Of a stretch of DNA of 64,000 bases, positions 1 to 64,000 are shown piece by piece; the stretch's first letter is position 1, and every line of letters starts with the position of its first letter. Below the pieces are notes generated by a model. That model made no database searches. It had not been told where the DNA came from and saw nothing but the letters and a program-made list of their open reading frames with translations. The stretch lies in assembly GCA_030583665.1 (NCBI GenBank), contig CP129469.1:3029043-3093042 (forward strand), in the 5' to 3' direction. A program made the position numbers and the translations under genes. The stretch is from Candidatus Jettenia sp. AMX2. GTDB taxonomy: Bacteria; Planctomycetota; Brocadiia; Brocadiales; Brocadiaceae.

Positions 1-643
1 CGTCTGCAACGGGATTTTCTTCGCCCCGGCGCATTACCATTTCTACCGTAAGCAATTTTCTGCCAAGTTCTCCGCCCGGATGATAGAACGCATAGTCTTT
101 TTTGCTGAGATTCCGTTTCTTAAATACGGTAAGAGCTAAAGCATCACCCAGGGCAAGCATGGCTGTCGAACTTGCTGAAGGCGCAAGGCCTAAAGGGCAT
201 GGCTCATCTATTTTCCCAATATCAAGAACGACGTCGCTGTGAAACGCTAAAGATGATTTGCCGTTGCCTGTGATGGCAATTACTTTTGCCCCAATTTGTT
301 TCACAAAAGGCAGAAGGGCTACCACCTCGGTTTCACCGCTGTTAGAAAGGGCAAGTACGATATCTTCGGTAACGATTCGTCCGAGATCTCCGTGCTTTGC
401 CTCTGATGAATGAATCCAGTACGAGGGAGTACCTGTGCTGGCAAGTGTTGCAGAAATTTTCTGGCCTATAATTCCCGCCTTACCAATGCCAGTGACTACG
501 ATCCGGCCTTTGCAGGCAAACACCATATCAATGGTTTTTTGAAAGTTGTGATCCAGCCGGTTCATTAAGTTTTTGATTGCCTCTGATTCAACAAACAATA
601 TTTCCTTTGCGTAAATGATATCAGTTAAAGATTTTTCTTCCAT
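1..643 (-). CDS. kdsD: Arabinose-5-phosphate isomerase KdsD (KpsF/GutQ family), C-terminus cut by window edge
   Basis: Translating the minus strand from the ATG at 643 gives a sugar isomerase (SIS) domain: a glycine-rich TGIGKAGIIGQK stretch, the SSEAKHGDLGR motif, and LSNSGETEVV where the phosphosugar is bound. The family interconverts ribulose-5-phosphate and arabinose-5-phosphate, the first step to KDO for lipopolysaccharide. The YHPGGELGRKLL linker leads into the first CBS domain, which is cut off by the left edge, so the protein is about two thirds complete. With lpxB at 28 kb it indicates an LPS-type outer membrane. The family call is firm; KdsD rather than the GutQ/KpsF paralogue is the likely specific name. 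Confidence 0.9.
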   Translation of the reverse strand, partial: MEEKSLTDIIYAKEILFVESEAIKNLMNRLDHNFQKTIDMVFACKGRIVVTGIGKAGIIGQKISATLASTGTPSYWIHSSEAKHGDLGRIVTEDIVLALSNSGETEVVALLPFVKQIGAKVIAITGNGKSSLAFHSDVVLDIGKIDEPCPLGLAPSASSTAMLALGDALALTVFKKRNLSKKDYAFYHPGGELGRKLLTVEMVMRRGEENPVAD

Positions 644-856
644 AAAAATATTTTACACGTTTTTGTAAGAAAACCAGGGAAATAGTTAATGTGGTTAATT
701 ATAGTAAGTGCTTTCCTCAATATTCAAGAGAAAAGAATGGTATAATCATGAATAAAGGATTCATTGCCGGTTCTTAGCTTGACTAATTATTCTACAGATG
801 GTAAGATTAGTGAAATTGAGTATCCGGAAAATCAGAAAGAAAAGAGAAGGTAATTT

Positions 857-1486
857 TTGAATATAGATAAATTAATCATTACGATTCCTGCAATATTATA
901 TGCATTAACCATTCATGAATATTTTCACGGTTGGGCAGCTAATAAGCTTGGCGACCCAACTGCCAGGCTGCAAGGCAGATTAACATTAAATCCGATAGCG
1001 CATATTGATATTCTCGGTGCATTGTGTTTTATCTTCGCCGGTTTCGGATGGGGAAAACCTGTTCCCATAAATCCGTATAATTTCAGGAACGTTCGCAGGG
1101 ATAATATGTTTGTATCCTTTGCCGGGCCTGCGTCAAACTTTGTATCTGCATTCCTTTTCGGTATCCTTTTTCAATTACTGCGTAATGCATCGTTTCTGCC
1201 TTCAGGTATATTGGCATTTCTTTTAAATCTGTTAATTACGGGAATTATTATAAATCTGACACTGGCATTTTTTAACATGATCCCTCTGTACCCTCTGGAT
1301 GGTTCCCATGTCCTTGAGAGTTTATTGCCTTATCCGATGGCCATGAAATACAAAGAGATTGAACGGTACAGCCCATTTATTCTCCTCGGATTAATTCTTT
1401 TGGGAAATTATGCAGGCATTCCTGTTTTACGTATGATAATCGGGCCACCTATTTATTTCTTTCTAAGGTTGTTTGCGAGCTTTTAA
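857..1486 (+). CDS. Site-2-protease-type (M50) membrane metalloprotease, short form
   Basis: This 209-residue polytopic membrane protein has the zinc motif HEYFH at residues 20-24 inside the first membrane helix and the second metal-ligand motif PLDG at 146-149. The DPTARLQGRLTLNP segment typical of short bacterial M50 proteases follows the HExxH. It has no PDZ domain, so it belongs to the small YwhC/SpoIVFB-like group, which cleave substrates inside the membrane; the substrate is unknown. Translation starts at a TTG (857) about seven bases after GAGAAGG. It is followed 100 bp later by scpA, and this pairing is common in many bacteria and suggests co-transcription. Confidence 0.88.
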   Translation: MNIDKLIITIPAILYALTIHEYFHGWAANKLGDPTARLQGRLTLNPIAHIDILGALCFIFAGFGWGKPVPINPYNFRNVRRDNMFVSFAGPASNFVSAFLFGILFQLLRNASFLPSGILAFLLNLLITGIIINLTLAFFNMIPLYPLDGSHVLESLLPYPMAMKYKEIERYSPFILLGLILLGNYAGIPVLRMIIGPPIYFFLRLFASF

Positions 1487-1585
1487 GACAGTGCTGTGGA
1501 GTTGGAGAAAGACAAACCAGAGTAAAGATTTGCTCTGTCTTCATCTCTGCCGGGTTGCATCGTCTCCGGTAATGGAAAAAATGAA

Positions 1586-2329
1586 TTGTTAAAAATTCAA
1601 CTTTCTCCTATGAAAAATGAATACAAAGTAAACCTTGATGTATATAATGGACCGGTCGATTTGCTTCTCTATCTTATACGGAAAGAAGAGGTAAGTATCT
1701 ACGATATCCCCATTGCCAGAATTGCAGATCAATACCTGCAGTATGTGGAGACGCTTCAGGATCTGGACATGAGCACGATAGGGGACTTTCTGGTAATGGC
1801 GGCAACGCTTATGTATGTAAAATCCTATATGCTTCTTCCTCCCACAACGGAACAGGGGGATGGAGACGATGATGTTTTGGATCCACGGGTATCATTGGTA
1901 AAGCAGTTGCTGGAATACAAGCGGTATAAAGAGAGTACTTTCATCCTGGAGACACGGGCTGCCAAATGGGAAAAACGAGTAAAACGGATATACAGGGAAC
2001 TCCAGGAAGAAGCAGCCACCAAAGAGGTGTCCCTTGAAGGAATATCAGTATGGGATCTCCTGCAAAGATTTTCACAATTGATGAAACAAACACTATCTGC
2101 AATTGATACAAAGGTAACATACGATGATACGCCAATACAAGTATATATGGGTCTGATTTTGGAAAAAGTCCGCTTCCACAACACCCTTTCGTTTACAAAT
2201 CTTTTTGCAGGAATATATGAAAAGATCCAGATTATCGGGTTTTTCCTGGCACTACTGGAACTGGTTCGTTTAAACAGGGTAAAGGTTGAACAACCTGCGG
2301 GTTACGAGGATATCCAGATATCTTTGTAA
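1586..2329 (+). CDS. scpA: Segregation and condensation protein ScpA (kleisin)
   Basis: The 247-residue product begins with the typical ScpA N-terminus (YNGPVDLLLYLIRKEEV) that binds the SMC head/neck. The middle is charged and acidic, and a C-terminal winged-helix region (FLALLELVRLNRVKVEQ) binds the other SMC head. ScpA bridges SMC and ScpB in chromosome condensation. scpB is not visible in the window. The start is uncertain: TTG at 1586 is preceded by GGAAAAA at a good distance, while the in-frame ATG at 1610 has no convincing ribosome site and would remove eight residues. It lies directly downstream of the M50 protease gene and converges with the VOC gene. Confidence 0.92.
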   Translation: MLKIQLSPMKNEYKVNLDVYNGPVDLLLYLIRKEEVSIYDIPIARIADQYLQYVETLQDLDMSTIGDFLVMAATLMYVKSYMLLPPTTEQGDGDDDVLDPRVSLVKQLLEYKRYKESTFILETRAAKWEKRVKRIYRELQEEAATKEVSLEGISVWDLLQRFSQLMKQTLSAIDTKVTYDDTPIQVYMGLILEKVRFHNTLSFTNLFAGIYEKIQIIGFFLALLELVRLNRVKVEQPAGYEDIQISL

Positions 2330-2376
2330 GATCGGTCTTCAATTGCAGGAGATTTTTAAATACATACATCAATATC

Positions 2377-2736
2377 TTACATTGACCATATTTCAAGACG
2401 GTTGCCTTCGGGGTCAAAAAGAAAGAATGACCGTCCTCCCCATGGGTGGTTAGCAACCTTTCCTGTCTTTATGCCTTTTGCTGAGAAGCTGTTCCATATC
2501 TCATCAGCCTGATCTACCCGGAAAGCCAGCGTCAGGCCCCGTCCTGATGCACTTTTGATAGTCGCCCTTTGCTCGTTTGCCACGCTCAAACGTGCGCCTT
2601 CATTTATTCTAAACTCAACGAACCAGTTATTTTCAAAAGTTATGGAAAATTCCAGAATATCCCGGTAAAAGGTAACGGTCTCGCGCCACCGCTGACAATA
2701 CAAGATTGTATTCATTACGCGAATATGTTTTTTCAT
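2377..2736 (-). CDS. VOC-superfamily (glyoxalase/bleomycin-resistance-like) protein
   Basis: This 119-residue single-domain protein has the paired beta-alpha-beta-beta-beta layout of the vicinal oxygen chelate fold. It opens with an IRVMNTILYCQRWRETVTFYRD segment around residues 4-25 (helix after the first strand) and ends with FLFDPEGNRLEIW, the usual C-terminal strand holding the last metal-ligand glutamate. The family includes glyoxalases, dioxygenases and drug-binding proteins, and nothing here fixes the substrate. It is monocistronic and convergent with scpA (47 bp between stops). Confidence 0.75.
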   Translation of the reverse strand: MKKHIRVMNTILYCQRWRETVTFYRDILEFSITFENNWFVEFRINEGARLSVANEQRATIKSASGRGLTLAFRVDQADEIWNSFSAKGIKTGKVANHPWGGRSFFLFDPEGNRLEIWSM

Positions 2737-3019
2737 ACTTATACAAAGCTCCTTTATTATCTGTGGCCAGCATCAGTATTTTCTTGATAAATATTCCTCA
2801 GCGTTTTATACTTACCCTAATGTATTAAGAGATTACGGGCATTCCTGAAGAAATTCAAGAAAATTTCCCAGGTCTTTTTTTTGTCAATCTAATAGCTATA
2901 AATTATCCTTCACGGTGAATGGTTTATTTATTGGGCAAGTTTTGAGAATATCTGAACCTTGTTTGCCGTTTGGAAGCTATGGTTACCTTCTGAATAGTAT
3001 TTTAACAAAGGGATACTTC

Positions 3020-6000
3020 ATGAAACGAAAACATACCTTTAAATATTTACTGATTATATTCCTTTTCCTATTCTCAGTCTCCTGCTTTTTCATCACGCCT
3101 GCTAAAAATTTTGCGCTGGAATCTTTTTTTGAAAAACCGGAATGGAAAGAAGATATAAACCATAAGTTTCATATCTCTGGTATTGTTATGTCCTATGTGA
3201 ACAGATTATACGTAGATCCAAACCGCATAAAAACGCTGGAAATGCTGAGGGGAGCACTTGCATGGGAGGAAAGAATTATTCCTGAAGTCATAATCGATTT
3301 CCCGGAAAATGCAACTGTGGGAACAGTTACGGTCTATGATGTTTCAAAAACCTATGATTTGTCAAAAATTCGTCGTACAAAGGATATGATTGAAGTTCTG
3401 AGAGACGCCCTGGGTTTTATTAACAGAAAGAGGCAGCCTGATGAACATCTTACCGTACATGATATTGAATATGCTGCAATTAACGGAATGCTTGCTCAAT
3501 TGGATCCACACTCAATGATACTTCCACCGAAGGAATTTAATGAATTCAAAATTGGTACTACAGGAAAGTTTGGTGGCTTGGGTATGGTTGTGGGCTTAAG
3601 AGATGGCCAATTAACCGTGATATCACCCATAGAAGGAACCCCGGCAGCGAGATCTGGCATAAAGGCTGGCGACAAGATCGTTGAGATTGACGGGGAGTCT
3701 ACCATAAATATGAATCTTACAGAGTGTGTTGGAAAATTGCGCGGGGATCCTGATACGGAGGTAACACTATCCATTGTAACAGAAAAGGACATACAACCCC
3801 GGGTAATCACGTTAAAGCGTGAAATTATTAATATTCCTACGGTTGAATCAGCATCACTAGGGAATGGTTTTGGTTATATAAAGATAAGGAATTTTCAGGA
3901 TGATACCTCCCAATCACTGAATGAGCACTTAAAGCGCTTAAAGAGGTCTGATAATGAGATCAGGGGATTGGTTCTTGATCTGAGGAACAATTCCGGCGGG
4001 CTTTTGGACCAGGCAGTGGAGGTTGCAGACAGATTCCTGAACCGTGGTGCAATTGTTTTTACGGTAGGTCCCGGTGGTCATCCACGGGAAGCACAGGAGG
4101 CGAGAAGATCTGACACCAATGATACGGATTATCCGATTGTAATACTGGTTGATGGAGGAAGTGCCTCGGGGGCTGAAATAGTTGCCGGAGCGCTTAAAGA
4201 GAATAACCGCGCAGTAGTTGTCGGTGATCGAAGTTTTGGAAAGGGGTCCGTCCAGCAACTTATCGAACTCATGGATGGATCGGGACTAAAATTGACTATT
4301 GCCAAATACCTCACCCCTTTGCTCACCGATATTCAGTCGGTTGGTATTACTCCGGATATTCAGCTTACACCGGTTACCGTTTCAAAGGATACGATTAATC
4401 TGTTTCGTGGTTTGAAGGTTTTTCGTGAAGAAGATCTTAAGCATCACCTTGAAGAACATCGTGCAGAAGAAACCCCTTTTGCCACTCTGAAATATTTTCA
4501 GGAGACAAGCGAGAAGGATGATAGCCATAATCAGGAGCCGGAAGAAGAATTGAGTGATCCTTATAAATTGCCGGATTTTGATAAAGACTTTCATGTTATT
4601 TTTGCCAGAAAACTGCTTATGGAAGCACCTGCGTTGCATAGGGAAACGTTTTTAAAAAACGCTTTGCCGATTATTGAGGAAACCGTCCGCCTGGAGGAAG
4701 AAAAAATTGCTCAGGCGCTTCAGAAACTGGATATTGACTGGTCCAAAGGCTCAGTTCTGGGAACTGCAAAATCGGTTGTTGAATTTTCCACTCATCCTTC
4801 AGAAAAAAAGGTTAAGGCCGGAGATAAAATAATGATTAAGGTGAGTGTGACAAACAACGGTAATGTTCCACTCTATCAGTTACGGGGCATCTCATCAAGT
4901 AAAAATGCCCTCTTCGATAAGCTTGAGTTTATTCTTGGAAAAGTAGAAAAAGGAACTACAAAATCATATTCTACAACGGTGGCTGTTCCTAAAAATTCAC
5001 TCGACAGGAAAGACGAAATTGTTATTAAGTTTGAGGAGCTGAACCAGCATAACCCTGAAGATATAAAATTCAATATTATTACAGAAGCATTACCAAGGCC
5101 GGTTTTCGCCTATTCTTATCAGATTAGAGATTGTGAAAAGAGATCAGAGATAAACAATGGAGATGGTTTGATACAACCAGGAGAAGATGTTGATTTACTG
5201 GTAAGTGTGAAAAATATTGGTGAAGGTGTTTCAGAGAAAAATATTGTTACCTTAAGAAATTTAAACAACAAAGAGGTTCTCGTAAAGAATGGCAGGGCAG
5301 AACTTGGTGAATTGCATCCGGGGGAGAGAAAAGAAGTAACATTGACATTCTTTGTGAAAGAGACAATTTTTGTTGATGATTTCACTATGGATTTGATTAT
5401 TACAGACACGATTTTCGGAACATCTCTTTCAAATAAACTGAAATTTCCTGTTATGAAGACCAGATCTGAATTATTACAGGATACTACCTATGTAAAGGTA
5501 AACAGAAACCGTACTCCCCTTTATGGGGGGATGTCCTTTGATTCGCCGGTTCTTTCCCTCCTGAAGGAAGGGGCGACACTTGTTTCTGATGCAAGAAGTA
5601 CTGACTGGTTCCGTGTCGTATTGTCCGGTGACAGGTATGGATGGATTCCGGCAAAAGGTGTTGCGGTATCGGATAGTATTGAGGACAACCAGTTTCACCA
5701 GGAACCGTTTATACACCGGAAACCTCCTCTTATTACTTTAACAAAAGCCTTGCCAGGTTTATTGACGGGGAATGACCGGTTAACTCTTTCTGCTGTCATT
5801 GAGGACGACTCACAGGTAAAGCACGCTTATGTTTTAGTTAATAATGATAAGGTTTTTTTTAAATCGAACAAAAATGCATCCTTCAAAGACCGTCACCGGC
5901 TTGAGATCAACAAGGACTTGACGCTGAAGGAAGGACCTAATGTGGTAACTATTGTTGCACGCGACGACCAGGATTTGGTTACTACCAGATCCTTTGTGAC

Positions 6001-6034
6001 AACAAAAGGTGTTGCGATTGCAAAAGGTTTATAG
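3020..6034 (+). CDS. S41-family C-terminal processing protease (CtpA-like) with long C-terminal extension
   Basis: The protein has 1004 residues from the ATG at 3020, chosen because AAAGGGAT precedes it and a hydrophobic signal segment (residues 9-25) follows. An upstream GTG at 2915 would add 35 residues ahead of the signal. A PDZ domain (about 190-270, GLRDGQLTVISPIEGTPA region) is followed by the S41 protease domain. Catalytic Ser383 lies in GGSASGAE and Lys408 in GDRSFGKGS, 25 residues apart as in the family. Typical CtpA proteins have 400-550 residues. Here about 450 more follow: two beta-rich CARDB-like segments (about 590-800), a bacterial SH3-like segment (about 820-885) and a final beta domain. 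Role: periplasmic tail-specific proteolysis, possibly tethered to the cell wall through the SH3-like part (inference). Confidence 0.88.
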   Translation: MKRKHTFKYLLIIFLFLFSVSCFFITPAKNFALESFFEKPEWKEDINHKFHISGIVMSYVNRLYVDPNRIKTLEMLRGALAWEERIIPEVIIDFPENATVGTVTVYDVSKTYDLSKIRRTKDMIEVLRDALGFINRKRQPDEHLTVHDIEYAAINGMLAQLDPHSMILPPKEFNEFKIGTTGKFGGLGMVVGLRDGQLTVISPIEGTPAARSGIKAGDKIVEIDGESTINMNLTECVGKLRGDPDTEVTLSIVTEKDIQPRVITLKREIINIPTVESASLGNGFGYIKIRNFQDDTSQSLNEHLKRLKRSDNEIRGLVLDLRNNSGGLLDQAVEVADRFLNRGAIVFTVGPGGHPREAQEARRSDTNDTDYPIVILVDGGSASGAEIVAGALKENNRAVVVGDRSFGKGSVQQLIELMDGSGLKLTIAKYLTPLLTDIQSVGITPDIQLTPVTVSKDTINLFRGLKVFREEDLKHHLEEHRAEETPFATLKYFQETSEKDDSHNQEPEEELSDPYKLPDFDKDFHVIFARKLLMEAPALHRETFLKNALPIIEETVRLEEEKIAQALQKLDIDWSKGSVLGTAKSVVEFSTHPSEKKVKAGDKIMIKVSVTNNGNVPLYQLRGISSSKNALFDKLEFILGKVEKGTTKSYSTTVAVPKNSLDRKDEIVIKFEELNQHNPEDIKFNIITEALPRPVFAYSYQIRDCEKRSEINNGDGLIQPGEDVDLLVSVKNIGEGVSEKNIVTLRNLNNKEVLVKNGRAELGELHPGERKEVTLTFFVKETIFVDDFTMDLIITDTIFGTSLSNKLKFPVMKTRSELLQDTTYVKVNRNRTPLYGGMSFDSPVLSLLKEGATLVSDARSTDWFRVVLSGDRYGWIPAKGVAVSDSIEDNQFHQEPFIHRKPPLITLTKALPGLLTGNDRLTLSAVIEDDSQVKHAYVLVNNDKVFFKSNKNASFKDRHRLEINKDLTLKEGPNVVTIVARDDQDLVTTRSFVTTKGVAIAKGL

Positions 6035-6084
6035 CTTACGGATATTCTATGATATAGTGACTTAAACAATGCCGCATAATTTCC

Positions 6085-6225
6085 GTAAGGTATAGTAAAT
6101 AACCCTGTCAGGGTTCTCAACGCTGTCAGGGTTATTGGCAGTCATAATTCCCCCTCTGTTAAGAGGGATTTAGCAGGTAATCCCCACTTGTTAAGCCAGT
6201 AGGGCAGGCACTGCCTGCCAATTAC
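6085..6225. repeat. CTGTCAGGGTT palindrome and inverted GGCAGGCACTGCCTGCC repeat
   Basis: An AACCCTGTCAGGGTT palindrome occurs twice in tandem near 6099-6140, related to the core of repeat family B (19135 and 44452). A GGCAGGCACTGCCTGCC perfect palindrome lies near 6198-6216; a looser version with the same core is at 56704-56774. The stretch sits between the convergent 3' ends of the S41 protease and sat genes. Confidence 0.6.
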
Positions 6226-6239
6226 CGTTTCGTTCTGAA

Positions 6240-6357
6240 TGAATTTAGTTTTTTGAAAAAATGTCAATAAGAGTGATATTTACAGCCCGGTGCAGGGGCG
6301 AAGCATTTGCCCGATCGGGCAAAATGCTTCGCCCCTACTTTTTCAAAAAACTAAATT
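6240..6357. repeat. MITE-like element, AATTTAG-TIR family, copy 1
   Basis: A 118-bp element is bounded by perfect inverted ends AATTTAGTTTTTTGAAAAA (left, from about 6240) and its complement (right, to about 6357). Inside lies a second inverted repeat, AGGGGCGAAGCATTTG against AAATGCTTCGCCCCT. A 137-bp relative with the same ends lies at 42593-42729. It is non-coding and has no clear target duplication. It lies between two convergent genes. Confidence 0.75.
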
Positions 6358-6418
6358 TTTACATAAATCTTAACTTGTGACGATAACCGCTTCTCTCAGG
6401 TTGAACACGGACAAAATA

Positions 6419-6446
6419 GTAGAGACGCAAAATCTTGCGTCTCTAC
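6419..6446. repeat. Perfect hairpin GTAGAGACGCAA-AATC-TTGCGTCTCTAC
   Basis: A 12-bp perfect stem with a 4-base loop lies in the 588-bp gap between the convergent S41 protease and sat genes. There is no T-run after it, so a Rho-independent terminator is unlikely and a dispersed palindromic repeat is more probable. Beyond it, 6447-6622 holds a loose CCCTCCCGTCAAGGGAGGG palindrome and a short piece of repeat B (TCGCCGAAGGCCTAAT near 6581), and no gene. Confidence 0.55.
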
Positions 6447-6622
6447 GTCCGTGACACCCCAAATATCTCTTAAGTTAACGCTTATGCCATCGATGGGGGA
6501 GGTTCGGTGGGGGTGAAAGGAACAATCTGCGAACACCTTCCCTTAATCCCTCCCGTCAAGGGAGGGAAAATGTGTTTTTTAGTCGCCGAAGGCCTAATTC
6601 AAGTATGCAGGCATGATGCAAT

Positions 6623-7795
6623 TCAACTATTTAGACCACGATAATAATCGCTCAGAACTTTTGCTACCTCTGCCCTTGTAAAGGTAGGCGGAGGGGCTTC
6701 TCCTGTACTTAGCATCCTGCGAACCTCTGTACCACTTAAAATGACATGATTTAATGAATCATGGGGACATGTTTTGTAAGAGGCCATTCCATTGCATTCC
6801 TTACAGTAAAAGGTATGGTCAAAAAATAAGGGGGTAATACCTATCTCATGCGGGTTAAATTCGTCAAAGATATAATGTGCGTCGAATGTCCCGTAGTAAT
6901 TGCCAACACCTGCATGGTCTCTGCCTACAATGAAATGGGTGCATCCGTAGTTTTTTCTGATCAGGGCGTGGAAAATCGCCTCTCTGGGTCCCGCGTATCG
7001 CATTGCAGCGGGAAAAACAGCTAACAACGCCCTGTCTTTTGGATAATATTTTTCCAAAAGAACCTCGTAACTCCTGATTCTTACATCGGCAGGAATATCG
7101 TCGCTTTTTGTTTCGCCTACCAAAGGGTGCAAAAGAATTGCATCTACTATCTCGAGGGCACATTTCTGGATATATTCATGGGCACGATGAACGGGGTTTC
7201 GCGTTTGAAATCCAACCACCCGCCTCCAGCCTTTTTTCACAAAGAGTTCTCTTGTTTCTACCGGATCTAACCGGTAAGATTGAAAATTGCTTGGTTTTGT
7301 CCTGTTAAGCACACTGACTTTGCCACCGAGGATAAAATCTCCCATTTTATAAATATAATCTACACCAGGATGCTTTCTGTCATCAACGCCGTATATCTCC
7401 AGAGATTCCTTTGGCTTATCGTGGTGGAAAATCTCTTCCAGATGTAGAATGGCAATGACCTCGTTGGCCTGATCGGTAAGAGCAACATCATGCCCTGGTT
7501 TGAGTCCTTCTATCTCTTCTTTTGTAGCTGAAAGGACAATGGGAATGGACCATGGCAGACCATTTGATAATCTCATATTGTCCACCACATTATCATAATC
7601 TGCCTTGCACATGAATCCTTCCAGGGGACTCATTGCTCCCACTGCAATCATATCAAGATCTGACATTTCCCGCGCATCCAGTTTGATTTTTTTCATGTCA
7701 TAATTTGTAGCCTTATCGAGTAATAATTCACGCTCTTCCATGGATACAATCCTGTTTACCAGTTTGCCGCCATGAGGAGGTATGTTTTTAACCAT
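6623..7795 (-). CDS. sat: Sulfate adenylyltransferase (ATP sulfurylase), dissimilatory/archaeal-type
   Basis: This 390-residue enzyme converts ATP plus sulfate to APS and pyrophosphate, or makes ATP in reverse. It carries the nucleotide-binding [11 protein letters not shown] (197-207), the HPLVG loop (223-227), the GRDHAGVG loop (291-298) and a zinc-binding [15 protein letters not shown] (331-345). It has no APS-kinase extension, so it is the homo-oligomeric Sat type rather than CysDN. It is the last gene of an aprA-aprB-sat operon, 6 bp after aprB. Gene order and tight spacing tie it to APS reduction or oxidation. The start ATG at 7795 gives a normal family N-terminus. Confidence 0.95.
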
Positions 7796-7801
7796 TTTCC
7801 C

Positions 7802-8131
7802 TTAGTCTCCTTTTAACAATTTTGCCTGAATAATAAATTCTTCCTGGTTTCCTTCGGCATCCAGGATTGTCCAGATTGTCTTGTCATGTTTCAACCGCGC
7901 TTTGAGCGAAGCATGGTTATTACAAATTTGGAAAGGAAGCCTGAGCTCGATCGCCTGAACAGGACATTCCTTCACACAGCATGCACAGGTCCAGCAGGCT
8001 GATTGATCACGGATGTCAGCCTTCATGTTTTCCTTCCGGTAACATAAATTTCCGGGACAAATGCGTTCGCATCGTGATTCCGGCAACCCCTTGCAACCGT
8101 TGCATATATTTTCATCAATAAAAATACTCAT
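7802..8131 (-). CDS. aprB: Adenylylsulfate reductase beta subunit, short form without C-terminal tail
   Basis: The 109-residue iron-sulfur protein has two [4Fe-4S] cluster sites. The first has the spacing peculiar to AprB (CNGC near 10-13, then C21 and CPG at 25). The second is CWTCACCVKECP with the AprB-type continuation and a following WTILDAEGN strand. AprB passes electrons to the FAD of AprA. Classical dissimilatory AprB is about 150 residues with a long tail that wraps AprA, and here that tail is absent. Its ATG overlaps the aprA stop by 4 bp. The short form and the A-B-sat order differ from the usual aprBA arrangement of sulfate reducers. Confidence 0.88.
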   Translation of the reverse strand: MSIFIDENICNGCKGLPESRCERICPGNLCYRKENMKADIRDQSACWTCACCVKECPVQAIELRLPFQICNNHASLKARLKHDKTIWTILDAEGNQEEFIIQAKLLKGD

Positions 8132-9807
8132 CCCTGCAGGGGCCTTTCTATCATTGTTATCTCATCCGTATATGGATTATATACAGAATTAACAAACACA
8201 AGCCAGCGATTGTCATCCTTTTGCGGATAGTCTAACCGTGTTTGATAACAGGACCAGCGTGTTTCCTTACGGTAAATCAAGTGTTCTACCAATACCCGTG
8301 CAACATCAATTTTATCAATGCATTCCAAGGCTTCAACCAGGTTATAACTATCGACTGCCGCGATATCTTTTACCTTTTCCCTGAGAGATGCAAGTAATCT
8401 CCGTGCCTCCAATAACCTCTCTTCATGAAGTGCATAGCCCATGGAAATACCGCCGGCATATTCGTCCATAACCTTTTGAAGCCGTTCCCTTACTCCAAAC
8501 GGCCATACACTTCCTGTCTTCCTTGTTAAAGGCGCAAAAACCCTCGTTTTTTCCTTTTGGATTAACTCATTGTCTATCTCTTCAAGATATTCTTCTTTTA
8601 TATTTCCGAGGGCGCTTGATGCGGCAATGCGTGCTTCAACCCAGCTTCCGCTAACATATTTCTTTGGTGCACCGCCTGCTACTTCTCCTGCGGCATAGAG
8701 ATTTTGTATCGTTGTCCTTCTTTCTTTATCAATCCAGTATCCTGCCTGGCAGTGCCCGCCAACAATGAAAGGTTCTGTCCCCTGGATTTCTACGGGCCTT
8801 TTTCGGGGATTCATATCTTTACCTGCCCATAAGAGAATAATTTGAGGATTCATATTCAAATAATCCTTTTTTAGTCTTTTCTCTTCTTCTTCACTAATTG
8901 TAGTCGTGTCCAGAAAGCAAGGTCCTCTTCCGGCCTTTACTTCTTCAATGGTAGCTAAGAGTCTGTGATGGGTCAGGCATCTGTTTCCACCCAGATGTTT
9001 ATAGTAAAGTTCGAGATAATCCTCTCCCCTGGCATTGATATTCTTTGGACGGACTCCTACCGCAATCGTACCTGTAGGGGCATGTACGTCTTTAACCCGT
9101 AACGGAATAAACCGGTTTTCAAAGCTGGTCATTTCCGCCCCGATCCGTATGCCCATAGCGTATCCTGTCCCCACATTCCACGGGCAGTACCACATGAGAT
9201 GACGTGCTTCACCGGAATTAACAGGCCTGTATATTCCGGCTGCCCCTCCCGTTGCCACAATGACGGCCTTTGCCCGTATTATATAGAATGCATTCGTTTT
9301 AACTCCGTATCCAAACGCCCCGCAAACGCGCTTGCCATTAAAGATAAAGTTTGTTGCCACAACACGGTTCAGTATCCTGGCAGATGTTTTTTGAACAGCC
9401 TCAGCAAGGATGGGTTTCAATCGTTCCCCAAGGATACGGATACTGCGTTTCCCTCTCCTCTGGCAGGTGCCATCGGCGTTCTTTAAAATAGGGAGGCCCA
9501 TTTCCTCTACGTTTCTGACAACCTCATTCAGTCCCATGATAATGCTGTAAACGAGATCTTTTCTTATAATTCCTTCAAACTGCCTTTCTATATATGAGGC
9601 ATATGATTCCGGAGTCTGATCCGGATGCAGGTATGCGTTAATGGCATTTAGTCCCATAGCCAGGCAACCGCTGCGCTCAATATGCGCTTTTTCCATAATT
9701 ACAACCTGGTAGTTTGGGGATTTTTTATAAATTTCAATGGCAGCGAAACAGCCTGCTGCCCCCCCGCCAATGATTAATATATCAGTATCTATACTTACAA
9801 TATTCAT
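8128..9807 (-). CDS. aprA: Adenylylsulfate reductase alpha subunit-like flavoprotein
   Basis: This 559-residue FAD protein of the fumarate-reductase/AprA superfamily has a dinucleotide fold DILIIGGGAAGC at 9-20 and a conserved ERSGCLAMGLNAINAYL segment near 40 matching the APS-binding region of AprA. An AAGEVAGGAPKKYVSGSW flavin motif lies near 370. AprA reduces APS to AMP and sulfite, or the reverse. Dissimilatory AprA is about 650 residues, so this is a compact version. It is the first gene of the operon, translationally coupled to aprB. Direction (sulfate reduction or assimilation versus sulfite oxidation) cannot be read from the sequence. Confidence 0.9.
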   Translation of the reverse strand: MNIVSIDTDILIIGGGAAGCFAAIEIYKKSPNYQVVIMEKAHIERSGCLAMGLNAINAYLHPDQTPESYASYIERQFEGIIRKDLVYSIIMGLNEVVRNVEEMGLPILKNADGTCQRRGKRSIRILGERLKPILAEAVQKTSARILNRVVATNFIFNGKRVCGAFGYGVKTNAFYIIRAKAVIVATGGAAGIYRPVNSGEARHLMWYCPWNVGTGYAMGIRIGAEMTSFENRFIPLRVKDVHAPTGTIAVGVRPKNINARGEDYLELYYKHLGGNRCLTHHRLLATIEEVKAGRGPCFLDTTTISEEEEKRLKKDYLNMNPQIILLWAGKDMNPRKRPVEIQGTEPFIVGGHCQAGYWIDKERRTTIQNLYAAGEVAGGAPKKYVSGSWVEARIAASSALGNIKEEYLEEIDNELIQKEKTRVFAPLTRKTGSVWPFGVRERLQKVMDEYAGGISMGYALHEERLLEARRLLASLREKVKDIAAVDSYNLVEALECIDKIDVARVLVEHLIYRKETRWSCYQTRLDYPQKDDNRWLVFVNSVYNPYTDEITMIERPLQG

Positions 9808-9924
9808 AACTCTTCAGGAGGGTATTAATTTTTCCTCTAAAAAGCTGAAAAATTCCTAATATTCTTAAACGTTAAATAATACTTGTATTTTGCTGGTGTG
9901 TCAATTCTAAAACACTCATACTCA

Positions 9925-10006
9925 TACGTCGTTGCAAAGGCGAAGCCTGAAACAATCTCTCCGCCCATGGGATTGCTCGGTTTCTTACAATGACATTTTT
10001 AAGATT
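9925..10006. repeat. Degenerate CATTGCGAGG/GAAGCAATC palindromic repeat
   Basis: CGTCGTTGCAAAGGCGAAGCCTGAAACAATC followed by GGGATTGCTCGG...ACAATGACATTTTT is an eroded copy of the repeat seen better preserved at 15826-15925 and 62772-62860. It lies between the wspC-like and aprA genes, upstream of the apr operon. Confidence 0.55.
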
Positions 10007-10091
10007 CTGTACGTTCTCTATGCCTGCATGTAACCAAAGACTCAGCTTTCACTTATTCTGTTATTCTGTTCGCTATCAACCATTGAACGTT

Positions 10092-11648
10092 TTAATTCTT
10101 TTTGTATTCCTTTAACAGTTCAATATTTTTCATACAAAGTTCTTTTAATTGTCTTACCGTAAAAACCTCATCAATTAACTGTTCATCATTTTCGGCAGAC
10201 GCATCAAAGATGTGAATTACCTGCTTATATTCCTTTATTGCCATACCGATAAGACCTGAATCCTTATAAAGATTTCCAAGGTAATAGTGGGATAATGCAG
10301 ATCTTTCATCCAGATAGATTGCCCTCTTGAGAGACCAAACGGCCCTTTCTCTATCCCCTGTTTTGTAAAAAACACTCCCTGTTAGTAAATATGCCTCTGC
10401 TGACAAATCATTCATCTCCACCAAAACGTCCTGACATTTTTGTAAGGCCTTTTCGTATACTCCCCTGTTTGCATATATCTTTGCCAGGAACAAGTGAACT
10501 TCTTCATTCTTAGGATCCGTTTGTAGTATTTTATCAATGTGTTCCAGTTTGTCTTCGTAACCAAAGTTTCCTGTAAGTTTCAATTCTTGTTTAATCCGGT
10601 GAGAAAGGTTTCTGCCGTGAACCTGTTTTGTGTTCACGCCGGATCCATTTGAACCTGCCGTTTGAGTTTCGGATGCAATGCATAGATCAACCCTTTGCTG
10701 TGTATGTGTGTTATTCCGGGGTGATATAGATTGTAATCGTAAGATAGTCTTTTCTTCCGGCGCTTTTTGTTGAAGTTTCTTCTCCAGGGACACCGTTGAT
10801 TCGTTTCCGGCTTTTCTGTAAAAAAATACCCCATCAGCTTCCTCAAGTTTAAATTTATCTGATATTCGCCAGAGTGATTCAGAATACCCTATAAAGAGAA
10901 CGCCTTCCTCTGTAAGCATATCATAAAATTTCTGAATCACTGTTTTTGTTTTTTCTAATCCGAAATAGATGATCACATTTTTACAGAAAATAATGTCAAA
11001 CACATTCTTTCCGGAAGGAAAACAAGGCTTCACAAGGTTCATCACATCAAAACGAACAAGTTGCTTTATCTGTTCATGCAGATAATACAACCCTTCTTTT
11101 TGACTAAAATATTTGTTTAACAGTAACTCATCAATAGATCTCATACTTGTTTTCTTGTAAATACCTTTTCCTGCCAGTTCCAAAGATTCTGCACTGATAT
11201 CTGTAGCAATGATAGAGAAATTAAGACTGCCGTTTGTAAAGTTTTCCATGATCGACATTGCAATGGAATAGGGTTCTTCACCTGTAGCACATCCGGCGCT
11301 CCATATTTTTATTTCTTCTCCCTTTTTTTTCTTCAGTAACTCAGGTACTATTTTTTTTGTTAAAATATTCAATTGGCCTTTGTCACGGAAGAAAAACGTT
11401 TCTTTCACCAGGAGAAGATTCAATAATTCGCAGAATTCCTTCTCTCCTTCATCGCTGGCGATTAACGAATAATAGCTGTCATAGTCCCTGATATTGAAAA
11501 TATCCATCCGGGCATCCAGGCATGTTTTCAGCGTATTTTGCTTGTTTTCATCCAGAGAGATACCTGTATGATCTTCTATATACCGGCGAAATTTATTAAA
11601 ATCAGTTGTTGTTAAGAGATCTTCTTGTGTTTTTCTGCTCAGGTACAT
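10092..11648 (-). CDS. CheR-type chemoreceptor methyltransferase with C-terminal TPR repeats (WspC-like)
   Basis: The 518-residue protein has an N-terminal CheR alpha domain, then the SAM-binding methyltransferase core with WSAGCATGEEPYSIAM (about 120-135), NVIIYF and LFIGYSESL motifs. After a linker there are TPR repeats (about 365-500; KTGDRERAVWSLKRAIYLDERS is one). CheR methylates glutamates on the receptor. The TPR extension is the mark of WspC/FrzF-type CheR in systems that control c-di-GMP or other non-flagellar outputs. It overlaps the GGDEF regulator gene by 10 bp, so they are co-translated. No CheB methylesterase is present anywhere in the cluster. Confidence 0.9.
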   Translation of the reverse strand: MYLSRKTQEDLLTTTDFNKFRRYIEDHTGISLDENKQNTLKTCLDARMDIFNIRDYDSYYSLIASDEGEKEFCELLNLLLVKETFFFRDKGQLNILTKKIVPELLKKKKGEEIKIWSAGCATGEEPYSIAMSIMENFTNGSLNFSIIATDISAESLELAGKGIYKKTSMRSIDELLLNKYFSQKEGLYYLHEQIKQLVRFDVMNLVKPCFPSGKNVFDIIFCKNVIIYFGLEKTKTVIQKFYDMLTEEGVLFIGYSESLWRISDKFKLEEADGVFFYRKAGNESTVSLEKKLQQKAPEEKTILRLQSISPRNNTHTQQRVDLCIASETQTAGSNGSGVNTKQVHGRNLSHRIKQELKLTGNFGYEDKLEHIDKILQTDPKNEEVHLFLAKIYANRGVYEKALQKCQDVLVEMNDLSAEAYLLTGSVFYKTGDRERAVWSLKRAIYLDERSALSHYYLGNLYKDSGLIGMAIKEYKQVIHIFDASAENDEQLIDEVFTVRQLKELCMKNIELLKEYKKN

Positions 11649-13093
11649 ACACGGTTCCTGCCTTCGGCTTTTGCCCTGTAAAGGGCTTTATCTGCTTTAA
11701 TAATCAAGTCCTCAGTGTTTTTTGTTTCATTATTCGGATAGTTTGATACACCAACACTGATAGTACACTTTATGATCTTGTTGTCATCCCCGAAATTATA
11801 TTCCTCAACTGCTTTTCTAATCCGTTCTGCGAACTTTACCCCGTTATTTTTCTCCGTTTCCGGGAGGATGATCATAAATTCCTCTCCTCCATAACGCCCC
11901 AGAATGTCGTAGCTTCTTATATAATTTTTAAAGATTTGTGATAATTTATATAATATGGAATCGCCTTCACGGTGACCATAGGTGTCGTTTATTTTCTTGA
12001 AATAATCCACGTCCAGAAGTAAAAGCGAAAGGGGCAGATAATTTCTCTCTGATCTGGCAAATTCCTTATATAAACTCTCATACAAAAATCCATGATTATA
12101 ATTACCTGTCAGACTGTCTGTTATTGCAAGTCTTTTTACTTTATTGTAGAGCCACGAATTCTCTATAACAATATATGCCTGCCTGGTTGCAGTCTTAAAA
12201 AACTCTGTTTCCTTGTTTTCAATTTTTTCCGAAATATCCTGAGCCAATATGATTAATCCTCCCAGCCTGTTAGCATGTCTTACTGGCACATCAAAAAATG
12301 ATATTCTTTGTCCTTTTATGTCATCGGCCTTTTTTATTTTATCGGTATTAAATCTCGTTACGGCATTTTCAAAATAATAGATATTGTATTTCTTAAGATA
12401 GTTTTTTACATGCACTTCTACTTCTTTCAGGTATCTTTCGCTGACGGGATGATTTATAGTTATAAAGCATGTTGCATGTTGTTCCTCCATGGTGACAATT
12501 ACCCCAACATTATACCCTACAATCATTGCCAGGGTGTTCATCACTATATCTACGGTACTTTTAAAATCCCCTACTCCTTTTTCGATCAGCGAGCTCATTT
12601 CATTTAATACTGTTGCTTCAAATAATTTTCTATCAAGCAGGCTGTTCATTTTGGAAATGATATCTACAGCGCTGAATAAAGAATTCTCCCTAATAAATGA
12701 TCTGGTGGAAGTGGTCTTCTGGTTTTTTTGTATCAGTTTTTTTATCATCTCCAAGAGTACTGTTTGTTCAAATTTTTTCGATAAGTAACCATCCGCTCCA
12801 ACCTGGTCACCCCAATACTTGTCATAGGTCTGGTCTTTTACAGTCAGAATGATAACAGGAATATGAAGGGTTTCCGGATCTGATTTGAGCAAGCGGCATA
12901 CCTGATAACCATTCATCCTTGGCATAAGCACATCAAGTATTATTAAATCCGGTTGTTCCTTAAAGGTTTTTTCGATAGCCTCAACGCCGTTGTTTGCTGC
13001 AAGTGTTGTGAATCCGTTATTCTCAAGGAATTCACTTACGATGTTCAGCACCAAAGGGCTGTCATCAACCACCAAAATACGTTCATGTGCCAT
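11639..13093 (-). CDS. Response regulator with GGDEF diguanylate cyclase domain (WspR-like output)
   Basis: This 484-residue protein has a receiver domain (1-120; D10/D11, phospho-acceptor D54 in LDVLMPRMNG), a GAF-like middle region (about 140-300) and a C-terminal GGDEF domain. The active-site loop is GGEEF at 402-406, a catalytically competent form. RSYD at 393-396 is an RxxD inhibitory site five residues ahead of it. It should make c-di-GMP when phosphorylated by the CheA two genes upstream. Pseudomonas WspR has no GAF-like segment and is about 347 residues, so this is a longer variant. The operon runs CheA, this gene, CheR. Confidence 0.92.
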   Translation of the reverse strand: MAHERILVVDDSPLVLNIVSEFLENNGFTTLAANNGVEAIEKTFKEQPDLIILDVLMPRMNGYQVCRLLKSDPETLHIPVIILTVKDQTYDKYWGDQVGADGYLSKKFEQTVLLEMIKKLIQKNQKTTSTRSFIRENSLFSAVDIISKMNSLLDRKLFEATVLNEMSSLIEKGVGDFKSTVDIVMNTLAMIVGYNVGVIVTMEEQHATCFITINHPVSERYLKEVEVHVKNYLKKYNIYYFENAVTRFNTDKIKKADDIKGQRISFFDVPVRHANRLGGLIILAQDISEKIENKETEFFKTATRQAYIVIENSWLYNKVKRLAITDSLTGNYNHGFLYESLYKEFARSERNYLPLSLLLLDVDYFKKINDTYGHREGDSILYKLSQIFKNYIRSYDILGRYGGEEFMIILPETEKNNGVKFAERIRKAVEEYNFGDDNKIIKCTISVGVSNYPNNETKNTEDLIIKADKALYRAKAEGRNRVCT

Positions 13094-13152
13094 AGGAATG
13101 TTCCTTTTTTAATTTGAATTCTTTTAAACTAATTATCGGAGCATTATCATAC

Positions 13153-15363
13153 CTATTCGCTTATTAACCTTTTCACAACATTGAGCAGATTACTCTGGTC
13201 GAATTCTTTTTTCAGGATGTAGGCGTCCGCACCTGCCTCAATACCCCGCCTCTTTTCCTCATTCTTCTCCTTTGAGGTAATGATAATAACGGGCATATCC
13301 TTCAGCCTTTTATCTGCCCTTACCCTTGCGGTTAACTCAAACCCATTCATTCCGGGCATATCAATATCGGTAACAAGTAAATCATATTTTCTTTTGTGTA
13401 ATTTTTCGATTGCATCGATACCATCGATAGCAATATCTACTTCGTAACCTGCATTGATAAGGATATTCTTTTCCAGTTCTGCTGTTATCATTGAATCTTC
13501 AGCAATTAAGATTACGTTTCTCACCTCAGGTCCTAATTTCACCGGAGTTTTATCAACGGGCAGTGTCTGCAGGAAATTTTCTGCAGTGATCAGTTCCTGC
13601 ATATCGAGGGTGAGAACGACTTCTCCTGTTCCCAGTGTTATAAAACCTGAAAAATATCTCGGTTTTTTCAGGTAACCTTTAAATTCCTGGAAAACGACCT
13701 CCTCTTCGTAAAGTAATTCGCTCACAACAAACCCCGTTTTTCCCCTTTCGGGCCTGAAAATAATAACCGTTGCTTTATCCGCCTCTTCGTTTCCCTTTTC
13801 ATTTTCCATGAAAATATCCGCCATCCTGACCAGGGAAATGGTTTGATCTTCCCTGTAAATAAAAGATTTTCCCTCAAGTGTCTTTATATCTTTCCAAAAA
13901 ACCGTAGCAATACGTTCTACACCAGAGGATGGGACGGCAAGGATCATAGTTCCTACCTTTACCATTAAAACATTCATAAGGGATATCGATGCAGGAACCT
14001 TCAGAATAAACCTGACGCCCTGTCCTTCAACCGATTCGATGAACAAAGAGCCATGTAATCTGTCCACGAATGCCTTAACAATATCTAAACCTACACCACG
14101 TCCTGATATATCAGTAACGGCATTACTTGTAGTAAAACCCGGATGCAAGATGAACCGGTAAATTTCTTCATCCGGTAATACTTTAGCTTCTTCTTCAAGT
14201 AAAAGTCCTTTCATGACAGCAGTTTTCTTTATCAGATCTTTATTCATGCCTTTTCCATCATCTTCTACAGTAATGAAAACATCCCCTCCTTCCTGTTTTG
14301 CGGTTAATAGAATAGTTCCTGTTTTTTTCTTTCCAAGAGATTCACGGATATAAGGTTCTTCTATACCATGATCTATCGCATTCCTCAGCAGGTGTGTCAA
14401 GGGTTCCTTAAGCATTTCTACGATAGTGTTATCCAATTCCACCTCTGCTCCTGATATTAACAGGTTTGCTTCTTTATTACATTGCCGTGAAATGTCTCTT
14501 ACTGCACGGGCTGCAAGATCAAATATTGTTGATGCTGGTTGCATGCGCATGGACATTATGTGCTGGCGGATACCCTCTATAACAGTATCCAGTCTTGCAA
14601 TATCTGATTCATACGCTGCTGAATATTTTGAAAGTTCTTCAAATAAATTTTTTACCGACCTGGTATCTGTTACGGTTGCTTTTAGTTGTTTTGCATGATT
14701 GCAGAGCCTTGTTATTTCTTTATACCTTTGATGAAAAGCCATCCGTGTCATGAGTAATTCAACGAAATGATTGGATAAGGCATTGACCTTGTTTAATCCG
14801 AGCCTTACTATCTTTTCTACTTCGCGCGCGGGCATTGTTTTATTATGGATATCTTCCTCAAATATATCCTTACTTTCATATTGAAAAGGGGCTATAAACG
14901 GCGTGTTTAATAAAGGGGAGTAAGGGGCGGCTTTTGAAGGTGCAGACGGAATAGATTTTGAAGACAGAGAATCTACACCCGCAGAAATTATTTCCAGTAG
15001 TTGGCACATCTCATCAATATTTATGGGCATGGTATTTTTCAGTTTCGCTTCTACCAATTTTTCGAGTAAATCCAATGCCTGAAACACAACATCGTGCAAC
15101 GCTTTTGCAGGCTTTAACTGTTTTTCATTAATTCTTGCAAACAGGTCTTCAGCCGCATGGGATAAGGTCACAATATCATGAAATCCCATCATCCTTGCAG
15201 TACCTTTGATCGTGTGAAGTTCACGCATAATCTCTTTAAGCAGTTCAGGATTGGATGGATTTTTTTCAAATGCCAGAATGATATGATTTAATCTTTGTAT
15301 TCTGTCCTTGCTCTCATCTGCAAATTTAGGTATGAAAGCAGCTCTATCAAAATTATCGTTCAT
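13153..15363 (-). CDS. Hybrid chemosensory histidine kinase CheA-REC (WspE-like)
   Basis: In 736 residues the order is: histidine phosphotransfer domain (H50 in LHTIKGTARM), dimerisation helices (about 180-260), CheA-type ATPase (HLLRNAIDHGIE, EDDGKGM, GRGVGLDIV), a CheW-like domain (about 450-590) and a fused receiver (about 612-736, acceptor D666 in VTDIDMPGMNG). It lacks a separate P2 domain. The receiver fusion is typical of WspE/FrzE kinases. The gene is 59 bp upstream of the GGDEF regulator. Upstream, the normal link to the CheW gene is broken by about 700 bp of repeats, so its promoter probably lies within or near them. Confidence 0.93.
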   Translation of the reverse strand: MNDNFDRAAFIPKFADESKDRIQRLNHIILAFEKNPSNPELLKEIMRELHTIKGTARMMGFHDIVTLSHAAEDLFARINEKQLKPAKALHDVVFQALDLLEKLVEAKLKNTMPINIDEMCQLLEIISAGVDSLSSKSIPSAPSKAAPYSPLLNTPFIAPFQYESKDIFEEDIHNKTMPAREVEKIVRLGLNKVNALSNHFVELLMTRMAFHQRYKEITRLCNHAKQLKATVTDTRSVKNLFEELSKYSAAYESDIARLDTVIEGIRQHIMSMRMQPASTIFDLAARAVRDISRQCNKEANLLISGAEVELDNTIVEMLKEPLTHLLRNAIDHGIEEPYIRESLGKKKTGTILLTAKQEGGDVFITVEDDGKGMNKDLIKKTAVMKGLLLEEEAKVLPDEEIYRFILHPGFTTSNAVTDISGRGVGLDIVKAFVDRLHGSLFIESVEGQGVRFILKVPASISLMNVLMVKVGTMILAVPSSGVERIATVFWKDIKTLEGKSFIYREDQTISLVRMADIFMENEKGNEEADKATVIIFRPERGKTGFVVSELLYEEEVVFQEFKGYLKKPRYFSGFITLGTGEVVLTLDMQELITAENFLQTLPVDKTPVKLGPEVRNVILIAEDSMITAELEKNILINAGYEVDIAIDGIDAIEKLHKRKYDLLVTDIDMPGMNGFELTARVRADKRLKDMPVIIITSKEKNEEKRRGIEAGADAYILKKEFDQSNLLNVVKRLISE

Positions 15364-15507
15364 ATCTTTTGTAAAGGTTTTATGAATGAAAAATTTTATT
15401 CAGGTTGTCTGGAAGTATTTTCAATAACACCGGGGCCCGATTCCTTATGAACTTCAATACCCTTCCCATCCCTTTTTATGCCTGATTGCCAACATGTGTG
15501 TTTCATT

Positions 15508-15971
15508 TTATTTAACCGGTTTACGACAACCCCCTGATTCCCCTTTGTTAAGGGTGACTTTGAGGAACTATAGTAGTATTCAAAGCATCAAACCGAACAT
15601 ATATTCAATATACGAGAAAACTATCACAACGGTCGTTAGAGATTGCTTCCCTTACGCTCGCAATGACATATGGAGGGGATTCACAATGACAAGAAGAACA
15701 CCCTCGTGACACACTCACTCGTCATTGCGAGAAACCACAGATTCCACTGATTTCACAGATAAAAAAAGAACACCCTTATGACACACTCATTCGTCATTGC
15801 GAAGGTCTTTTCCGAAGCAATCCCTCCCTCCAGCGCCCGTCATTGCGAAGACGAAGCCTGAAGCAATCCCTCCCCCATGACCGCGAGATTGCTTCGTCAC
15901 TTCGTTCCTCGCAATGACATTTTTCAGGATTTATTATGTCCCATATATCTGTATACAAAACAAAGAAACAA
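15508..15971. repeat. Repeat island inside the Wsp-like locus (several palindromic families)
   Basis: The 713-bp gap between cheA and cheW2 is almost all repeats. At 15520-15560 is an ACGACAACCCCCT...TTAAGGG palindrome also seen near 19260. From 15571 (after TA) is the left end of the 161-bp TIR family, TAGTAGTATTCAAAGC, with no right end found. Direct repeats AGAACACCC...GACACACTCAYTCGTCATTGCGA lie at 15684-15729 and 15768-15803. A CATTGCGAGG/GAAGCAATC hairpin pair lies at 15790-15925. No gene is credible here; the minus-strand open frame over 15794-16030 is translated repeat. Confidence 0.75.
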
Positions 15972-16082
15972 GTATTCTCTGTCACCCCTTCGGGGTTTAA
16001 CCTATGTTTTGTATCTTTTACTATAATCATGACATCCCTTCGGGATTAAAAAAGTGGCAACTTATCAAATCCCACCCTAACT
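15972..16082 (-). repeat. 111-bp repeat A, copy 1 (overlaps the cheW2 stop codon)
   Basis: Read on the minus strand this 111-bp stretch appears identical at every base to 44222-44332. It contains ATCCCGAAGGGAT and ACCCCGAAGGGGT hairpins about 48 bp apart. Its first bases (AGTTAG) are the last codon and stop of cheW2, so the boundary of the repeat lies exactly at the gene end. Confidence 0.85.
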
Positions 16083-16490
16083 TGAAAAATAAGCAGAGAA
16101 TTTGCTGACATCAAGTAGCAATACCAGTTTGCTATCTATACAAAATACGCCCTTAAAAAAATATTTTGACATATGCTTTTTTGCAAATGCAGGAAAAGGT
16201 AATATATCCTTTTCGTCAACCTGGAAGATATCGATTATCTCATCGACCTGTAGTAAGTACTTATTGCCATTGAATGATACAATTACCAGATCCGCCGTCA
16301 GACAATTTTTAGATTCATCCGGAAAACCAGCCAGGGATATGTTTTGACCGTTATATGCTGTAATACCGTTGGTAAAATTTGCGGGGGACTTGTTGTTTAA
16401 CCATCCGGTATTTTTTGTTATAGCCTTCACATAAAACGTCTCTATGCCAAACCAGGTTTCTCTTACCCTGATCACCAGGATATTTGCCAT
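16077..16490 (-). CDS. CheW-type coupling protein (second CheW, WspD-like)
   Basis: The 137-residue single CheW domain has a typical beta-barrel layout: start strand NILVIRVRETWFGIE, a middle DLVIVSFNGNKYLLQVDEIIDI region and end CIDSKLVLLLDVSKF. It would link the receptor to the CheA kinase. It starts 3 bp after the MCP stop, so it is co-translated with the receptor. The final serine codon and the TAG stop are contributed by repeat A, and downstream the operon continuity to cheA is lost in repeats. It is divergent from typical CheW in its short N-terminus but the domain is recognisable. Confidence 0.8.
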   Translation of the reverse strand: MANILVIRVRETWFGIETFYVKAITKNTGWLNNKSPANFTNGITAYNGQNISLAGFPDESKNCLTADLVIVSFNGNKYLLQVDEIIDIFQVDEKDILPFPAFAKKHMSKYFFKGVFCIDSKLVLLLDVSKFSAYFSS

Positions 16491-16492
16491 TT

Positions 16493-18634
16493 TTATATCT
16501 TAAACTTCTGAAGAATATTATTAGAATTGATTGTTAATTTATTTAATTCTGCAATAGCGGCCGTTAATTGTTTTAATCCCTCAGCCATATGTTTTACAAC
16601 CCCTGATATTTCGCGTAGCGTTAATGCAGCTTGCTCTGTAGCTCTATCTTGCTGATGAGTTGCTACAACAATCTGTTCGGAAGCGTCAGCCGTTTGTTTT
16701 GTTAAGGTCAATATCGTTTCAAAGGATTGCACTGCATTTCGTACGATTTCTACCCCTCTCTCTACTCTTTTTACGCTTTGCTCTGTAGTTAAAACCGCTG
16801 CATTGGTTGCAGCCTGGATCTCGATAACGATCGCATTTGTTTCTTCTGCCGATGCCTTTGTCCGTTCCGCTAGTCTTCTTACTTCTGCTGCCACCACACC
16901 AAACCGTTTGCCAAATTCTCTGGCGGCAGATGCCTCTATAGCAGCGTTTAAGGCTAACAAATGGGTCTCACTGGCAATTTCCTTAATAATTCCCACTATA
17001 TCCCCGACCTTTTGTGCCCTTTCACATAAAAAAGCTATTTTGTTTGCATTATTCTCTGTAACGTTTTTAATCTCTTCCATAACATGGATAGATGTGGAAA
17101 CCGATTCCATGCCTTGCAAACTGGTAGTACGGGAATCTTCAGCAATTTTTGCTACTGATTCTGCATTAAAAGCGATCTGTTTTGCAGAAGCAGAAAGCTC
17201 TTCCATAGTTGCTGTTATCTCGCTGACGGAGGCAGACAATTCTGCCGAACTGCCCGATTGTTCTTCGGAATTAGACATTATCTCTACTGATGCCGAAGAA
17301 ATATGGACAACAGACTCCTGCGTCTGCTTAATAAATAACCGTAAATGTTCTAAAAGGGAATTAAATGCATTAGCAAGCTCTCCTTTTGCGTCCATACTAA
17401 TGGTAAGATCGCCTTTGCATGCGGCATCAGCTTGCTTTGCCAGCGATTTCATGCTCCTTAGCATATCGTTAAATGAATTTATAAGAATGCCGATTTCACC
17501 GTAACACTGTTCTTTCACCTCTCTGTCCAGTTTTCCTTCCCTAACATGCCTTGAAACTTCGATTAATTCCTGGACGGGTTTTATAGTAGAACGTGCTGAA
17601 AAAACGGCAATAAGGACTACCAAAACGATGGTTGCCGATATGAGGATGCTCTGGTTTATTTGATTAGCACGCAAGGGTGCAAATGCCTCTTTTTTGTCAA
17701 TTTCTACGAGTAATATCCAGTTTGTATATTTTACAGGATGCCATGAACCGATTACCGGTATATCCCGGTAATCACGGTAAACAGCAGCCCCACTTTTACC
17801 AGCAAGACCTTCATTTACTCCGTGAGTATCTACTTTAACCTTAAGTATAGCATCTTCCTGAGATCTGGATTCGGAAATCATAAGTCTTTCCTGATTTACA
17901 AGATATGCTTCACCCAAATTACCCAAATCCTCATGATCAAATAACCCGTCATAAATCCTTTTTATTTTTAGTTTCACTATAACACACCCTATAAACCTGC
18001 CTTGCGAATCAAAACAGGGTGTTATTAAGTACATAAGATTTTTGCCGGAGAGTTTGTCATAAAACACGCCTGTAAAATGGGTTCTCTCCTTTCCCGATTG
18101 AAAGTAGTATTCTGTGGAAATATCCATACCTATTTTTTTTGTATGGGCAGTGCTTGTTAACTCTATGTTGCCATTGGCTGAAACCAGCATAATATCAATA
18201 TATTCGTTTACCGATGCAATTCGGTCCAAGTGGCCTTGTACATTTTTAAATAGAGTTTTGAAGCCGGGGTCTTCCCGGTCTGCTCTTTCAACCGATGTCT
18301 GCCTCAAAATCTCTTTTATAATCCAGTGTTGTGCAATAATTTCAGCATCGGTTTTGATATTTTTCAGCTTGTCATTGAGAAGTATTGTGTGTGTTTTTCC
18401 AATAGACCTTACTCTGTCGAAAGCATCATCAGAAAGAATAGAGGAAATTCTTCTATAGTTTACGAATCCAATGCTCAAGATGGGGATCAGTGTTATAACA
18501 ACTAATGTGACAATGAGATTCCTGGTGAGTTTTAATCTTTGGATAACCTTTGTTTTGGTCAATACAAACAGGGAAAAATTGAAGATAAATATGATAGCAA
18601 GTGGTATGACAAGGTTCCAATATATATCAGACAT
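16493..18634 (-). CDS. Methyl-accepting chemotaxis protein (WspA-like receptor)
   Basis: This 713-residue membrane receptor has two N-terminal membrane segments (about 8-27 and 38-58), a periplasmic Cache-type sensor (about 65-325; YFQSGKERTHFTGVFYD and PVIGSWHPVKYTNWIL regions), a third membrane helix (about 330-350) and a HAMP domain (SARSTIKPVQELIEVSRHV onward). The cytoplasmic signalling hairpin carries the EIASETHLLALNAAIEA and AAEVRRLAERTKAS tip. The ligand is unknown. It lies between two CheW genes: its ATG is 2 bp past the cheW1 stop with GGAGAG as ribosome site inside cheW1. Confidence 0.93.
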   Translation of the reverse strand: MSDIYWNLVIPLAIIFIFNFSLFVLTKTKVIQRLKLTRNLIVTLVVITLIPILSIGFVNYRRISSILSDDAFDRVRSIGKTHTILLNDKLKNIKTDAEIIAQHWIIKEILRQTSVERADREDPGFKTLFKNVQGHLDRIASVNEYIDIMLVSANGNIELTSTAHTKKIGMDISTEYYFQSGKERTHFTGVFYDKLSGKNLMYLITPCFDSQGRFIGCVIVKLKIKRIYDGLFDHEDLGNLGEAYLVNQERLMISESRSQEDAILKVKVDTHGVNEGLAGKSGAAVYRDYRDIPVIGSWHPVKYTNWILLVEIDKKEAFAPLRANQINQSILISATIVLVVLIAVFSARSTIKPVQELIEVSRHVREGKLDREVKEQCYGEIGILINSFNDMLRSMKSLAKQADAACKGDLTISMDAKGELANAFNSLLEHLRLFIKQTQESVVHISSASVEIMSNSEEQSGSSAELSASVSEITATMEELSASAKQIAFNAESVAKIAEDSRTTSLQGMESVSTSIHVMEEIKNVTENNANKIAFLCERAQKVGDIVGIIKEIASETHLLALNAAIEASAAREFGKRFGVVAAEVRRLAERTKASAEETNAIVIEIQAATNAAVLTTEQSVKRVERGVEIVRNAVQSFETILTLTKQTADASEQIVVATHQQDRATEQAALTLREISGVVKHMAEGLKQLTAAIAELNKLTINSNNILQKFKI

Positions 18635-18636
18635 TA

Positions 18637-19122
18637 TTATCTCTCCTGAGCATATAACAACTGTTCAATATCCAAAATACCCATTAATCCTTCCCTAACC
18701 CGTGCCTGCCCCTGAATAAAGGAAGTTTTTTTGTCACCTGACGTAGGAAGGATGGTTTCAATATTTTCGTGTGGAATCGTGTAGATATTTGTAATCTCAT
18801 CACAGAAGACACCGACAGGGCCTTCACTGGTTTTTATCACCAGTACGCGGCTATTTTCGGAAGGAACCGTTTTTTCCCTATTGAGCAGTACCTTTATTTC
18901 CACGATGCACAGGATTTCCCCGTGCAGATTCATGAGCCCCATAATGTGCGGCGCTGACCCCGGTATCCTTGTTATTTGAGAAGGTCTGACAACTTCTTTT
19001 GTCTTCTCAATAGGAATGCCGTATAATTCTTTTCCAAGCCTTATTCCTACAAACTGCTTCGGCTCTTCCTCCGTTTTTCCCTCTGAAAAATCGCCTATTG
19101 CCTGATTTTTATTGTCAATCAT
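18637..19122 (-). CDS. CheW-type coupling protein (first CheW, WspB-like)
   Basis: The 161-residue CheW domain includes FVGIRLGKELYGIPIEKTKEV, a GSAPHIMGLMNLHGEIL core and VRVREGLMGILDIEQLL at the end; all are standard CheW features. It couples the MCP to the CheA. It is first in the cheW1-mcp-cheW2 block. The AAGGAAAC ribosome site is at 19128-19135, and repeat B starts at 19135, directly against it. Any original promoter has been displaced or lies inside or beyond the repeat. Confidence 0.92.
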   Translation of the reverse strand: MIDNKNQAIGDFSEGKTEEEPKQFVGIRLGKELYGIPIEKTKEVVRPSQITRIPGSAPHIMGLMNLHGEILCIVEIKVLLNREKTVPSENSRVLVIKTSEGPVGVFCDEITNIYTIPHENIETILPTSGDKKTSFIQGQARVREGLMGILDIEQLLYAQER

Positions 19123-19134
19123 TACTGTTTCCTT

Positions 19135-19227
19135 ATCAGAACACTGTCAGGGTTGAGAACCCTGACAGTGTTAATTTCCATTCAATCCCACGTGTGGCTA
19201 AAAACAAAGTCGCCGAAGGCCTAATTT
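19135..19227 (-). repeat. 92-bp repeat B, copy 1 (abuts the cheW1 ribosome site)
   Basis: Read on the minus strand this stretch is a near-identical match to 44452-44543: ATTAGGCCTTCGGCGACTTTG at one end and AACACTGTCAGGGTT/AACCCTGACAGTGTT as a perfect hairpin at the other. Only a few bases differ (for example in the segment between the gene-proximal hairpin and the CCACACGT stretch). Partial copies occur near 6581-6600 and 61588-61612. Confidence 0.82.
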
Positions 19228-19292
19228 AATTGTATAGGAATTTCTATTTTATTTAAGCAGTTTTACGACAACCCCCTAAATCATTTTTTTTA

Positions 19293-19453
19293 TAGTACTC
19301 AAAGCATCAAACCGAACATATTCTCAACTGATAAAGACTACCTATCGGTCATTGCGAGGGTCTTTTCCGAAGCAATCCCAAAGGCAGAGATTGCTTCGTC
19401 GCTTCACTCCTCGCAATAACATTATTCTGTTCGGTTTCATCTGGTAGATACTA
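19293..19453 (+). repeat. 161-bp TIR element (TA-flanked MITE family), copy 2
   Basis: This 161-bp element has imperfect inverted ends (TAGTACTCAAAGCATCAAAC left; ...GTTTCATCTGGTAGATACTA right) and TA immediately left (19291-19292). The centre is a hairpin of GTCATTGCGAGG / CTCCTCGCAATAAC with GAAGCAATC arms. Its inverted twin is at 61371-61531, also exactly 161 bp. It sits inside another repeat (ACGACAACCCCCT...AAGGGACTTTGAG). The remaining gap, 19454-19683, holds no gene and is presumably the glcD promoter region. Confidence 0.78.
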
Positions 19454-19683
19454 TGAAAGGGACTTTGAGCAACAAACTTGTGCAAGGTTATAACAATTCC
19501 TGTTAATATTTTCAACTGGAAAAGGTTTGACTTATTTTTCTAAATATAATAGAGTAAACACCTTTACGCCTTGTCTATATAGTAATTCTATGGACATTTC
19601 CTTCTTAAAGGTTGATAACATTTGTAATAATATATTAAAATTTAGTGAATTAGGACTTTATTAATAATTTCTTTGTATTTTTT

Positions 19684-21084
19684 ATGAACAAGACAGCGCC
19701 TGTACAATCAAAAATAACTCAGTGGACAGATACGCTTAGCCGGCTTATCGGGAAAGAAAATGTACTTTCCGCACTGGAAGACCGGTTATGCTACTCATAT
19801 GACGGTTCAAAACAAAAAAGCATACCTGACATGGTAATACAGCCACAATCAACCCGGCACGTATCTGACATTTTGCGGTTTGCACATGAGAGCATGCTGC
19901 CCGTTTATCCACGGGGTGCTGGTTCAGGGCTTAGCGGCGGGGCAGTTCCGGTAAAGGGAGGAATTGTCCTGGATTTTACCCGCATGAACCGGATACTGGA
20001 AATTATTCCGGAAGACCTTACCGCTACGGTTGAGCCGGGGGTTGTTACTCATACATTGCAGAGCGAGGCTGCGAAATATAACCTTTTCTATCCACCGGAC
20101 CCTGCCAGCGCTGCCTTTTCAACTCTTGGTGGCAATGTAGCGGAATGTTCCGGCGGGATTACCGGTTTGAAATACGGGGTTACAAGAGATTATATTTTAT
20201 CGCTGGAGATTGTCCTTGCTGACGGAAGCATTATCCATACCGGCCGCAAGACCTTAAAGAGTGTTACGGGTTATGACCTTACCCGGCTCTTTGTCGGTTC
20301 GGAAGGTACACTTGGCGTTTTTACCCAAATTACGGTAAAATTACTTCCACTCCCGGAAAAGATTCAAACACTTCTGGCTTTTTTTGCATCCCCACAGGAG
20401 GCGGTAAAGACCTCGAACCAGATTATCTCAAACAACCTTTTACCACGGGCACTTGAATTTATTGATAAATCAAGCATTGATTGTATCAGAGGATATAAGA
20501 AGGAAGTTCAAATACCGGCGGATGCACATGCTGTCCTCCTTGTCGATATTGATGGAAAGGAGGAAAGTGTCAGAATAGAGGCATTTCTTGCAGAAAAAAT
20601 CATACGGGAGAACCATGCATTTTCAGTTATTTCTGCAAAAAATGATAAAGAACGGAATGACTTGTGGGAAGTAAGACGCGCCTTATCTCCTGCGCTCTAT
20701 ACGATGGCTCCGTATAAGATTAATGAGGATATTTGTGTTCCCCGCAGCAGAATGCTGGAAGTATTGCTGCGGATAGATACTATTCACAGGGAGTATCCTT
20801 CATTGAGGGTTGCCAATTTCGGCCACATCGGAGACGGCAATATTCACGTCAACGTTATGTACAGGGAGGCAGGACACCGGCCAATGGCAGAGAAAATGAT
20901 TAAAGAAATCCTTCTTGCTACGGTTGAGCTTGGTGGAACAATTTCCGGTGAACATGGCATTGGGAATGTAAAAGCAGAATATCTCCCACTCGAGATACCT
21001 CCCCGTGAACTCTGTATCATGAAAGATATTAAACGAATATTAGATCCAAAGGGAATCTTAAACCCGGGTAAGATATTTTTATAA
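19684..21084 (+). CDS. FAD-linked oxidase, glycolate oxidase subunit GlcD/D-lactate dehydrogenase type
   Basis: This 466-residue flavoprotein of the VAO/PCMH family has a FAD-binding N-terminal half with PRGAGSGLSGGAVPVKGG near 80-97 and LGGNVAECSGGITGLKYGVT near 156-175. The C-terminal FAD-oxidase half has the metal/substrate-site motif GHIGDGNIHVN (about 380) and SGEHGIG near 425. The family oxidises 2-hydroxyacids (glycolate, D-lactate, 2-hydroxyglutarate). No partner GlcE/GlcF gene follows; instead an aminotransferase gene begins 35 bp downstream, suggesting an operon that makes and then aminates a 2-oxoacid (inference). Confidence 0.88.
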   Translation: MNKTAPVQSKITQWTDTLSRLIGKENVLSALEDRLCYSYDGSKQKSIPDMVIQPQSTRHVSDILRFAHESMLPVYPRGAGSGLSGGAVPVKGGIVLDFTRMNRILEIIPEDLTATVEPGVVTHTLQSEAAKYNLFYPPDPASAAFSTLGGNVAECSGGITGLKYGVTRDYILSLEIVLADGSIIHTGRKTLKSVTGYDLTRLFVGSEGTLGVFTQITVKLLPLPEKIQTLLAFFASPQEAVKTSNQIISNNLLPRALEFIDKSSIDCIRGYKKEVQIPADAHAVLLVDIDGKEESVRIEAFLAEKIIRENHAFSVISAKNDKERNDLWEVRRALSPALYTMAPYKINEDICVPRSRMLEVLLRIDTIHREYPSLRVANFGHIGDGNIHVNVMYREAGHRPMAEKMIKEILLATVELGGTISGEHGIGNVKAEYLPLEIPPRELCIMKDIKRILDPKGILNPGKIFL

Positions 21085-21119
21085 GAGAAACATCGTCTAA
21101 CAAGGAGAGACAGGAATAT

Positions 21120-22307
21120 ATGGCGCTATCAAGAATTGCCAGGGAAGTGAGGACTTCAGCAACGCTTGCCATTACTGCGAAGGCAAAGCAACTAGTGGCA
21201 AAAGGTATCGATGTAATCAATTTTGGTGCGGGGGAGCCGGATTTTGATACCCCGGAAAATATTAAAAATGCAGCCATTAAGGCCATCAAAGACGGCTGTA
21301 CCAAATACACGCCTACCGCAGGGACACTGGTATTAAAAGAGGCGATTTGTGAAAAGCTTTATAAAGATAACGGATTGACCTATAATCCCGCCCAGATTAT
21401 TGTTTCCGCAGGGGCAAAACAATCGATCCTTAATATTGTGCTGGTTTTATGTGACAGGGGGGATGAAGCCATTATTCCTTCTCCGTATTGGGTGAGTTAT
21501 CCAGAAATGGTCGTTATGGCAGGTGCTACTCCGGTATTTCTTAAGACCACAGATAAAGAACATTTTAAGATTACCAAAGAATCCCTAGCAAGGGTAATTA
21601 CACCAAGATCTAAAGTACTCTTTCTCAACAGTCCCAGCAATCCCACCGGCATGGTTTATTCGGAGAAGGAGCTTCGGGAAATTGTAGGTTTCGCTGTTGA
21701 ACAGGGATTGTATGTCATTTCAGATGAGATCTATGAGAAGATATTGTTTGACGGTATGTGCCATGTGAGTCCGGCAGCTTTCAGCGGGGAGTGTTACAAG
21801 AAGGTAATTACGATAAATGGTTTTTCAAAAGTATATTCCATGACCGGATGGAGGCTCGGATATGCAGCCGGGCCCGAAGAAATTATTAAAGCCGCAGTAA
21901 ATATTCAGGACCATACTACCTCCGGTGCCAGCTCAATAACTCAAATGGCTGGCCTGGAGGCTCTCAGAGGTGATCAAAGTTCTGTAAATTTCATGGTTCG
22001 TGAATTTGACAAGCGGAGAAAATATATTGTTTCCCGCCTCAACAATATGGAAGGGGTTTCCTGTTTACTCCCACAGGGTGCATTTTACGCATTTCCAAAG
22101 GTATCAGATTTGTATAAAAGAAAATTCGGGGGTCAATCAGTAACGAATTCCTTTGACCTTGTAAACCTGCTGCTTGAAAAGGCACATGTTGCTTTTGTCC
22201 CGGGAGCACCTTTCGGTTCGGATGATTATGTAAGGATTTCTTATGCAACGTCTATGGAAAACATTGAGAAAGGGATGGACCGGTTTGAGAAGTTTTTACC
22301 TTTATAA
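21120..22307 (+). CDS. aspC: Class I aspartate aminotransferase-type PLP enzyme
   Basis: This 395-residue fold-type I aminotransferase of the Ib (thermophile/AAT) group opens with the NFGAGEPDFDTP loop at 34-44. SPSNPTGMVYSEKEL (171-185), the SDEIYEKI PLP-ring motif (201-208) and the catalytic lysine K237 in NGFSKVYSMTGWRLGY follow. The arginine that binds the substrate alpha-carboxylate is in the C-terminal YVRISYA segment. It transaminates aspartate/2-oxoglutarate or related substrates such as prephenate in some relatives. The AAGGAGAG ribosome site is well placed. It is 35 bp downstream of the glcD-like gene. Confidence 0.92.
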   Translation: MALSRIAREVRTSATLAITAKAKQLVAKGIDVINFGAGEPDFDTPENIKNAAIKAIKDGCTKYTPTAGTLVLKEAICEKLYKDNGLTYNPAQIIVSAGAKQSILNIVLVLCDRGDEAIIPSPYWVSYPEMVVMAGATPVFLKTTDKEHFKITKESLARVITPRSKVLFLNSPSNPTGMVYSEKELREIVGFAVEQGLYVISDEIYEKILFDGMCHVSPAAFSGECYKKVITINGFSKVYSMTGWRLGYAAGPEEIIKAAVNIQDHTTSGASSITQMAGLEALRGDQSSVNFMVREFDKRRKYIVSRLNNMEGVSCLLPQGAFYAFPKVSDLYKRKFGGQSVTNSFDLVNLLLEKAHVAFVPGAPFGSDDYVRISYATSMENIEKGMDRFEKFLPL

Positions 22308-22375
22308 GGAACTGGGATTTTTGAATCAACAGCTAAGATGCGTTTTATGCAGGATTTTTATGAAGGAGGTAAATA

Positions 22376-22429
22376 ATGCGAAAGAATGGTAAGTTTGTAT
22401 TTATAAGTTCAAAATGTTGCCAGTTTTAA
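22376..22429 (+). other. 17-codon open frame behind a strong Shine-Dalgarno
   Basis: GAAGGAGGT is followed five bases later by an ATG and a 17-codon frame (MRKNGKFVFISSKCCQF) ending in TAA. The ribosome site is among the strongest in the window. It may be a real micro-protein, a leader, or the 5' stump of a lost gene. Two adjacent cysteines near the end are the only notable feature. Confidence 0.3.
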
Positions 22430-22448
22430 GGATGGAATAATTGCTACT

Positions 22449-23177
22449 TTATGCCAGGAATATATATTCATCAAGATGCATGCGAAAGTGTTCGTGGTGG
22501 ACATTATAACGAAGCAGATAAAGTTTTATGAAATAAAAAATCCAACTGCCAAGGTAAGCAAAACCGAGTAACGTTATCCAGAAAGATTTCAGAAAATCAG
22601 TATATCTGCTATTTTTTGTATAATGCCCTATACCCAATATAACCAGAGTAATCAATGCTGGATTTAAAAAGAGTTCGTTTGTGCCTGGCTGACTGTTATG
22701 ACCGATAAGATTAAAGAGAATACCTATCACAGTGCTGATAAAAAGAGAAAGATACATGTTATCTTTACTGACGATTATACAAGAGATAATGAGTGCATGC
22801 GAAATGACTGATGCGGTAACTTCGTGCCAGTTTCTATAAAACTCGTAGGAGATGATTAGATAAGGGATAAGAAAGAAAATGAGAATTGAATCTGTTTTCT
22901 GGTTTTTATTGTATAATAACAAAAGCAATGATGTCGGAGCGATAAGTTTGAGTATATCATTTTCGCTCAGGTATTCCATATCGCCAAAGAAAACGCAGAC
23001 CACACCAATGAAAGCCCCCAAATAAAGAAATACCTGCCTTTTGTAACCAAGCTTTAGCATCCATCTTACAAGAAGAAAGACAACAAGTGACTTTAATGTT
23101 ATAAGGCATTCCTTAAGCCAGAAGACCTCTCTGTATATGTAGGCCAGGTCCTTAATATCTTTCAGGATAAATTCCAT
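22449..23177 (-). CDS. Uncharacterised polytopic membrane protein
   Basis: I do not recognise this family. The 242-residue protein has about seven hydrophobic segments spaced along its length (for example LKSLVVFLLVRWM near 28-40, LYLGAFIGVVCVFFG near 51-65, and FWITLLGFAYLGSWIFYFI near 202-220). The C-terminal tail is rich in histidine (NVHHEHFRMHLDEY). An EFYRNWHEVTASVISHAL segment in the middle carries two histidines between helices. No signal peptide beyond the first helix is visible. It stands alone on the minus strand, convergent with the aminotransferase. Histidines could bind a metal, but that is speculation. Confidence 0.65.
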   Translation of the reverse strand: MEFILKDIKDLAYIYREVFWLKECLITLKSLVVFLLVRWMLKLGYKRQVFLYLGAFIGVVCVFFGDMEYLSENDILKLIAPTSLLLLLYNKNQKTDSILIFFLIPYLIISYEFYRNWHEVTASVISHALIISCIIVSKDNMYLSLFISTVIGILFNLIGHNSQPGTNELFLNPALITLVILGIGHYTKNSRYTDFLKSFWITLLGFAYLGSWIFYFIKLYLLRYNVHHEHFRMHLDEYIFLA

Positions 23178-23480
23178 CGCACTATGTAAAACTCACGATT
23201 TGTAATTAATACCCTAATAATATACACATCCTGTTCCGGCCTGACAAAAAGTTATCGCTAAATCTTGCTAAACAAACATCGGGTATGAGCAATACCTAAG
23301 CAGGGATAAAGCCAACTGCTGGACTCGACAGGGGATGGGATGTTATTTCCTGAGTGAAAGTACTATACTATTTTCCTCTCTTTTTATTTGACGTATTAAA
23401 TAAATGATTTAGAACTTTCGGAAGCTGAATAATCCCCTCATTGTATAGCTAATTAGCATCTCATAATATTGTATGTGACT
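23178..23480. other. Intergenic gap with no recognised feature
   Basis: About 300 bp lie between the start of the unknown membrane protein gene and the 3' end of the ScdA_N-type gene, both on the minus strand. I see no coding frame, terminator or repeat in it. Confidence 0.4.
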
Positions 23481-23690
23481 TTATTTACTGTTTTCTGTGA
23501 CAACTTTATTTAATGCTTGAAGGAGTTCGTCTACATTCACCCCGCCCATACTGGCAGTTTTTTCAATACTGAAACCACCCCCACAGCAGGAATCCACCTT
23601 AAAATTACTAAAAACCGTAATTGTTTTCGGATACTTTTTAATGACATCATTAATAATCATATCCTTTGTAATAATTATATCTTCCGCCAT
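23481..23690 (-). CDS. Stand-alone ScdA/RIC N-terminal domain (DUF542-type) small protein
   Basis: The 69-residue protein matches the N-terminal domain of the RIC/ScdA/YtfE di-iron repair proteins: DVIKKYPKTITVFSNFKVDSCCGGGFSIEK region with the CCGGG motif (C35, C36) and a following helix. In RIC proteins this domain precedes a hemerythrin-like di-iron domain, which is missing here. Stand-alone forms are known in anaerobes and are often listed as DUF1858/DUF542-like. RIC proteins repair nitrosylated iron-sulfur clusters, which would suit a bacterium that uses nitric oxide, but the function of the isolated domain is not established. Confidence 0.8.
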   Translation of the reverse strand: MAEDIIITKDMIINDVIKKYPKTITVFSNFKVDSCCGGGFSIEKTASMGGVNVDELLQALNKVVTENSK

Positions 23691-24062
23691 TCTTAACCTC
23701 CAAAGTTTACTTATGCAACTTCAACGGACAAAATTTCCTGATACGAACATTGTTATAATAGTAACGTATGACGAAGTTGCAAACAATAATATATTTTTAC
23801 GAAAGAAAATATATTAAGAAAAAAAATTGAATTTTGAAATAATAATAACACTTTTGAAATACTGTAATATAATTTTCAGAGGAGAATAAAATTATTAATT
23901 TCTTAAGTTTAGTATTATCAAATTGTTATAACGGTAAATAAATACCAGCTAATTTATCTTCTTGGAACACAAATTGTTGATGTTACAATATTACATAAAA
24001 AAACGCAAAACTTTACATATGTTACATACAGGGAAATTTATTTAAATAGAGAGGTCTGATAC
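23691..24062 (+). promoter_or_regulatory. AT-rich divergent intergenic region
   Basis: This 372-bp very AT-rich stretch lies between the divergently transcribed ScdA_N-type and TDT transporter genes and should hold both promoters. GAGAGGTCTG just before the ATG at 24063 supplies a weak ribosome site. I found no clear operator palindrome or riboswitch. Confidence 0.35.
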
Positions 24063-25193
24063 ATGAGTGTTATGAGAAATTCAATCAAGACGTTTCATCC
24101 TGCTTACTTTGCGATGGTAATGTCGACAGGTATTATTTCAATAGCTTCAAATCTTCTGGGATTTACAAGCATTGGATACGGGCTCTTTTACCTGAATATT
24201 GTTGCTTACGCTATTGTTTTATCATTGCAATTACTCCGGATAAAAATGTTTTGGAGTAATTTCTATAATGACTTTTCAAATCCCAATCTAAGTCTTGTCT
24301 TCTTTACAACCGTTGCAGCAACGAATGTATTAGGGGCTCAGTTTGTGACGGTGGCCAATCAGATAGCAGTCGCAAAAATACTTTGGTATTTTGGCATATT
24401 TTTATGGACCCTTGTTTCCCTGTCTGCATTTAGTGTGCTTTTTATAAAATGTGAACAAAGGATTGAAGTCTCGCTGCATGGCGGCTGGTTGATAGCTACA
24501 GTTGGAACGCAATCTGTTGCGGTTCTGGGGGCAGTACTTGCGCCAACATTTGGAACATATGACACCCTTGCAATGTTCTTATCTTTTGCATGGTGGATGA
24601 TTGGCTCATTTCTCTATATGGTACTGATTACGCTCATAATTCACCGATTAATATTCTTTAAGGTATCCCCTGATGCACTGATACCTCCTTACTGGATAAA
24701 TATGGGGGCACTCGCCATAACAACCCTCGCAGGTGCCGTATTATGCCTGAATATTCCTCGTGTAGAAGGGCCTTACGCCGATTTCCTGGGGTTTACGAAG
24801 GGATTTACCCTGTTTTTCTGGTCGTTTGGTACCTGGTGGATACCATTTTTAATAATTCTCGGTATATGGAAATATGTTATCAACAGAACAAAGTTTAAAT
24901 ATTCTCCACTTTACTGGGGGATGGTCTTCCCTTTAGGTATGTATACAGCCTGTACCTTCAGGCTTTCGCAGGCCATACAAATTCCATTTCTTGCTAATAT
25001 ATCTAAATATTTTATATATGCCGCATATCTTGCTTGGGCGTTTATATTTATCAATATGATTCGCTCAATGGTAAATGCTATGCTTGCAAAAGAAGTCGCT
25101 GCGCCAAAACAGATACAAACCCAAGAAGTACCTAAGATAAAGGAGGGAACAATTAGCCAGCATCAGGTTCATACTACCGTTGTAAAAAGCTAA
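24063..25193 (+). CDS. TDT-family (TehA/Mae1/SLAC1-like) ten-helix transporter
   Basis: The 376-residue protein has about ten membrane helices and starts with FHPAYFAMVMSTGIISIAS, the hallmark first helix of the tellurite-resistance/dicarboxylate transporter family. Each helical hairpin is present (FAWWMIGSFLYMVLI, GFTLFFWSFGTWWIPFLIILGIW and so on). The C-terminal 35 residues are hydrophilic. Members carry C4-dicarboxylates, sulfite or anions such as nitrate/chloride. Position 410 bp upstream of two nitrite/formate channels hints at anion transport, which is inference only. Confidence 0.85.
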   Translation: MSVMRNSIKTFHPAYFAMVMSTGIISIASNLLGFTSIGYGLFYLNIVAYAIVLSLQLLRIKMFWSNFYNDFSNPNLSLVFFTTVAATNVLGAQFVTVANQIAVAKILWYFGIFLWTLVSLSAFSVLFIKCEQRIEVSLHGGWLIATVGTQSVAVLGAVLAPTFGTYDTLAMFLSFAWWMIGSFLYMVLITLIIHRLIFFKVSPDALIPPYWINMGALAITTLAGAVLCLNIPRVEGPYADFLGFTKGFTLFFWSFGTWWIPFLIILGIWKYVINRTKFKYSPLYWGMVFPLGMYTACTFRLSQAIQIPFLANISKYFIYAAYLAWAFIFINMIRSMVNAMLAKEVAAPKQIQTQEVPKIKEGTISQHQVHTTVVKS

Positions 25194-25603
25194 ACCTTTA
25201 ACGGGTACCATAATGGTAAAAATGGGATTTTAACAGAAGGAGGATAATATACGGATAAAACCTAAATATTTACAATTTTGGTTTTTTAAAGGCAAAGGGC
25301 ATTTAAATATATCGGTTATGATTTAAAAAGGTCAATAGGTAAATTTGTTTATTTAATATTCAGTATAAATAAATTTTTCATATTTAATGTAGCGCTTCAT
25401 TAAACATCTACGTTGTTATCGTTATTGCGGGCGACAGCGAAGAGATCTTGAGTTTTTTTAGCATAGATTATTTCGCCACCCAACTCCTCGCAATAATATT
25501 TTTGTGCGTGCATTATTATGAAACGTTGTACTCGTTAATATTATTAAGACTTGTGATAAAAAGTTCGTTTTTAAAATTTAAATAGGTCATAAAGGGGGAG
25601 GTT
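25194..25603. other. Gap with orphan Shine-Dalgarno and a degenerate CATTGCG repeat
   Basis: At 25236-25252 GAAGGAGGATAATAT looks like a strong ribosome site but is followed by ATACGGATAAAACCTAA, with no start codon in range. At 25416-25497 CGTTATTGCGGGC... and ...CTCCTCGCAATAAT form an eroded CATTGCGAGG palindrome. The rest is AT-rich and probably holds the promoter for the FNT genes. Confidence 0.45.
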
Positions 25604-26515
25604 ATGCTTGGTACGCAGGATGGTAGTAATCAGGAATTTGCTATACCAGTCATAGAAGTAGATGCCTATGCACCGGCGAAAATGGCAGATAAAGTGGGAA
25701 TGGTTGGAGTAACGAAATCAAGGCTTAGTAATTTAACACTATTTGCCCTTAGTATTCTTGCCGGTGTTTTTATTGCATTAGGGACACAACTCTGGATGCT
25801 TGTAACCCATACGGCTACTTCTAATTATGGTTTAAATCAATTGGTGGGCGGGATGGCGTTTACTCTTGCCCTGGTACTGATTGTGATTGCAGGTGCAGAG
25901 CTTTTTACAGGAAACTGTCTTATTGCGATGTCTTTCATGGCCAGAAAAATTTCTGGTAAAGACCTCGCCAGGAATTTGATAGTTGCATTTATTGGAAATT
26001 TTATTGGTGCGTTAACACTTGTGTTGTGGATATATAATTCCGGACAGTGGGCAATGAACAATCATCTGTTGGGAGCAAAGATAGTTCTTGCTGCTAACGA
26101 TAAAGTCAACATTCCGTTTGGTGCTGCTTTTTCCAGGGGGGTATTATGCAATGCACTGGTATGTCTGGGAATCTGGTTGTGCTATAGCGCCAGAAGTAAC
26201 CTTGATAAAATATTTGCCCTTATCGGGCCTATCTCGTGTCTTATCGCCTCGGGGTTCGAACATTGTGTTGTCAACATGTGGCTTATTCCCATGGCGATTG
26301 TCCTGAAAGGCAATAGCTCAGTACTTGCGGCGGCAGAAAAGGTAACCGGAGGACAGCCTGATCTTTCAAATCTTACCTTTTTTAAAGGATTTCTGATTGA
26401 CAATATGGTACCTGTAACCCTTGGGAATCTGTTTGGCGGCATTGTGCTTGTTGCAGGGGTGTATTGGTTTGTGTACTTACGACCTGTAAAAAAAGAATTA
26501 AATGAAAGGTACTAA
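25604..26515 (+). CDS. Formate/nitrite transporter family channel (FocA/NirC), first copy
   Basis: This 303-residue pentameric channel subunit has six membrane helices. Family signatures are ELFTGNCLIAM (helix 2 break), the GVLCNALVCLGIWL helix and FEHCVVNMWLIPM. The last carries the conserved pore histidine. These channels conduct formate, nitrite or hydrosulfide. The N-terminal VDAYAPAKMADKVG helix is the cytoplasmic gate. The GGGGGAGG ribosome site is very strong. The second FNT gene starts 2 bp after this stop. In an anammox setting nitrite is the likely cargo (inference). Asn follows Gly in the FTGN motif in both copies. Confidence 0.92.
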   Translation: MLGTQDGSNQEFAIPVIEVDAYAPAKMADKVGMVGVTKSRLSNLTLFALSILAGVFIALGTQLWMLVTHTATSNYGLNQLVGGMAFTLALVLIVIAGAELFTGNCLIAMSFMARKISGKDLARNLIVAFIGNFIGALTLVLWIYNSGQWAMNNHLLGAKIVLAANDKVNIPFGAAFSRGVLCNALVCLGIWLCYSARSNLDKIFALIGPISCLIASGFEHCVVNMWLIPMAIVLKGNSSVLAAAEKVTGGQPDLSNLTFFKGFLIDNMVPVTLGNLFGGIVLVAGVYWFVYLRPVKKELNERY

Positions 26516-26517
26516 AA

Positions 26518-27432
26518 ATGGCAGAGAATACTACTCCAAAACTCACGCAGATTATTGATGCTTACGCACCTCCACAAATTGCCGCAAAGATTGACGACGT
26601 GGCTAGAGTTAAGGCAGAATTAGGCTTTGTAAAAACATTTATACTAAGCATCCTGGCTGGAGTCTACCTTGGTCTTGGTGCACAATTTGCCACGCTGGTA
26701 GTAAGCGATTCATCGCTACATTTTGGACTTACATCGATTATAACCGGTGTTGTTTTTTCCACGGGATTTATGTTAGTTGTTATTGCCGGTTCGGAGCTTT
26801 TTACAGGAAACAACCTAATGATTATGGGTTATATTGGTGGTAGGATTACAAGGCATGAATTGCTTAATAATTGGGTTATCGTATACATCGGTAACTTCGT
26901 GGGCAGTCTTACGATGGTTTTGTGGATGTACCATACACATCAATGGGAATTTTTCCATGATATGGTTGGTGCAAAGGCATTGCTTATTGCAGATAAAAAG
27001 GTAAGTTTATCTTTTAAAGAAGCACTTGCAAGGGGTGTCCTTTGTAATTCAATGGTATGCCTTGCTACCTGGTTATGTTATAGCAGCAGGAGTGTTGCAG
27101 ATAAAATTGTATCGATTGTTTTTCCGATTGGTGGTTTCGTTGCCAGCGGTTTTGAACACTGTATTGCAAACATGTATTTTATTCCAATGGGCGTAGTATT
27201 ACGAAAAAATCCTGAAGTTGTCGCAGCTGCAGAGAAAATGACTGGAAAAACCTTAGATCTTTCCCATCTAACATGGAAAGGTTTTTTCTTAAATAATCTC
27301 ATCCCGGTTACCCTTGGAAACATTGTCGGCGGTGTTATTTTAGTAGGTGTCGTATTTTGGTTTATTTATTTAAGGCCTCAAATCAACCTGTCTTTTAGCG
27401 TAAAGCAGGATTTTTTCCGTGATAATAAGTAG
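26518..27432 (+). CDS. Formate/nitrite transporter family channel (FocA/NirC), second copy
   Basis: The 304-residue paralogue of the gene just upstream has the same six-helix plan and the motifs ELFTGNNLMIMGY, GVLCNSMVCLATWL and FEHCIANMYFIPM with the conserved histidine. The two proteins look clearly related over their whole length but differ at many positions, so the duplication is old and both are probably used. The two genes are 2 bp apart with the ribosome site AAAGGT inside the end of the first. A strong Rho-independent terminator follows at 27463-27509, closing the two-gene operon. Confidence 0.92.
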   Translation: MAENTTPKLTQIIDAYAPPQIAAKIDDVARVKAELGFVKTFILSILAGVYLGLGAQFATLVVSDSSLHFGLTSIITGVVFSTGFMLVVIAGSELFTGNNLMIMGYIGGRITRHELLNNWVIVYIGNFVGSLTMVLWMYHTHQWEFFHDMVGAKALLIADKKVSLSFKEALARGVLCNSMVCLATWLCYSSRSVADKIVSIVFPIGGFVASGFEHCIANMYFIPMGVVLRKNPEVVAAAEKMTGKTLDLSHLTWKGFFLNNLIPVTLGNIVGGVILVGVVFWFIYLRPQINLSFSVKQDFFRDNK

Positions 27433-27462
27433 ATTTTCATATCTTTAAAATAATTGTCTTGA

Positions 27463-27509
27463 AAAAAGCCCGGTATGGAATAAACTATGTTGATGTGCCG
27501 GGCTTTTTC
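27463..27509 (+). terminator. Rho-independent terminator after the FNT operon
   Basis: AAAAAAGCCCGG and CCGGGCTTTTT form an 11-bp GC-rich stem with a loop of about 23 bases, and a T-run ends it. It can act in both directions. Confidence 0.82.
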
Positions 27510-27613
27510 CTGCAATCAACATCCCCCTGTACCGGAGCATGAATGGGTTGGAAAAGAAATATTTTTTGTTCTTGTATTGGTAATAATCTGTTTGAATTGG
27601 ATGAGAAATTAAC

Positions 27614-27964
27614 GTGTTTCTTTTTCTCCTGACGGTTATGTCGCTTGCATCTCTCGTACTATCTGCCGTAAGTTATTTCTTTGCAAAGATAAAAATACTG
27701 TTATTCACCCTTCTTTTATTTTATGCAAGTAACTTTTTCCTTTCCTTTTTCATGTTCTACGATTTTCACCCTATTTTGTTTATTGCAATCATAACAATTT
27801 TCCTTGTCCTTCCTGTCGGCTGCATAATAATCTTTTGCCTTGATACCTGCTATGCACTCTTTTGCACAGACACATCATTTGTTTTTGTAATTGTCTGGCT
27901 GCTCATGCCCGTCTTTTTTGTTATAAACCTTGTTTCATATATTCTTACGATGTCACATGCCTGA
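27614..27964 (+). CDS. Small uncharacterised membrane protein overlapping lpxB
   Basis: This 116-residue, strongly hydrophobic protein has about four membrane helices and no family motif I recognise. It starts with a GTG at 27614. Its last eight bases overlap the lpxB start (ATGCCTGA: lpxB ATG at 27957, this stop TGA at 27962-27964), which supports real translation coupled to lpxB. It could be an accessory protein of lipid A synthesis, or simply an upstream neighbour. Codons are rich in T because of the hydrophobic residues. Confidence 0.6.
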   Translation: MFLFLLTVMSLASLVLSAVSYFFAKIKILLFTLLLFYASNFFLSFFMFYDFHPILFIAIITIFLVLPVGCIIIFCLDTCYALFCTDTSFVFVIVWLLMPVFFVINLVSYILTMSHA

Positions 27965-29123
27965 GATTTACAAAAAACTGTTTATTAGTGCCGGTGAGTC
28001 TTCCGGGGATATTCATGGTGCAAACCTCATGGATCAGATACAGAAAAGAAATCCTCAGGTGGAATTTTACGGGCTCGGGAAAGAAAACATGAAGAAGACC
28101 GGCTTGCTTAGTATTTACGATATGTCAAAAAGTTCCGTAATGTGGCTTCATGTCCTGAAAGAATTATCCGTCTTTTTAAAGATGAAAAGAGCATGCGTAC
28201 GTTTCTTCACGGAGGAAAAGCCATGTGCAGTCATTCTCATTGATTATTGTGGTTTCAACTTTCAGCTAGCCAGGGCAGCCAAAAAATGCGGAATTCCGGT
28301 AATCTACTATATTAGTCCGCAAATATGGGCACACGGGCCGTGGCGTGTAAAGAAGATGAAGAAGCTGGTAGATAAAGTGATTGCTATTTATCCCTTTGAG
28401 AAACACTTTTATGAAAGGGCAGGCATTCCCGCTGTTTATGTAGGTCACCCCTTATTTGATGAAATTGGCAAGGCTGGCTTAAAGGAAAACCTTGTTTCAG
28501 AATTGAAAGAACAGGGAGGTGAAGATATCATTTCCCTTATCCCTGGCAGCCGGCAGCAGGAGATTGTCCGGGTATTACCATTACTCCTGCAAGCCGCACC
28601 TATAATAAAGCAGGCAGTCCCTTCTTCTCAATTCCTTATTTCCTGCAGTAATGAACAAAATTTTGGTCTTATTGAAAAAATCACTGCAGGATCAGGGGTT
28701 TCCTGTAAAATCATTACAGGGAATATTCATGAGATAATTAAGGCATCCAGACTCTGCATCGCAGGAGCTGGCACTGTTACCTTACAAATTGCTTATTATC
28801 ACAAACCGATGATTATTGTTTACAGGATATCACCTTTTGCCTATTTTATAGCCAGCCCGTTTCTTATTACCCCTTATATTGGGCTGGTAAACAAACTTGC
28901 CAACAAAATGATCGTACCGGAACTCCTGATATATCGGAAAAATTATAAATGGATTGCAAACGAAGCCGTACAATTACTCACTGACAGCCGTAAGAGGCAT
29001 ACATGCATTCAGGAATTGTCAGCGCTTATGGAAGCAATTGGAAAACCCGGAGCCTCCGCTCATGCGGCAGATGAGGTATTGAAGGAATTGCATTTGATAG
29101 AGCCTCCAATACGAAAAAGTTGA
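27957..29123 (+). CDS. lpxB: Lipid-A-disaccharide synthase
   Basis: This 388-residue GT19 glycosyltransferase joins UDP-2,3-diacylglucosamine with lipid X in lipid A synthesis at the inner face of the membrane. It has the N-terminal SAGESSGDIHGANLM (about residues 10-24), FYGLGKENMKKTG, YYISPQIWAHGPWRVKKM (the W/RxK membrane-binding part) and the donor-binding LIPGSRQQEI near 195-204. Start ATG 27957 was preferred over TTG 27930 because it overlaps the upstream stop and removes an odd N-terminus. Together with kdsD it shows a Gram-negative-type LPS outer membrane. Confidence 0.93.
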   Translation: MPEIYKKLFISAGESSGDIHGANLMDQIQKRNPQVEFYGLGKENMKKTGLLSIYDMSKSSVMWLHVLKELSVFLKMKRACVRFFTEEKPCAVILIDYCGFNFQLARAAKKCGIPVIYYISPQIWAHGPWRVKKMKKLVDKVIAIYPFEKHFYERAGIPAVYVGHPLFDEIGKAGLKENLVSELKEQGGEDIISLIPGSRQQEIVRVLPLLLQAAPIIKQAVPSSQFLISCSNEQNFGLIEKITAGSGVSCKIITGNIHEIIKASRLCIAGAGTVTLQIAYYHKPMIIVYRISPFAYFIASPFLITPYIGLVNKLANKMIVPELLIYRKNYKWIANEAVQLLTDSRKRHTCIQELSALMEAIGKPGASAHAADEVLKELHLIEPPIRKS

Positions 29124-29352
29124 ATGAGAAATGTTAGGAAGTGATTGCAGAAGAGAAGTTATTCGGATAAAGAGAAATCAATCATTGATAATGACTAACC
29201 CGAACGAATCAGAAGAGTGCCAAAAGTTGGGCAGTATTAAAGCCTTCTCCAATTTCCAGTACCTCTGAGGCGTTATAATTTCTGTTTTTGTCAGATAAAA
29301 ACAGATAAAAAAGGGATTTAATCAAATTATTGTTTTGACGACGGTGTACACC

Positions 29353-30156
29353 TCAGTCTTTTCCAAACACGTCATCCCGAATTTTAATAAGTTCTGCAGC
29401 AATGCTGATTGCTATCTCGGCGGGGTTGTTTTTGCCAAAAGGTAAACCCACCGGACAGCGAAGTTTTGATAAAAGCTCCGCAGAAATACCCGATTTTTGT
29501 AATTCACTTTTGAGGTGAGCTGCCTTTCTTTCGCTGCCAATAACACCAAAGTACGGGGCATTCGGATATTTGCTAAAAGCTTTCTGTAATATCGGAATAT
29601 CTGTCGCATGCCCTTTTGTTACAACTACAAAAAACGTTTTTTCTCCAAAATGTTCCCGGGCATCATCGAAATCATATCCCTGTACCGGCAAAAGTCTTTG
29701 TGAATAGGGTAAACGGTCAAGCCATTCCTTACGCGGGTCTACACAAACCACATCACAATCCAGTGTTACCAAGATCCGGATCAGGGCTTGCCCTACATGG
29801 CCGGCGCCAAAGACTGCAATAATCCAGGACTGGCTAATGTACGTCTCAAACAAAAGCTGCGCTTCCCCTCCACAGGTCATTCCTATATCCCGCTTCAGGT
29901 TCCAGGTAACAATCTCCGGGGTTGCCGTTTGTGAAGACAAAAGGCTTGTGTGAAGTAATTTCTGCGCATAAGAGACGGCTGATGCTTCAAGCTTGCCCCC
30001 TCCGACGGTACCGCAGTCAAGTCCCCGGGGTGTCACAATGGCCTTGGCGCCAGGGTCCTGCGGGACATGACCCCGTGTGGATAACAGTGTCACCACTACA
30101 AAGGGACTTTTGGAATTTGTGAGATCCAGCATTCTGGATAGTATCTGGCCGTTCAT
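29353..30156 (-). CDS. xdhC: XdhC/CoxI-family molybdenum-cofactor insertion protein
   Basis: This 267-residue protein has the XdhC N-terminal domain (LLSTRGHVPQDPGAKAIV, then GTVGGGKLEA) and a C-terminal Rossmann domain with the dinucleotide motif AVFGAGHVGQALIRIL near 115. A LRCPVGLPFGKNNPAEIAIS end (about 230-250) is diagnostic. XdhC binds Moco, promotes its sulfuration and loads it into xanthine dehydrogenase. It is last of a three-gene operon on the minus strand, overlapping the XdhB gene by 4 bp, so it is translationally coupled. Confidence 0.92.
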   Translation of the reverse strand: MNGQILSRMLDLTNSKSPFVVVTLLSTRGHVPQDPGAKAIVTPRGLDCGTVGGGKLEASAVSYAQKLLHTSLLSSQTATPEIVTWNLKRDIGMTCGGEAQLLFETYISQSWIIAVFGAGHVGQALIRILVTLDCDVVCVDPRKEWLDRLPYSQRLLPVQGYDFDDAREHFGEKTFFVVVTKGHATDIPILQKAFSKYPNAPYFGVIGSERKAAHLKSELQKSGISAELLSKLRCPVGLPFGKNNPAEIAISIAAELIKIRDDVFGKD

Positions 30157-32642
30157 TCTTTTCTCTCTTTTTTCTTAAAATTCTCAAAAAAGAGAAATTC
30201 ATCAGGTTGAATAAGGCGAAGGATGCTTTCTGATGTTGCAGGGATATTAAGTTGCGGAAATGAGTTTTTGTATCCCGGCAGGAAGGTAAGAGCATGTTTA
30301 ATGGCCGTCCACACGCTTATGGACAACAAAAGAGGCGGTTCTCCGGCGGCCTTTGTTCCCCGGATATTTACACGGTTTTCGTTATTCGGCATAAGGTTTA
30401 TGTTGAATATACGGGGTGCATCCTGAACGACTGGTATTTTATAGGTAGCAGGTGAGTTTGACAAAAGAAGTCCTTTGTGGGAATAACAGAGATTTTCTGT
30501 TGTGAGCCATCCCATACCCTGAATAAATCCACCGGTAATTTGTCCGATATCCAGCGCTTCGTTTACCAGCCGGCCGAGATCCATCAGGATATCTGTCCTC
30601 AAAACCTTGATAGCGCCTGTATCACGGTCAATCGATACCTCAGAGGCGGCAACTCCCTGAGTATAATATAGAAATCTATGGTCTTCCCCCGATGCTTTAT
30701 GAAAGGAAATATCGGGGAATTTATAAAATCCATATTCAGAAAGAGATATTCGCTGGTAGTATGCCTCCTGTACAAGCGATGAAAAGGGAATTTTCTTTTC
30801 AGGACGTGTGCGGTGATATACAGAAGAGTCTGAGAAAATAACATCAGAAAAAACGGCCTTTCCGCTCTCCCATGAAGTCTGAAAATTCGGGTCATTTTCC
30901 GGCAGGCAGGCAGACCGGACGTTGATCTCTTCTTCTTTTCCCGGGTCTACCGTATGGGAAGCCCATTTTGACTCCGGAATGTCCGAAAGTTTTCGGTAAA
31001 GATCACTTAAACGGGATTTAATCCTGCGGGCAGCGATTACGGCAGCGGCGCCGTTAAGGTCTGTTCCGCTGGATGCCGCGGTAGGAGACGTATTTGCATT
31101 TTTTTCGGTTGAGGTCGGCATCATAACTACCTTATTCCGCGGCAGGCCAAACTCCTCAGCAACCAGTTGTGCAATCCTCGCATTTACTCCCTGCCCCATT
31201 TCGGTTGCACCTGTTGAGACCTGAAGAGTACCATCCCTGTGGACAAGGACTAACGCATTTGCCTGATTAAGAAACCTTGCAGTATAGGCAATTCCAAATT
31301 TTACTGCTGTCAGTGACAGTCCGCGAAGGTATTTAATGTGTTCTGATTTAAGGGCATTTCCGTTATACTTTTGAATTTCTTTCTTCCGCCGGTAATAACC
31401 ACAGGATTTCTCGAGTCTGTTAAAAAGTTCCGGGAGACAATTGTTTTCCACTTTTTGTCCGTAAGGGGTAATGTCACGCCCTTCAGAACCTGAATATACA
31501 TTGAGTTTCCGGATTTCAAGCGCATCTTTTTTTAAATAATGTGCAATTTCCTCAATAACATTCTCAATTGCCGCCACACCTTTTGGACCGCCAAACCCCC
31601 TGAATGCGGTATGGGGGTGAAAATTCGTTTTACAGACCTGGCCGGTAGCCCTGAAATGGGGAATAAAATATGCATTATCACAATGAAGCATCGCCCGTTC
31701 CATGATTGATGTTGAGAGATCGGCATAGGCTCCGCCATCTGAAAAAAGTGCGAATTCAGCAGCAAGGATGCGCCCGTCTGAATCAAAACCTGCACGGTAG
31801 TCGATTTCAAATGGATTTCGTTTTCCGGTCATTATCATGTCGTCGTCCTTTGTGAGAGCGATTCGTGCAGGACGTTTCAGTTTGCGGGCAACCAATGAAG
31901 CATAAGCTGCAAAGGGGACGGCCTGAGATTCTTTTCCGCCAAAAGCGCCCCCCATCCGTTTTACTATACAGACAACTTTTGAATAAGGCAGGCCCACAGC
32001 GCTGGCGGCAACATGCTGAACCTCTGCCGGATGTTGTGATGATGAATGTATTTCAATCTGGTCATTTTCAAGAGGATAGACAATGCAAGACTGGCTTTCC
32101 AGGTAAAAGTGGTCTGCGCCCTGAATGACCAAATGTCCCGAGATTGTATGAGGTGCCATGGCAAGGGCCTTTTTCACATTTCCCCGTGAGATAATCCGGA
32201 CATTTCCGATAAATGATCTGTGTTGCCTTGCCTCCCTGATAGAAAGTATAGGTTCAAGAGACTGGCAGGAAATGACCACCAGATTACGTGCCATTCGGGC
32301 AGCCTCCCGTGTTTCTGCGGCTATCAATAAAATTGCCTCACCTGCAAATCGAACAATGCCATCAGCTAAAAGCGGCTGATCTTTAATAATAGTGCCCCAT
32401 ACATTATTGCATAAATCCTTCGCAGAGAAAATACCTAACACACCGGGGACCTTAAGCGATTTTCTGGTATTAATTTTTTTAATCAGGGCATGAGGTTCAG
32501 TGCTGTAAACGATTTCAACAAAAACCTCATTCTTTTGAAAGGCACGATCACTGATATATTCACTTTCGCCTGTAACGTGGGTATGGGCAGAATCATGCGG
32601 AAGATTTCGGGATGATACAACTGATTTTTTCATGTTTCGCAA
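30153..32642 (-). CDS. xdhB: Xanthine dehydrogenase-type molybdopterin-binding large subunit
   Basis: This 829-residue subunit of the xanthine oxidase family has an N-terminal aldehyde-oxidase/hammerhead domain and molybdopterin-binding domains. GGAFGGKE lies near 231-238, TAFRGFGGPKG near 335-345 and ATEMGQGVNARI near 465-476. GTKAAGEPP near 770 holds the catalytic glutamate. It hydroxylates purines or aldehydes at Mo; which substrate is unresolved. The length and partner layout (FeS-FAD subunit plus Moco subunit) match XdhA/XdhB of heterodimeric bacterial enzymes. It overlaps the upstream subunit by 13 bp. Confidence 0.92.
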   Translation of the reverse strand: MRNMKKSVVSSRNLPHDSAHTHVTGESEYISDRAFQKNEVFVEIVYSTEPHALIKKINTRKSLKVPGVLGIFSAKDLCNNVWGTIIKDQPLLADGIVRFAGEAILLIAAETREAARMARNLVVISCQSLEPILSIREARQHRSFIGNVRIISRGNVKKALAMAPHTISGHLVIQGADHFYLESQSCIVYPLENDQIEIHSSSQHPAEVQHVAASAVGLPYSKVVCIVKRMGGAFGGKESQAVPFAAYASLVARKLKRPARIALTKDDDMIMTGKRNPFEIDYRAGFDSDGRILAAEFALFSDGGAYADLSTSIMERAMLHCDNAYFIPHFRATGQVCKTNFHPHTAFRGFGGPKGVAAIENVIEEIAHYLKKDALEIRKLNVYSGSEGRDITPYGQKVENNCLPELFNRLEKSCGYYRRKKEIQKYNGNALKSEHIKYLRGLSLTAVKFGIAYTARFLNQANALVLVHRDGTLQVSTGATEMGQGVNARIAQLVAEEFGLPRNKVVMMPTSTEKNANTSPTAASSGTDLNGAAAVIAARRIKSRLSDLYRKLSDIPESKWASHTVDPGKEEEINVRSACLPENDPNFQTSWESGKAVFSDVIFSDSSVYHRTRPEKKIPFSSLVQEAYYQRISLSEYGFYKFPDISFHKASGEDHRFLYYTQGVAASEVSIDRDTGAIKVLRTDILMDLGRLVNEALDIGQITGGFIQGMGWLTTENLCYSHKGLLLSNSPATYKIPVVQDAPRIFNINLMPNNENRVNIRGTKAAGEPPLLLSISVWTAIKHALTFLPGYKNSFPQLNIPATSESILRLIQPDEFLFFENFKKKERKE

Positions 32643-34093
32643 ACCTCAAGAAAAAGCCGCCGCAAGAAATTCTGAGCTACAATACGCCGGTAGGCCTCTG
32701 AGCCGCGGAGGTCGCTTGTTGGGTGGATTTCGGATTGCAGTCTCACCGCTGTTTTGGAAAATAGTTCCGGCGACAGATGAGCGCCTTCCAAAAGCCGTTC
32801 TGTTTTAAAAAGACGCATTGGTGTTGGTCCTACACCGCCATAAGCAATCCTTGCAGATGCTATTTTTTTTGGGCCCTGCTCAGACCAGACAATCCGGAAA
32901 ACAGCACTCACTGCCGAAATATCAAGATCCTTTCGCTGAGAGGCCTTGAACATTCTTAAAACCTCATTTTTACCAGGAATATCGAAACTGATAGCTGAAA
33001 TAATCTCCCCCCTTCGCAGCACTGTCTTTTTGTAGTCTATGAAAAACTCTTCAACAGGCACGGTTCTTTTCCCATGTTTTGATATCAGAAATATCTTTGC
33101 ATCTGATACAAGAAGAAACGGCAACAGATCTCCAACAGGGGATGCATTTCCTACATTTCCTGCCAATGTAGCCATATTTTTTATTTGAGGAGATGCAAAA
33201 AGATTTATGAAACGGGAAAGTTCAGGGATTTTTGCCGCCACGGCTGTTCTGAGTTCTGAAAGGGTTACCCGTGCCCCAACGTGAATCCGTGATTTTTGCA
33301 TTGAAATACGATGATACTCATCGATGAGTTGGAGACTCATGAGGTTTCTCAGCCGGATTTTATATTTATTATGGGAAACACCGAGAGCTGTGCAGGAGGA
33401 AACAATACAGGCATCTTTGTTTTCCGCTAAATATTTTACTGCTTCAGACATCGATGTTGGTGAAAAATAAGAAAACCCTTCGGATTCAATCAATAAAGGC
33501 TGTTTAACGGTATTAAGAAGGTCTTTTTCTTCAGAGCGGGAAAGGTAACGTGACTGCAACGGAGTGCATTTTGAAAGATCAATATTGCTTCCGGATTTTA
33601 TGATGGGTTCGTATCCGGTACAACGGCAGAGGTTTCCTGTTAATGCATTTTTAATCTTTTGTCTTTCAGGTTTTTTCGAAACCAGACCTTCAGGTTTATT
33701 GAGTGTTTTCTCTACCATCCCGGCGAGGGTGACTACAACTCCGGGGGTACAAAATCCACACTGGCTTCCGTGATGTTTAAGGATATTTTTTTGAACCTCA
33801 TGGAGTTCATGTTGTGCGGTCTGAATGCCTTCTATCGTAATAATGCTTGATCCGTCCATGAGTGCGACAGGAATAATACAGGAATTTACCGGCAGGTATG
33901 TTTGTGATTTCTTTTTAATAAAAAGACAAAGTACAGTACAGGCACCGCACCCTCCTTCGGCACAAACAACCTTTGTCCCTGTCAGGGAAAGCTCATATCG
34001 TAAAAAATCAGAGAGCATCAAGCCTGCCTGAGGTGCTCCGACTGAGTAACGTTTGCCATTAATGTAGAATACTGCTTCGTTACGGATTTTCAT
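32630..34093 (-). CDS. xdhA: Xanthine dehydrogenase-type small subunit, [2Fe-2S] plus FAD domains
   Basis: This 487-residue subunit has an N-terminal plant-type [2Fe-2S] domain (CAEGGCGACTVL near 44-55), a second [2Fe-2S] helical domain (GSQCGFCTPGVV near 109-120 and GNLCRCTGYEPI near 152-163) and a FAD-binding domain (LAGNVGNASPVGDLLPFL near 313-330). It passes electrons from the Moco to FAD and NAD. It is first gene of the xdhABC operon. Fusion of the FeS and FAD domains is the XdhA arrangement and argues for xanthine dehydrogenase over aldehyde or CO dehydrogenase types, where FAD and FeS are separate proteins. Confidence 0.92.
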   Translation of the reverse strand: MKIRNEAVFYINGKRYSVGAPQAGLMLSDFLRYELSLTGTKVVCAEGGCGACTVLCLFIKKKSQTYLPVNSCIIPVALMDGSSIITIEGIQTAQHELHEVQKNILKHHGSQCGFCTPGVVVTLAGMVEKTLNKPEGLVSKKPERQKIKNALTGNLCRCTGYEPIIKSGSNIDLSKCTPLQSRYLSRSEEKDLLNTVKQPLLIESEGFSYFSPTSMSEAVKYLAENKDACIVSSCTALGVSHNKYKIRLRNLMSLQLIDEYHRISMQKSRIHVGARVTLSELRTAVAAKIPELSRFINLFASPQIKNMATLAGNVGNASPVGDLLPFLLVSDAKIFLISKHGKRTVPVEEFFIDYKKTVLRRGEIISAISFDIPGKNEVLRMFKASQRKDLDISAVSAVFRIVWSEQGPKKIASARIAYGGVGPTPMRLFKTERLLEGAHLSPELFSKTAVRLQSEIHPTSDLRGSEAYRRIVAQNFLRRLFLEVCET

Positions 34094-34628
34094 GAGTGAA
34101 TCTGAATCTAAAACAGGGAGAAGCGGAAGGCAAAGGGAACGTTTTTGACAGATTTAATAAATTGTTCTTTACGTAGCAATGAAATTAAACAAAAAATGGG
34201 GTAGATTGCAAGTGTTTTTACAATTATACACAACTGAATAAATTGCTGCGTATGATTTGTAGCGTTATGTTTTATTAAAATATCTACATAAAAAAATGTC
34301 ATTGCGAGGAGCACATTCGTTTTAACTCAATGTAAACTCCGTGACGAAGTAATCTGTTGTTACCAAAAGACATTATATTACCCGAAGCATCAAACCTAAC
34401 ATATCTTCAATTGACGAGAAAACTATTCCACCGGTCATTGCGAGGGTCTTTTCCGAAGCAATCCCAAAGGCAGAGATTGCTTCGCTATCGCTCGCAATGA
34501 CGATACCGTAGTAAAATCTCAACAGTTACTGTCAGGGTATTCAATATCAATAGCAAAAATGGTTTGACAAACACGTCCTCATTCGTTATATGTGGGATTC
34601 GAGCAAATAAAATGAAACCGCACCTGAT
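34094..34628. repeat. Intergenic repeat copies upstream of xdhA and the baeRF remnant
   Basis: A partial CATTGCGAGG sequence lies near 34298-34350 (ATGTCATTGCGAGGAGC ... CGTGACGAAGTAATC). From about 34376, CCCGAAGCATCAAACCTAACAT resembles the left end of the 161-bp TIR family, followed by GTCATTGCGAGGGTCTTTTC and GATTGCTTCGCTATCGCTCGC to about 34510. No right TIR is visible, so this copy looks truncated. No gene is credible in the stretch. Confidence 0.6.
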
Positions 34629-34894
34629 GTGAAAGAGGCTGTTGTGGCGGCTTATCAGGGAAGGCTGGAGACGTTATTCGTTTCTGAAGGTATGCAGGTT
34701 TGGGGTAGTTTTGATCCGGTTGTCAATGCCGTTCAGGTACATGAGGTACCCAAACCCGGCGATGAGGTCTGCTCGATCTTGTGGCAATTTACACCCTGGC
34801 AAGCGGTAGAACGGTGTATACTGCCGGGCAGGAAAGATGCCTGCTAGTACCTTCCTTACTGCGGTATTTCGCTATTGATGCATCAGGAAATTGA
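34629..34894 (+). pseudogene. baeRF-family (archaeo-eukaryotic release factor-like) C-terminal remnant, frameshifted
   Basis: Residues KEAVVAAYQGRLETLFVS...VWGSFDPVVNAVQVHEVPKPGDEV resemble the C-terminal half of bacterial eRF1-like (baeRF, host-attachment-type) proteins. After GATGAGGTCTGC the reading frame is broken; from about 34770 another frame continues the family sequence (LDLVAIYTLASGRTVYTAGQ ... SLLRYFAIDASG) to the TGA at 34892-34894. The N-terminal two thirds of the gene are absent; repeat sequence lies upstream. The remnant precedes glgX by 27 bp, so the intact gene may have been part of the glycogen operon. Confidence 0.72.
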
Positions 34895-34921
34895 TATTAT
34901 TTATGGGAGAGTGCACAATTT

Positions 34922-37036
34922 ATGGGAACTTATACAATACTGCCCGGGAAGCCATATCCTTTAGGGGCAACATTTGACGGAGAAGGGACCAATTTTTCCT
35001 TATTTTCTGAAGTAGCAGAAAAGGTTGAACTTTGCCTTTTTGGTGACGATGGTAATCAAAGTTGTATTGTCATTCCGGAGGCTGTTGCATTTTGCTGGCA
35101 TACGTATCTTCGCGGAATCGGACCGGGACAAAAATATGGCTTCAGGGTATATGGGCCATGGGCTCCGGAAAAAGGACAGAGATGCAACCCGGCCAAGCTG
35201 CTCCTGGATCCGTATGCAAAAGCTATCGAAGGGCAGGTGAAGTGGGACGCTGCGGTTTTTCCTTATCGCTTCGGAGATCCTGATGCAATAAACGATGCGG
35301 ACAGCACTCCGTTTGTGCCGAAATCGGTAATCATTGATTCCGGCTTTGACTGGGAAGGTGACCGGCATCCCAAAATACCGTGGCATAAAACCATAATTTA
35401 CGAAACTCATGTGAAAGGGTTTACGAAGACGCATCCGGAGATTCCTGATGAATTACGGGGTACCTATGCTGGCATTGCGCATCCGGTATCAATTGAATAT
35501 TTGAAGAATCTCGGCATTACAGCAATTGAACTCTTACCCGTGCACCAATTTATTCATTACGCCCATCTCGCAGAAAAAGGACTGCGCAACTACTGGGGAT
35601 ACAGCACCATTGGCTATTTTTCACCTCACAATGAGTATTCGTCTTCAGGACATTCAGGACAACAGGTAAAGGAGTTTAAAGGAATGGTCAAGGCCCTGCA
35701 TAAGGCTGGCATAGAGGTAATACTTGATGTTGTCTATAATCACACATCCGAAGGTAACCACCTTGGTCCTATACTTTCATTCAAGGGGATAGATAATGCC
35801 GCATATTACCGGCTGATGCCAGACAATCCAAGATATTACCTGGACTACACAGGGACCGGTAACAGTCTGAACATGATGCATCCCCATGTACTCCAGCTGA
35901 TAATGGATTCATTGAGGTATTGGGTGATCGAGATGCACGTCGACGGATTCCGTTTTGATCTGGCTGCTACCCTGGCTCGCGAGTTGCATGATGTTGACCG
36001 CCTTTCCGCATTTTTTGATATTATCCAGCAGGACCCTGTCATCAGCCAGGTGAAGCTCATAGCAGAACCCTGGGACCTGGGGGAGGGGGGGTATCAGGTT
36101 GGTAATTTCCCGGTCCTCTGGTCTGAATGGAACGGTAAGTACAGGGATGCTGTGCGGGACTACTGGAGGGGCATTGACCGGACACTTTCGGAATTTGCCT
36201 ACCGTATTACCGGCAGTTCAGACCTTTACGGGAATACCGGCAGAAGGCCCTATGCAAGTATAAATTTTGTTACTGCACATGACGGTTTTACTTTACATGA
36301 CCTTGTCTCATACAATGAAAAACATAATGAGGCAAATGGTGAGAATAGCAGGGACGGAACAAATAATAACAGGTCATGGAACTGTGGCGTTGAGGGGCCT
36401 ACAGACGACCCGGAGATCAATAAACTGAGAAACCGCCAGAAACGTAATTTGCTCTCCACACTGTTTTTATCTCAGGGTGTTCCGATGCTTTTGGGAGGAG
36501 ATGAGATTGGACGTACCCAGCAGGGCAATAATAATGCTTATTGTCAGGATAATGAAATATCATGGTATGACTGGAAAAATGTCGATGAGGACCTTTTGTT
36601 GTTTACCCGCAACCTTATTCGTTTTTACAGGAAGCATCCTACTTTCCATCGTCGCAAATGGTTTCAGGGCAGGCTCATACACGGTGCAAGTATTTCCGAT
36701 ATAGCATGGTTTACCCCGGATGGTATTGAAATGGCGGAAGAACATTGGGGGGAAGGCTATGCAAAGTCCTTTGGGCTGTTTTTAAACGGAGAAGGACTTA
36801 CGGTTCCGGGTCCTGCCGGAGAGCGTATAACAGATGACAGTTTTTATCTGATGTTTAATGCCCATTATGAACCGTTGGTTTTTACGCTGCCCCGTCCGGA
36901 TTACGGCAATAAATGGAAAAAGGTGCTTGATACAAACGAATCGCTTGTTGGCGAAGGGGGGCAGTTATATGAAGCCAGAAGCGACATAAAGATAGAGGCA
37001 AGGTCGATGGAATTATTCCGGAGTATCAAAGAATAA
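34922..37036 (+). CDS. glgX: Glycogen debranching enzyme GlgX (GH13_11 isoamylase type)
   Basis: This 704-residue enzyme has an N-terminal CBM48 domain ([20 protein letters not shown]) then the GH13 catalytic barrel. The four family regions are visible: [16 protein letters not shown] with nucleophile D346, LIAEPWD with acid/base E382, and VTAHDG. It hydrolyses alpha-1,6 branches of (phosphorylase-trimmed) glycogen. The glycogen and pentose phosphate block continues with a GH15 enzyme and zwf in the same direction (76 bp, then 4-bp overlap). GGGAGAG lies about ten bases before the start ATG. Confidence 0.94.
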
Positions 37037-37112
37037 ATTGTGTAATGCGCGAATATTTTCAACAACGATGGCATCCTGCAAAAAGGTGTTTGGAAAAGGA
37101 AAGGAGTTTTCT

Positions 37113-38933
37113 ATGAAACCGGTCTTTAAGCCAGTAAAAAGGGTTGATGGGTATCTTCCTATTCAGGATCATGGCCTGATCGGCAACTGCAGCACTGCTG
37201 CCCTTGTAGGTATAGATGGTTCCTTGTCATGGATGTGCATACCCTATTTTGATTCCCGTCCGGTGTTCTGTGGTATACTTGATGCAAAAAGAGGAGGAGG
37301 CTTCAGGATTGCTCCTGAAGACCTTGCAGAATCAATGCAGTATTATGAACCGGACAGTGGTGTCCTTATTACAGAGATGCGGAGTCCTTCCGGTCTCCTG
37401 AAGGTTACTGATGCACTCACCCTTCGTTCAGGTGTTGACCTTACCGAAGACGCACCGGCAGGGCGTTCAGAACTCATCAGAATGGCAGAGGCGCTTCATG
37501 GGAAGATTAAACTCAGTGTAGAAATTGAACCGAGGGGAGGTGCTGATATAGAAAGATACGGAGGAGGATTTAAGATCAAATGGCATTTGCAGCCTGAAAT
37601 GGATATCTATCTTTTCTCCCCGGTATTACTGCAAGGTCTGAAGACAACCATTGAACTTAAAGCGGGAGACCGTTTTTATACTGTTTTACGATGGGAAGGG
37701 GGCACTCACAGATACCACTTTTATTCTCCGGAAGGGATCCTTAAAGAAACTATCAACGCATGGCATAGATGGATAAAACATTTCAGTTACAACGGGCCCC
37801 AGGAATCGCTGGTTCGCCGTTCTGCAATTACCCTTAAACTCCTTGATTATACCCCAACAGGAGCTATGGTAGCAGCGCCGACTTCGTCTCTTCCCGAGGC
37901 AATTGGCGGGCAGCGCAACTGGGATTACCGGTATGCGTGGATTCGCGATGCGGCCTTTTCCGTTTATGCCCTTAAAAGAATCGGATTAAACAGGGAGGCC
38001 TCGAGTTTTCTTGGCTGGGTACTTGATACCATTGAAAGGGAGGGATATCCCAGAATACTTTATGATTTGCGCGGACACCAACCGCCCCCGGAAAAAGAAG
38101 ACCCAGAACTGGAAGGGTACAGAAAGTCTTTACCGGTCCGGTGGGGGAATGCTGCTGCTGACCAGAAACAGCATGATGTATATGGTGAAATAGTCGACTG
38201 CGCCTATCAGTGGGCAAGGTGGGGAGGAAAACTTGACGAAACATTGTGGGCCAGGCTGAAAGTCCTTGTGGAAAAAGCGCGTACGGAATGGAAAAAGCCT
38301 GACCATGGTATCTGGGAGGTAAGGACAGCAGGCCGTCCTTTTACCTATTCCGCGGCCATGTGTCATGTTGCACTGAACAGAGGGGCGCGCCTGGCTGAAA
38401 TATTCAGTTTTCCCGGCGATATTACGGGGTGGCGGGCCGAGGCAGAAAAGATTAAGCAGGCAATCCTTGAAGAGGCATGGGATCCGGATATCGGTTCAAT
38501 AACTGAACATTTTGGTGGCGGTGGGCTGGATGCCAGTCTTTTAACCTTGCCGCTCAGGCGTGTTCTTCATGCAAGTCATCCCAAAATGGTTGCTACAACC
38601 AATGCCATTGCAAAACATCTCGGCACCGGCAACGGTTTGCTTTATCGGTACCTTCCGGATAAATCACCTGACGGATTGCCAGGGCATGAAGGGGCATTTC
38701 TGCTGTGCAGCTTCTGGATGGTGGATAACCTTGCAAAACAAGGTCAGCTTGAGAGAGCGATGGAGATTTATCATTCACTTTGCAGCAGGGCCAATCACCT
38801 TGGCCTGTTTTCTGAAGAAATTGATCCCGTCAGCGGAACTTTCCTGGGAAATTTCCCGCAGGCATTCAGCCATGTAGGATTGATCTCCAGCGGAATAAAT
38901 CTTTCCCGTCTCATGAAAGGGGGTAAGGAGTGA
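37113..38933 (+). CDS. Glycoside hydrolase family 15 (glucoamylase/trehalase-like)
   Basis: The protein has 606 residues from ATG 37113 with AAAGGAG nine bases upstream; the longer GTG start at 37038 lacks such a site. The N-terminal beta-sandwich domain begins DGYLPIQDHGLIGNCSTAALVG; the (alpha/alpha)6 barrel carries GGQRNWDYRYAWIRDAAFSVYAL and the catalytic-region motifs QKQHDVYGEIVD and EGAFLLCSFWMVDNLA. Family GH15 releases glucose from alpha-glucan ends or splits trehalose; the sequence alone does not separate these. Between glgX and zwf it is well placed to turn debranched glycogen into glucose for the oxidative pentose phosphate route. Confidence 0.9.
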   Translation: MKPVFKPVKRVDGYLPIQDHGLIGNCSTAALVGIDGSLSWMCIPYFDSRPVFCGILDAKRGGGFRIAPEDLAESMQYYEPDSGVLITEMRSPSGLLKVTDALTLRSGVDLTEDAPAGRSELIRMAEALHGKIKLSVEIEPRGGADIERYGGGFKIKWHLQPEMDIYLFSPVLLQGLKTTIELKAGDRFYTVLRWEGGTHRYHFYSPEGILKETINAWHRWIKHFSYNGPQESLVRRSAITLKLLDYTPTGAMVAAPTSSLPEAIGGQRNWDYRYAWIRDAAFSVYALKRIGLNREASSFLGWVLDTIEREGYPRILYDLRGHQPPPEKEDPELEGYRKSLPVRWGNAAADQKQHDVYGEIVDCAYQWARWGGKLDETLWARLKVLVEKARTEWKKPDHGIWEVRTAGRPFTYSAAMCHVALNRGARLAEIFSFPGDITGWRAEAEKIKQAILEEAWDPDIGSITEHFGGGGLDASLLTLPLRRVLHASHPKMVATTNAIAKHLGTGNGLLYRYLPDKSPDGLPGHEGAFLLCSFWMVDNLAKQGQLERAMEIYHSLCSRANHLGLFSEEIDPVSGTFLGNFPQAFSHVGLISSGINLSRLMKGGKE

Positions 38934-40291
38934 AAAAATATTTCATAATCTTTGGTGCTACCGGCGATCTTACCTCCCGGTATCTTATGCCTGCCTTATC
39001 AGAACTTTGTGAAGCGAAGAAGCTTCCTGAAGCTTTCAGCATCATTGGGATAGCACTTTCTGAGATGGATACAGAAGGCTTTCGCAGGCACATGAATGAT
39101 AAACTGGAAAGACTGGCTCCGGATAGTACCCCTTCATCCCGGAAGGCCATGCTTGATATGCTTGAATACCGGCAGGCCGATGTTTCAAAAAAAGAAGACA
39201 TCCTGAAAGCCCTCGGCTCGTTCAGAGAACCTGCTGTTTTTTATCTCGCCCTTCCTCCGTTCCTTTTCAGGTCAGTAGTAGAAGCCCTTGCGGTAATGAA
39301 TCTGCCGGAGGAAAGCGCAATAGTGATAGAAAAACCCTTTGGCGAGGACCTTTCCTCTGCACAGGCACTCAACCATCAGCTGCATCTGAATTTCCCGGAA
39401 CATATGATATTCCGCATCGACAGTTTTCTTGGAGAGCAGACGGTCCACAACATACTCGGTCTCAGGTTTGCCAACCACATATTTGAACCGCTGTGGAACA
39501 ATCTGCATATCGAAAAGGTAGAAATAATCTGGGATGAGACCCTGGCCCTTGAAGGCCGTGCATCCTATTATGATAAGGTTGGCGCGCTCAGGGATATGAT
39601 CCAGAACCATCTCCTCCAGTTGCTCTGTATTGTTGCAATGGAGCCTCCGCATACGATGTCAGAACGTGACTTCAGGGACAGAAAGACAGATGTGCTGCGT
39701 GCTGTAAGGAGACTATCGGAAGATGAAGTCATGCGCTGGACCGTCCGGGGCCGTTATGGTAAGGGTCGTATTGGAGAACGTAGCATTCCTGCATACAGAG
39801 ATGAAGAAGGCGTTGATCCCAGACACAAAACAGAAACCTTTGCCAGCATTACCCTCTGGATTGATAACTGGAGATGGGCAGGTGTCCCGTTTATCCTTCG
39901 TACGGGCAAGGCATTGGCCGGAAACCGCATGGAGATTATACTTACATTCAAGTCTGCGCCACACCTCATTTTCGGTAAAAATGTCATCAGGAAGAACAGT
40001 GTGCGGCTGGAGCTTAATCCTGACCGTATTGCGCTCGGTGTCAATATCGTGACTCCCTGTGAAGCCCTGGACCTTAAATATACAGAACTTACCAGGGAAC
40101 TTACCCCTCAGTATCTGTCAGCGTACGCCCGCCTGCTTCTGCGTGTTATGGAAGGCAGGCAGAATCTTTTTATCCGCAATGATGAAGCAGAAGAATCATG
40201 GAAAATTGTTGCCCCTGTCATTGAAGCATGGACGAATGATAAGATACCACTTGTTGAATATCCGGCAGGTTCAGAAGGGCCGGAATTATAA
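38930..40291 (+). CDS. zwf: Glucose-6-phosphate 1-dehydrogenase
   Basis: This 453-residue enzyme oxidises glucose-6-phosphate with NAD(P)+. It has an N-terminal dinucleotide fold FGATGDLTSRYLMPAL (8-23) and the family active-site signature RIDSFLGEQTVHNIL around 163-177; its RIDSFLG replaces the common RIDHYLG. The substrate-binding segment DKVGALRDMIQNHLLQLL and FILRTGKAL follow. The start GTG overlaps the stop of the GH15 gene (GTGA) with AAGGA just ahead, so translation is coupled. Glycogen-derived glucose units would feed NADPH production (inference). No 6-phosphogluconolactonase or gnd gene follows in the window. Confidence 0.94.
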   Translation: MKKYFIIFGATGDLTSRYLMPALSELCEAKKLPEAFSIIGIALSEMDTEGFRRHMNDKLERLAPDSTPSSRKAMLDMLEYRQADVSKKEDILKALGSFREPAVFYLALPPFLFRSVVEALAVMNLPEESAIVIEKPFGEDLSSAQALNHQLHLNFPEHMIFRIDSFLGEQTVHNILGLRFANHIFEPLWNNLHIEKVEIIWDETLALEGRASYYDKVGALRDMIQNHLLQLLCIVAMEPPHTMSERDFRDRKTDVLRAVRRLSEDEVMRWTVRGRYGKGRIGERSIPAYRDEEGVDPRHKTETFASITLWIDNWRWAGVPFILRTGKALAGNRMEIILTFKSAPHLIFGKNVIRKNSVRLELNPDRIALGVNIVTPCEALDLKYTELTRELTPQYLSAYARLLLRVMEGRQNLFIRNDEAEESWKIVAPVIEAWTNDKIPLVEYPAGSEGPEL

Positions 40292-40734
40292 AGGAAATAA
40301 TTTCTTTTTACATACGGGGTATAAGGGCTTAAAAAAAGGCCCGTGCAGCAAATGCTATTGCCGCCAGCAGAAGTATTATGCCAACCAGATCACCCGTCCT
40401 CCGGATAGTATAATATAGGAGTTTTATCTGTTTTTTATGGTAAGAGGAATAAGGCAAAGTATGGCACAGATAAACACCCAGAGAATGCCTCTGTGATATG
40501 TATATTTGATGAGATAATAGGGAATTGCTTTTTCGGCTGCTATCGGGACTAATTTTATTGTCTCACCTTCATAAACAACCTTTTTTCTCGGTTCCAGTGT
40601 TCCATTATTTTTTCAGAAGATTTAAAAATCAGCTTGAATACCTTCTGATTGCTGATAAAATCGAGTAACATTGAAATCAGTAGAAATATATACTATGTAC
40701 TATGGGGTCAAATATGGATGGGGAATTGCACAAT
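40292..40734 (-). pseudogene. Possible decayed small membrane protein gene(s) between zwf and the MBL gene
   Basis: The minus strand has an open frame without start codon at 40424-40612 (62 residues, including EPRKKVVYEGETIKLVPIAA and a helix ILWVFICAILCLIPLTIK). Before it, another frame starts MLLDFISNQKVFKLIFK. Nearer zwf, a third frame holds GDLVGIILLLAAIAFAARAFF, a possible membrane helix. None is an intact gene. The simplest reading is one or two degraded small membrane proteins. I recognise no family. Confidence 0.35.
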
Positions 40735-41352
40735 ATGATTTTTGAGACACTAACGGTTGGCCCGCTAGCGGTAAATTGTTATATCATCGGGTCTAAGAAA
40801 GACAATACCGCAGTGGTAATCGACGCCGGCGGCCATCCGGAAGAAATCATGAATATCCTGAAAAAACATAACCTTGTTCTTCAATTCCTGTTAAATACGC
40901 ATGCCCATTTCGACCATGTTGGTGGGGTAAGGTATTTACAAGATCAAACAAAAGCAAAATTCCTGCTCCATCAGTGCGATATACCGCTCCTCAATCACCT
41001 CAACGACCAGACCAATGCTTTTGGGATGCCATCTGTTCCTGTTCCCAAAGTGGAAAAGGTGCTTTTAGATAACGAGGAGTTGTCCGTTGGAAATGAAATC
41101 CTTCGCGTTATCCATACCCCGGGTCATTCTCCGGGCAGTGTATGTTTTCTGATGGGTGACGCTTTGTTTTCAGGTGATACGCTTTTTGCGGGCTCGATAG
41201 GAAGAACAGATTTTCAGGGCGGTTCTTACGCAAAAATCATTGATTCGATAAAAACCCGTCTTTTTACTTTGGGGGACCATGTTATTGTCTATCCCGGGCA
41301 TGGTGAACGAACTACGATTGGTGAAGAACGGCAACATAATCCTTTTTTTTGA
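40735..41352 (+). CDS. Metallo-beta-lactamase-fold hydrolase (glyoxalase II-like)
   Basis: The protein has 205 residues from ATG 40735, preceded by GGGGAA. An ATG at 40702 would add eleven residues without a ribosome site. The zinc motif is THAHFDHVGG near 57-66 and the other metal ligands lie in HTPGHSPGSVCF, SGDTLFAGSIGRTDF and VYPGHGERTTIGEE. This is the short YcbL/GloB-like group, which hydrolyses thioesters such as S-lactoylglutathione or bacillithiol analogues; the true substrate is not clear. It stands alone between zwf and sppA. Confidence 0.88.
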   Translation: MIFETLTVGPLAVNCYIIGSKKDNTAVVIDAGGHPEEIMNILKKHNLVLQFLLNTHAHFDHVGGVRYLQDQTKAKFLLHQCDIPLLNHLNDQTNAFGMPSVPVPKVEKVLLDNEELSVGNEILRVIHTPGHSPGSVCFLMGDALFSGDTLFAGSIGRTDFQGGSYAKIIDSIKTRLFTLGDHVIVYPGHGERTTIGEERQHNPFF

Positions 41353-41526
41353 TTTTTAGCATAAGCATAACGTGATTGTATAAAATTTCAATCATGGTTT
41401 CTCTTCCGGCGGCTTTGTTCAGGACGAGCCTTTGCTTTATTTCATTTTGGGGTGGAGCCGGAGAATCTGAAGGCTCAGCGTGACATCAGGGCGGATCAAA
41501 GAATCTGATTTATTTTGGAGGTTGCA

Positions 41527-42516
41527 ATGAAGAATGCAATGCGCATTCGCACTATTCCTGCCTGTATCATGTGTGTATTTTTTTTAATCTTTTTCCCTGG
41601 CTGTACCCTCATATCTATTTCCCTGATTCCTCCTCTCGGACCACTTGAAGAAACAACGGTAGCAGGAACGGGAAGGGATAAGATTCTCGTTATCGATATT
41701 TCAGGGATTATTTCCTCGGGTAGAGGAAAGGATGGTTTTGCAAGCCTTTCTGAAAAACCTGATATAGTTTCCCGTGTCAGGGAAGAACTTCAGAAGGCCG
41801 CCAGGGATAAATCCGTGAAGGCTATTGTCCTGCGTATTAACAGTCCGGGAGGAGAGGTTACTGCCTCAGATACCATATACCATGAAATAGAAAAGTTTAA
41901 AAAAGTAACCGGCATGAAGGTCGTTGCATGTATTATGGACTTGGGGACTTCCGGTAGCTATTACGTGGCCGTTGCTGCGGATAAGATTATAGCACATCCA
42001 ACCGCTGTGACCGGCAGTATTGGTGTTGTTATGCTTCATATTAGTGTGGAGGGATTATTGCAGAAGATTGGTGTAGAAGATACCACTATCAAGACCGCTG
42101 AACATAAAAATATGGGGTCACCGTTGAAGACAATGACAGAAGAGGAACGGAAGATATTTCAGGATGTACTCAACAGCATGCATGAAAGGTTTCTGGCTGT
42201 TATTCTGAAAAACCGGAAGGAATTAACTATAGAAAAGGTCGTACCGATTGCCGACGGGAGAATTTATACTGCCCAACAAGCATTGGAACACAGACTTATT
42301 GATACGATTGGTTATCTTGATGACGCCATTCTCATGGCAAAAAAAGAGGCTGGACTGACAGATGTACGGGTTATCATGTATCACAGACCCGGAGTTTATA
42401 AGAATAATATCTATTCCAGACTGGAAAATCCGGTGCACACGAATTTTATCAATATCGATCTGAAAACATTTGTCAGACCAGGAACCCCTTCTTTTATGTA
42501 CCTATGGGCGCCTTAA
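41527..42516 (+). CDS. sppA: Signal peptide peptidase SppA-type S49 protease
   Basis: The protein has 329 residues from ATG 41527 with TTGGAGG just ahead. A lipobox-like FLIFFPGC places a possible lipid anchor at about residue 26. The S49 core has VLRINSPGGEVTASD near 104-118, the nucleophile serine in LGTSGSYYVA near 143, and the general-base lysine likely in EHKNMGSP near 194. The family cuts leftover signal peptides in the membrane. It is the short single-domain form (like B. subtilis SppA) rather than the double E. coli form. It ends convergent with leuB. Confidence 0.88.
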   Translation: MKNAMRIRTIPACIMCVFFLIFFPGCTLISISLIPPLGPLEETTVAGTGRDKILVIDISGIISSGRGKDGFASLSEKPDIVSRVREELQKAARDKSVKAIVLRINSPGGEVTASDTIYHEIEKFKKVTGMKVVACIMDLGTSGSYYVAVAADKIIAHPTAVTGSIGVVMLHISVEGLLQKIGVEDTTIKTAEHKNMGSPLKTMTEEERKIFQDVLNSMHERFLAVILKNRKELTIEKVVPIADGRIYTAQQALEHRLIDTIGYLDDAILMAKKEAGLTDVRVIMYHRPGVYKNNIYSRLENPVHTNFINIDLKTFVRPGTPSFMYLWAP

Positions 42517-42592
42517 TCGGCCGGAGTTTCCGTGATTTGGAAGATACTTTAATCTCTTTTAAACTATAGGATATTAAGATATTCGTAACAAT

Positions 42593-42729
42593 TTAGTTTT
42601 TTGAAAAATGCCAATAATAGCGATGTTTACCGCACAGTGTAGGGGCGAAGCATTTGCCGGTTTGGATATAAACGCATTATACCAATCTATAGCAAATGCT
42701 TTGCCCCTACTTTTTCAAAAAACTAAATT
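42593..42729. repeat. MITE-like element, AATTTAG-TIR family, copy 2 (abuts leuB stop)
   Basis: This 137-bp element has perfect inverted ends AATTTAGTTTTTTGAAAAA and its complement, extended outward on both sides by GTAAC/GTTAC. Internal arms are AGGGGCGAAGCATTTGC and GCAAATGCTTTGCCCCT around a non-palindromic core. The outer right end GTTAC carries the TAA stop of leuB (42731-42733), and the next bases out (AGATATTC) also match the left side. See copy 1 at 6240 and the partial copy near 61339. Confidence 0.78.
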
Positions 42730-42730
42730 G

Positions 42731-43834
42731 TTACAGATATTCTACTATCTTGTTTCCCATTCCGGAAGTAGAAAGTATTTTATCCGTTGGCGTGCTGCCG
42801 GAGGCAATATCACCTGTACGAAATCCGTCCTCCAGCGCCAGCATAATCGCACGTTCAATGGCATCTGATTCTTTCCTGAGGCCAAAGGCATATTTAAGCA
42901 TCATTGCTCCTGACAATATCTGTGCCAGTGGGTTAGCCTTGCCCTGTCCTGCAATATCCGGCGCAGAACCATGAATAGGTTCAAAAAGTCCAAAACCTGT
43001 TTCAGAAAGGCTGGCACTCGGAAGCATGCCAATGGATCCGGTAATGGCTGATGCCAAATCCGAGAGGATATCACCAAACATGTTTTCTGTAACAATCACA
43101 TCAAATTGTTTCGGGTTTGTTGCCAGCTGCATGGCTGCATTATCCACATACATATGGCTGAGCTGTATCTGCGGGTAATGCTGTTGTGCATAACCGGTGA
43201 CTACCTTTCTCCATAATTTTGAGCTTTCAAGGACGTTTGCCTTGTCAATGGATGTTAGCCTTTTATTACGTTTCAGAGCAGCTTCACAGGCAACTTTGGC
43301 AATTCGTTCAATCTCCGGCACCGAGTAAATCATATAATCAACTGCATAATCACCATGAACGGCGCCTTCTTTAAGGAGTAGCGATTTGATTTTATTCCTT
43401 CCAAAGTAAATTCCGCCGGTCAGTTCCCGTAAAATAAGAATATCCAAACCACCCTTCAGCCGGTCTGATTTCAGAGATGCAGCATCAGCCAGGGGGCCAA
43501 AGATTACTGCAGGGCGCAGGTTTGCAAAAAGCGTATATCTTTCTCTCAGTGGCAAGAGCGCTCCCCGTTCCGGGGTAAGTTCCGGTGGCAGGGTTTCCCA
43601 TTTAGGCCCTCCTACTGCACCAAAATAAATGGCATCTGCAGTATCGCAAACGGTTTTTGTTTCATCGGGTAGCGGATGGCCATAGATATCATATGCAGAC
43701 CCGCCTACAAATCCCTCTTTATACTCAAAGGCATGCCCAAATTTCTGTGCCACAGCGTCCAGTACTTTTAATCCTTCCTTCATTATTTCCGGCCCGATTC
43801 CGTCACCGGCAAGGACGGCGATACTTTTGTTCAT
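42731..43834 (-). CDS. leuB: 3-isopropylmalate dehydrogenase
   Basis: This 367-residue beta-decarboxylating dehydrogenase makes 2-oxoisocaproate for leucine. It has N-terminal VLAGDGIGPEIM (8-19), FGAVGGPKWE near 75-84 (the leucine-dehydrogenase type substrate loop), RPAVIFGPLADA and the NMFGDILSDLASAITGS metal-binding segment near 245-261. Start ATG 43834 follows GGAGATT; an upstream ATG at 43879 would add 15 residues. No other leu gene is adjacent. The stop codon falls in the end of the MITE-like element at 42593-42729. Confidence 0.94.
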   Translation of the reverse strand: MNKSIAVLAGDGIGPEIMKEGLKVLDAVAQKFGHAFEYKEGFVGGSAYDIYGHPLPDETKTVCDTADAIYFGAVGGPKWETLPPELTPERGALLPLRERYTLFANLRPAVIFGPLADAASLKSDRLKGGLDILILRELTGGIYFGRNKIKSLLLKEGAVHGDYAVDYMIYSVPEIERIAKVACEAALKRNKRLTSIDKANVLESSKLWRKVVTGYAQQHYPQIQLSHMYVDNAAMQLATNPKQFDVIVTENMFGDILSDLASAITGSIGMLPSASLSETGFGLFEPIHGSAPDIAGQGKANPLAQILSGAMMLKYAFGLRKESDAIERAIMLALEDGFRTGDIASGSTPTDKILSTSGMGNKIVEYL

Positions 43835-44221
43835 AGAATAATCTCCATCGTATCTGTGAATATCCTGAAAATCTGACAATAAGAAACTTAAAGAGAAATT
43901 ATCGTATTAAAAACTCATGGGTTGTAAAAAACTGTGAAGAAAACTATAACGAAAAACAAGCTGTCTTGCAATAGCTGTCCGGAATACTTTTCTGTTCGTG
44001 GTATATGCATAATAATATTTGCAACAGTTTTTATTATCCGGGCCAGAAAAAATGTGAACATTGACAGATGTTTCTGATAATATTATACTATCTTATTATG
44101 GAAATTCCTTTATATACAAAATTCCTGCCGTATAAAAGACTTTGTTTGAGGCAGAAAACGGAAGCGTTCACCTCGCCTGTTACTCCACCTTAACGTCAAC
44201 CGGTATTTTCTCTTTGTTTCC
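43835..44221. other. Intergenic region upstream of leuB, nothing recognised
   Basis: The minus-strand leuB promoter should lie here. The part from 43880 is AT-rich and non-coding in all frames that I could follow. I see no leader peptide rich in leucine, T-box or other attenuator. Confidence 0.35.
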
Positions 44222-44543
44222 AGTTAGGGTGGGATTTGATAAGTTGCCACTTTTTTAATCCCGAAGGGATGTCATGATTATAGTAAAAGATACAAAACAT
44301 AGGTTAAACCCCGAAGGGGTGACAGAGAATACAGATTCTTCATACTATCCCTTCGGAATTATCGTTGTTTTATACCACCCCTTCGGGGTTGTTAATCTAT
44401 GGTTATGTATTGGCTACAATCATCTCACCTCTTCGGGGTTACCTCATATTTATTAGGCCTTCGGCGACTTTGTTTGTAGCCACACGTAGGGTCGAATGGA
44501 AATTAACACTGTCAGGGTTCTCAACCCTGACAGTGTTCTGATC
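44222..44543 (+). repeat. Composite repeat: A (44222-44332), CCCTTCGGGG array, B (44452-44543)
   Basis: A is 111 bp and looks identical to the copy bordering cheW2 (15972-16082). B is about 92 bp and nearly identical to the copy against cheW1 (19135-19227). Between and within them are five CCCTTCGGGG-type hairpin cores at about 44261, 44310, 44349, 44380 and 44430. The open frame that runs across A (44274-44456) is an artefact of the repeat. Confidence 0.85.
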
Positions 44544-44625
44544 ATGAACTGGGACAAACACTATCGTATCATATTACCATCACCAACCTTATAACTACAC
44601 CTCCCCGCAAACCCGCTTCATTAAA

Positions 44626-45082
44626 ATGAAAATTCCTATACTATCAAGTTACAAATCTTTTCGCAAGGGGGTCGAACAACTCCTTGCCGAAGATATTGTC
44701 CAGGTTTTTCATCTGTATGGCGCCAGAAGCAATCTTCCGCTTTTAGGAGCAGTGGGACCTTTACAGTTTGAGGTTATGCAGTATCGTCTCAAGGATGAAT
44801 ATGGGGCAAAGTCCAGATTAGAGTCCATACCGTGGAAGGTTCTCAGATGGCTTGATACCCCCTTTACATGATACAGACCTAAAACGGTCCTTACCGCATG
44901 GTGCTGTGTCAGGTACTGACGAACAAGGACGAACTGTCATTCTTTTCCCTTCTGAGTGGTCGTTAAAATATTTTTCGGAAAAGAACCCCTCAATAAAATT
45001 TTCTGATTCACCCCCAAAAAACAGATGCAGTAAAACAAAATTTGATAAGAAACAAGTTGGTTGGGATTTTGAGTACAAATAA
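44626..45082 (+). pseudogene. prfC: Peptide chain release factor 3 (prfC) C-terminal remnant, frameshifted
   Basis: From the ATG at 44626, SFRKGVEQLLAEDIVQVFHL and LLGAVGPLQFEVMQYRLKDE are characteristic of the RF3 C-terminal domain. The frame ends at RWLDTPFT, but another frame from about 44852 carries on the RF3 sequence with TVILFPSEWSLKYFSEKNP. The GTPase domain (about 380 residues) is missing upstream, where the A/B repeats lie. A deletion and at least one frameshift therefore inactivated the gene. RF3 is dispensable in many bacteria. Another intact copy elsewhere in the genome cannot be excluded. Confidence 0.82.
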
Positions 45083-45159
45083 AAAATCAATTGAGCCAGG
45101 TCACACAGATGGACATAATGTAGCTGTTTCATCAAACAAACTGTCAATTTAAACAGCAA

Positions 45160-45200
45160 TAAAAAAAGGCCCGCGATTTTTATCGCCGCGGGCCTTCTGT
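45160..45200 (-). terminator. Rho-independent terminator of the HAO-like operon
   Basis: On the minus strand AAGGCCCGCG and CGCGGGCCTT form a GC-rich stem with an 11-base loop and then a T-run, 33 bp after the HAO-like stop. It ends the cytochrome operon and on the other strand lies next to the end of the prfC remnant. Confidence 0.85.
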
Positions 45201-45232
45201 TTGTAAGTTTAACTTACAAGTTCACCGAACCG

Positions 45233-46843
45233 TTATTTCAGAGACGCCTTTTCCATTCCTGCCTCTCTTCGCAGGCGGGCAGCTTCTCCCTCTATCCTGT
45301 TAAACTCCATCATCATAGGTGCTTGTCCCCACCACCAGGATACGTCCTGCTGCATATGTGCTGTTCCTTTGTAACCCTGCAGCTTGTACCAGAACCACAG
45401 CCTGTTGTACATGTTCTCTATGGTAGACGGATTATCCTGCATCTGCAGGAACATACCATATACACCGAGAATAGGACCTACGACAGGGAATTTGCCTTTG
45501 AGTGTTTTAAAGGCATTATAGATTGGTTCTCCGAGGAATGCCGGACTAAGCATCTTTTCAATTCCATCGCTTAAAGGATATGGATCCCTGTTTGCTGCAT
45601 CGGGATATAAGAGGCCATCAGCAATTAAATCCTCCACAATCTTCTGTGCCTTGTCGGCCAGGGTATGCGCCTGAAACATAAATTGATCAAGTGATTTCAG
45701 ATAAGTATCAGCAAACCTGTCGCTGTGGCATTTGGCACAAACCTCCAACCAATATGATCTTTTAGCAACATTCTCCTCCGAGTAAATATCAATTTTATCG
45801 CCGATAATCTTAATCCCGTAGGGGTAGTCTTTTAAAGAAGAGGTATACTCAATATTTGATGGCGGAATCGTGCCCATACGCCAGATACCCTTCATCACCG
45901 GATTATGGATAAACCGGCCGTGTTTTTCGTACATGTGGCAGAACTGGCATGTCGGAGTACGGTAATCCTTTCCGGCTCTTACTTCCGATAAAGGTCTTGT
46001 GAAATCAAAGTGTTCTCCTTCTTTGTGGTAAATTACACCATGCTTCGATTCTCCGTAAGATTCTGAATCCGGATGGTCCGGCCCCATATGACAGGTAATA
46101 CAGGCTTCCGGTTGTCTCCCTTCCTTGGCGCTGAATTTATGCCGGGTATGGCATACATCACATTTTTCGGCTCCCGAATGGCACATATCACAACCATGTT
46201 GCCCGTACAAATATCCCCTCCGTGCTGCTTCTGCATACCAAGGTACAATAGTGTTAGCCTCCCACGATTGAACATGGTTTGGACGTCCTACTTCCCGCTC
46301 CCTTAAAAAATCATCAAACTGTTTTCTGTGGCATTCTCCGCATACCTCGCCAGTCGGCATCCTGATTTGCTTCTTTTCTGTATCTGCATGGCAATCAAAA
46401 CAATGAACTTCATTCAATATTCTGCCGGTATGCTTCTCTATATCAGCCGTTTTGCTGGAAAGATAGGGTGTGCTTTTGGGATGTTTGTGTCCTGATTCTC
46501 TCCAGTCACGTACAACTCCCGGTGTTGCTTCTTCGTGGCATGTTACACATAAATCTCTTCTTTCTTTCTCAATAAAAATAGAATGATCAAGATTTTCCAT
46601 TGGTTCATAATGCCTGTTAGGCTGCCAGTACATATCCAGCATCTGCGGTTTGAAATAGTCCTTGAAAGGACCTGAACCCTCACGCAAACCAACGTTATCT
46701 TTATAAGTAGCCCGATACCAGTCGGGTGTTCCTTCGTACAAGTCCGGTGGTGTAACCTTCTTTGGGGTTTGTGTATCGGCCCACGCCAGAGAAGTGAAAA
46801 CCAGCGTTGCAGATAAACACAAACCGAGCCCTGCTTTTTTCAT
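45233..46843 (-). CDS. Octaheme hydroxylamine oxidoreductase-like protein (HAO family)
   Basis: The 536-residue exported protein has a signal peptide (cut after AWA, about residue 22) and eight CxxCH haem sites at about 99, 148, 168, 218, 228, 248, 299 and 369, the pattern of HAO. In HAO the fourth haem (here 218) is the active P460 site. The C-terminal part where HAO and hydrazine dehydrogenase carry the tyrosine that cross-links to haem 4 reads GTAHMQQDVSWWWGQ (about 493-507), with no obvious tyrosine. By family knowledge such forms tend to reduce nitrite or hydroxylamine rather than oxidise. GGAGGT precedes the ATG. It lies 56 bp downstream of a diheme cytochrome c gene in the same direction. 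Confidence 0.92.
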   Translation of the reverse strand: MKKAGLGLCLSATLVFTSLAWADTQTPKKVTPPDLYEGTPDWYRATYKDNVGLREGSGPFKDYFKPQMLDMYWQPNRHYEPMENLDHSIFIEKERRDLCVTCHEEATPGVVRDWRESGHKHPKSTPYLSSKTADIEKHTGRILNEVHCFDCHADTEKKQIRMPTGEVCGECHRKQFDDFLREREVGRPNHVQSWEANTIVPWYAEAARRGYLYGQHGCDMCHSGAEKCDVCHTRHKFSAKEGRQPEACITCHMGPDHPDSESYGESKHGVIYHKEGEHFDFTRPLSEVRAGKDYRTPTCQFCHMYEKHGRFIHNPVMKGIWRMGTIPPSNIEYTSSLKDYPYGIKIIGDKIDIYSEENVAKRSYWLEVCAKCHSDRFADTYLKSLDQFMFQAHTLADKAQKIVEDLIADGLLYPDAANRDPYPLSDGIEKMLSPAFLGEPIYNAFKTLKGKFPVVGPILGVYGMFLQMQDNPSTIENMYNRLWFWYKLQGYKGTAHMQQDVSWWWGQAPMMMEFNRIEGEAARLRREAGMEKASLK

Positions 46844-46899
46844 CTCTTTACCTCCCTATGGTCAACATATTTAATGTTACTTTTTAGTTTTCATCTGGT

Positions 46900-47679
46900 T
46901 TAATGGTTTTCTTCCGGTTTAATAAGAGACATTACGTAGTGAGTCAAATACCACCTCTGTTCATCAGTAAGCTCTTTGGCAAAAGATGGCATCGGGGTAC
47001 CATTCAATCCTGTAGTAAATCTGAGATATACATCGCCAGATGAATTTCCACCTTTAAATTTTCCTGTAGTAAAATCAAAAGGTTTTATAGGAAATCCAAA
47101 ATCATCTTCCTGCTCTTCCGCGCTAGGGCCGTCACCGCGGCCTTCGACACCATGACACTTCCAGCATTCCAGCTTTTCTTCGTATATCTTCTTTCCTTCG
47201 GCGACTGTTCTTTCTGTTGGCCTGACCTCCAATCCTACGGTTACAGGAGGTTCGGGTTGTCTGTATTCGAAGGCCTCAGAAAAACTTTTCAATACCGGAA
47301 TCAATGATGCGCGTACCTCCTCCGATAAAATATCCCACGGGATCATCGTTGAATTCGGCACCCCATAGGAAATTGTTCTGAATATGTCTTCATTCGTGGG
47401 GAGCGAACCACTTGGGGTTGTTCTGAATTTGTATGCACCTCGTGTAAAATCACGTGGTTTCGGAAGCATCGACCTTGCAAGAGGCCCATTCCCATCTCCT
47501 TCTTCACCATGACAGGCGCTACAATATTTTTTGTAGGCCTCTTTGCCTTGTTCCGTAACCTCGGTTGGTATGGTGACTGCTTTAGCAGTTGTTGGCACTA
47601 TGCCCGCCGCCAGAGCCATACTTGCCGCTGCTGTGGCACTCCATAAACCAACCTTATCCAATAAAGCCTTAGGTTTCAT
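46900..47679 (-). CDS. Diheme cytochrome c (partner of the HAO-like protein)
   Basis: The 259-residue protein has a signal peptide (about 1-34) and two cytochrome c domains, each with one haem: CSACH at 53 and CWKCH at 172. PWD/PMPSF methionines provide possible axial ligands in each domain. It resembles electron-transfer subunits that pair with HAO-like proteins in anammox bacteria, where a diheme cytochrome is encoded beside the octaheme subunit and the two can form one complex. Here it is the first gene of the two-gene unit, 56 bp ahead of the HAO-like gene. A GGAGG site is placed before its start. Confidence 0.9.
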   Translation of the reverse strand: MKPKALLDKVGLWSATAAASMALAAGIVPTTAKAVTIPTEVTEQGKEAYKKYCSACHGEEGDGNGPLARSMLPKPRDFTRGAYKFRTTPSGSLPTNEDIFRTISYGVPNSTMIPWDILSEEVRASLIPVLKSFSEAFEYRQPEPPVTVGLEVRPTERTVAEGKKIYEEKLECWKCHGVEGRGDGPSAEEQEDDFGFPIKPFDFTTGKFKGGNSSGDVYLRFTTGLNGTPMPSFAKELTDEQRWYLTHYVMSLIKPEENH

Positions 47680-47766
47680 ATCTGCCTATCCTCCTTTCGA
47701 TTGCACTTTATAAACCTAAATACAAACATATTCCTCATACATATAAACCTTAATAGTATTCTTGTT

Positions 47767-48498
47767 TTAAGAATATACAAATTCCACTTCTATAATTTCT
47801 CCTGGATTTATCGTTACCTCCTTTTCTAAATTACCCAATTCTTCGTGCCATGTCTTTAATTTATACGTCCCAGGGGGGATATCACTTATTTCGAAATATC
47901 CACGTTTATCTGTTATGTCAAAATAAGGATTTTCCAGAATAACAATCCAGCAATATGACTTCTTGTGAATATCACAAAATAATTTAATAGTTTCAGGGTA
48001 ATCAAATGTCCTTGAGATTCTTTGCTTATAAGAGGTGCCAAGATTAAATGGCTGGTTTTTTACTGACCGGGTATGAATGGTATGAAGTTCTTCATCACCG
48101 TTAAGGATATCGATTGTCGTTCCTACTAAAATTGCGACTACCCGGGGGACAAAGGTGTTCTTTTGCTGATCTATAACTGGTCGAATTGCGGGTATTTCCT
48201 TTTTCTTACCTTGTGTGATACCGGCAATTGATATAACGACGAAGGAAAGGCCGTTATTAAACCTGTTTACAACAATTTTATCAGAAGCGGGAACGGATGT
48301 GTCCGGCAATTCAAAGGCGCCAGGCAGGTTTAATACGGTCGCTAATAAATCGCCCTTATATTTTACCGTTCCAATGATGGAACCACCATCAACAACTTCT
48401 GTTTCGGTATAACCCTCTCCGGCAAATATGCCTTTTGCAGTTATAATATAGCTGTTTAAGGCACCGATCAAAACGCTGATAAAAAATAAGTATCTCAT
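47767..48498 (-). CDS. Secreted protein with carboxypeptidase-regulatory-like and cupredoxin-like features
   Basis: The 243-residue protein has a signal segment (about 1-20). Its middle resembles the MauL/plastocyanin-like group: ELHTIHTRS (His ligands) and FCDIHKKSYCWIVILENPYF, with Cys and His placed as in type 1 copper sites, although the usual methionine is not obvious. The end, DKRGYFEISDIPPGTYKLKTWHE, is a carboxypeptidase regulatory-like beta sandwich. The family often sits next to periplasmic cytochrome genes. It lies 87 bp upstream of the diheme cytochrome gene in the same direction, so an electron-transfer or copper-related role is possible (inference). Confidence 0.7.
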   Translation of the reverse strand: MRYLFFISVLIGALNSYIITAKGIFAGEGYTETEVVDGGSIIGTVKYKGDLLATVLNLPGAFELPDTSVPASDKIVVNRFNNGLSFVVISIAGITQGKKKEIPAIRPVIDQQKNTFVPRVVAILVGTTIDILNGDEELHTIHTRSVKNQPFNLGTSYKQRISRTFDYPETIKLFCDIHKKSYCWIVILENPYFDITDKRGYFEISDIPPGTYKLKTWHEELGNLEKEVTINPGEIIEVEFVYS

Positions 48499-48715
48499 CT
48501 TTTGTAGATATTCTGATTGGACATAAAATTTATAATCTTAGTAAGTTGACAAAATACATACCTACTTAAGTGTAAAAATAAAAAAAATATAAAATAGCCC
48601 TAAGTACCGCATTTCAGTTATACTTAAATCTTGACAAAGACTTCTTTCTTGTTCCCGGTGAAATATCGGGTAATTTCATAAATGAAATAGTACTTTCATA
48701 TTATTATTTCATTTG

Positions 48716-50839
48716 CTAACGTTCCAGATATCGTTGCAGTGGACTGTCCGATACAGGAAAGGTTCCCTTATCGATATTTTTTCCTCCTGAAAATATAAGA
48801 TAGCTATATTTTCCATAATGAGGAATCTTAAATCCTGATCTTTCAATCGCGGATGGGCTGAATCCTGCAAAAAGGATAATACCCTTTTCCCTATTTTCTG
48901 GATTTCTTAAGGCTATGAGAAATGCATCGTCTTTATTTTTATAGGAAGTCCCATTTACCACAATACCCTCCTGATTTATGGAAAAGTTTTTTGACAGGCC
49001 TTCTGACAACATCTTTGTCAGTCTGTTTTCAGACAATCCTCCCAAAATACACAGGCTTTTTTGAATAATTTCCTGTTCTGTAATCTCTGTATCTGCTTTG
49101 ATAATTCCCCCGCTCTCTCCTAAAAATTCAGCAAATTTTCTGTATGCTGCCTGTAAAGCGGTTTCTCCACCGGTAGGATATACAATAAGCCGGTCCTCAT
49201 CCCCCAGTACGAGATCTATTGTGGGAGGGATTTCTTCGATTGATAACCTCCGGAATACATGCTGGTCAGGGTCTATAGCAATATACCGGGGACGGGATTT
49301 TGTTTGTATAGAAATAGTATGAAAGGTTTCATGCATTTCTACCGTTGCAAAATAGTCTTCATCATCCAGTTTCAGATAGACCGGCAATATGAAACGATAT
49401 GGTTTGTCTGTTTGAAAAATCCCGGCCTTTGTTATCCAGCCATCCTGAATTTTTTTAACGGAAGTCTCACCCAGCTCCAGAGATGGAGCTCCCTCCCTGT
49501 TAATCCATTGTTCAAAGAACCATGATAAATCCATCTTGCAAACATCTTCAAAGGTACGCTGGATATCCTCCCAGCCAGCACGCTGCCAGATCATATCCTG
49601 GTAAAATCGTCTTAAAGATTGATAAAACATCTCGTCGCCGACCATTTGCCTCAGCATGTGGAATACCATTGCAGTTTTTCCATAGCCTATGGCCTGGCTT
49701 GCCTTGTCTGTTCTGCCGATAAATCTTGTCAGGGGAAAATCGTTTTGTCTGTTCACATAGTTGGTGTATTTTCTGCAAATATCTTTGCGATATGCCTCAG
49801 CCTCAGCAGCACTGCTTAACTCTTTGTAATAATAGTCTGCCATATAAGTGGTCAGACCTTCACACCAGTTACCCTGCCATTTGTCCACAAAGACCGAATT
49901 GCCCCACCAGTTATGTAAAATCTCATGACCCAGGGAGGTTTCCACGATAAACGGCAGTCTTACAACAGCGCTCCCCAGGAGGGTGAATGAGGGCATTCCA
50001 TATCCTGTCTGGAAAAAGTTTTCAACAATGGCAAATTTGCCGTATGGATAATTACCAAGAAGTTTCTGGTACATAGCTAAATAACGGATTGTGGCATCTA
50101 TATACGTACTTGCCAGTCCTTGTTCTTCAGGAAAGAAAAAGGCAAAGATTTCTATGTTATTATGTTTCCTGTGCGTTACTTCATATTTTCCGGCAACCAG
50201 GTGGCATCCTTCAGATATATTTTTTTCTTCCCATGTGGTGTATGTCCTTCCGTCAGCAGTCTTTTTGTCCACAAGCATACCCTGGGTAACGGTTTCATAA
50301 CCTGCGGGAGTAATGGTCGTTACTTTAAAAGTACCCAGTGAAGAAGGTATGTCTGGATACCAGAGGGAAGCAGGACTTAGGTAAACCCCGTTTTCACTAA
50401 TAATACCGGTTGTCTCACCGACATCCTCCCTGTCCAGGAAACCCGGAGATGCTGCAAGGTGTCCTTCATATACAATATCGAAAACCAATTCATTATAGTC
50501 CCTGAAGTCAGGTGGTATAACAATTTCCAGTTGTTGCGCATTACCGCTCAGCATGCTTTTTATACTGAAGTCCAATTTTCTATTCAGGGCGCTTACTGAT
50601 TGTATTTGAAATGACCGGTTGACAAAGCATAATAATTTTTCAGCATTTTCAAGCGGGACAACCAAATGATCAGTTGCCCTTAAACTATGATTTTTTAAAC
50701 CAAACTCAATTTCTATAGTATGGTCGACCCTGGTGTTTGCCTGAATTGAAGAAAAGGATGCAGGGTAAGCAGTAACACATGTTGCAATTGCCATAGAAAC
50801 GGAAGGAAATATGGTGTTCATGAGTATTTTATTGAACAT
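48716..50839 (-). CDS. M1-family zinc aminopeptidase-like protein
   Basis: The 707-residue protein has a signal-like N-terminus (about 1-30) and the M1 catalytic domain with HEILH at 305-309, WWGN following, and the third zinc-ligand glutamate in WCEGLTTYMADYY about 18 residues on. The exopeptidase GAMEN motif is replaced by GYGMPSFTLL, as in the divergent group of exported M1-like proteins. A C-terminal half of beta and helical repeats follows (about 450-707). It probably acts in the periplasm on peptides. It stands as a single gene between the cytochrome cluster and the PP2C gene, both on the same strand. Confidence 0.85.
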   Translation of the reverse strand: MFNKILMNTIFPSVSMAIATCVTAYPASFSSIQANTRVDHTIEIEFGLKNHSLRATDHLVVPLENAEKLLCFVNRSFQIQSVSALNRKLDFSIKSMLSGNAQQLEIVIPPDFRDYNELVFDIVYEGHLAASPGFLDREDVGETTGIISENGVYLSPASLWYPDIPSSLGTFKVTTITPAGYETVTQGMLVDKKTADGRTYTTWEEKNISEGCHLVAGKYEVTHRKHNNIEIFAFFFPEEQGLASTYIDATIRYLAMYQKLLGNYPYGKFAIVENFFQTGYGMPSFTLLGSAVVRLPFIVETSLGHEILHNWWGNSVFVDKWQGNWCEGLTTYMADYYYKELSSAAEAEAYRKDICRKYTNYVNRQNDFPLTRFIGRTDKASQAIGYGKTAMVFHMLRQMVGDEMFYQSLRRFYQDMIWQRAGWEDIQRTFEDVCKMDLSWFFEQWINREGAPSLELGETSVKKIQDGWITKAGIFQTDKPYRFILPVYLKLDDEDYFATVEMHETFHTISIQTKSRPRYIAIDPDQHVFRRLSIEEIPPTIDLVLGDEDRLIVYPTGGETALQAAYRKFAEFLGESGGIIKADTEITEQEIIQKSLCILGGLSENRLTKMLSEGLSKNFSINQEGIVVNGTSYKNKDDAFLIALRNPENREKGIILFAGFSPSAIERSGFKIPHYGKYSYLIFSGGKNIDKGTFPVSDSPLQRYLER

Positions 50840-50887
50840 TGTAAAGACCCCGGTAAAAGAAAGATGTATCCTGTTAAACGAAAATCA

Positions 50888-51607
50888 TTACTCATATTTT
50901 ACTACAATCACAGAGATGTTATCTATACCGCCTTTGCTATTTGCCTCTTTTATAAGATAATCCGCCCCCAAATCAGGCTCGTCTTCATGTTGCCGGATAA
51001 TCCATTCTATTTCTTTCTCTAACAGCATATCGGTAAGCCCGTCGGTACAGAGGAGAAGGATATCCCCGTCTTCCAGCTCTATCTGCTTCAATTCAGGAAC
51101 TACGGTTTCTGATTCACCAACAGCCTGGGTAAGTACATGCAGCTTATGTACAGGAAAATACTCAGGCCGCGGTTTCTCGTCGAGGATATAACTTTCAAAG
51201 GTATGATCTTTGGTAAGCTGTTTTATTTTTTCTCTGATGAGGTATGCCCTGCTGTCGCCAACATGGCATATATGTACTTTGTTATCCTTGATAAGCATCT
51301 GTATAAGAGTTGTCCCCATCCCCATAAGATCTATATCCGTCATTGATTTTTCCTTAACGGCGTTGTGTGCCGCCATGAGGGATTTAGCAAGCAGCTTTGA
51401 TATGTCTTCATTGGTTCTGGCCTCATCCAAATGCTCTTTGAGATAGGTATAGCATTCTTTTACAGCCAGGTCACTTGCCACCTCGCCTGCCTGGTGGCCT
51501 CCCAATCCGTCTGCGATGAGAAAAATATTCAGAGCCTCATCAACCAAAATACTGTCCTCATTCTGTTTTCTCCGCCTACCTACATCCGTTTTGAATGCCA
51601 CTTTCAT
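50888..51607 (-). CDS. PP2C-family serine/threonine protein phosphatase
   Basis: The protein has 239 residues from ATG 51607 (GAAGGTG upstream); an ATG at 51625 would add six. PP2C metal-binding motifs are visible: RRRKQNEDS, FLIADGLGGHQAGEVAS near 38-54, GMGTTLIQML near 107, HVGDSRAYLIR near 127 and LLLCTDGLTDML near 184, with the final GGIDNISVIVV. It removes phosphate from Ser/Thr of proteins phosphorylated by Hanks-type kinases. No kinase is adjacent. It is single-domain, the Stp/PrpC type. Confidence 0.92.
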   Translation of the reverse strand: MKVAFKTDVGRRRKQNEDSILVDEALNIFLIADGLGGHQAGEVASDLAVKECYTYLKEHLDEARTNEDISKLLAKSLMAAHNAVKEKSMTDIDLMGMGTTLIQMLIKDNKVHICHVGDSRAYLIREKIKQLTKDHTFESYILDEKPRPEYFPVHKLHVLTQAVGESETVVPELKQIELEDGDILLLCTDGLTDMLLEKEIEWIIRQHEDEPDLGADYLIKEANSKGGIDNISVIVVKYE

Positions 51608-51643
51608 TCTTTCTATCACCTTCATAAATTAAGTACTTTAGTT

Positions 51644-51817
51644 ATGCTGTTCTTTCAATATTCATTACTGATTATAACGTTTGTTTATTTCTTTTTTCAG
51701 AAGAAAATCTGGAATTCCAATAAGGCCGGGCGATTTTTTGCTGTTCTGGCAAGTTCTTTCTGTCTTTCTGTAATTTCACCCCTTATCCTGTGGCAAGTAT
51801 TATTGGCAGGAAATTGA
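51644..51817 (+). CDS. Possible 57-residue two-helix membrane protein
   Basis: An ATG at 51644 opens a frame of 57 residues with two hydrophobic segments (FFQYSLLIITFVYFFF near 3-18 and VISPLILWQVLL near 42-53) separated by a basic loop. There is no clear ribosome site, so it may be random. It points away from the PP2C gene, starting 36 bp from its start codon. Confidence 0.32.
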   Translation: MLFFQYSLLIITFVYFFFQKKIWNSNKAGRFFAVLASSFCLSVISPLILWQVLLAGN

Positions 51818-51924
51818 TCATGCACGCATTATAGTCCTTTTTTCTCTTATGCTTCCGGATACTGCAAATTAATAATCTTATACATTGTTGAATCTGAAAT
51901 CAAGGATTGAGTATTTCTGATTAG

Positions 51925-52176
51925 TCAAAAACACAGGAAAAAGAGGATTATATCAAAAAACAAGGAATTGAAATACTTGATGACTACCACCAGAATAGCG
52001 TTATTGCTTGAGGTCTTTACCCAGCACCTCTGCAGATACAAATTTTACTGGGAGTTTCATCGGTAAAGGGAAAAGGGCAGGTATTGAAAAAGGTCCATGA
52101 TGTTAAATACGTGGCACCTGACAGATTCGGGATCGAGCCGAGGAGGGTTACTGTCTCCCTGACAGCGTGCAGGTAA
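51925..52176 (+). pseudogene. Unidentified coding remnant with one in-frame TGA
   Basis: One frame runs from after a TAG at 51922 to the TAA at 52174-52176, with one in-frame TGA (52009-52011). The product is protein-like: GIEILDDYHQNSVIA, then after the TGA GLYPAPLQIQILLGVSSVKGKG and DRFGIEPRRVTVSLTA. No family is recognised. It may be the stump of a decayed gene, and reading of TGA as an amino acid is much less likely. The remaining 51818-51924 shows nothing. Confidence 0.35.
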
Positions 52177-52199
52177 AAGGTTTTTGAAATTCATAAACG

Positions 52200-53540
52200 T
52201 CAGGATATACTGACAGAATATGCTTCCTGTTTTGGTGTGTTTGCAGCTTTCCTTCCACGGAGCATTTCAAGGAACCCCTCAATTCTTGTAGAGAATTGTC
52301 CAGGCATGTAGTTGTGATCATCAACACAATCACCATCGAGACTGAGAAGCGGATACCCGGCATTGTTTAATTCACGTTTGAGAAGCGGAACTGCAGCATT
52401 GTTTCTTCTGCAACCCCAGGTGGAAAACACCACAACACCGTCTGCGTCATAATCCCGTGCAAGTTTTTTGGTAATTGCAATACGCCGTTCCAGTGGTCCG
52501 TTGTAATGGCTGGTAATAAGTTTTTTTGCCAGACTTTCGTAAGGATTTTCCGGATTCAGCTTATCCCAGTAAACATAATTTGTTTCTTCAAAAACAATCT
52601 TCACACCCTGCTCTTTTTCCAATCTGGTTAAAAAATCGACCTTAAAGTAAGGTTTCAGTTCCAGCCAAAGAATCTTAATGAGGTCATCAGGTTGCGTTTT
52701 TTCCTTATCTCTTTTATTTTCTGCAATCTTTTCCCGCAGCTCTGCGGCAAGGCTGGAGAAAAATTCCACGGATAGTTCAGAACCAATTAACAGATATGCA
52801 GGGAACATAAAACCCAATGCATTGCTTCCCGGTAGGGGACAATAAGGGTCTTTTCTCAACTCATTAATTTCGATCATTTTTTCACGTGTTTGATTTGAGT
52901 ATTCAATTGCCTTCTTCAGCGCTCCCTGTTTCATCTTTCTTCCGGATATTGCCTCCAGATGTCTGGTAAAATCCTCAAGCTGCTTTGCGAGGTATTTAAT
53001 GGAATAATCATCCGCTTCAAAGGGGACATCAATGACAATGGTTTCTTTTCCTGTCATCGACTCACATATCTTTATCGTCTTTGTATTGTTATCGCAAAGC
53101 GTTGTTGTTGCGGCCTGAAGAATATTTCCCGGAAACAGGTGCCTCCGTGCATGTCCTATTGCCGACCGGTGGAATGAACAGATATCGGTGGAAACCCCAA
53201 AGGATTCTGCTTCTAAAAGCCCGCGTGAACTTTGCCCTATGCCTGCGAAAAGCGCAGCGCCGATTTCAATACAGAAAGGATACAACCCCACGGCATATAG
53301 AATTTCTGAGGGAACGAACATGGTTGTCCAGACAGTCCGCTTTGGATTGCGATATACTTTGTAAAGATACCTCACTCCAACACGGGTCTGTGTTCTCAGT
53401 GAAACGATTTCTTTTTTCTTATTCCCCCGGCAGAAGAAATGGTAAATCCTTAAAACCAGTAAAAGTGTTTTCAGAAGGATGGGAAAGAAACGGCACATCA
53501 ACCGCTCACCCCACAATTTGAATTTATGTGTTGATATCAT
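52200..53540 (-). CDS. 2-hydroxyacyl-CoA dehydratase D-component/double-cubane-cluster-type protein
   Basis: The 446-residue protein of the HgdB/BcrB/FldC family has VPSEILYAVGLYPFCIEIGA near 77-96, STDICSFHRSA (counterpart of the CSYxR cluster loop) and GVVVFSTWGCRRNNAAVPLLKREL near 366-389. DGDCVDD follows. Conserved cysteines here ligate an iron-sulfur cluster. In this superfamily an ATP-driven activase supplies low-potential electrons; the next gene upstream is that activase. The actual reaction (dehydration of a hydroxyacyl-CoA, or small-molecule reduction at a double-cubane cluster) is undetermined. Confidence 0.88.
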   Translation of the reverse strand: MISTHKFKLWGERLMCRFFPILLKTLLLVLRIYHFFCRGNKKKEIVSLRTQTRVGVRYLYKVYRNPKRTVWTTMFVPSEILYAVGLYPFCIEIGAALFAGIGQSSRGLLEAESFGVSTDICSFHRSAIGHARRHLFPGNILQAATTTLCDNNTKTIKICESMTGKETIVIDVPFEADDYSIKYLAKQLEDFTRHLEAISGRKMKQGALKKAIEYSNQTREKMIEINELRKDPYCPLPGSNALGFMFPAYLLIGSELSVEFFSSLAAELREKIAENKRDKEKTQPDDLIKILWLELKPYFKVDFLTRLEKEQGVKIVFEETNYVYWDKLNPENPYESLAKKLITSHYNGPLERRIAITKKLARDYDADGVVVFSTWGCRRNNAAVPLLKRELNNAGYPLLSLDGDCVDDHNYMPGQFSTRIEGFLEMLRGRKAANTPKQEAYSVSIS

Positions 53541-53560
53541 AATTTCGCGTACTCTTTTCT

Positions 53561-55474
53561 TTATTTCGAAGTGTTTGTTAATTGTTCAAGAAATGCCTCG
53601 ACTCTTGTCTTGATCTGCCCTTCACTGCTCACGGTGTAATCACAGTTGAGATGGAGGAGCGGAATGTTTTTTTCATGGAAGGTCTTTTTAATCAATGGAT
53701 AGTCCATAAGGTTGTGATCACAAAATTTCAGGGTGTGGTAGATTGACCCGTGAATTGATCTTTCCTGCATGAGGGTTAATGCATTATTAATCCTCTCAAA
53801 AATATTGACCATGCGTGAGCAAGGCGCACGTTTGATATATCTTCTGGCAAGCGATAAGATAGGATCGCTGCTTATATTAACCTGGGCATCAAAGTATCTG
53901 CTCCCATTGCATAAGTCTTCAGCGACAACCTTTGCGCCGGCATCTTCAATGACCTTTATAATTTTCTCATTTTCCACAATACTGCCCCAAACAAACAGGC
54001 GTGGTACATTTCTCGTATCACGGAAATCACCTTTTTGTTTCATAAGCTGGCTCAGGTATACATTGAATTTTTCAGGGAGTATATTTACTCCTCTCTTCAG
54101 TAAGGAAAATATCTCGTATCCGGACTGTCCGATATATCCGTTCCAATATTTATGGAGAAACAGACGTACCTTTTCACGGGCTGCGTTATAGATGGAAATG
54201 CTATAATTAATATCGTCAGGGTGTATTTTCAGGGTAAAATAAGCCTCCAGTTTTTCCTTCAGATTTTTCAGCAAGTTTGCATAATAATAAACTGCAGCAT
54301 CGTCTGTGTTTTTGGGAATGTCAAGGATATAATTAAATGTCTTTTTCCCTTCGTCCAGTTTAATCCATGCATCGTACAGCCTGCGCATGCCGTCGCATGA
54401 ATTGACAAATACCATCCCTTTGAAATCTTCCAGACTTCCATTAATTTTCTGATCAACAACCGCCTTGATATAAGGACATATATTCCCACAGAGTACTTCA
54501 CTGGCGGAACATGATTCTTTTTCAGCGCCTTTTATCCTGACGGGATGAAAACCTGCAGCACGAATAAGTTCTACCGGGGTATAAGAACAGAAATAGCCTA
54601 TCTTAGGCAGTTTATGATCATCTGATGAGAATTCTATAATTGGTGTTTCAGGCGGGATATCTACAGAGACAGATACGTGAGTATTGGTTTTCGCAAGCGC
54701 CTTTTCCAGTGCGATCAGCGCAGCTCCAAGCGCTCCGTTGATTTGTGGTTCTTCTGATATATGAATCTTGCAGCCGAGACTTCTCTCCAGTTCTGTTACG
54801 ACACCAATATTTTTCGCAACACCGCCCGTCATAACAATCTCTTTTTCTAACCCCATTCTTTTTAACTGGGCAGTGATACGCTTGGCAATAGAAATGTGCA
54901 ATGCCCTGCAAATATCTGCTGCCTTGTGATCAGCTCCTACAAGGGATACCACCTCAGATTCCGCAAAAACAGTGCAAAGGCTGCTGATGGAAATATTACC
55001 TTTCTCATTTCCGCTCAGCGAGAGCTCCCCCATATCCTCCAGTTCTATTTCCAGCGTCCTTGCCATTACCTCAAGAAATCTGCCTGTTCCGGCAGCACAT
55101 TTGTCATTCATAACAAAGTCGAGCACATTTCCGCCGGCATCGATCTTGATAACCTTGCTATCCTGTCCGCCAATATCAATAATTGTTCTTGCTTCCGAAA
55201 AATAATAATTGGCACCCTTGGCATGGCAGGTAATTTCTGTAACAACTTCGTGGGCAAATGGTACTTTTATACGTCCGTATCCCGTCGCAATTATATACCG
55301 GATATCTTTTTCTGTTAATTTCTGCTCATTCAACAACTGTGCATAGATTTTATCCGCTGCCTTTTTGCTGCTGGCACCGGTCGGAATAATAACAGAAGAA
55401 AGAATCTCCTTTTTTTTATTTAAGAGTATTCCATTTGTCGACATTGAGCCAATATCGATTCCGATTGTGTACAT
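53561..55474 (-). CDS. 2-hydroxyacyl-CoA dehydratase activase fused to a dehydratase-like domain
   Basis: The 637-residue protein has an N-terminal BadF/BadG/HgdC ASKHA ATPase domain (about 1-260): IGIDIGSMSTNG phosphate loop, ATGYGR, DIGGQDSK near 100-107, and the cluster-binding cysteines C126 in NDKCAAGTGRF and C167 in SSLCTVFAESEVV. The C-terminal half (about 290-637) resembles the D-component fold (IGYFCSYTPVELIRAAGF, CGNICPY, VNSCDGMRRLYDAW). HgdC alone is about 260 residues, so this is activase plus dehydratase-like domain in one chain. It lies 20 bp upstream of the HgdB-like gene on the same strand, so the pair should work together. Confidence 0.9.
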   Translation of the reverse strand: MYTIGIDIGSMSTNGILLNKKKEILSSVIIPTGASSKKAADKIYAQLLNEQKLTEKDIRYIIATGYGRIKVPFAHEVVTEITCHAKGANYYFSEARTIIDIGGQDSKVIKIDAGGNVLDFVMNDKCAAGTGRFLEVMARTLEIELEDMGELSLSGNEKGNISISSLCTVFAESEVVSLVGADHKAADICRALHISIAKRITAQLKRMGLEKEIVMTGGVAKNIGVVTELERSLGCKIHISEEPQINGALGAALIALEKALAKTNTHVSVSVDIPPETPIIEFSSDDHKLPKIGYFCSYTPVELIRAAGFHPVRIKGAEKESCSASEVLCGNICPYIKAVVDQKINGSLEDFKGMVFVNSCDGMRRLYDAWIKLDEGKKTFNYILDIPKNTDDAAVYYYANLLKNLKEKLEAYFTLKIHPDDINYSISIYNAAREKVRLFLHKYWNGYIGQSGYEIFSLLKRGVNILPEKFNVYLSQLMKQKGDFRDTRNVPRLFVWGSIVENEKIIKVIEDAGAKVVAEDLCNGSRYFDAQVNISSDPILSLARRYIKRAPCSRMVNIFERINNALTLMQERSIHGSIYHTLKFCDHNLMDYPLIKKTFHEKNIPLLHLNCDYTVSSEGQIKTRVEAFLEQLTNTSK

Positions 55475-55497
55475 TATTAAAGATCTCCTTGTATTAA

Positions 55498-55890
55498 TTA
55501 TGAGTCAGATTCTGGTTTCGGCGGTATCAGGCTTATCCAGATATTCGTTATAAACAACCCGATGGAGACTACCTGCAGGCCTGCAAAGATTTCCACGAGC
55601 GGATGTAACGGACGGAAGATGACCAGTCCGACAAGACTAATGTTTGCGAGATAAAAGTGGAAGGTGCCTAACTTCGGGAAGGGTAGGGGTCTGCCTGAAA
55701 ATCTTGGTAAAATATGATATCCGACTCCGTATACCATCATTGACATCCATCCCAGAAGATTTAAATGTACATGGGTGAATAGCAGTTGGGCCGGATAACT
55801 TCTCATGGATATCATGATTGTGCCGATAACTGCAGCAATAAAAAGATACGCAAGGCTTGCCCGCACAAAATTTTTCGACAGTTGATTCAT
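55498..55890 (-). CDS. Short haem-copper-oxidase-I-like membrane protein (130 residues)
   Basis: The protein has four membrane helices. The second has FTHVHLNLLGWMSMMVYGVGYHILPRFSGRPLP, the form of the helix holding haem-ligand histidines in cbb3/NorB-type subunit I (HxHxxxLGW). Full subunit I has about 12 helices, so this is a fragment-like, single-haem-sized relative. Stand-alone proteins of this sort exist in anaerobes. No other oxidase subunit is nearby. It may bind haem b and serve a quinol or NO-related function, but that is inference. It starts 24 bp after the activase's ATG region on the minus strand and may share its promoter. Confidence 0.72.
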   Translation of the reverse strand: MNQLSKNFVRASLAYLFIAAVIGTIMISMRSYPAQLLFTHVHLNLLGWMSMMVYGVGYHILPRFSGRPLPFPKLGTFHFYLANISLVGLVIFRPLHPLVEIFAGLQVVSIGLFITNIWISLIPPKPESDS

Positions 55891-56187
55891 ATGTCAGTGA
55901 CTCCTTTTAGTAATTTTGACGAATTCAACAGTGTAGCATGCAAGTGCAGGTATGGGGCGATACCACCCACCGGGAAACAGGGTTATATCATACAGGTTGG
56001 TATTACTTACTAAGCGGGCGCAACTCAATACATGCATTCTACCGTGAATAGAAAATATCGAAAAAAATTAGAATATATGAAAAATATGGATTGTCAACAA
56101 AAAATTGCCATAATGGAGAATCTTTGTATAATAACAGCATGAATTTATGTAATTATTCAAAAATATTACCCGGAGAAAAAATCTATA

Positions 56188-56652
56188 ATGTGGCGTAAGG
56201 GTACAAACAAGATTGCTTATAAAAAATCAAATACGATAAAAAATACAAAATTTGTACCATGCAGAATTACATCAGGGTATACAAAAAAAATTCTTGCTTC
56301 AACGGATGCTCATGAACGGGAAATGTTGGGGCAAGGATTACTCAATGAGATATCGCAATCCCTGTCGATTCCCGCTCCACGGCTGACAGTATATGATAAA
56401 CGCCAAAGCCATTCCCTGAAAGACGGTAAACTTATGCGGAAAACTTACGGGATGTACAAAAAGGGACATATTACTATCAATAACAAGACCGCAATACGGC
56501 AAGCAATAGTTGCACCGAAAACATTTCTGGATACCCTTATTCACGAGTTCATGCATCACTACGATTATGAGGTACTCAGGCTGCCAGCAAGTCTGCACAC
56601 AGCAGGCTTTTATTACCGACTGGGAGATATAATAAAAAAATTAACCTGCTGA
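56188..56652 (+). CDS. Putative small zinc metalloprotease-like protein (HExxH)
   Basis: The 154-residue protein has a single HEFMHHYDYEVL motif near 120-131, in the order of a zincin active site, preceded by AIRQAIVAPKTFLDTLI. The N-terminal third is basic with no signal peptide. YGMYKKGHITINNKTA is a likely beta strand pair before the zinc helix. It resembles SprT-like or other single-domain zinc peptidases but I cannot place the family. It stands alone on the plus strand between opposite-strand operons. Confidence 0.6.
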   Translation: MWRKGTNKIAYKKSNTIKNTKFVPCRITSGYTKKILASTDAHEREMLGQGLLNEISQSLSIPAPRLTVYDKRQSHSLKDGKLMRKTYGMYKKGHITINNKTAIRQAIVAPKTFLDTLIHEFMHHYDYEVLRLPASLHTAGFYYRLGDIIKKLTC

Positions 56653-56951
56653 AACAATGTTTGGTATCTTCTCAAAATTATTGTTTCTTTTTTCAGTTTT
56701 TGGTGGGCAGTGCCCATCCTACACGAATCATACATTGCCAGGAGGATTTTTGTAGGACAGGGCACTGCCTGCCAGATAAAATTAGTCAGGAGGTAAAACA
56801 ATCATACAACATTGTCATTGCCCGTTTGGTGTTAAATTATTCCGTTCATTTCATATACATTCGCAAGCATAATTTATTGGTGGACAGTCCCGGACAAAGG
56901 CAAATAAGGTACACACAACCTATCGCTCCTCCGGAGCTTTATTTCCATGTT
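56653..56951. repeat. Intergenic inverted repeat near CvpA
   Basis: GGGCAGTGCCCATCCTAC at about 56704-56721 and GTAGGACAGGGCACTGCC at about 56752-56769 form an imperfect inverted repeat, related to the palindrome near 6198. The rest of the gap holds nothing recognisable. Confidence 0.5.
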
Positions 56952-57467
56952 TTATTTTTCCTCTGTTCTTACTTTCTTATAATCATCGATTTCCCGGAAG
57001 GCACCTTCAGGGATAAAAGATACTGCTGTCTGCATACCCTCGCCCAGTTGAGCTGCAATTTTTGACGAATTAACTTTTTCACACGTTGGTTCACTGCAAA
57101 AGGATAAAATGCCAAAGATAATCACACCACAAAAGATAAGTCCGTTCAACATCCCAAGCAAGGCTCCAAACAGTCTGAACCCAAGCCCCAGATCCCAGAC
57201 GCCGATTACTCTTTTTACAAGGTCGGTAAAAAGATAAGCAATAATAAATGCTGTTCCAAAGATAATGAAATAACTGAGCAGGTTGGCCATGGGGAGCGTA
57301 AAAATACCCTTTAAAAAGTTTCCTAAAACAGGATAAAGAAAAACTGCAAGTAAGAATGAAATACATAGAGAAACGATCCTTATAAACTGAATCACAGGAC
57401 CGCTGGAAAGCCCGAAAACTGCAGTAAAAAAAAGAATAATAAAGATTGTATAATCAATCCAGTTCAT
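56952..57467 (-). CDS. CvpA-family membrane protein
   Basis: The 171-residue protein opens MNWIDYTIFIILFFTAVFGLSSG, the CvpA first helix, and has four membrane segments: the second with IVSLCISFLLAVFLYPVL and the last with GMLNGLIFCGVIIFGIL. The short C-terminal tail is charged. CvpA-like proteins are small inner membrane proteins, linked in some species to colicin V production or stress. The role here is unknown. Its start overlaps the AsmA-like gene by 14 bp and the pair are probably co-expressed. Confidence 0.8.
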   Translation of the reverse strand: MNWIDYTIFIILFFTAVFGLSSGPVIQFIRIVSLCISFLLAVFLYPVLGNFLKGIFTLPMANLLSYFIIFGTAFIIAYLFTDLVKRVIGVWDLGLGFRLFGALLGMLNGLIFCGVIIFGILSFCSEPTCEKVNSSKIAAQLGEGMQTAVSFIPEGAFREIDDYKKVRTEEK

Positions 57468-58581
57468 TTGTGGTCTTTTCCTTTCTCTGAGCTTTTTTGG
57501 GGTTCGAGAAAAATTCCTTTGCCAGATCTTTGATCACGTGATCCAGGGTATTCCCGGGCAGTTTTACAGAAACCTTCGGCTCTCTTGCCGTTCCCCGTAT
57601 TTCCACCTGTAAGGTATTTTGCTTCAGAATGAAGCCAATGATTTTTTTCATATCCTTTCCCAAATAATCTTTATTGAACATAACTTGGGCATCGTATGAT
57701 AGTATGCCCTCAAAATCAGCGGTACCCGATGCATTCACGTTCATCATCTGCCCCTTCATCTCCACTTCGGGCGTATGAATTTTCCCTTCTCTGATTTGTA
57801 TTTCTGCCTCAAGGAAGTCAAATGAATACGCATCCTGTATTCCTGCAATAGTCAGAAGGGAAGACACTATTTTATTCCCCCTGATGTATCCGTCCCTCAA
57901 TTTAAGACGCATGTCTGCCTGAAGCTCCCTGTTAAAGGCCTCTTTGTCTGCACCTTTACCCTTGGCATGGCCTTTAAGGCTGAGAAATCCGCCTATTTCA
58001 TTCTCTCTACCGGCAAAAAAAGGAAAGAGATGAAGTGTTTCCCCGGTTATATGAACATCCGATACCTCGATAAAAACATCAAAGGTCGGTTCTTTCTCAA
58101 GGAACTCAATGATTCCTTTAAACGTTACCAGGCCATCGTTCAGAAGTAATTGTGCATGGGTAAAAAGGGTATCGTTCCTGAACGAAAACTCCTCAGTGGT
58201 AAGATTCCTTATTGAATATTGATTTTTATAATCAATATGTTGTATGGCGATGTTTTTCATGTCAATTTTCTTTGTGAGTAAAGGAAACAGCCTTGCCGTA
58301 CCAAGGATATCCTCGCATCGTATCAAGTCCTTCTTATCTTGTTCCTTTTTTTGGAAATCGAGGCGGGAAATTTCAATCCGGTTAGGCCAGGAAAAAGAAA
58401 CCTGACCGATTTCACAGGAATATCCGGATTTGCCCTCCAGCGATTGTACGATTTTTTGTTTCAGAAAGTCTTCAGAAATACGTGATGATATCACGAGAAA
58501 AACTATCATGGCAATGAAGAATATCCCGCAGAAAGGGATCGCAACCCATTTTATTAAAACCCGTTTATTTTTTATTTGCAT
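57454..58581 (-). CDS. AsmA-like membrane-anchored protein
   Basis: This 375-residue protein has an N-terminal membrane anchor (about 13-33, WVAIPFCGIFFIAMIVFLVIS) and a long periplasmic part rich in beta strands. The domain begins with YSCEIGQVSFSWPNRIEISR, resembling the start of AsmA/YhdP proteins, and the end LEVEIRGTAREPKVSVKLPG fits the usual closing of that fold. Such proteins help move lipids between inner and outer membrane. Its length is moderate compared with 600 residues for E. coli AsmA. With lpxB and kdsD it fits an outer-membrane-bearing cell. It is 156 bp downstream of fumB, same strand. Confidence 0.75.
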   Translation of the reverse strand: MQIKNKRVLIKWVAIPFCGIFFIAMIVFLVISSRISEDFLKQKIVQSLEGKSGYSCEIGQVSFSWPNRIEISRLDFQKKEQDKKDLIRCEDILGTARLFPLLTKKIDMKNIAIQHIDYKNQYSIRNLTTEEFSFRNDTLFTHAQLLLNDGLVTFKGIIEFLEKEPTFDVFIEVSDVHITGETLHLFPFFAGRENEIGGFLSLKGHAKGKGADKEAFNRELQADMRLKLRDGYIRGNKIVSSLLTIAGIQDAYSFDFLEAEIQIREGKIHTPEVEMKGQMMNVNASGTADFEGILSYDAQVMFNKDYLGKDMKKIIGFILKQNTLQVEIRGTAREPKVSVKLPGNTLDHVIKDLAKEFFSNPKKAQRKEKTTNELD

Positions 58582-58737
58582 ATCTGATCAATAATGGTAA
58601 AGGCGGAATGAAAACGTAAGACTTTGCGTCTCTCTCTATTTTCTGAATGCAATGATGGATCTTTTGGAAAAGCAAGGCATTAAAAACCGGCAGCACCGGT
58701 TTGTTTTTCTGTAAACATTATGAGCATGAGCGGATTT

Positions 58738-59361
58738 TTAACCATCAGAAACCGCGTATTCTGCAATCCCTTCCATGTATAAATCGTTTCCGTAGATGTC
58801 ATTTGCAACTACAACAGGAAAATTTTCTACTTCAAATCTCATGACCGCTTCAGCGCCCAGATCTTCATAAGCAATAATTTCTACTTTTTTCACTTTTTTC
58901 GCCAGTAAGGCAGCAGCACCGCCTGTTGCCGCGAAGTAAACAGCCCGATACTGTTTCATCGCCTTAATAACATCGTCAGAGCGATTGCCTTTACCTATCG
59001 TTGCCTTCAAACCTTTTGAGAGTAATAATGGGGTATACCCATCCATCCGGTAGCTTGAGGTAGGACCGCAGGAACCAACAGGCATGCCTGGGCGGGCAGG
59101 ACATGGGCCGACATAATAGATAATCTGATTCCGGATATCGAAGGGCAATTCCCCGCCACGGTTAATAATCTCTACCAGCCTTTTATGTGCTGCATCCCGC
59201 GCCGTGTAAATAACCCCTGAAATAAAAACCTTGTCTCTGATTCTGAGGCTTGCCACATCGTTATCTGTGAGAGGTGTTTTTAGCTGTATTTTATCTGGCA
59301 TAAGGATTTCTGATTTCGCATTCCGGAATTGTTTTTTCAGTTTACAGCCCGAAATCTGCAA
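58738..59361 (-). CDS. fumB: Class I fumarate hydratase, beta subunit
   Basis: The 207-residue C-terminal-type fumarase subunit has SGVIYTARDAAHKRLVEII near 50-68 and GPCPARPGMPVGSCGPTSSYRMD near 105-127. It ends with the VENFPVVVANDIYG stretch. It needs the alpha subunit with the [4Fe-4S] cluster. Fumarate and malate are interconverted in the (reductive) TCA cycle. The start ATG at 59361 lacks a strong ribosome site and an in-frame ATG at 59301 would give 187 residues, nearer the family length. It is 50 bp after the alpha gene. Confidence 0.88.
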   Translation of the reverse strand: MQISGCKLKKQFRNAKSEILMPDKIQLKTPLTDNDVASLRIRDKVFISGVIYTARDAAHKRLVEIINRGGELPFDIRNQIIYYVGPCPARPGMPVGSCGPTSSYRMDGYTPLLLSKGLKATIGKGNRSDDVIKAMKQYRAVYFAATGGAAALLAKKVKKVEIIAYEDLGAEAVMRFEVENFPVVVANDIYGNDLYMEGIAEYAVSDG

Positions 59362-59411
59362 TTGGAAAAAAGATTGCTTTATAAAATTGGCGGTACTCAG
59401 ATATTAAGCGC

Positions 59412-60269
59412 CTAAATACCAAGGGTAATTGTTTTAACCCGGTGAACATGACAGTCGATATTAACGGCAACCGGCAAACTGGCAATATGGCATGGATAGC
59501 GCTCCACATGAACAGCCAGGGCTGTAATCCTGCCACCAAATCCCTGGGCACCGATGCCTAAATGGTTTATCTTTGTCAGCATTTCCTGTTCCAGGGCAGT
59601 TGTATCAGTATCTGTATGGATTGAACCGAGCGGTCTTAAAAGCGCTTTTTTGGCTAACAGGGCAGCATAATCAAAAGTGCCTCCAATTCCAACACCGACA
59701 ATAACCGGAGGGCAGGGATTGGCTTTTGCTTTATTGACGGTTTCTACCACAAATTTCATAACCCCTTCCCTTCCGTCAGCCGGGGTAAGCATCCCGATAC
59801 GACTCATGTTCTCGCAGCCACCACCTTTTGCCATGAAGGTAATTTTTAAATAGTTCCCGTGAAAAATCTCTGTGTGAATAATAGCAGGGGTATTATCACC
59901 GGTATTAATCCTGTTTAACGGGTCTGCGACCATGGATTTTCGCAAAAAACCTTCCCTGTATCCTCGTCTGACACCTTCCTGAACAGCCCCGTAAAGATCT
60001 CCTCCGGTAATATCTACGTGATTCCCCAGCTCAAGAAATATCACCGCAACTCCGGTATCCTGACACAAAGGTATCCGGCATGTGCGGGCAACCCTCGCAT
60101 TTTCAAGTAATTCTGCAAGTATTTCCTTTGAAACCGGAGATGGTTCTGTTTCATACGCATTCCTCAGCGTATCAAGCAGGTCGTTACTTAAAGTATAATT
60201 TACGTCCATACAAAGCCGGGATACTTTATCAGTTATCTCCGATGCGCTAATCCCGGTACGTATAACCAT
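59412..60269 (-). CDS. fumA: Class I fumarate hydratase, alpha subunit ([4Fe-4S])
   Basis: The 285-residue N-terminal-type subunit of class I fumarase has CRIPLCQDTGVAVIFLELG near 60-78, a GDNTPAIIHTEIFHGN stretch, MAKGGGCENMS near 153-163 and NPCPPVIVGVGIGGTFDYAA. The three conserved cysteines (in CQDTG, GGGCEN and NPCPP) bind the oxygen-sensitive cluster. The gene overlaps the upstream GNAT-gamma gene by 23 bp, so translation is coupled. Split alpha/beta fumarases are the usual form in anaerobes. Confidence 0.9.
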   Translation of the reverse strand: MVIRTGISASEITDKVSRLCMDVNYTLSNDLLDTLRNAYETEPSPVSKEILAELLENARVARTCRIPLCQDTGVAVIFLELGNHVDITGGDLYGAVQEGVRRGYREGFLRKSMVADPLNRINTGDNTPAIIHTEIFHGNYLKITFMAKGGGCENMSRIGMLTPADGREGVMKFVVETVNKAKANPCPPVIVGVGIGGTFDYAALLAKKALLRPLGSIHTDTDTTALEQEMLTKINHLGIGAQGFGGRITALAVHVERYPCHIASLPVAVNIDCHVHRVKTITLGI

Positions 60270-61260
60270 AACGTACAGCCCTTATGTTTTCTTCGATAAA
60301 TTTTGATGGGAATCCCGAAGCAAAATTAACGATTTCAATGTTAATGCCAATTTTGCTTAATATCCTTCCAAGGGCAATCATATTAACAAATACAGGACTA
60401 TTAAACTGTTCGGTTGCCAGCTTCTCAAACGGAATGCGGTCACTGACAGGGCAGCGCAACTCACACTTTTTGCATTCAGAGTCACAGGCAGATGATTCAA
60501 TGAGTACCTGTTTTGCCCTGATTGCAGGGTCAGGTGTTTTGGAAAGCAAAAGGCCAAGGTCTGCTTCTTCAAAGAAGGGAACTTCAACCGGCTCATCAGA
60601 ATACACAATCTCTGCCCGGATGTTACCACCGCGCACCGCTGCGTCATAAACAAGATTCAGCGAGACCTCTTTCCCTAGCACAGCTAAAATATTGGCCAAT
60701 ATGTGCGCTATGAGTTTAATACCCTGACCGCCTTCACCTGATAGTACGATCGTCTTTAAGCGATACTCTTCGGGAATTCCGGTAAATTTCTTTGCCATGA
60801 GGATAATATTTACACCAAAAAAGTAGTTGTCCACACAGGCTATTTCTTGAAATCCATGCTTTTTAAACAGGCAATTCACTGCCTTGCCAGAACGGTAAGT
60901 AAATAATCTGGCTTCATAGCAACCCTTCTCTGTAAAGAGTTTCAGTGTCTCCTGAAGGATTGCATCTCCGTATCCTTTATTCCTGTATCCCGGGGCCACA
61001 CCTAACCAATGTATATATCCTACACCATCTGTGATCCAGGCAAATACAAAGGCGATAACCCTTCCATCCTCCTTACCGGTCAGATAAACGCATCCTTTAT
61101 TATTCAGCCGCCTTTCAACCTCTTCCAAAGAATAGATTTCTTTAAAGTGCAGGCGTTCAACATCTTTACTCCCAGAATGCAGTTCATCTATGATGTTATA
61201 GAAGAGATGTAAGGTTGCTTCTATATCAGATTTTTTAAGATTTTCAACGATAAGAGCCAT
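60247..61260 (-). CDS. GNAT acetyltransferase fused to 2-oxoacid:ferredoxin oxidoreductase gamma subunit
   Basis: In 337 residues, the first part (about 1-155) is a GNAT domain: coenzyme A loop GVAPGYRNKGYGDAIL near 88-103 and the YRSGKAVNCLFKKHGFQ end. The second (about 165-337) is a POR/KOR gamma subunit: VLSGEGGQGIKLIAHILA near 171-188, YDAAVRGGNIRAEIVYSDEPV near 205-225. A cysteine set C-x3-C-x2-C-x3-C (CDSECKKCELRC, about 258-269) sits in the gamma part and could bind a metal. Such fusions are unusual. The alpha and beta subunits are not nearby. The overlap with fumA suggests a role in 2-oxoglutarate or pyruvate metabolism of the TCA route. Confidence 0.85.
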   Translation of the reverse strand: MALIVENLKKSDIEATLHLFYNIIDELHSGSKDVERLHFKEIYSLEEVERRLNNKGCVYLTGKEDGRVIAFVFAWITDGVGYIHWLGVAPGYRNKGYGDAILQETLKLFTEKGCYEARLFTYRSGKAVNCLFKKHGFQEIACVDNYFFGVNIILMAKKFTGIPEEYRLKTIVLSGEGGQGIKLIAHILANILAVLGKEVSLNLVYDAAVRGGNIRAEIVYSDEPVEVPFFEEADLGLLLSKTPDPAIRAKQVLIESSACDSECKKCELRCPVSDRIPFEKLATEQFNSPVFVNMIALGRILSKIGINIEIVNFASGFPSKFIEENIRAVRYGYTYRD

Positions 61261-61833
61261 AATTTATTAAAGTTATACCAATATTCAGGAAAATGCAAGG
61301 TAATTTTAGCTTGATGTATAGGAGTTTCGAAGTTTATTGTAGGGGCGAAGCATTTGCTGCTGTTAAGTTATAGTATCTACCAGATGAAACCGAACAGAAT
61401 AATGTCATTGCAAGGAGTGAAGCGACGAAGCAATCTCTGCCTTTGGGATTGCTTCGGAAAAGACCCTCGCAATGACCGATGGGTAGTCTTTATCAGTTGA
61501 GAATATGTTCGGTTTGATGCTTTGAGTACTACAACAAAAGATTGTACACTTTGTGCGGTAAAATGTTTTGCCCCTGCTTGGATACATAAACAAGGTCGCC
61601 GAAGACTTAATTTAGATTTTACCTCGAAATACTATAACGACATATATCAGTTTAATCAGTTTAACACCTGTTTGACAATATTATTTCCATATTGTATAAT
61701 TAACTTAAGTTCATGGTATGGTCTTAAGTTACAGCACATAAGACGAACAGACATAGACCATGTACATGGAGTAAAAATTAAGGTTTTGGAGAAGGTAAGC
61801 TTCTCATTTACTCTATGAAAGCAGGTGTAATTT
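61261..61833. repeat. Nested repeats: AGGGGCGAAGC element interrupted by an inverted 161-bp TIR copy
   Basis: AGGGGCGAAGCATTTGC at about 61341-61358 and AAATGTTTTGCCCCTGC at about 61561-61577 are the inner arms of the AATTTAG-TIR family; between them lies a 161-bp TIR element (61371-61531), inverted relative to 19293-19453 and of the same length. A fragment of repeat B (AAGGTCGCCGAAGACTTAATTT) lies at 61591-61612. The rest, up to the transglutaminase-like gene, is AT-rich with no gene. Confidence 0.75.
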
Positions 61834-62631
61834 ATGAAGTATATTGCAATAGTGATAATTTCAATTGTTTTGCCTGGCATTGATTATGCAAAGGCTTATG
61901 CAGGCAAGCCGAAGCAACGCTCACAAGTAAGCGCTTCCTATGCCGATGTTTTTTTGCAGGGAAAGGGATATAAACCTGTGCCTGCCTATGCATCACAGGC
62001 AGATATGACAGAGTGCGGTCCATTGCCTGAAAACACTGAACACAAAACCAGCATTCCGGACAATTATGCTTACAGGGACTGGTGTGAGAAAACCTTCACC
62101 AATGGTGAACAGATCTACGAGGCTTATAAAGAAATAGCATTTGATATTGATTACCAGGCGGAACCACCGAGGACTGATTATTGGCAGACACCCCTGGAAA
62201 CATTACAAAGCAAGCTGGGTGATTGTGAAGATTCTATTTTTGTATTCTTCTCCATGCTTTCCGATCTGGATGTTGACGGAGATATGGTATGGGGGTTGGT
62301 TGTAGAGAAAGAAACATCAAATACCTTTGCTCATGTATGGTATCAACTCTTCGACAAGCAGGGCAAAGCGTATATTGTTGAAGGATTTTCGAAAGAATGG
62401 AATGGGATTATTCCCGTAGAAATGCTCACAACAAGGGAAGAACGGGTGCCAACCTTGCTCTTAAAACATAATCAGGTTGTCCGTGTGGTAGATGAAATGG
62501 TTCCGAAATTTCTTGAAGAATCGCAATTTCTCTGGCATATCCCCATGGAGAACAATATCCATATTAAGAATATCTTTGAGAAGCTCCAGGATATGTTTCG
62601 CCGGTACAAGGAGCAAATGCAACAATCGTAG
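61834..62631 (+). CDS. Transglutaminase-like cysteine peptidase-fold exported protein
   Basis: The 265-residue protein has an N-terminal signal peptide (about 1-21, cut near AKA/YAG). The core fits a bacterial transglutaminase-like cysteine peptidase: catalytic cysteine C131 in KLGDCEDSIFVFF and histidine H167 in TFAHVWYQLF, with an aspartate candidate after the following beta strand. The C-terminal 60 residues are amphipathic and helical. These proteins act in the periplasm on peptides or peptidoglycan-linked substrates. AAGCAGG lies ahead of the ATG. It stands alone between two repeat stretches. Confidence 0.8.
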   Translation: MKYIAIVIISIVLPGIDYAKAYAGKPKQRSQVSASYADVFLQGKGYKPVPAYASQADMTECGPLPENTEHKTSIPDNYAYRDWCEKTFTNGEQIYEAYKEIAFDIDYQAEPPRTDYWQTPLETLQSKLGDCEDSIFVFFSMLSDLDVDGDMVWGLVVEKETSNTFAHVWYQLFDKQGKAYIVEGFSKEWNGIIPVEMLTTREERVPTLLLKHNQVVRVVDEMVPKFLEESQFLWHIPMENNIHIKNIFEKLQDMFRRYKEQMQQS

Positions 62632-62674
62632 TAGTTCAGTTTCTTTCACCCGGTCTTTGCGTAATGTTTCTGTA

Positions 62675-62918
62675 TAGTACTCAAAGTATCGAACCGAACA
62701 TGTTATCAACTGACAGAGACTACCCATCAGCATTGTGAGGGCCTTTTCAGAAACAATCCCCTACCTGCAGCAACCGTCATTGCGAAGGCGAAGCCTGAAG
62801 CATCCTCTTTCCATGACCATGAGATTGCTTCGTCACTTCGTTCCTCGCAATGACATTTATACAAATCAAAGAAACAAGTTTAACCATAATTCTGTTTGGT
62901 CTCATCTGGTAGATACTA
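62675..62918 (+). repeat. TIR element family copy with TA on both sides (244 bp, long form)
   Basis: Left end TAGTACTCAAAGTATCGAAC (62675) and right end ...GTCTCATCTGGTAGATACTA (62918) are the family TIRs. TA precedes (62673-62674) and TA follows (62919-62920), a perfect TA pair. The inside holds two CATTGCGAGG-type hairpins, which makes it longer than the 161-bp copies at 19293 and 61371. Confidence 0.78.
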
Positions 62919-62990
62919 TAGATCATCTTCATTTTCATATTGCTTATGACCCGGAAGTTTCTGGTTAGTTCTGATATCACAACCACCTTT

Positions 62991-63206
62991 CTATAAATGA
63001 AATGAATGCCGGAACGTATGCCAGGTAGCTCGCTTTATCAGTCCTGCCATGATAACTACATCCCTCACGGCTTTTTGAACCAGTAACTCATCAATAATTT
63101 GGTGCAACGCAGCTCCTTTGTCCAGGGCTTGACATAGGAGATTACAACGGCACCTGGGATAGGCTTTTTCGAGCATAGCATAGATATATCCAAGAGATTT
63201 TCGCAA
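62991..63206 (-). pseudogene. Integron-type tyrosine integrase remnant
   Basis: The minus strand frame includes DELLVQKAVRDVVIMAGLIK and RATWHTFRHSF, which match the region of integron integrases with the conserved Arg of the H-x-x-R box (…HxLRHSFATHLLE…). The frame stops just after HSF (HSFHL then stop), where the family continues ATHLLE. Upstream, LGYIYAMLEKAYP resembles another segment in altered frames, so several frameshifts are present. It is an eroded remnant with no attI or attC structure visible nearby. Confidence 0.6.
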
Positions 63207-63334
63207 TTTCTTTTGATAACCAATGGTGACACGTCTATTCTGGATAGTGTAAAAGACAAGGTCAATGTCCTTATCCAGCGATGTTTATGGCTGCTGCAGT
63301 AAGTTTTTTTATTGGAGGGTAAATAGCAATTATT

Positions 63335-63364
63335 AACCCAAAACCCTATCTTGGGTTTTGGGTT
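63335..63364. repeat. Perfect 12-bp inverted repeat ahead of hsdM
   Basis: AACCCAAAACCC and GGGTTTTGGGTT form a perfect 12-bp stem with loop TATCTT. It lies between the integrase remnant (minus strand) and hsdM (plus strand). Few T residues follow, so a classical terminator is doubtful; a protein-binding site or a terminator for either gene are possible. Confidence 0.55.
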
Positions 63365-63509
63365 TAAATGAGATTTGTTCCACTTACTACAAGAATAAAA
63401 TAGTTTTGACAAAAGATATTGGATTATATATATATTGACGACACTAAAATTTGTGATTTATATCGCATTCGGGCGGAATAATCTCTACTTACTGATAAAT
63501 TTTGGATAC

Positions 63510-64000
63510 ATGAATATGAACAATTTCCGGGAGAAAGCAAACTTAATCTGGTCTATTGCTGACCTGTTACGCGGCCATTATAAACAGGCTGATTATGGAA
63601 AGGTTACTGCCTTTTACCGTGCTGCGAAGGCTGGATATGGTGCTTGCACCAACAAAAAAACAGGTGCTGGAGGCTTATTCCAAACACAAGGGTAAAAAGC
63701 CGAAGGTGCTGGAACCAATTTTAAATGGAGTTGCAAAGGTCAAATTCCATAACCGCAGTAAGTTTGATTTTCATGAACTTGCCAAAGACCATAATAATGT
63801 AGCCGCTAATCTGCGCAATTACATTAATGGGTTTTCAATCAGTGCCAGGGAGATAATCGATTATTTCAGCTTTGACGACCAGATCAGAAAGCTGGACGAA
63901 TATGATTTGTTGTTTTTAATCATAAAGGAATTTGCCAAAAAAGAAGATACTTTTAAAGATGTTGATGCCATGGAAATGGGCTACATCTTTGAAGAACTGA
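63510..64000 (+). pseudogene. hsdM: Type I restriction-modification methyltransferase HsdM, N-terminal part, frameshifted and cut by window edge
   Basis: From ATG 63510 the frame gives NNFREKANLIWSIADLLRGH and KQADYGKV, the start of HsdM. At about 63606 the frame changes (two bases missing relative to the conserved Val-Ile-Leu-Pro): LPFTVLRRLDMVLAPTKKQVL continues from 63607 in another frame through IDYFSFDDQIRKLDEYDLLF and MEMGYIFEEL to the edge. The long remaining open frame points to a single recent frameshift, or a sequencing error, rather than an old pseudogene. HsdM makes the sequence-specific N6-adenine methylation together with HsdS and HsdR, which would lie beyond the right edge. Confidence 0.8.

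What the first reader, a model, noticed from the sequence alone, without database searches (positions are those of the whole stretch)
45233..47679. HAO-like octaheme protein without an obvious cross-link tyrosine, paired with a diheme cytochrome c
The eight CxxCH motifs and signal peptide are clear. The C-terminal segment where HAO and hydrazine dehydrogenase carry the haem-linking tyrosine appears to lack one (GTAHMQQDVSWWWGQ). Kuenenia is known to have an HAO paralogue without the cross-link, encoded beside a diheme cytochrome and forming a complex that reduces nitrite. This pair may be its counterpart and so a nitrite- or hydroxylamine-reducing enzyme feeding NO to hydrazine synthesis.
Basis: partly seen in the sequence, partly recalled or inferred. 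Interest (0 to 1): 0.65.

Follow-up and report, generated by a model that had tools for sequence, protein, structure and literature searches.

The report
Anammox nitrite-reducing HAOr–diheme cytochrome pair

Summary
Window 45233-46843 (-) encodes a 536-aa exported octaheme protein with exactly eight CxxCH motifs, and 46900-47679 (-) a diheme cytochrome c 56 bp upstream. The pair is the direct orthologue of Kuenenia HAOr (kustc0458/kustc0457, PDB 6H5L): 87.7% and 83.8% identical to the two solved chains. The haem-linking tyrosine column, located with Nitrosomonas HAO and with this genome's own HOX and HDH (all Tyr), is tryptophan here and in all 30 HAOr orthologues examined. The catalytic Asp-His pair is kept. 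The diheme gene sits directly upstream in 30 of 30 relatives with sequence there. A tree places the protein inside the HAOr clade (100/100). Nitrite to NO is the best-supported activity, shown biochemically in Kuenenia; its physiological weight is disputed by two 2025 studies. So the finding is correct but already known. Extras: in this genome NirS is not found and nirK is split across three frames, though open in a sister species. An HAOr–diheme pair also occurs in two Nitrospirota genomes in which no hydrazine synthase was detected, nested among the anammox sequences. That last point is the only part that may be new.

The parts
45233..46843 (-). haoR: octaheme HAO-like protein HAOr/HAO2 (orthologue of Kuenenia kustc0458), 536 aa, signal peptide, eight CxxCH
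45329..45346 (-). codons of D500-V-S-W503-W504-W505: Trp occupies the column where HAO/HOX/HDH carry the haem-linking Tyr
   Evidence: alignments; coordinates derived from residue numbers
46900..47679 (-). diheme cytochrome c redox partner (orthologue of kustc0457), 259 aa, signal peptide, two CxxCH
46844..46899 (-). 56-bp intergenic spacer with AGGGAGG ribosome-binding-like site ahead of haoR; no terminator seen by eye, consistent with co-transcription (inferred)
45158..45196 (-). strong intrinsic-terminator-like hairpin plus T run just after haoR (AAGGCCCGCG...CGCGGGCCTTTTTTT)
47767..48498 (-). exported protein with a C-terminal CarboxypepD-reg-like domain (cupredoxin-like by inspection), conserved directly upstream of the diheme gene in Brocadiaceae; its role with the complex is unproven

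Best explanation
A HAOr complex: an exported (anammoxosome-lumen by analogy) octaheme cytochrome with a diheme cytochrome partner. Electrons enter through the diheme subunit and pass along the haem network to haem 4 (C228DVCH). Without the Tyr cross-link that haem is an ordinary c-haem rather than a P460, and so works reductively. Beside the conserved D256-H257 pair, nitrite is reduced by one electron to NO, which hydrazine synthase can use. Shown here: sequence, orthology, missing Tyr, kept catalytic residues, conserved gene pair. Shown elsewhere: nitrite-to-NO activity and the structure in Kuenenia. Inferred: activity, partner role, localisation and physiological importance in this species.
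For: 87.7% (514 aa) and 83.8% (222 aa) identity to 6H5L chains A and B. Tyr column is Trp in all 30 orthologues with a complete C-terminus, while own HOX and HDH have Tyr. Diheme directly upstream in 30/30 loci with upstream sequence, and next to HAOr in genomes of three families of the order. HAOr clade 100/100, apart from the kuste4574-type and multicopper-fusion HAOs. Kuenenia HAOr: NO from nitrite, and abundance correlating with nitrite reductase activity at r = 0.99 (PMC12485887). kustc0458 and kustc0457 transcripts fall 28- and 39-fold (Table 1) when NO replaces nitrite (PMC6423088). The genome has hydrazine synthase, HOX and HDH.
Against: PMC11897245 found no discernible nitrite-reducing activity in the size-exclusion fractions holding kustc0458 in strain CSTR1, and favours HOX. 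Purified HAOr was slow (about 0.5 nmol NO per min per mg). Nothing has been measured in the species of the window.
Confidence: 0.9

Rival explanations
1. It is HAOr by descent, but nitrite reduction is a side reaction. Its real role is another reductive step (for example NO or hydroxylamine reduction) or electron shuttling, and HOX, NirS/NirK or the membrane-bound kuste4574-type HAO makes the NO.
For: Low purified activity and absence of activity in HAOr fractions of strain CSTR1 (PMC11897245). This genome also has a kuste4574-type paralogue (L004, 50% identical) and HOX.
Against: NO formation tracks HAOr abundance in strain MBR1. Expression falls when NO is supplied instead of nitrite. In this genome no NirS was found and nirK is split, leaving fewer alternatives.
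Confidence: 0.3
2. It is an oxidative HAO (hydroxylamine or hydrazine dehydrogenase) whose tyrosine was misplaced in the alignment.
For: Same fold family; the catalytic Asp-His is shared; NCBIfam's only hit is hydrazine dehydrogenase, at 123 bits against a cut-off of 900.
Against: Own HOX and HDH are separate genes (L005, L006) that match 4N4J/6T5E and 6HIF at over 1000 bits. No Tyr lies between Y491 and the C-terminus at position 536, so no realignment can supply one.
Confidence: 0.03

Closest known systems
Kuenenia stuttgartiensis HAOr, kustc0458/kustc0457 (PDB 6H5L)
   Same: Both subunits 84-88% identical over the solved chains, same gene order, eight plus two haems, no cross-link Tyr (AHxQQDVSWWWGQAP)
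   Different: Only ordinary orthologue divergence; neither activity nor complex has been shown in this species
kuste4574-type HAO of the Rieske/cytochrome b complex R/b-3 (own copy L004)
   Same: Closest paralogue in the genome (50%), also Trp in the Tyr column, with a Tyr two residues on (AWWYG)
   Different: Extra C-terminal stretch that looks like a membrane anchor, a hexaheme gene next to it, separate clade (100/99)
HOX (kustc1061) and HDH (kustc0694); own copies L005, L006
   Same: Octaheme HAO fold, Asp-His active site
   Different: Carry the cross-link Tyr; about 1030-1240 bits to their own solved structures but only about 125-140 bits to HAOr
Nitrosomonas europaea HAO (1FGJ, 4FAS)
   Same: Octaheme fold; D267-H268 and Y334 align with D256-H257 and Y340 here (residue roles from memory)
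   Different: Has Tyr467; hydroxylamine oxidiser; alignment is about 174 bits only

Membership tests
HAOr (HAO2, reductive octaheme HAO of anammox bacteria) | Eight CxxCH motifs in an HAO-fold protein with signal peptide | tested here: met
   the signal peptide was judged by inspection and from the start of the solved chain
HAOr (HAO2, reductive octaheme HAO of anammox bacteria) | Lacks the haem-linking tyrosine | tested here: met
   Trp in that column; HOX, HDH and Nitrosomonas HAO show Tyr
HAOr (HAO2, reductive octaheme HAO of anammox bacteria) | Falls in the kustc0458 clade rather than kuste4574/HAO3/HOX/HDH | tested here: met
   17-row clade 100/100 with Kuenenia hertensis, Jettenia, Brocadia and Scalindua; 87.7% to 6H5L_A
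HAOr (HAO2, reductive octaheme HAO of anammox bacteria) | Encoded beside its diheme cytochrome partner (kustc0457) | tested here: met
HAOr (HAO2, reductive octaheme HAO of anammox bacteria) | The two subunits form a stable complex | not testable with these tools
   Solved as a complex in Kuenenia (6H5L chains A and B); not measured in this species
HAOr (HAO2, reductive octaheme HAO of anammox bacteria) | Reduces nitrite to NO; no P460 band | not testable with these tools
   Known only for Kuenenia, and disputed in physiological weight
Oxidative HAO (HOX, HDH, aerobic HAO) | Tyr covalently linked to haem 4 (P460) | tested here: not met
   No Tyr in the column or anywhere after Y491

The most novel reading that the evidence does not exclude
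The HAOr–diheme module is not confined to anammox bacteria. Intact pairs sit in two Nitrospirota genomes (Ca. Magnetominusculus sp. LBB02, L034; an unnamed one-contig genome, L108) in which no hydrazine synthase alpha, NirK or full-length cd1 NirS was detected. They nest inside the anammox HAOr clade and keep the WWW motif (checked for L034). If so, HAOr spread by gene transfer and acts there as a stand-alone reductive nitrogen-oxide enzyme.
Probability: 0.4. Interest if true: 0.5.

Novelty: already known. Interest (0 to 1): 0.2.

Why it matters
The first anammox step, nitrite to NO, has no single agreed enzyme. A genome whose nirK is split, with no NirS found and an intact HAOr pair, is a cleaner system than Kuenenia (which has NirS) for asking whether HAOr can carry that step. 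The Nitrospirota copies offer a test of HAOr in organisms with no detected hydrazine synthase.

Tried and rejected
An oxidative HAO/HDH assignment was rejected on the missing Tyr and the presence of separate HOX and HDH genes. NirS hits in this genome (Cytochrom_D1, 31 bits) were rejected: they fall in 376- and 383-aa frames inside the two hydrazine synthase operons, so I read them as the HZS beta-propeller subunit. The original HAOr biochemistry paper (PMC8042395) is not held; its results are cited through PMC12485887 and PMC11897245. No structure was predicted because a solved structure at 88% identity exists.

Full report
OBSERVATION. The first has eight CxxCH motifs and one further cysteine, in the signal-peptide region; the second has two CxxCH motifs. 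The genes are 56 bp apart with a good ribosome-binding-like site, and a strong intrinsic-terminator-like hairpin follows the octaheme gene at about 45158-45196. Pfam identifies the first as Multi-haem_cyto (8.6e-55) and the second as a double Cytochrom_C/CBB3 protein.

IDENTITY. The best solved structure for both is one entry, 6H5L. Chain A is 87.7% identical over 514 residues and chain B 83.8% over 222. From my own knowledge, 6H5L is the Kuenenia kustc0458/kustc0457 complex; the chain descriptions ('Similar to hydroxylamine oxidoreductase', 'Conserved hypothetical cytochrome protein') agree. In the genome's octaheme set, L005 is HOX (1086 bits to 6T5E, 1026 to 4N4J), L006 is HDH (1242 bits to 6HIF) and L004 is a kuste4574-type protein.

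THE TYROSINE. The cross-link column was located from three directions: Nitrosomonas HAO, where Y491 of the precursor corresponds to mature Tyr467 (mature numbering from memory), own HOX (AHMSMYNATYGNG) and own HDH (AHGSWNDATYNDG). In the window protein the stretch is AHMQQDVSWWWGQ, so the position is Trp503, or Trp504 if the single gap is moved. No tyrosine follows Y491. All 30 orthologues with a complete C-terminus have the same WWW. The Asp-His next to the active haem is kept (D256-H257).

CONTEXT. The diheme gene lies directly upstream of haoR in all 30 loci where upstream sequence exists, across Brocadia, Jettenia, Kuenenia, Loosdrechtia and Scalindua. In Brocadiaceae an exported cupredoxin-like protein and an M1 peptidase precede it. 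The diheme partner and this cupredoxin-like protein each have a paralogue (41% and 37%) in the genome's own cluster of a bd-oxidase-like protein and NXR-like Fe-S and molybdopterin proteins; in the f5-family genome G061 the HAOr pair itself is followed by such bd-like and EB_dh cytochrome genes. That suggests, but does not show, a shared electron-transfer ancestry between the HAOr operon and the nitrite-oxidation cluster.

TREE AND HOST. The window protein is in a 17-row HAOr clade with support 100/100, separate from the kuste4574-type and the multicopper-fused HAOs. The host is in the same genus (g1) as G033, whose matches are identical to those of G473, the genome holding the Ca. Loosdrechtia aerotolerans locus L027, so it is most likely a Ca. 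Loosdrechtia species (inference). It has two hydrazine synthase alpha genes.

HOW IT WORKS. Best supported: electrons enter at the diheme subunit, cross the octaheme network and reduce nitrite to NO at haem 4, which lacks the P460 cross-link. The NO-forming activity, its correlation with HAOr abundance (r = 0.99) and the presence of HAOr in all anammox genera are published (PMC12485887; but PMC9723696, reports its absence from Ca. Bathyanammoxibiaceae), as is strong down-regulation when NO replaces nitrite (PMC6423088). The counter-evidence is also published: no discernible activity in HAOr fractions of strain CSTR1, with HOX preferred (PMC11897245). I put 0.9 on this being HAOr with nitrite-to-NO capability, and about 0.3 that nitrite reduction is not its main job in the cell.

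ALTERNATIVE NITRITE REDUCTASES HERE. Cytochrom_D1 hits are only 31 bits and lie in the hydrazine synthase operons. A NirK-like gene at G000:C1 about 633600-634620 is spread over three reading frames with an internal TGA, while the sister species and Jettenia have it open. It may be a pseudogene or an assembly error.

WHAT MAY BE NEW. Only two of 396 Nitrospirota genomes sampled carry an HAOr-type protein (57-60% identical); in both, a two-haem cytochrome gene is directly upstream. They group with the f5-family sequence inside the anammox HAOr clade (100/99). No HZS_alpha or NirK match and only weak, below-cut-off Cytochrom_D1 matches were found in either genome. The recent evolutionary study (PMC12758564) does not mention this in the passages of its main text that I searched; its supplement was not read. 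Contamination is unlikely for the one-contig genome, where rpoC-like and aldolase-like genes (by inspection) are neighbours, but the named Magnetominusculus copy is on a 61-kb MAG contig.

VERDICT. Correct observation, correct interpretation, already known system.

Noticed in passing
L034:5079-7692 and L108:4633-7261: Intact diheme–HAOr pairs in two Nitrospirota genomes (one Ca. Magnetominusculus sp. LBB02), nested in the anammox HAOr clade; no hydrazine synthase alpha detected in either.
   Followed up: partly
L046 (G000:C1:633600-634650): NirK-like gene of this genome is split over three frames with an internal TGA; open in the sister species G033 and in Jettenia. Pseudogene or assembly error.
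   Followed up: partly
L048 (G000:C1:2400275-2402023): Another octaheme HAO paralogue with a Tyr in the cross-link column is interrupted by one in-frame TAG.
   Followed up: no
L047 (G000:C1:379448-384139) and L050 (1139453-1144003): The hydrazine synthase operon is present twice; one copy is followed by HOX, two genes in between, then HDH, so the core anammox genes are clustered.
   Followed up: no
L109, L110, L111, L121: Long (837-874 aa) octaheme HAOs in other anammox genomes; the two scanned (L110, L111) carry an N-terminal two-domain multicopper (NirK-like) part fused to the octaheme part. No such long frame was found in this genome's HAO set.
   Followed up: partly
window 47767-48498 and L124:2229-3008: The conserved cupredoxin-like protein next to the HAOr pair is 37% identical to the first gene of the bd-like/NXR-like cluster; the diheme partner likewise has a 41% paralogue there.
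   Followed up: partly
window 44626-44871 (+): An 81-aa frame that looks, by eye, like the C-terminal end of release factor 3 with no full gene in front of it; a possible gene remnant.
   Followed up: no
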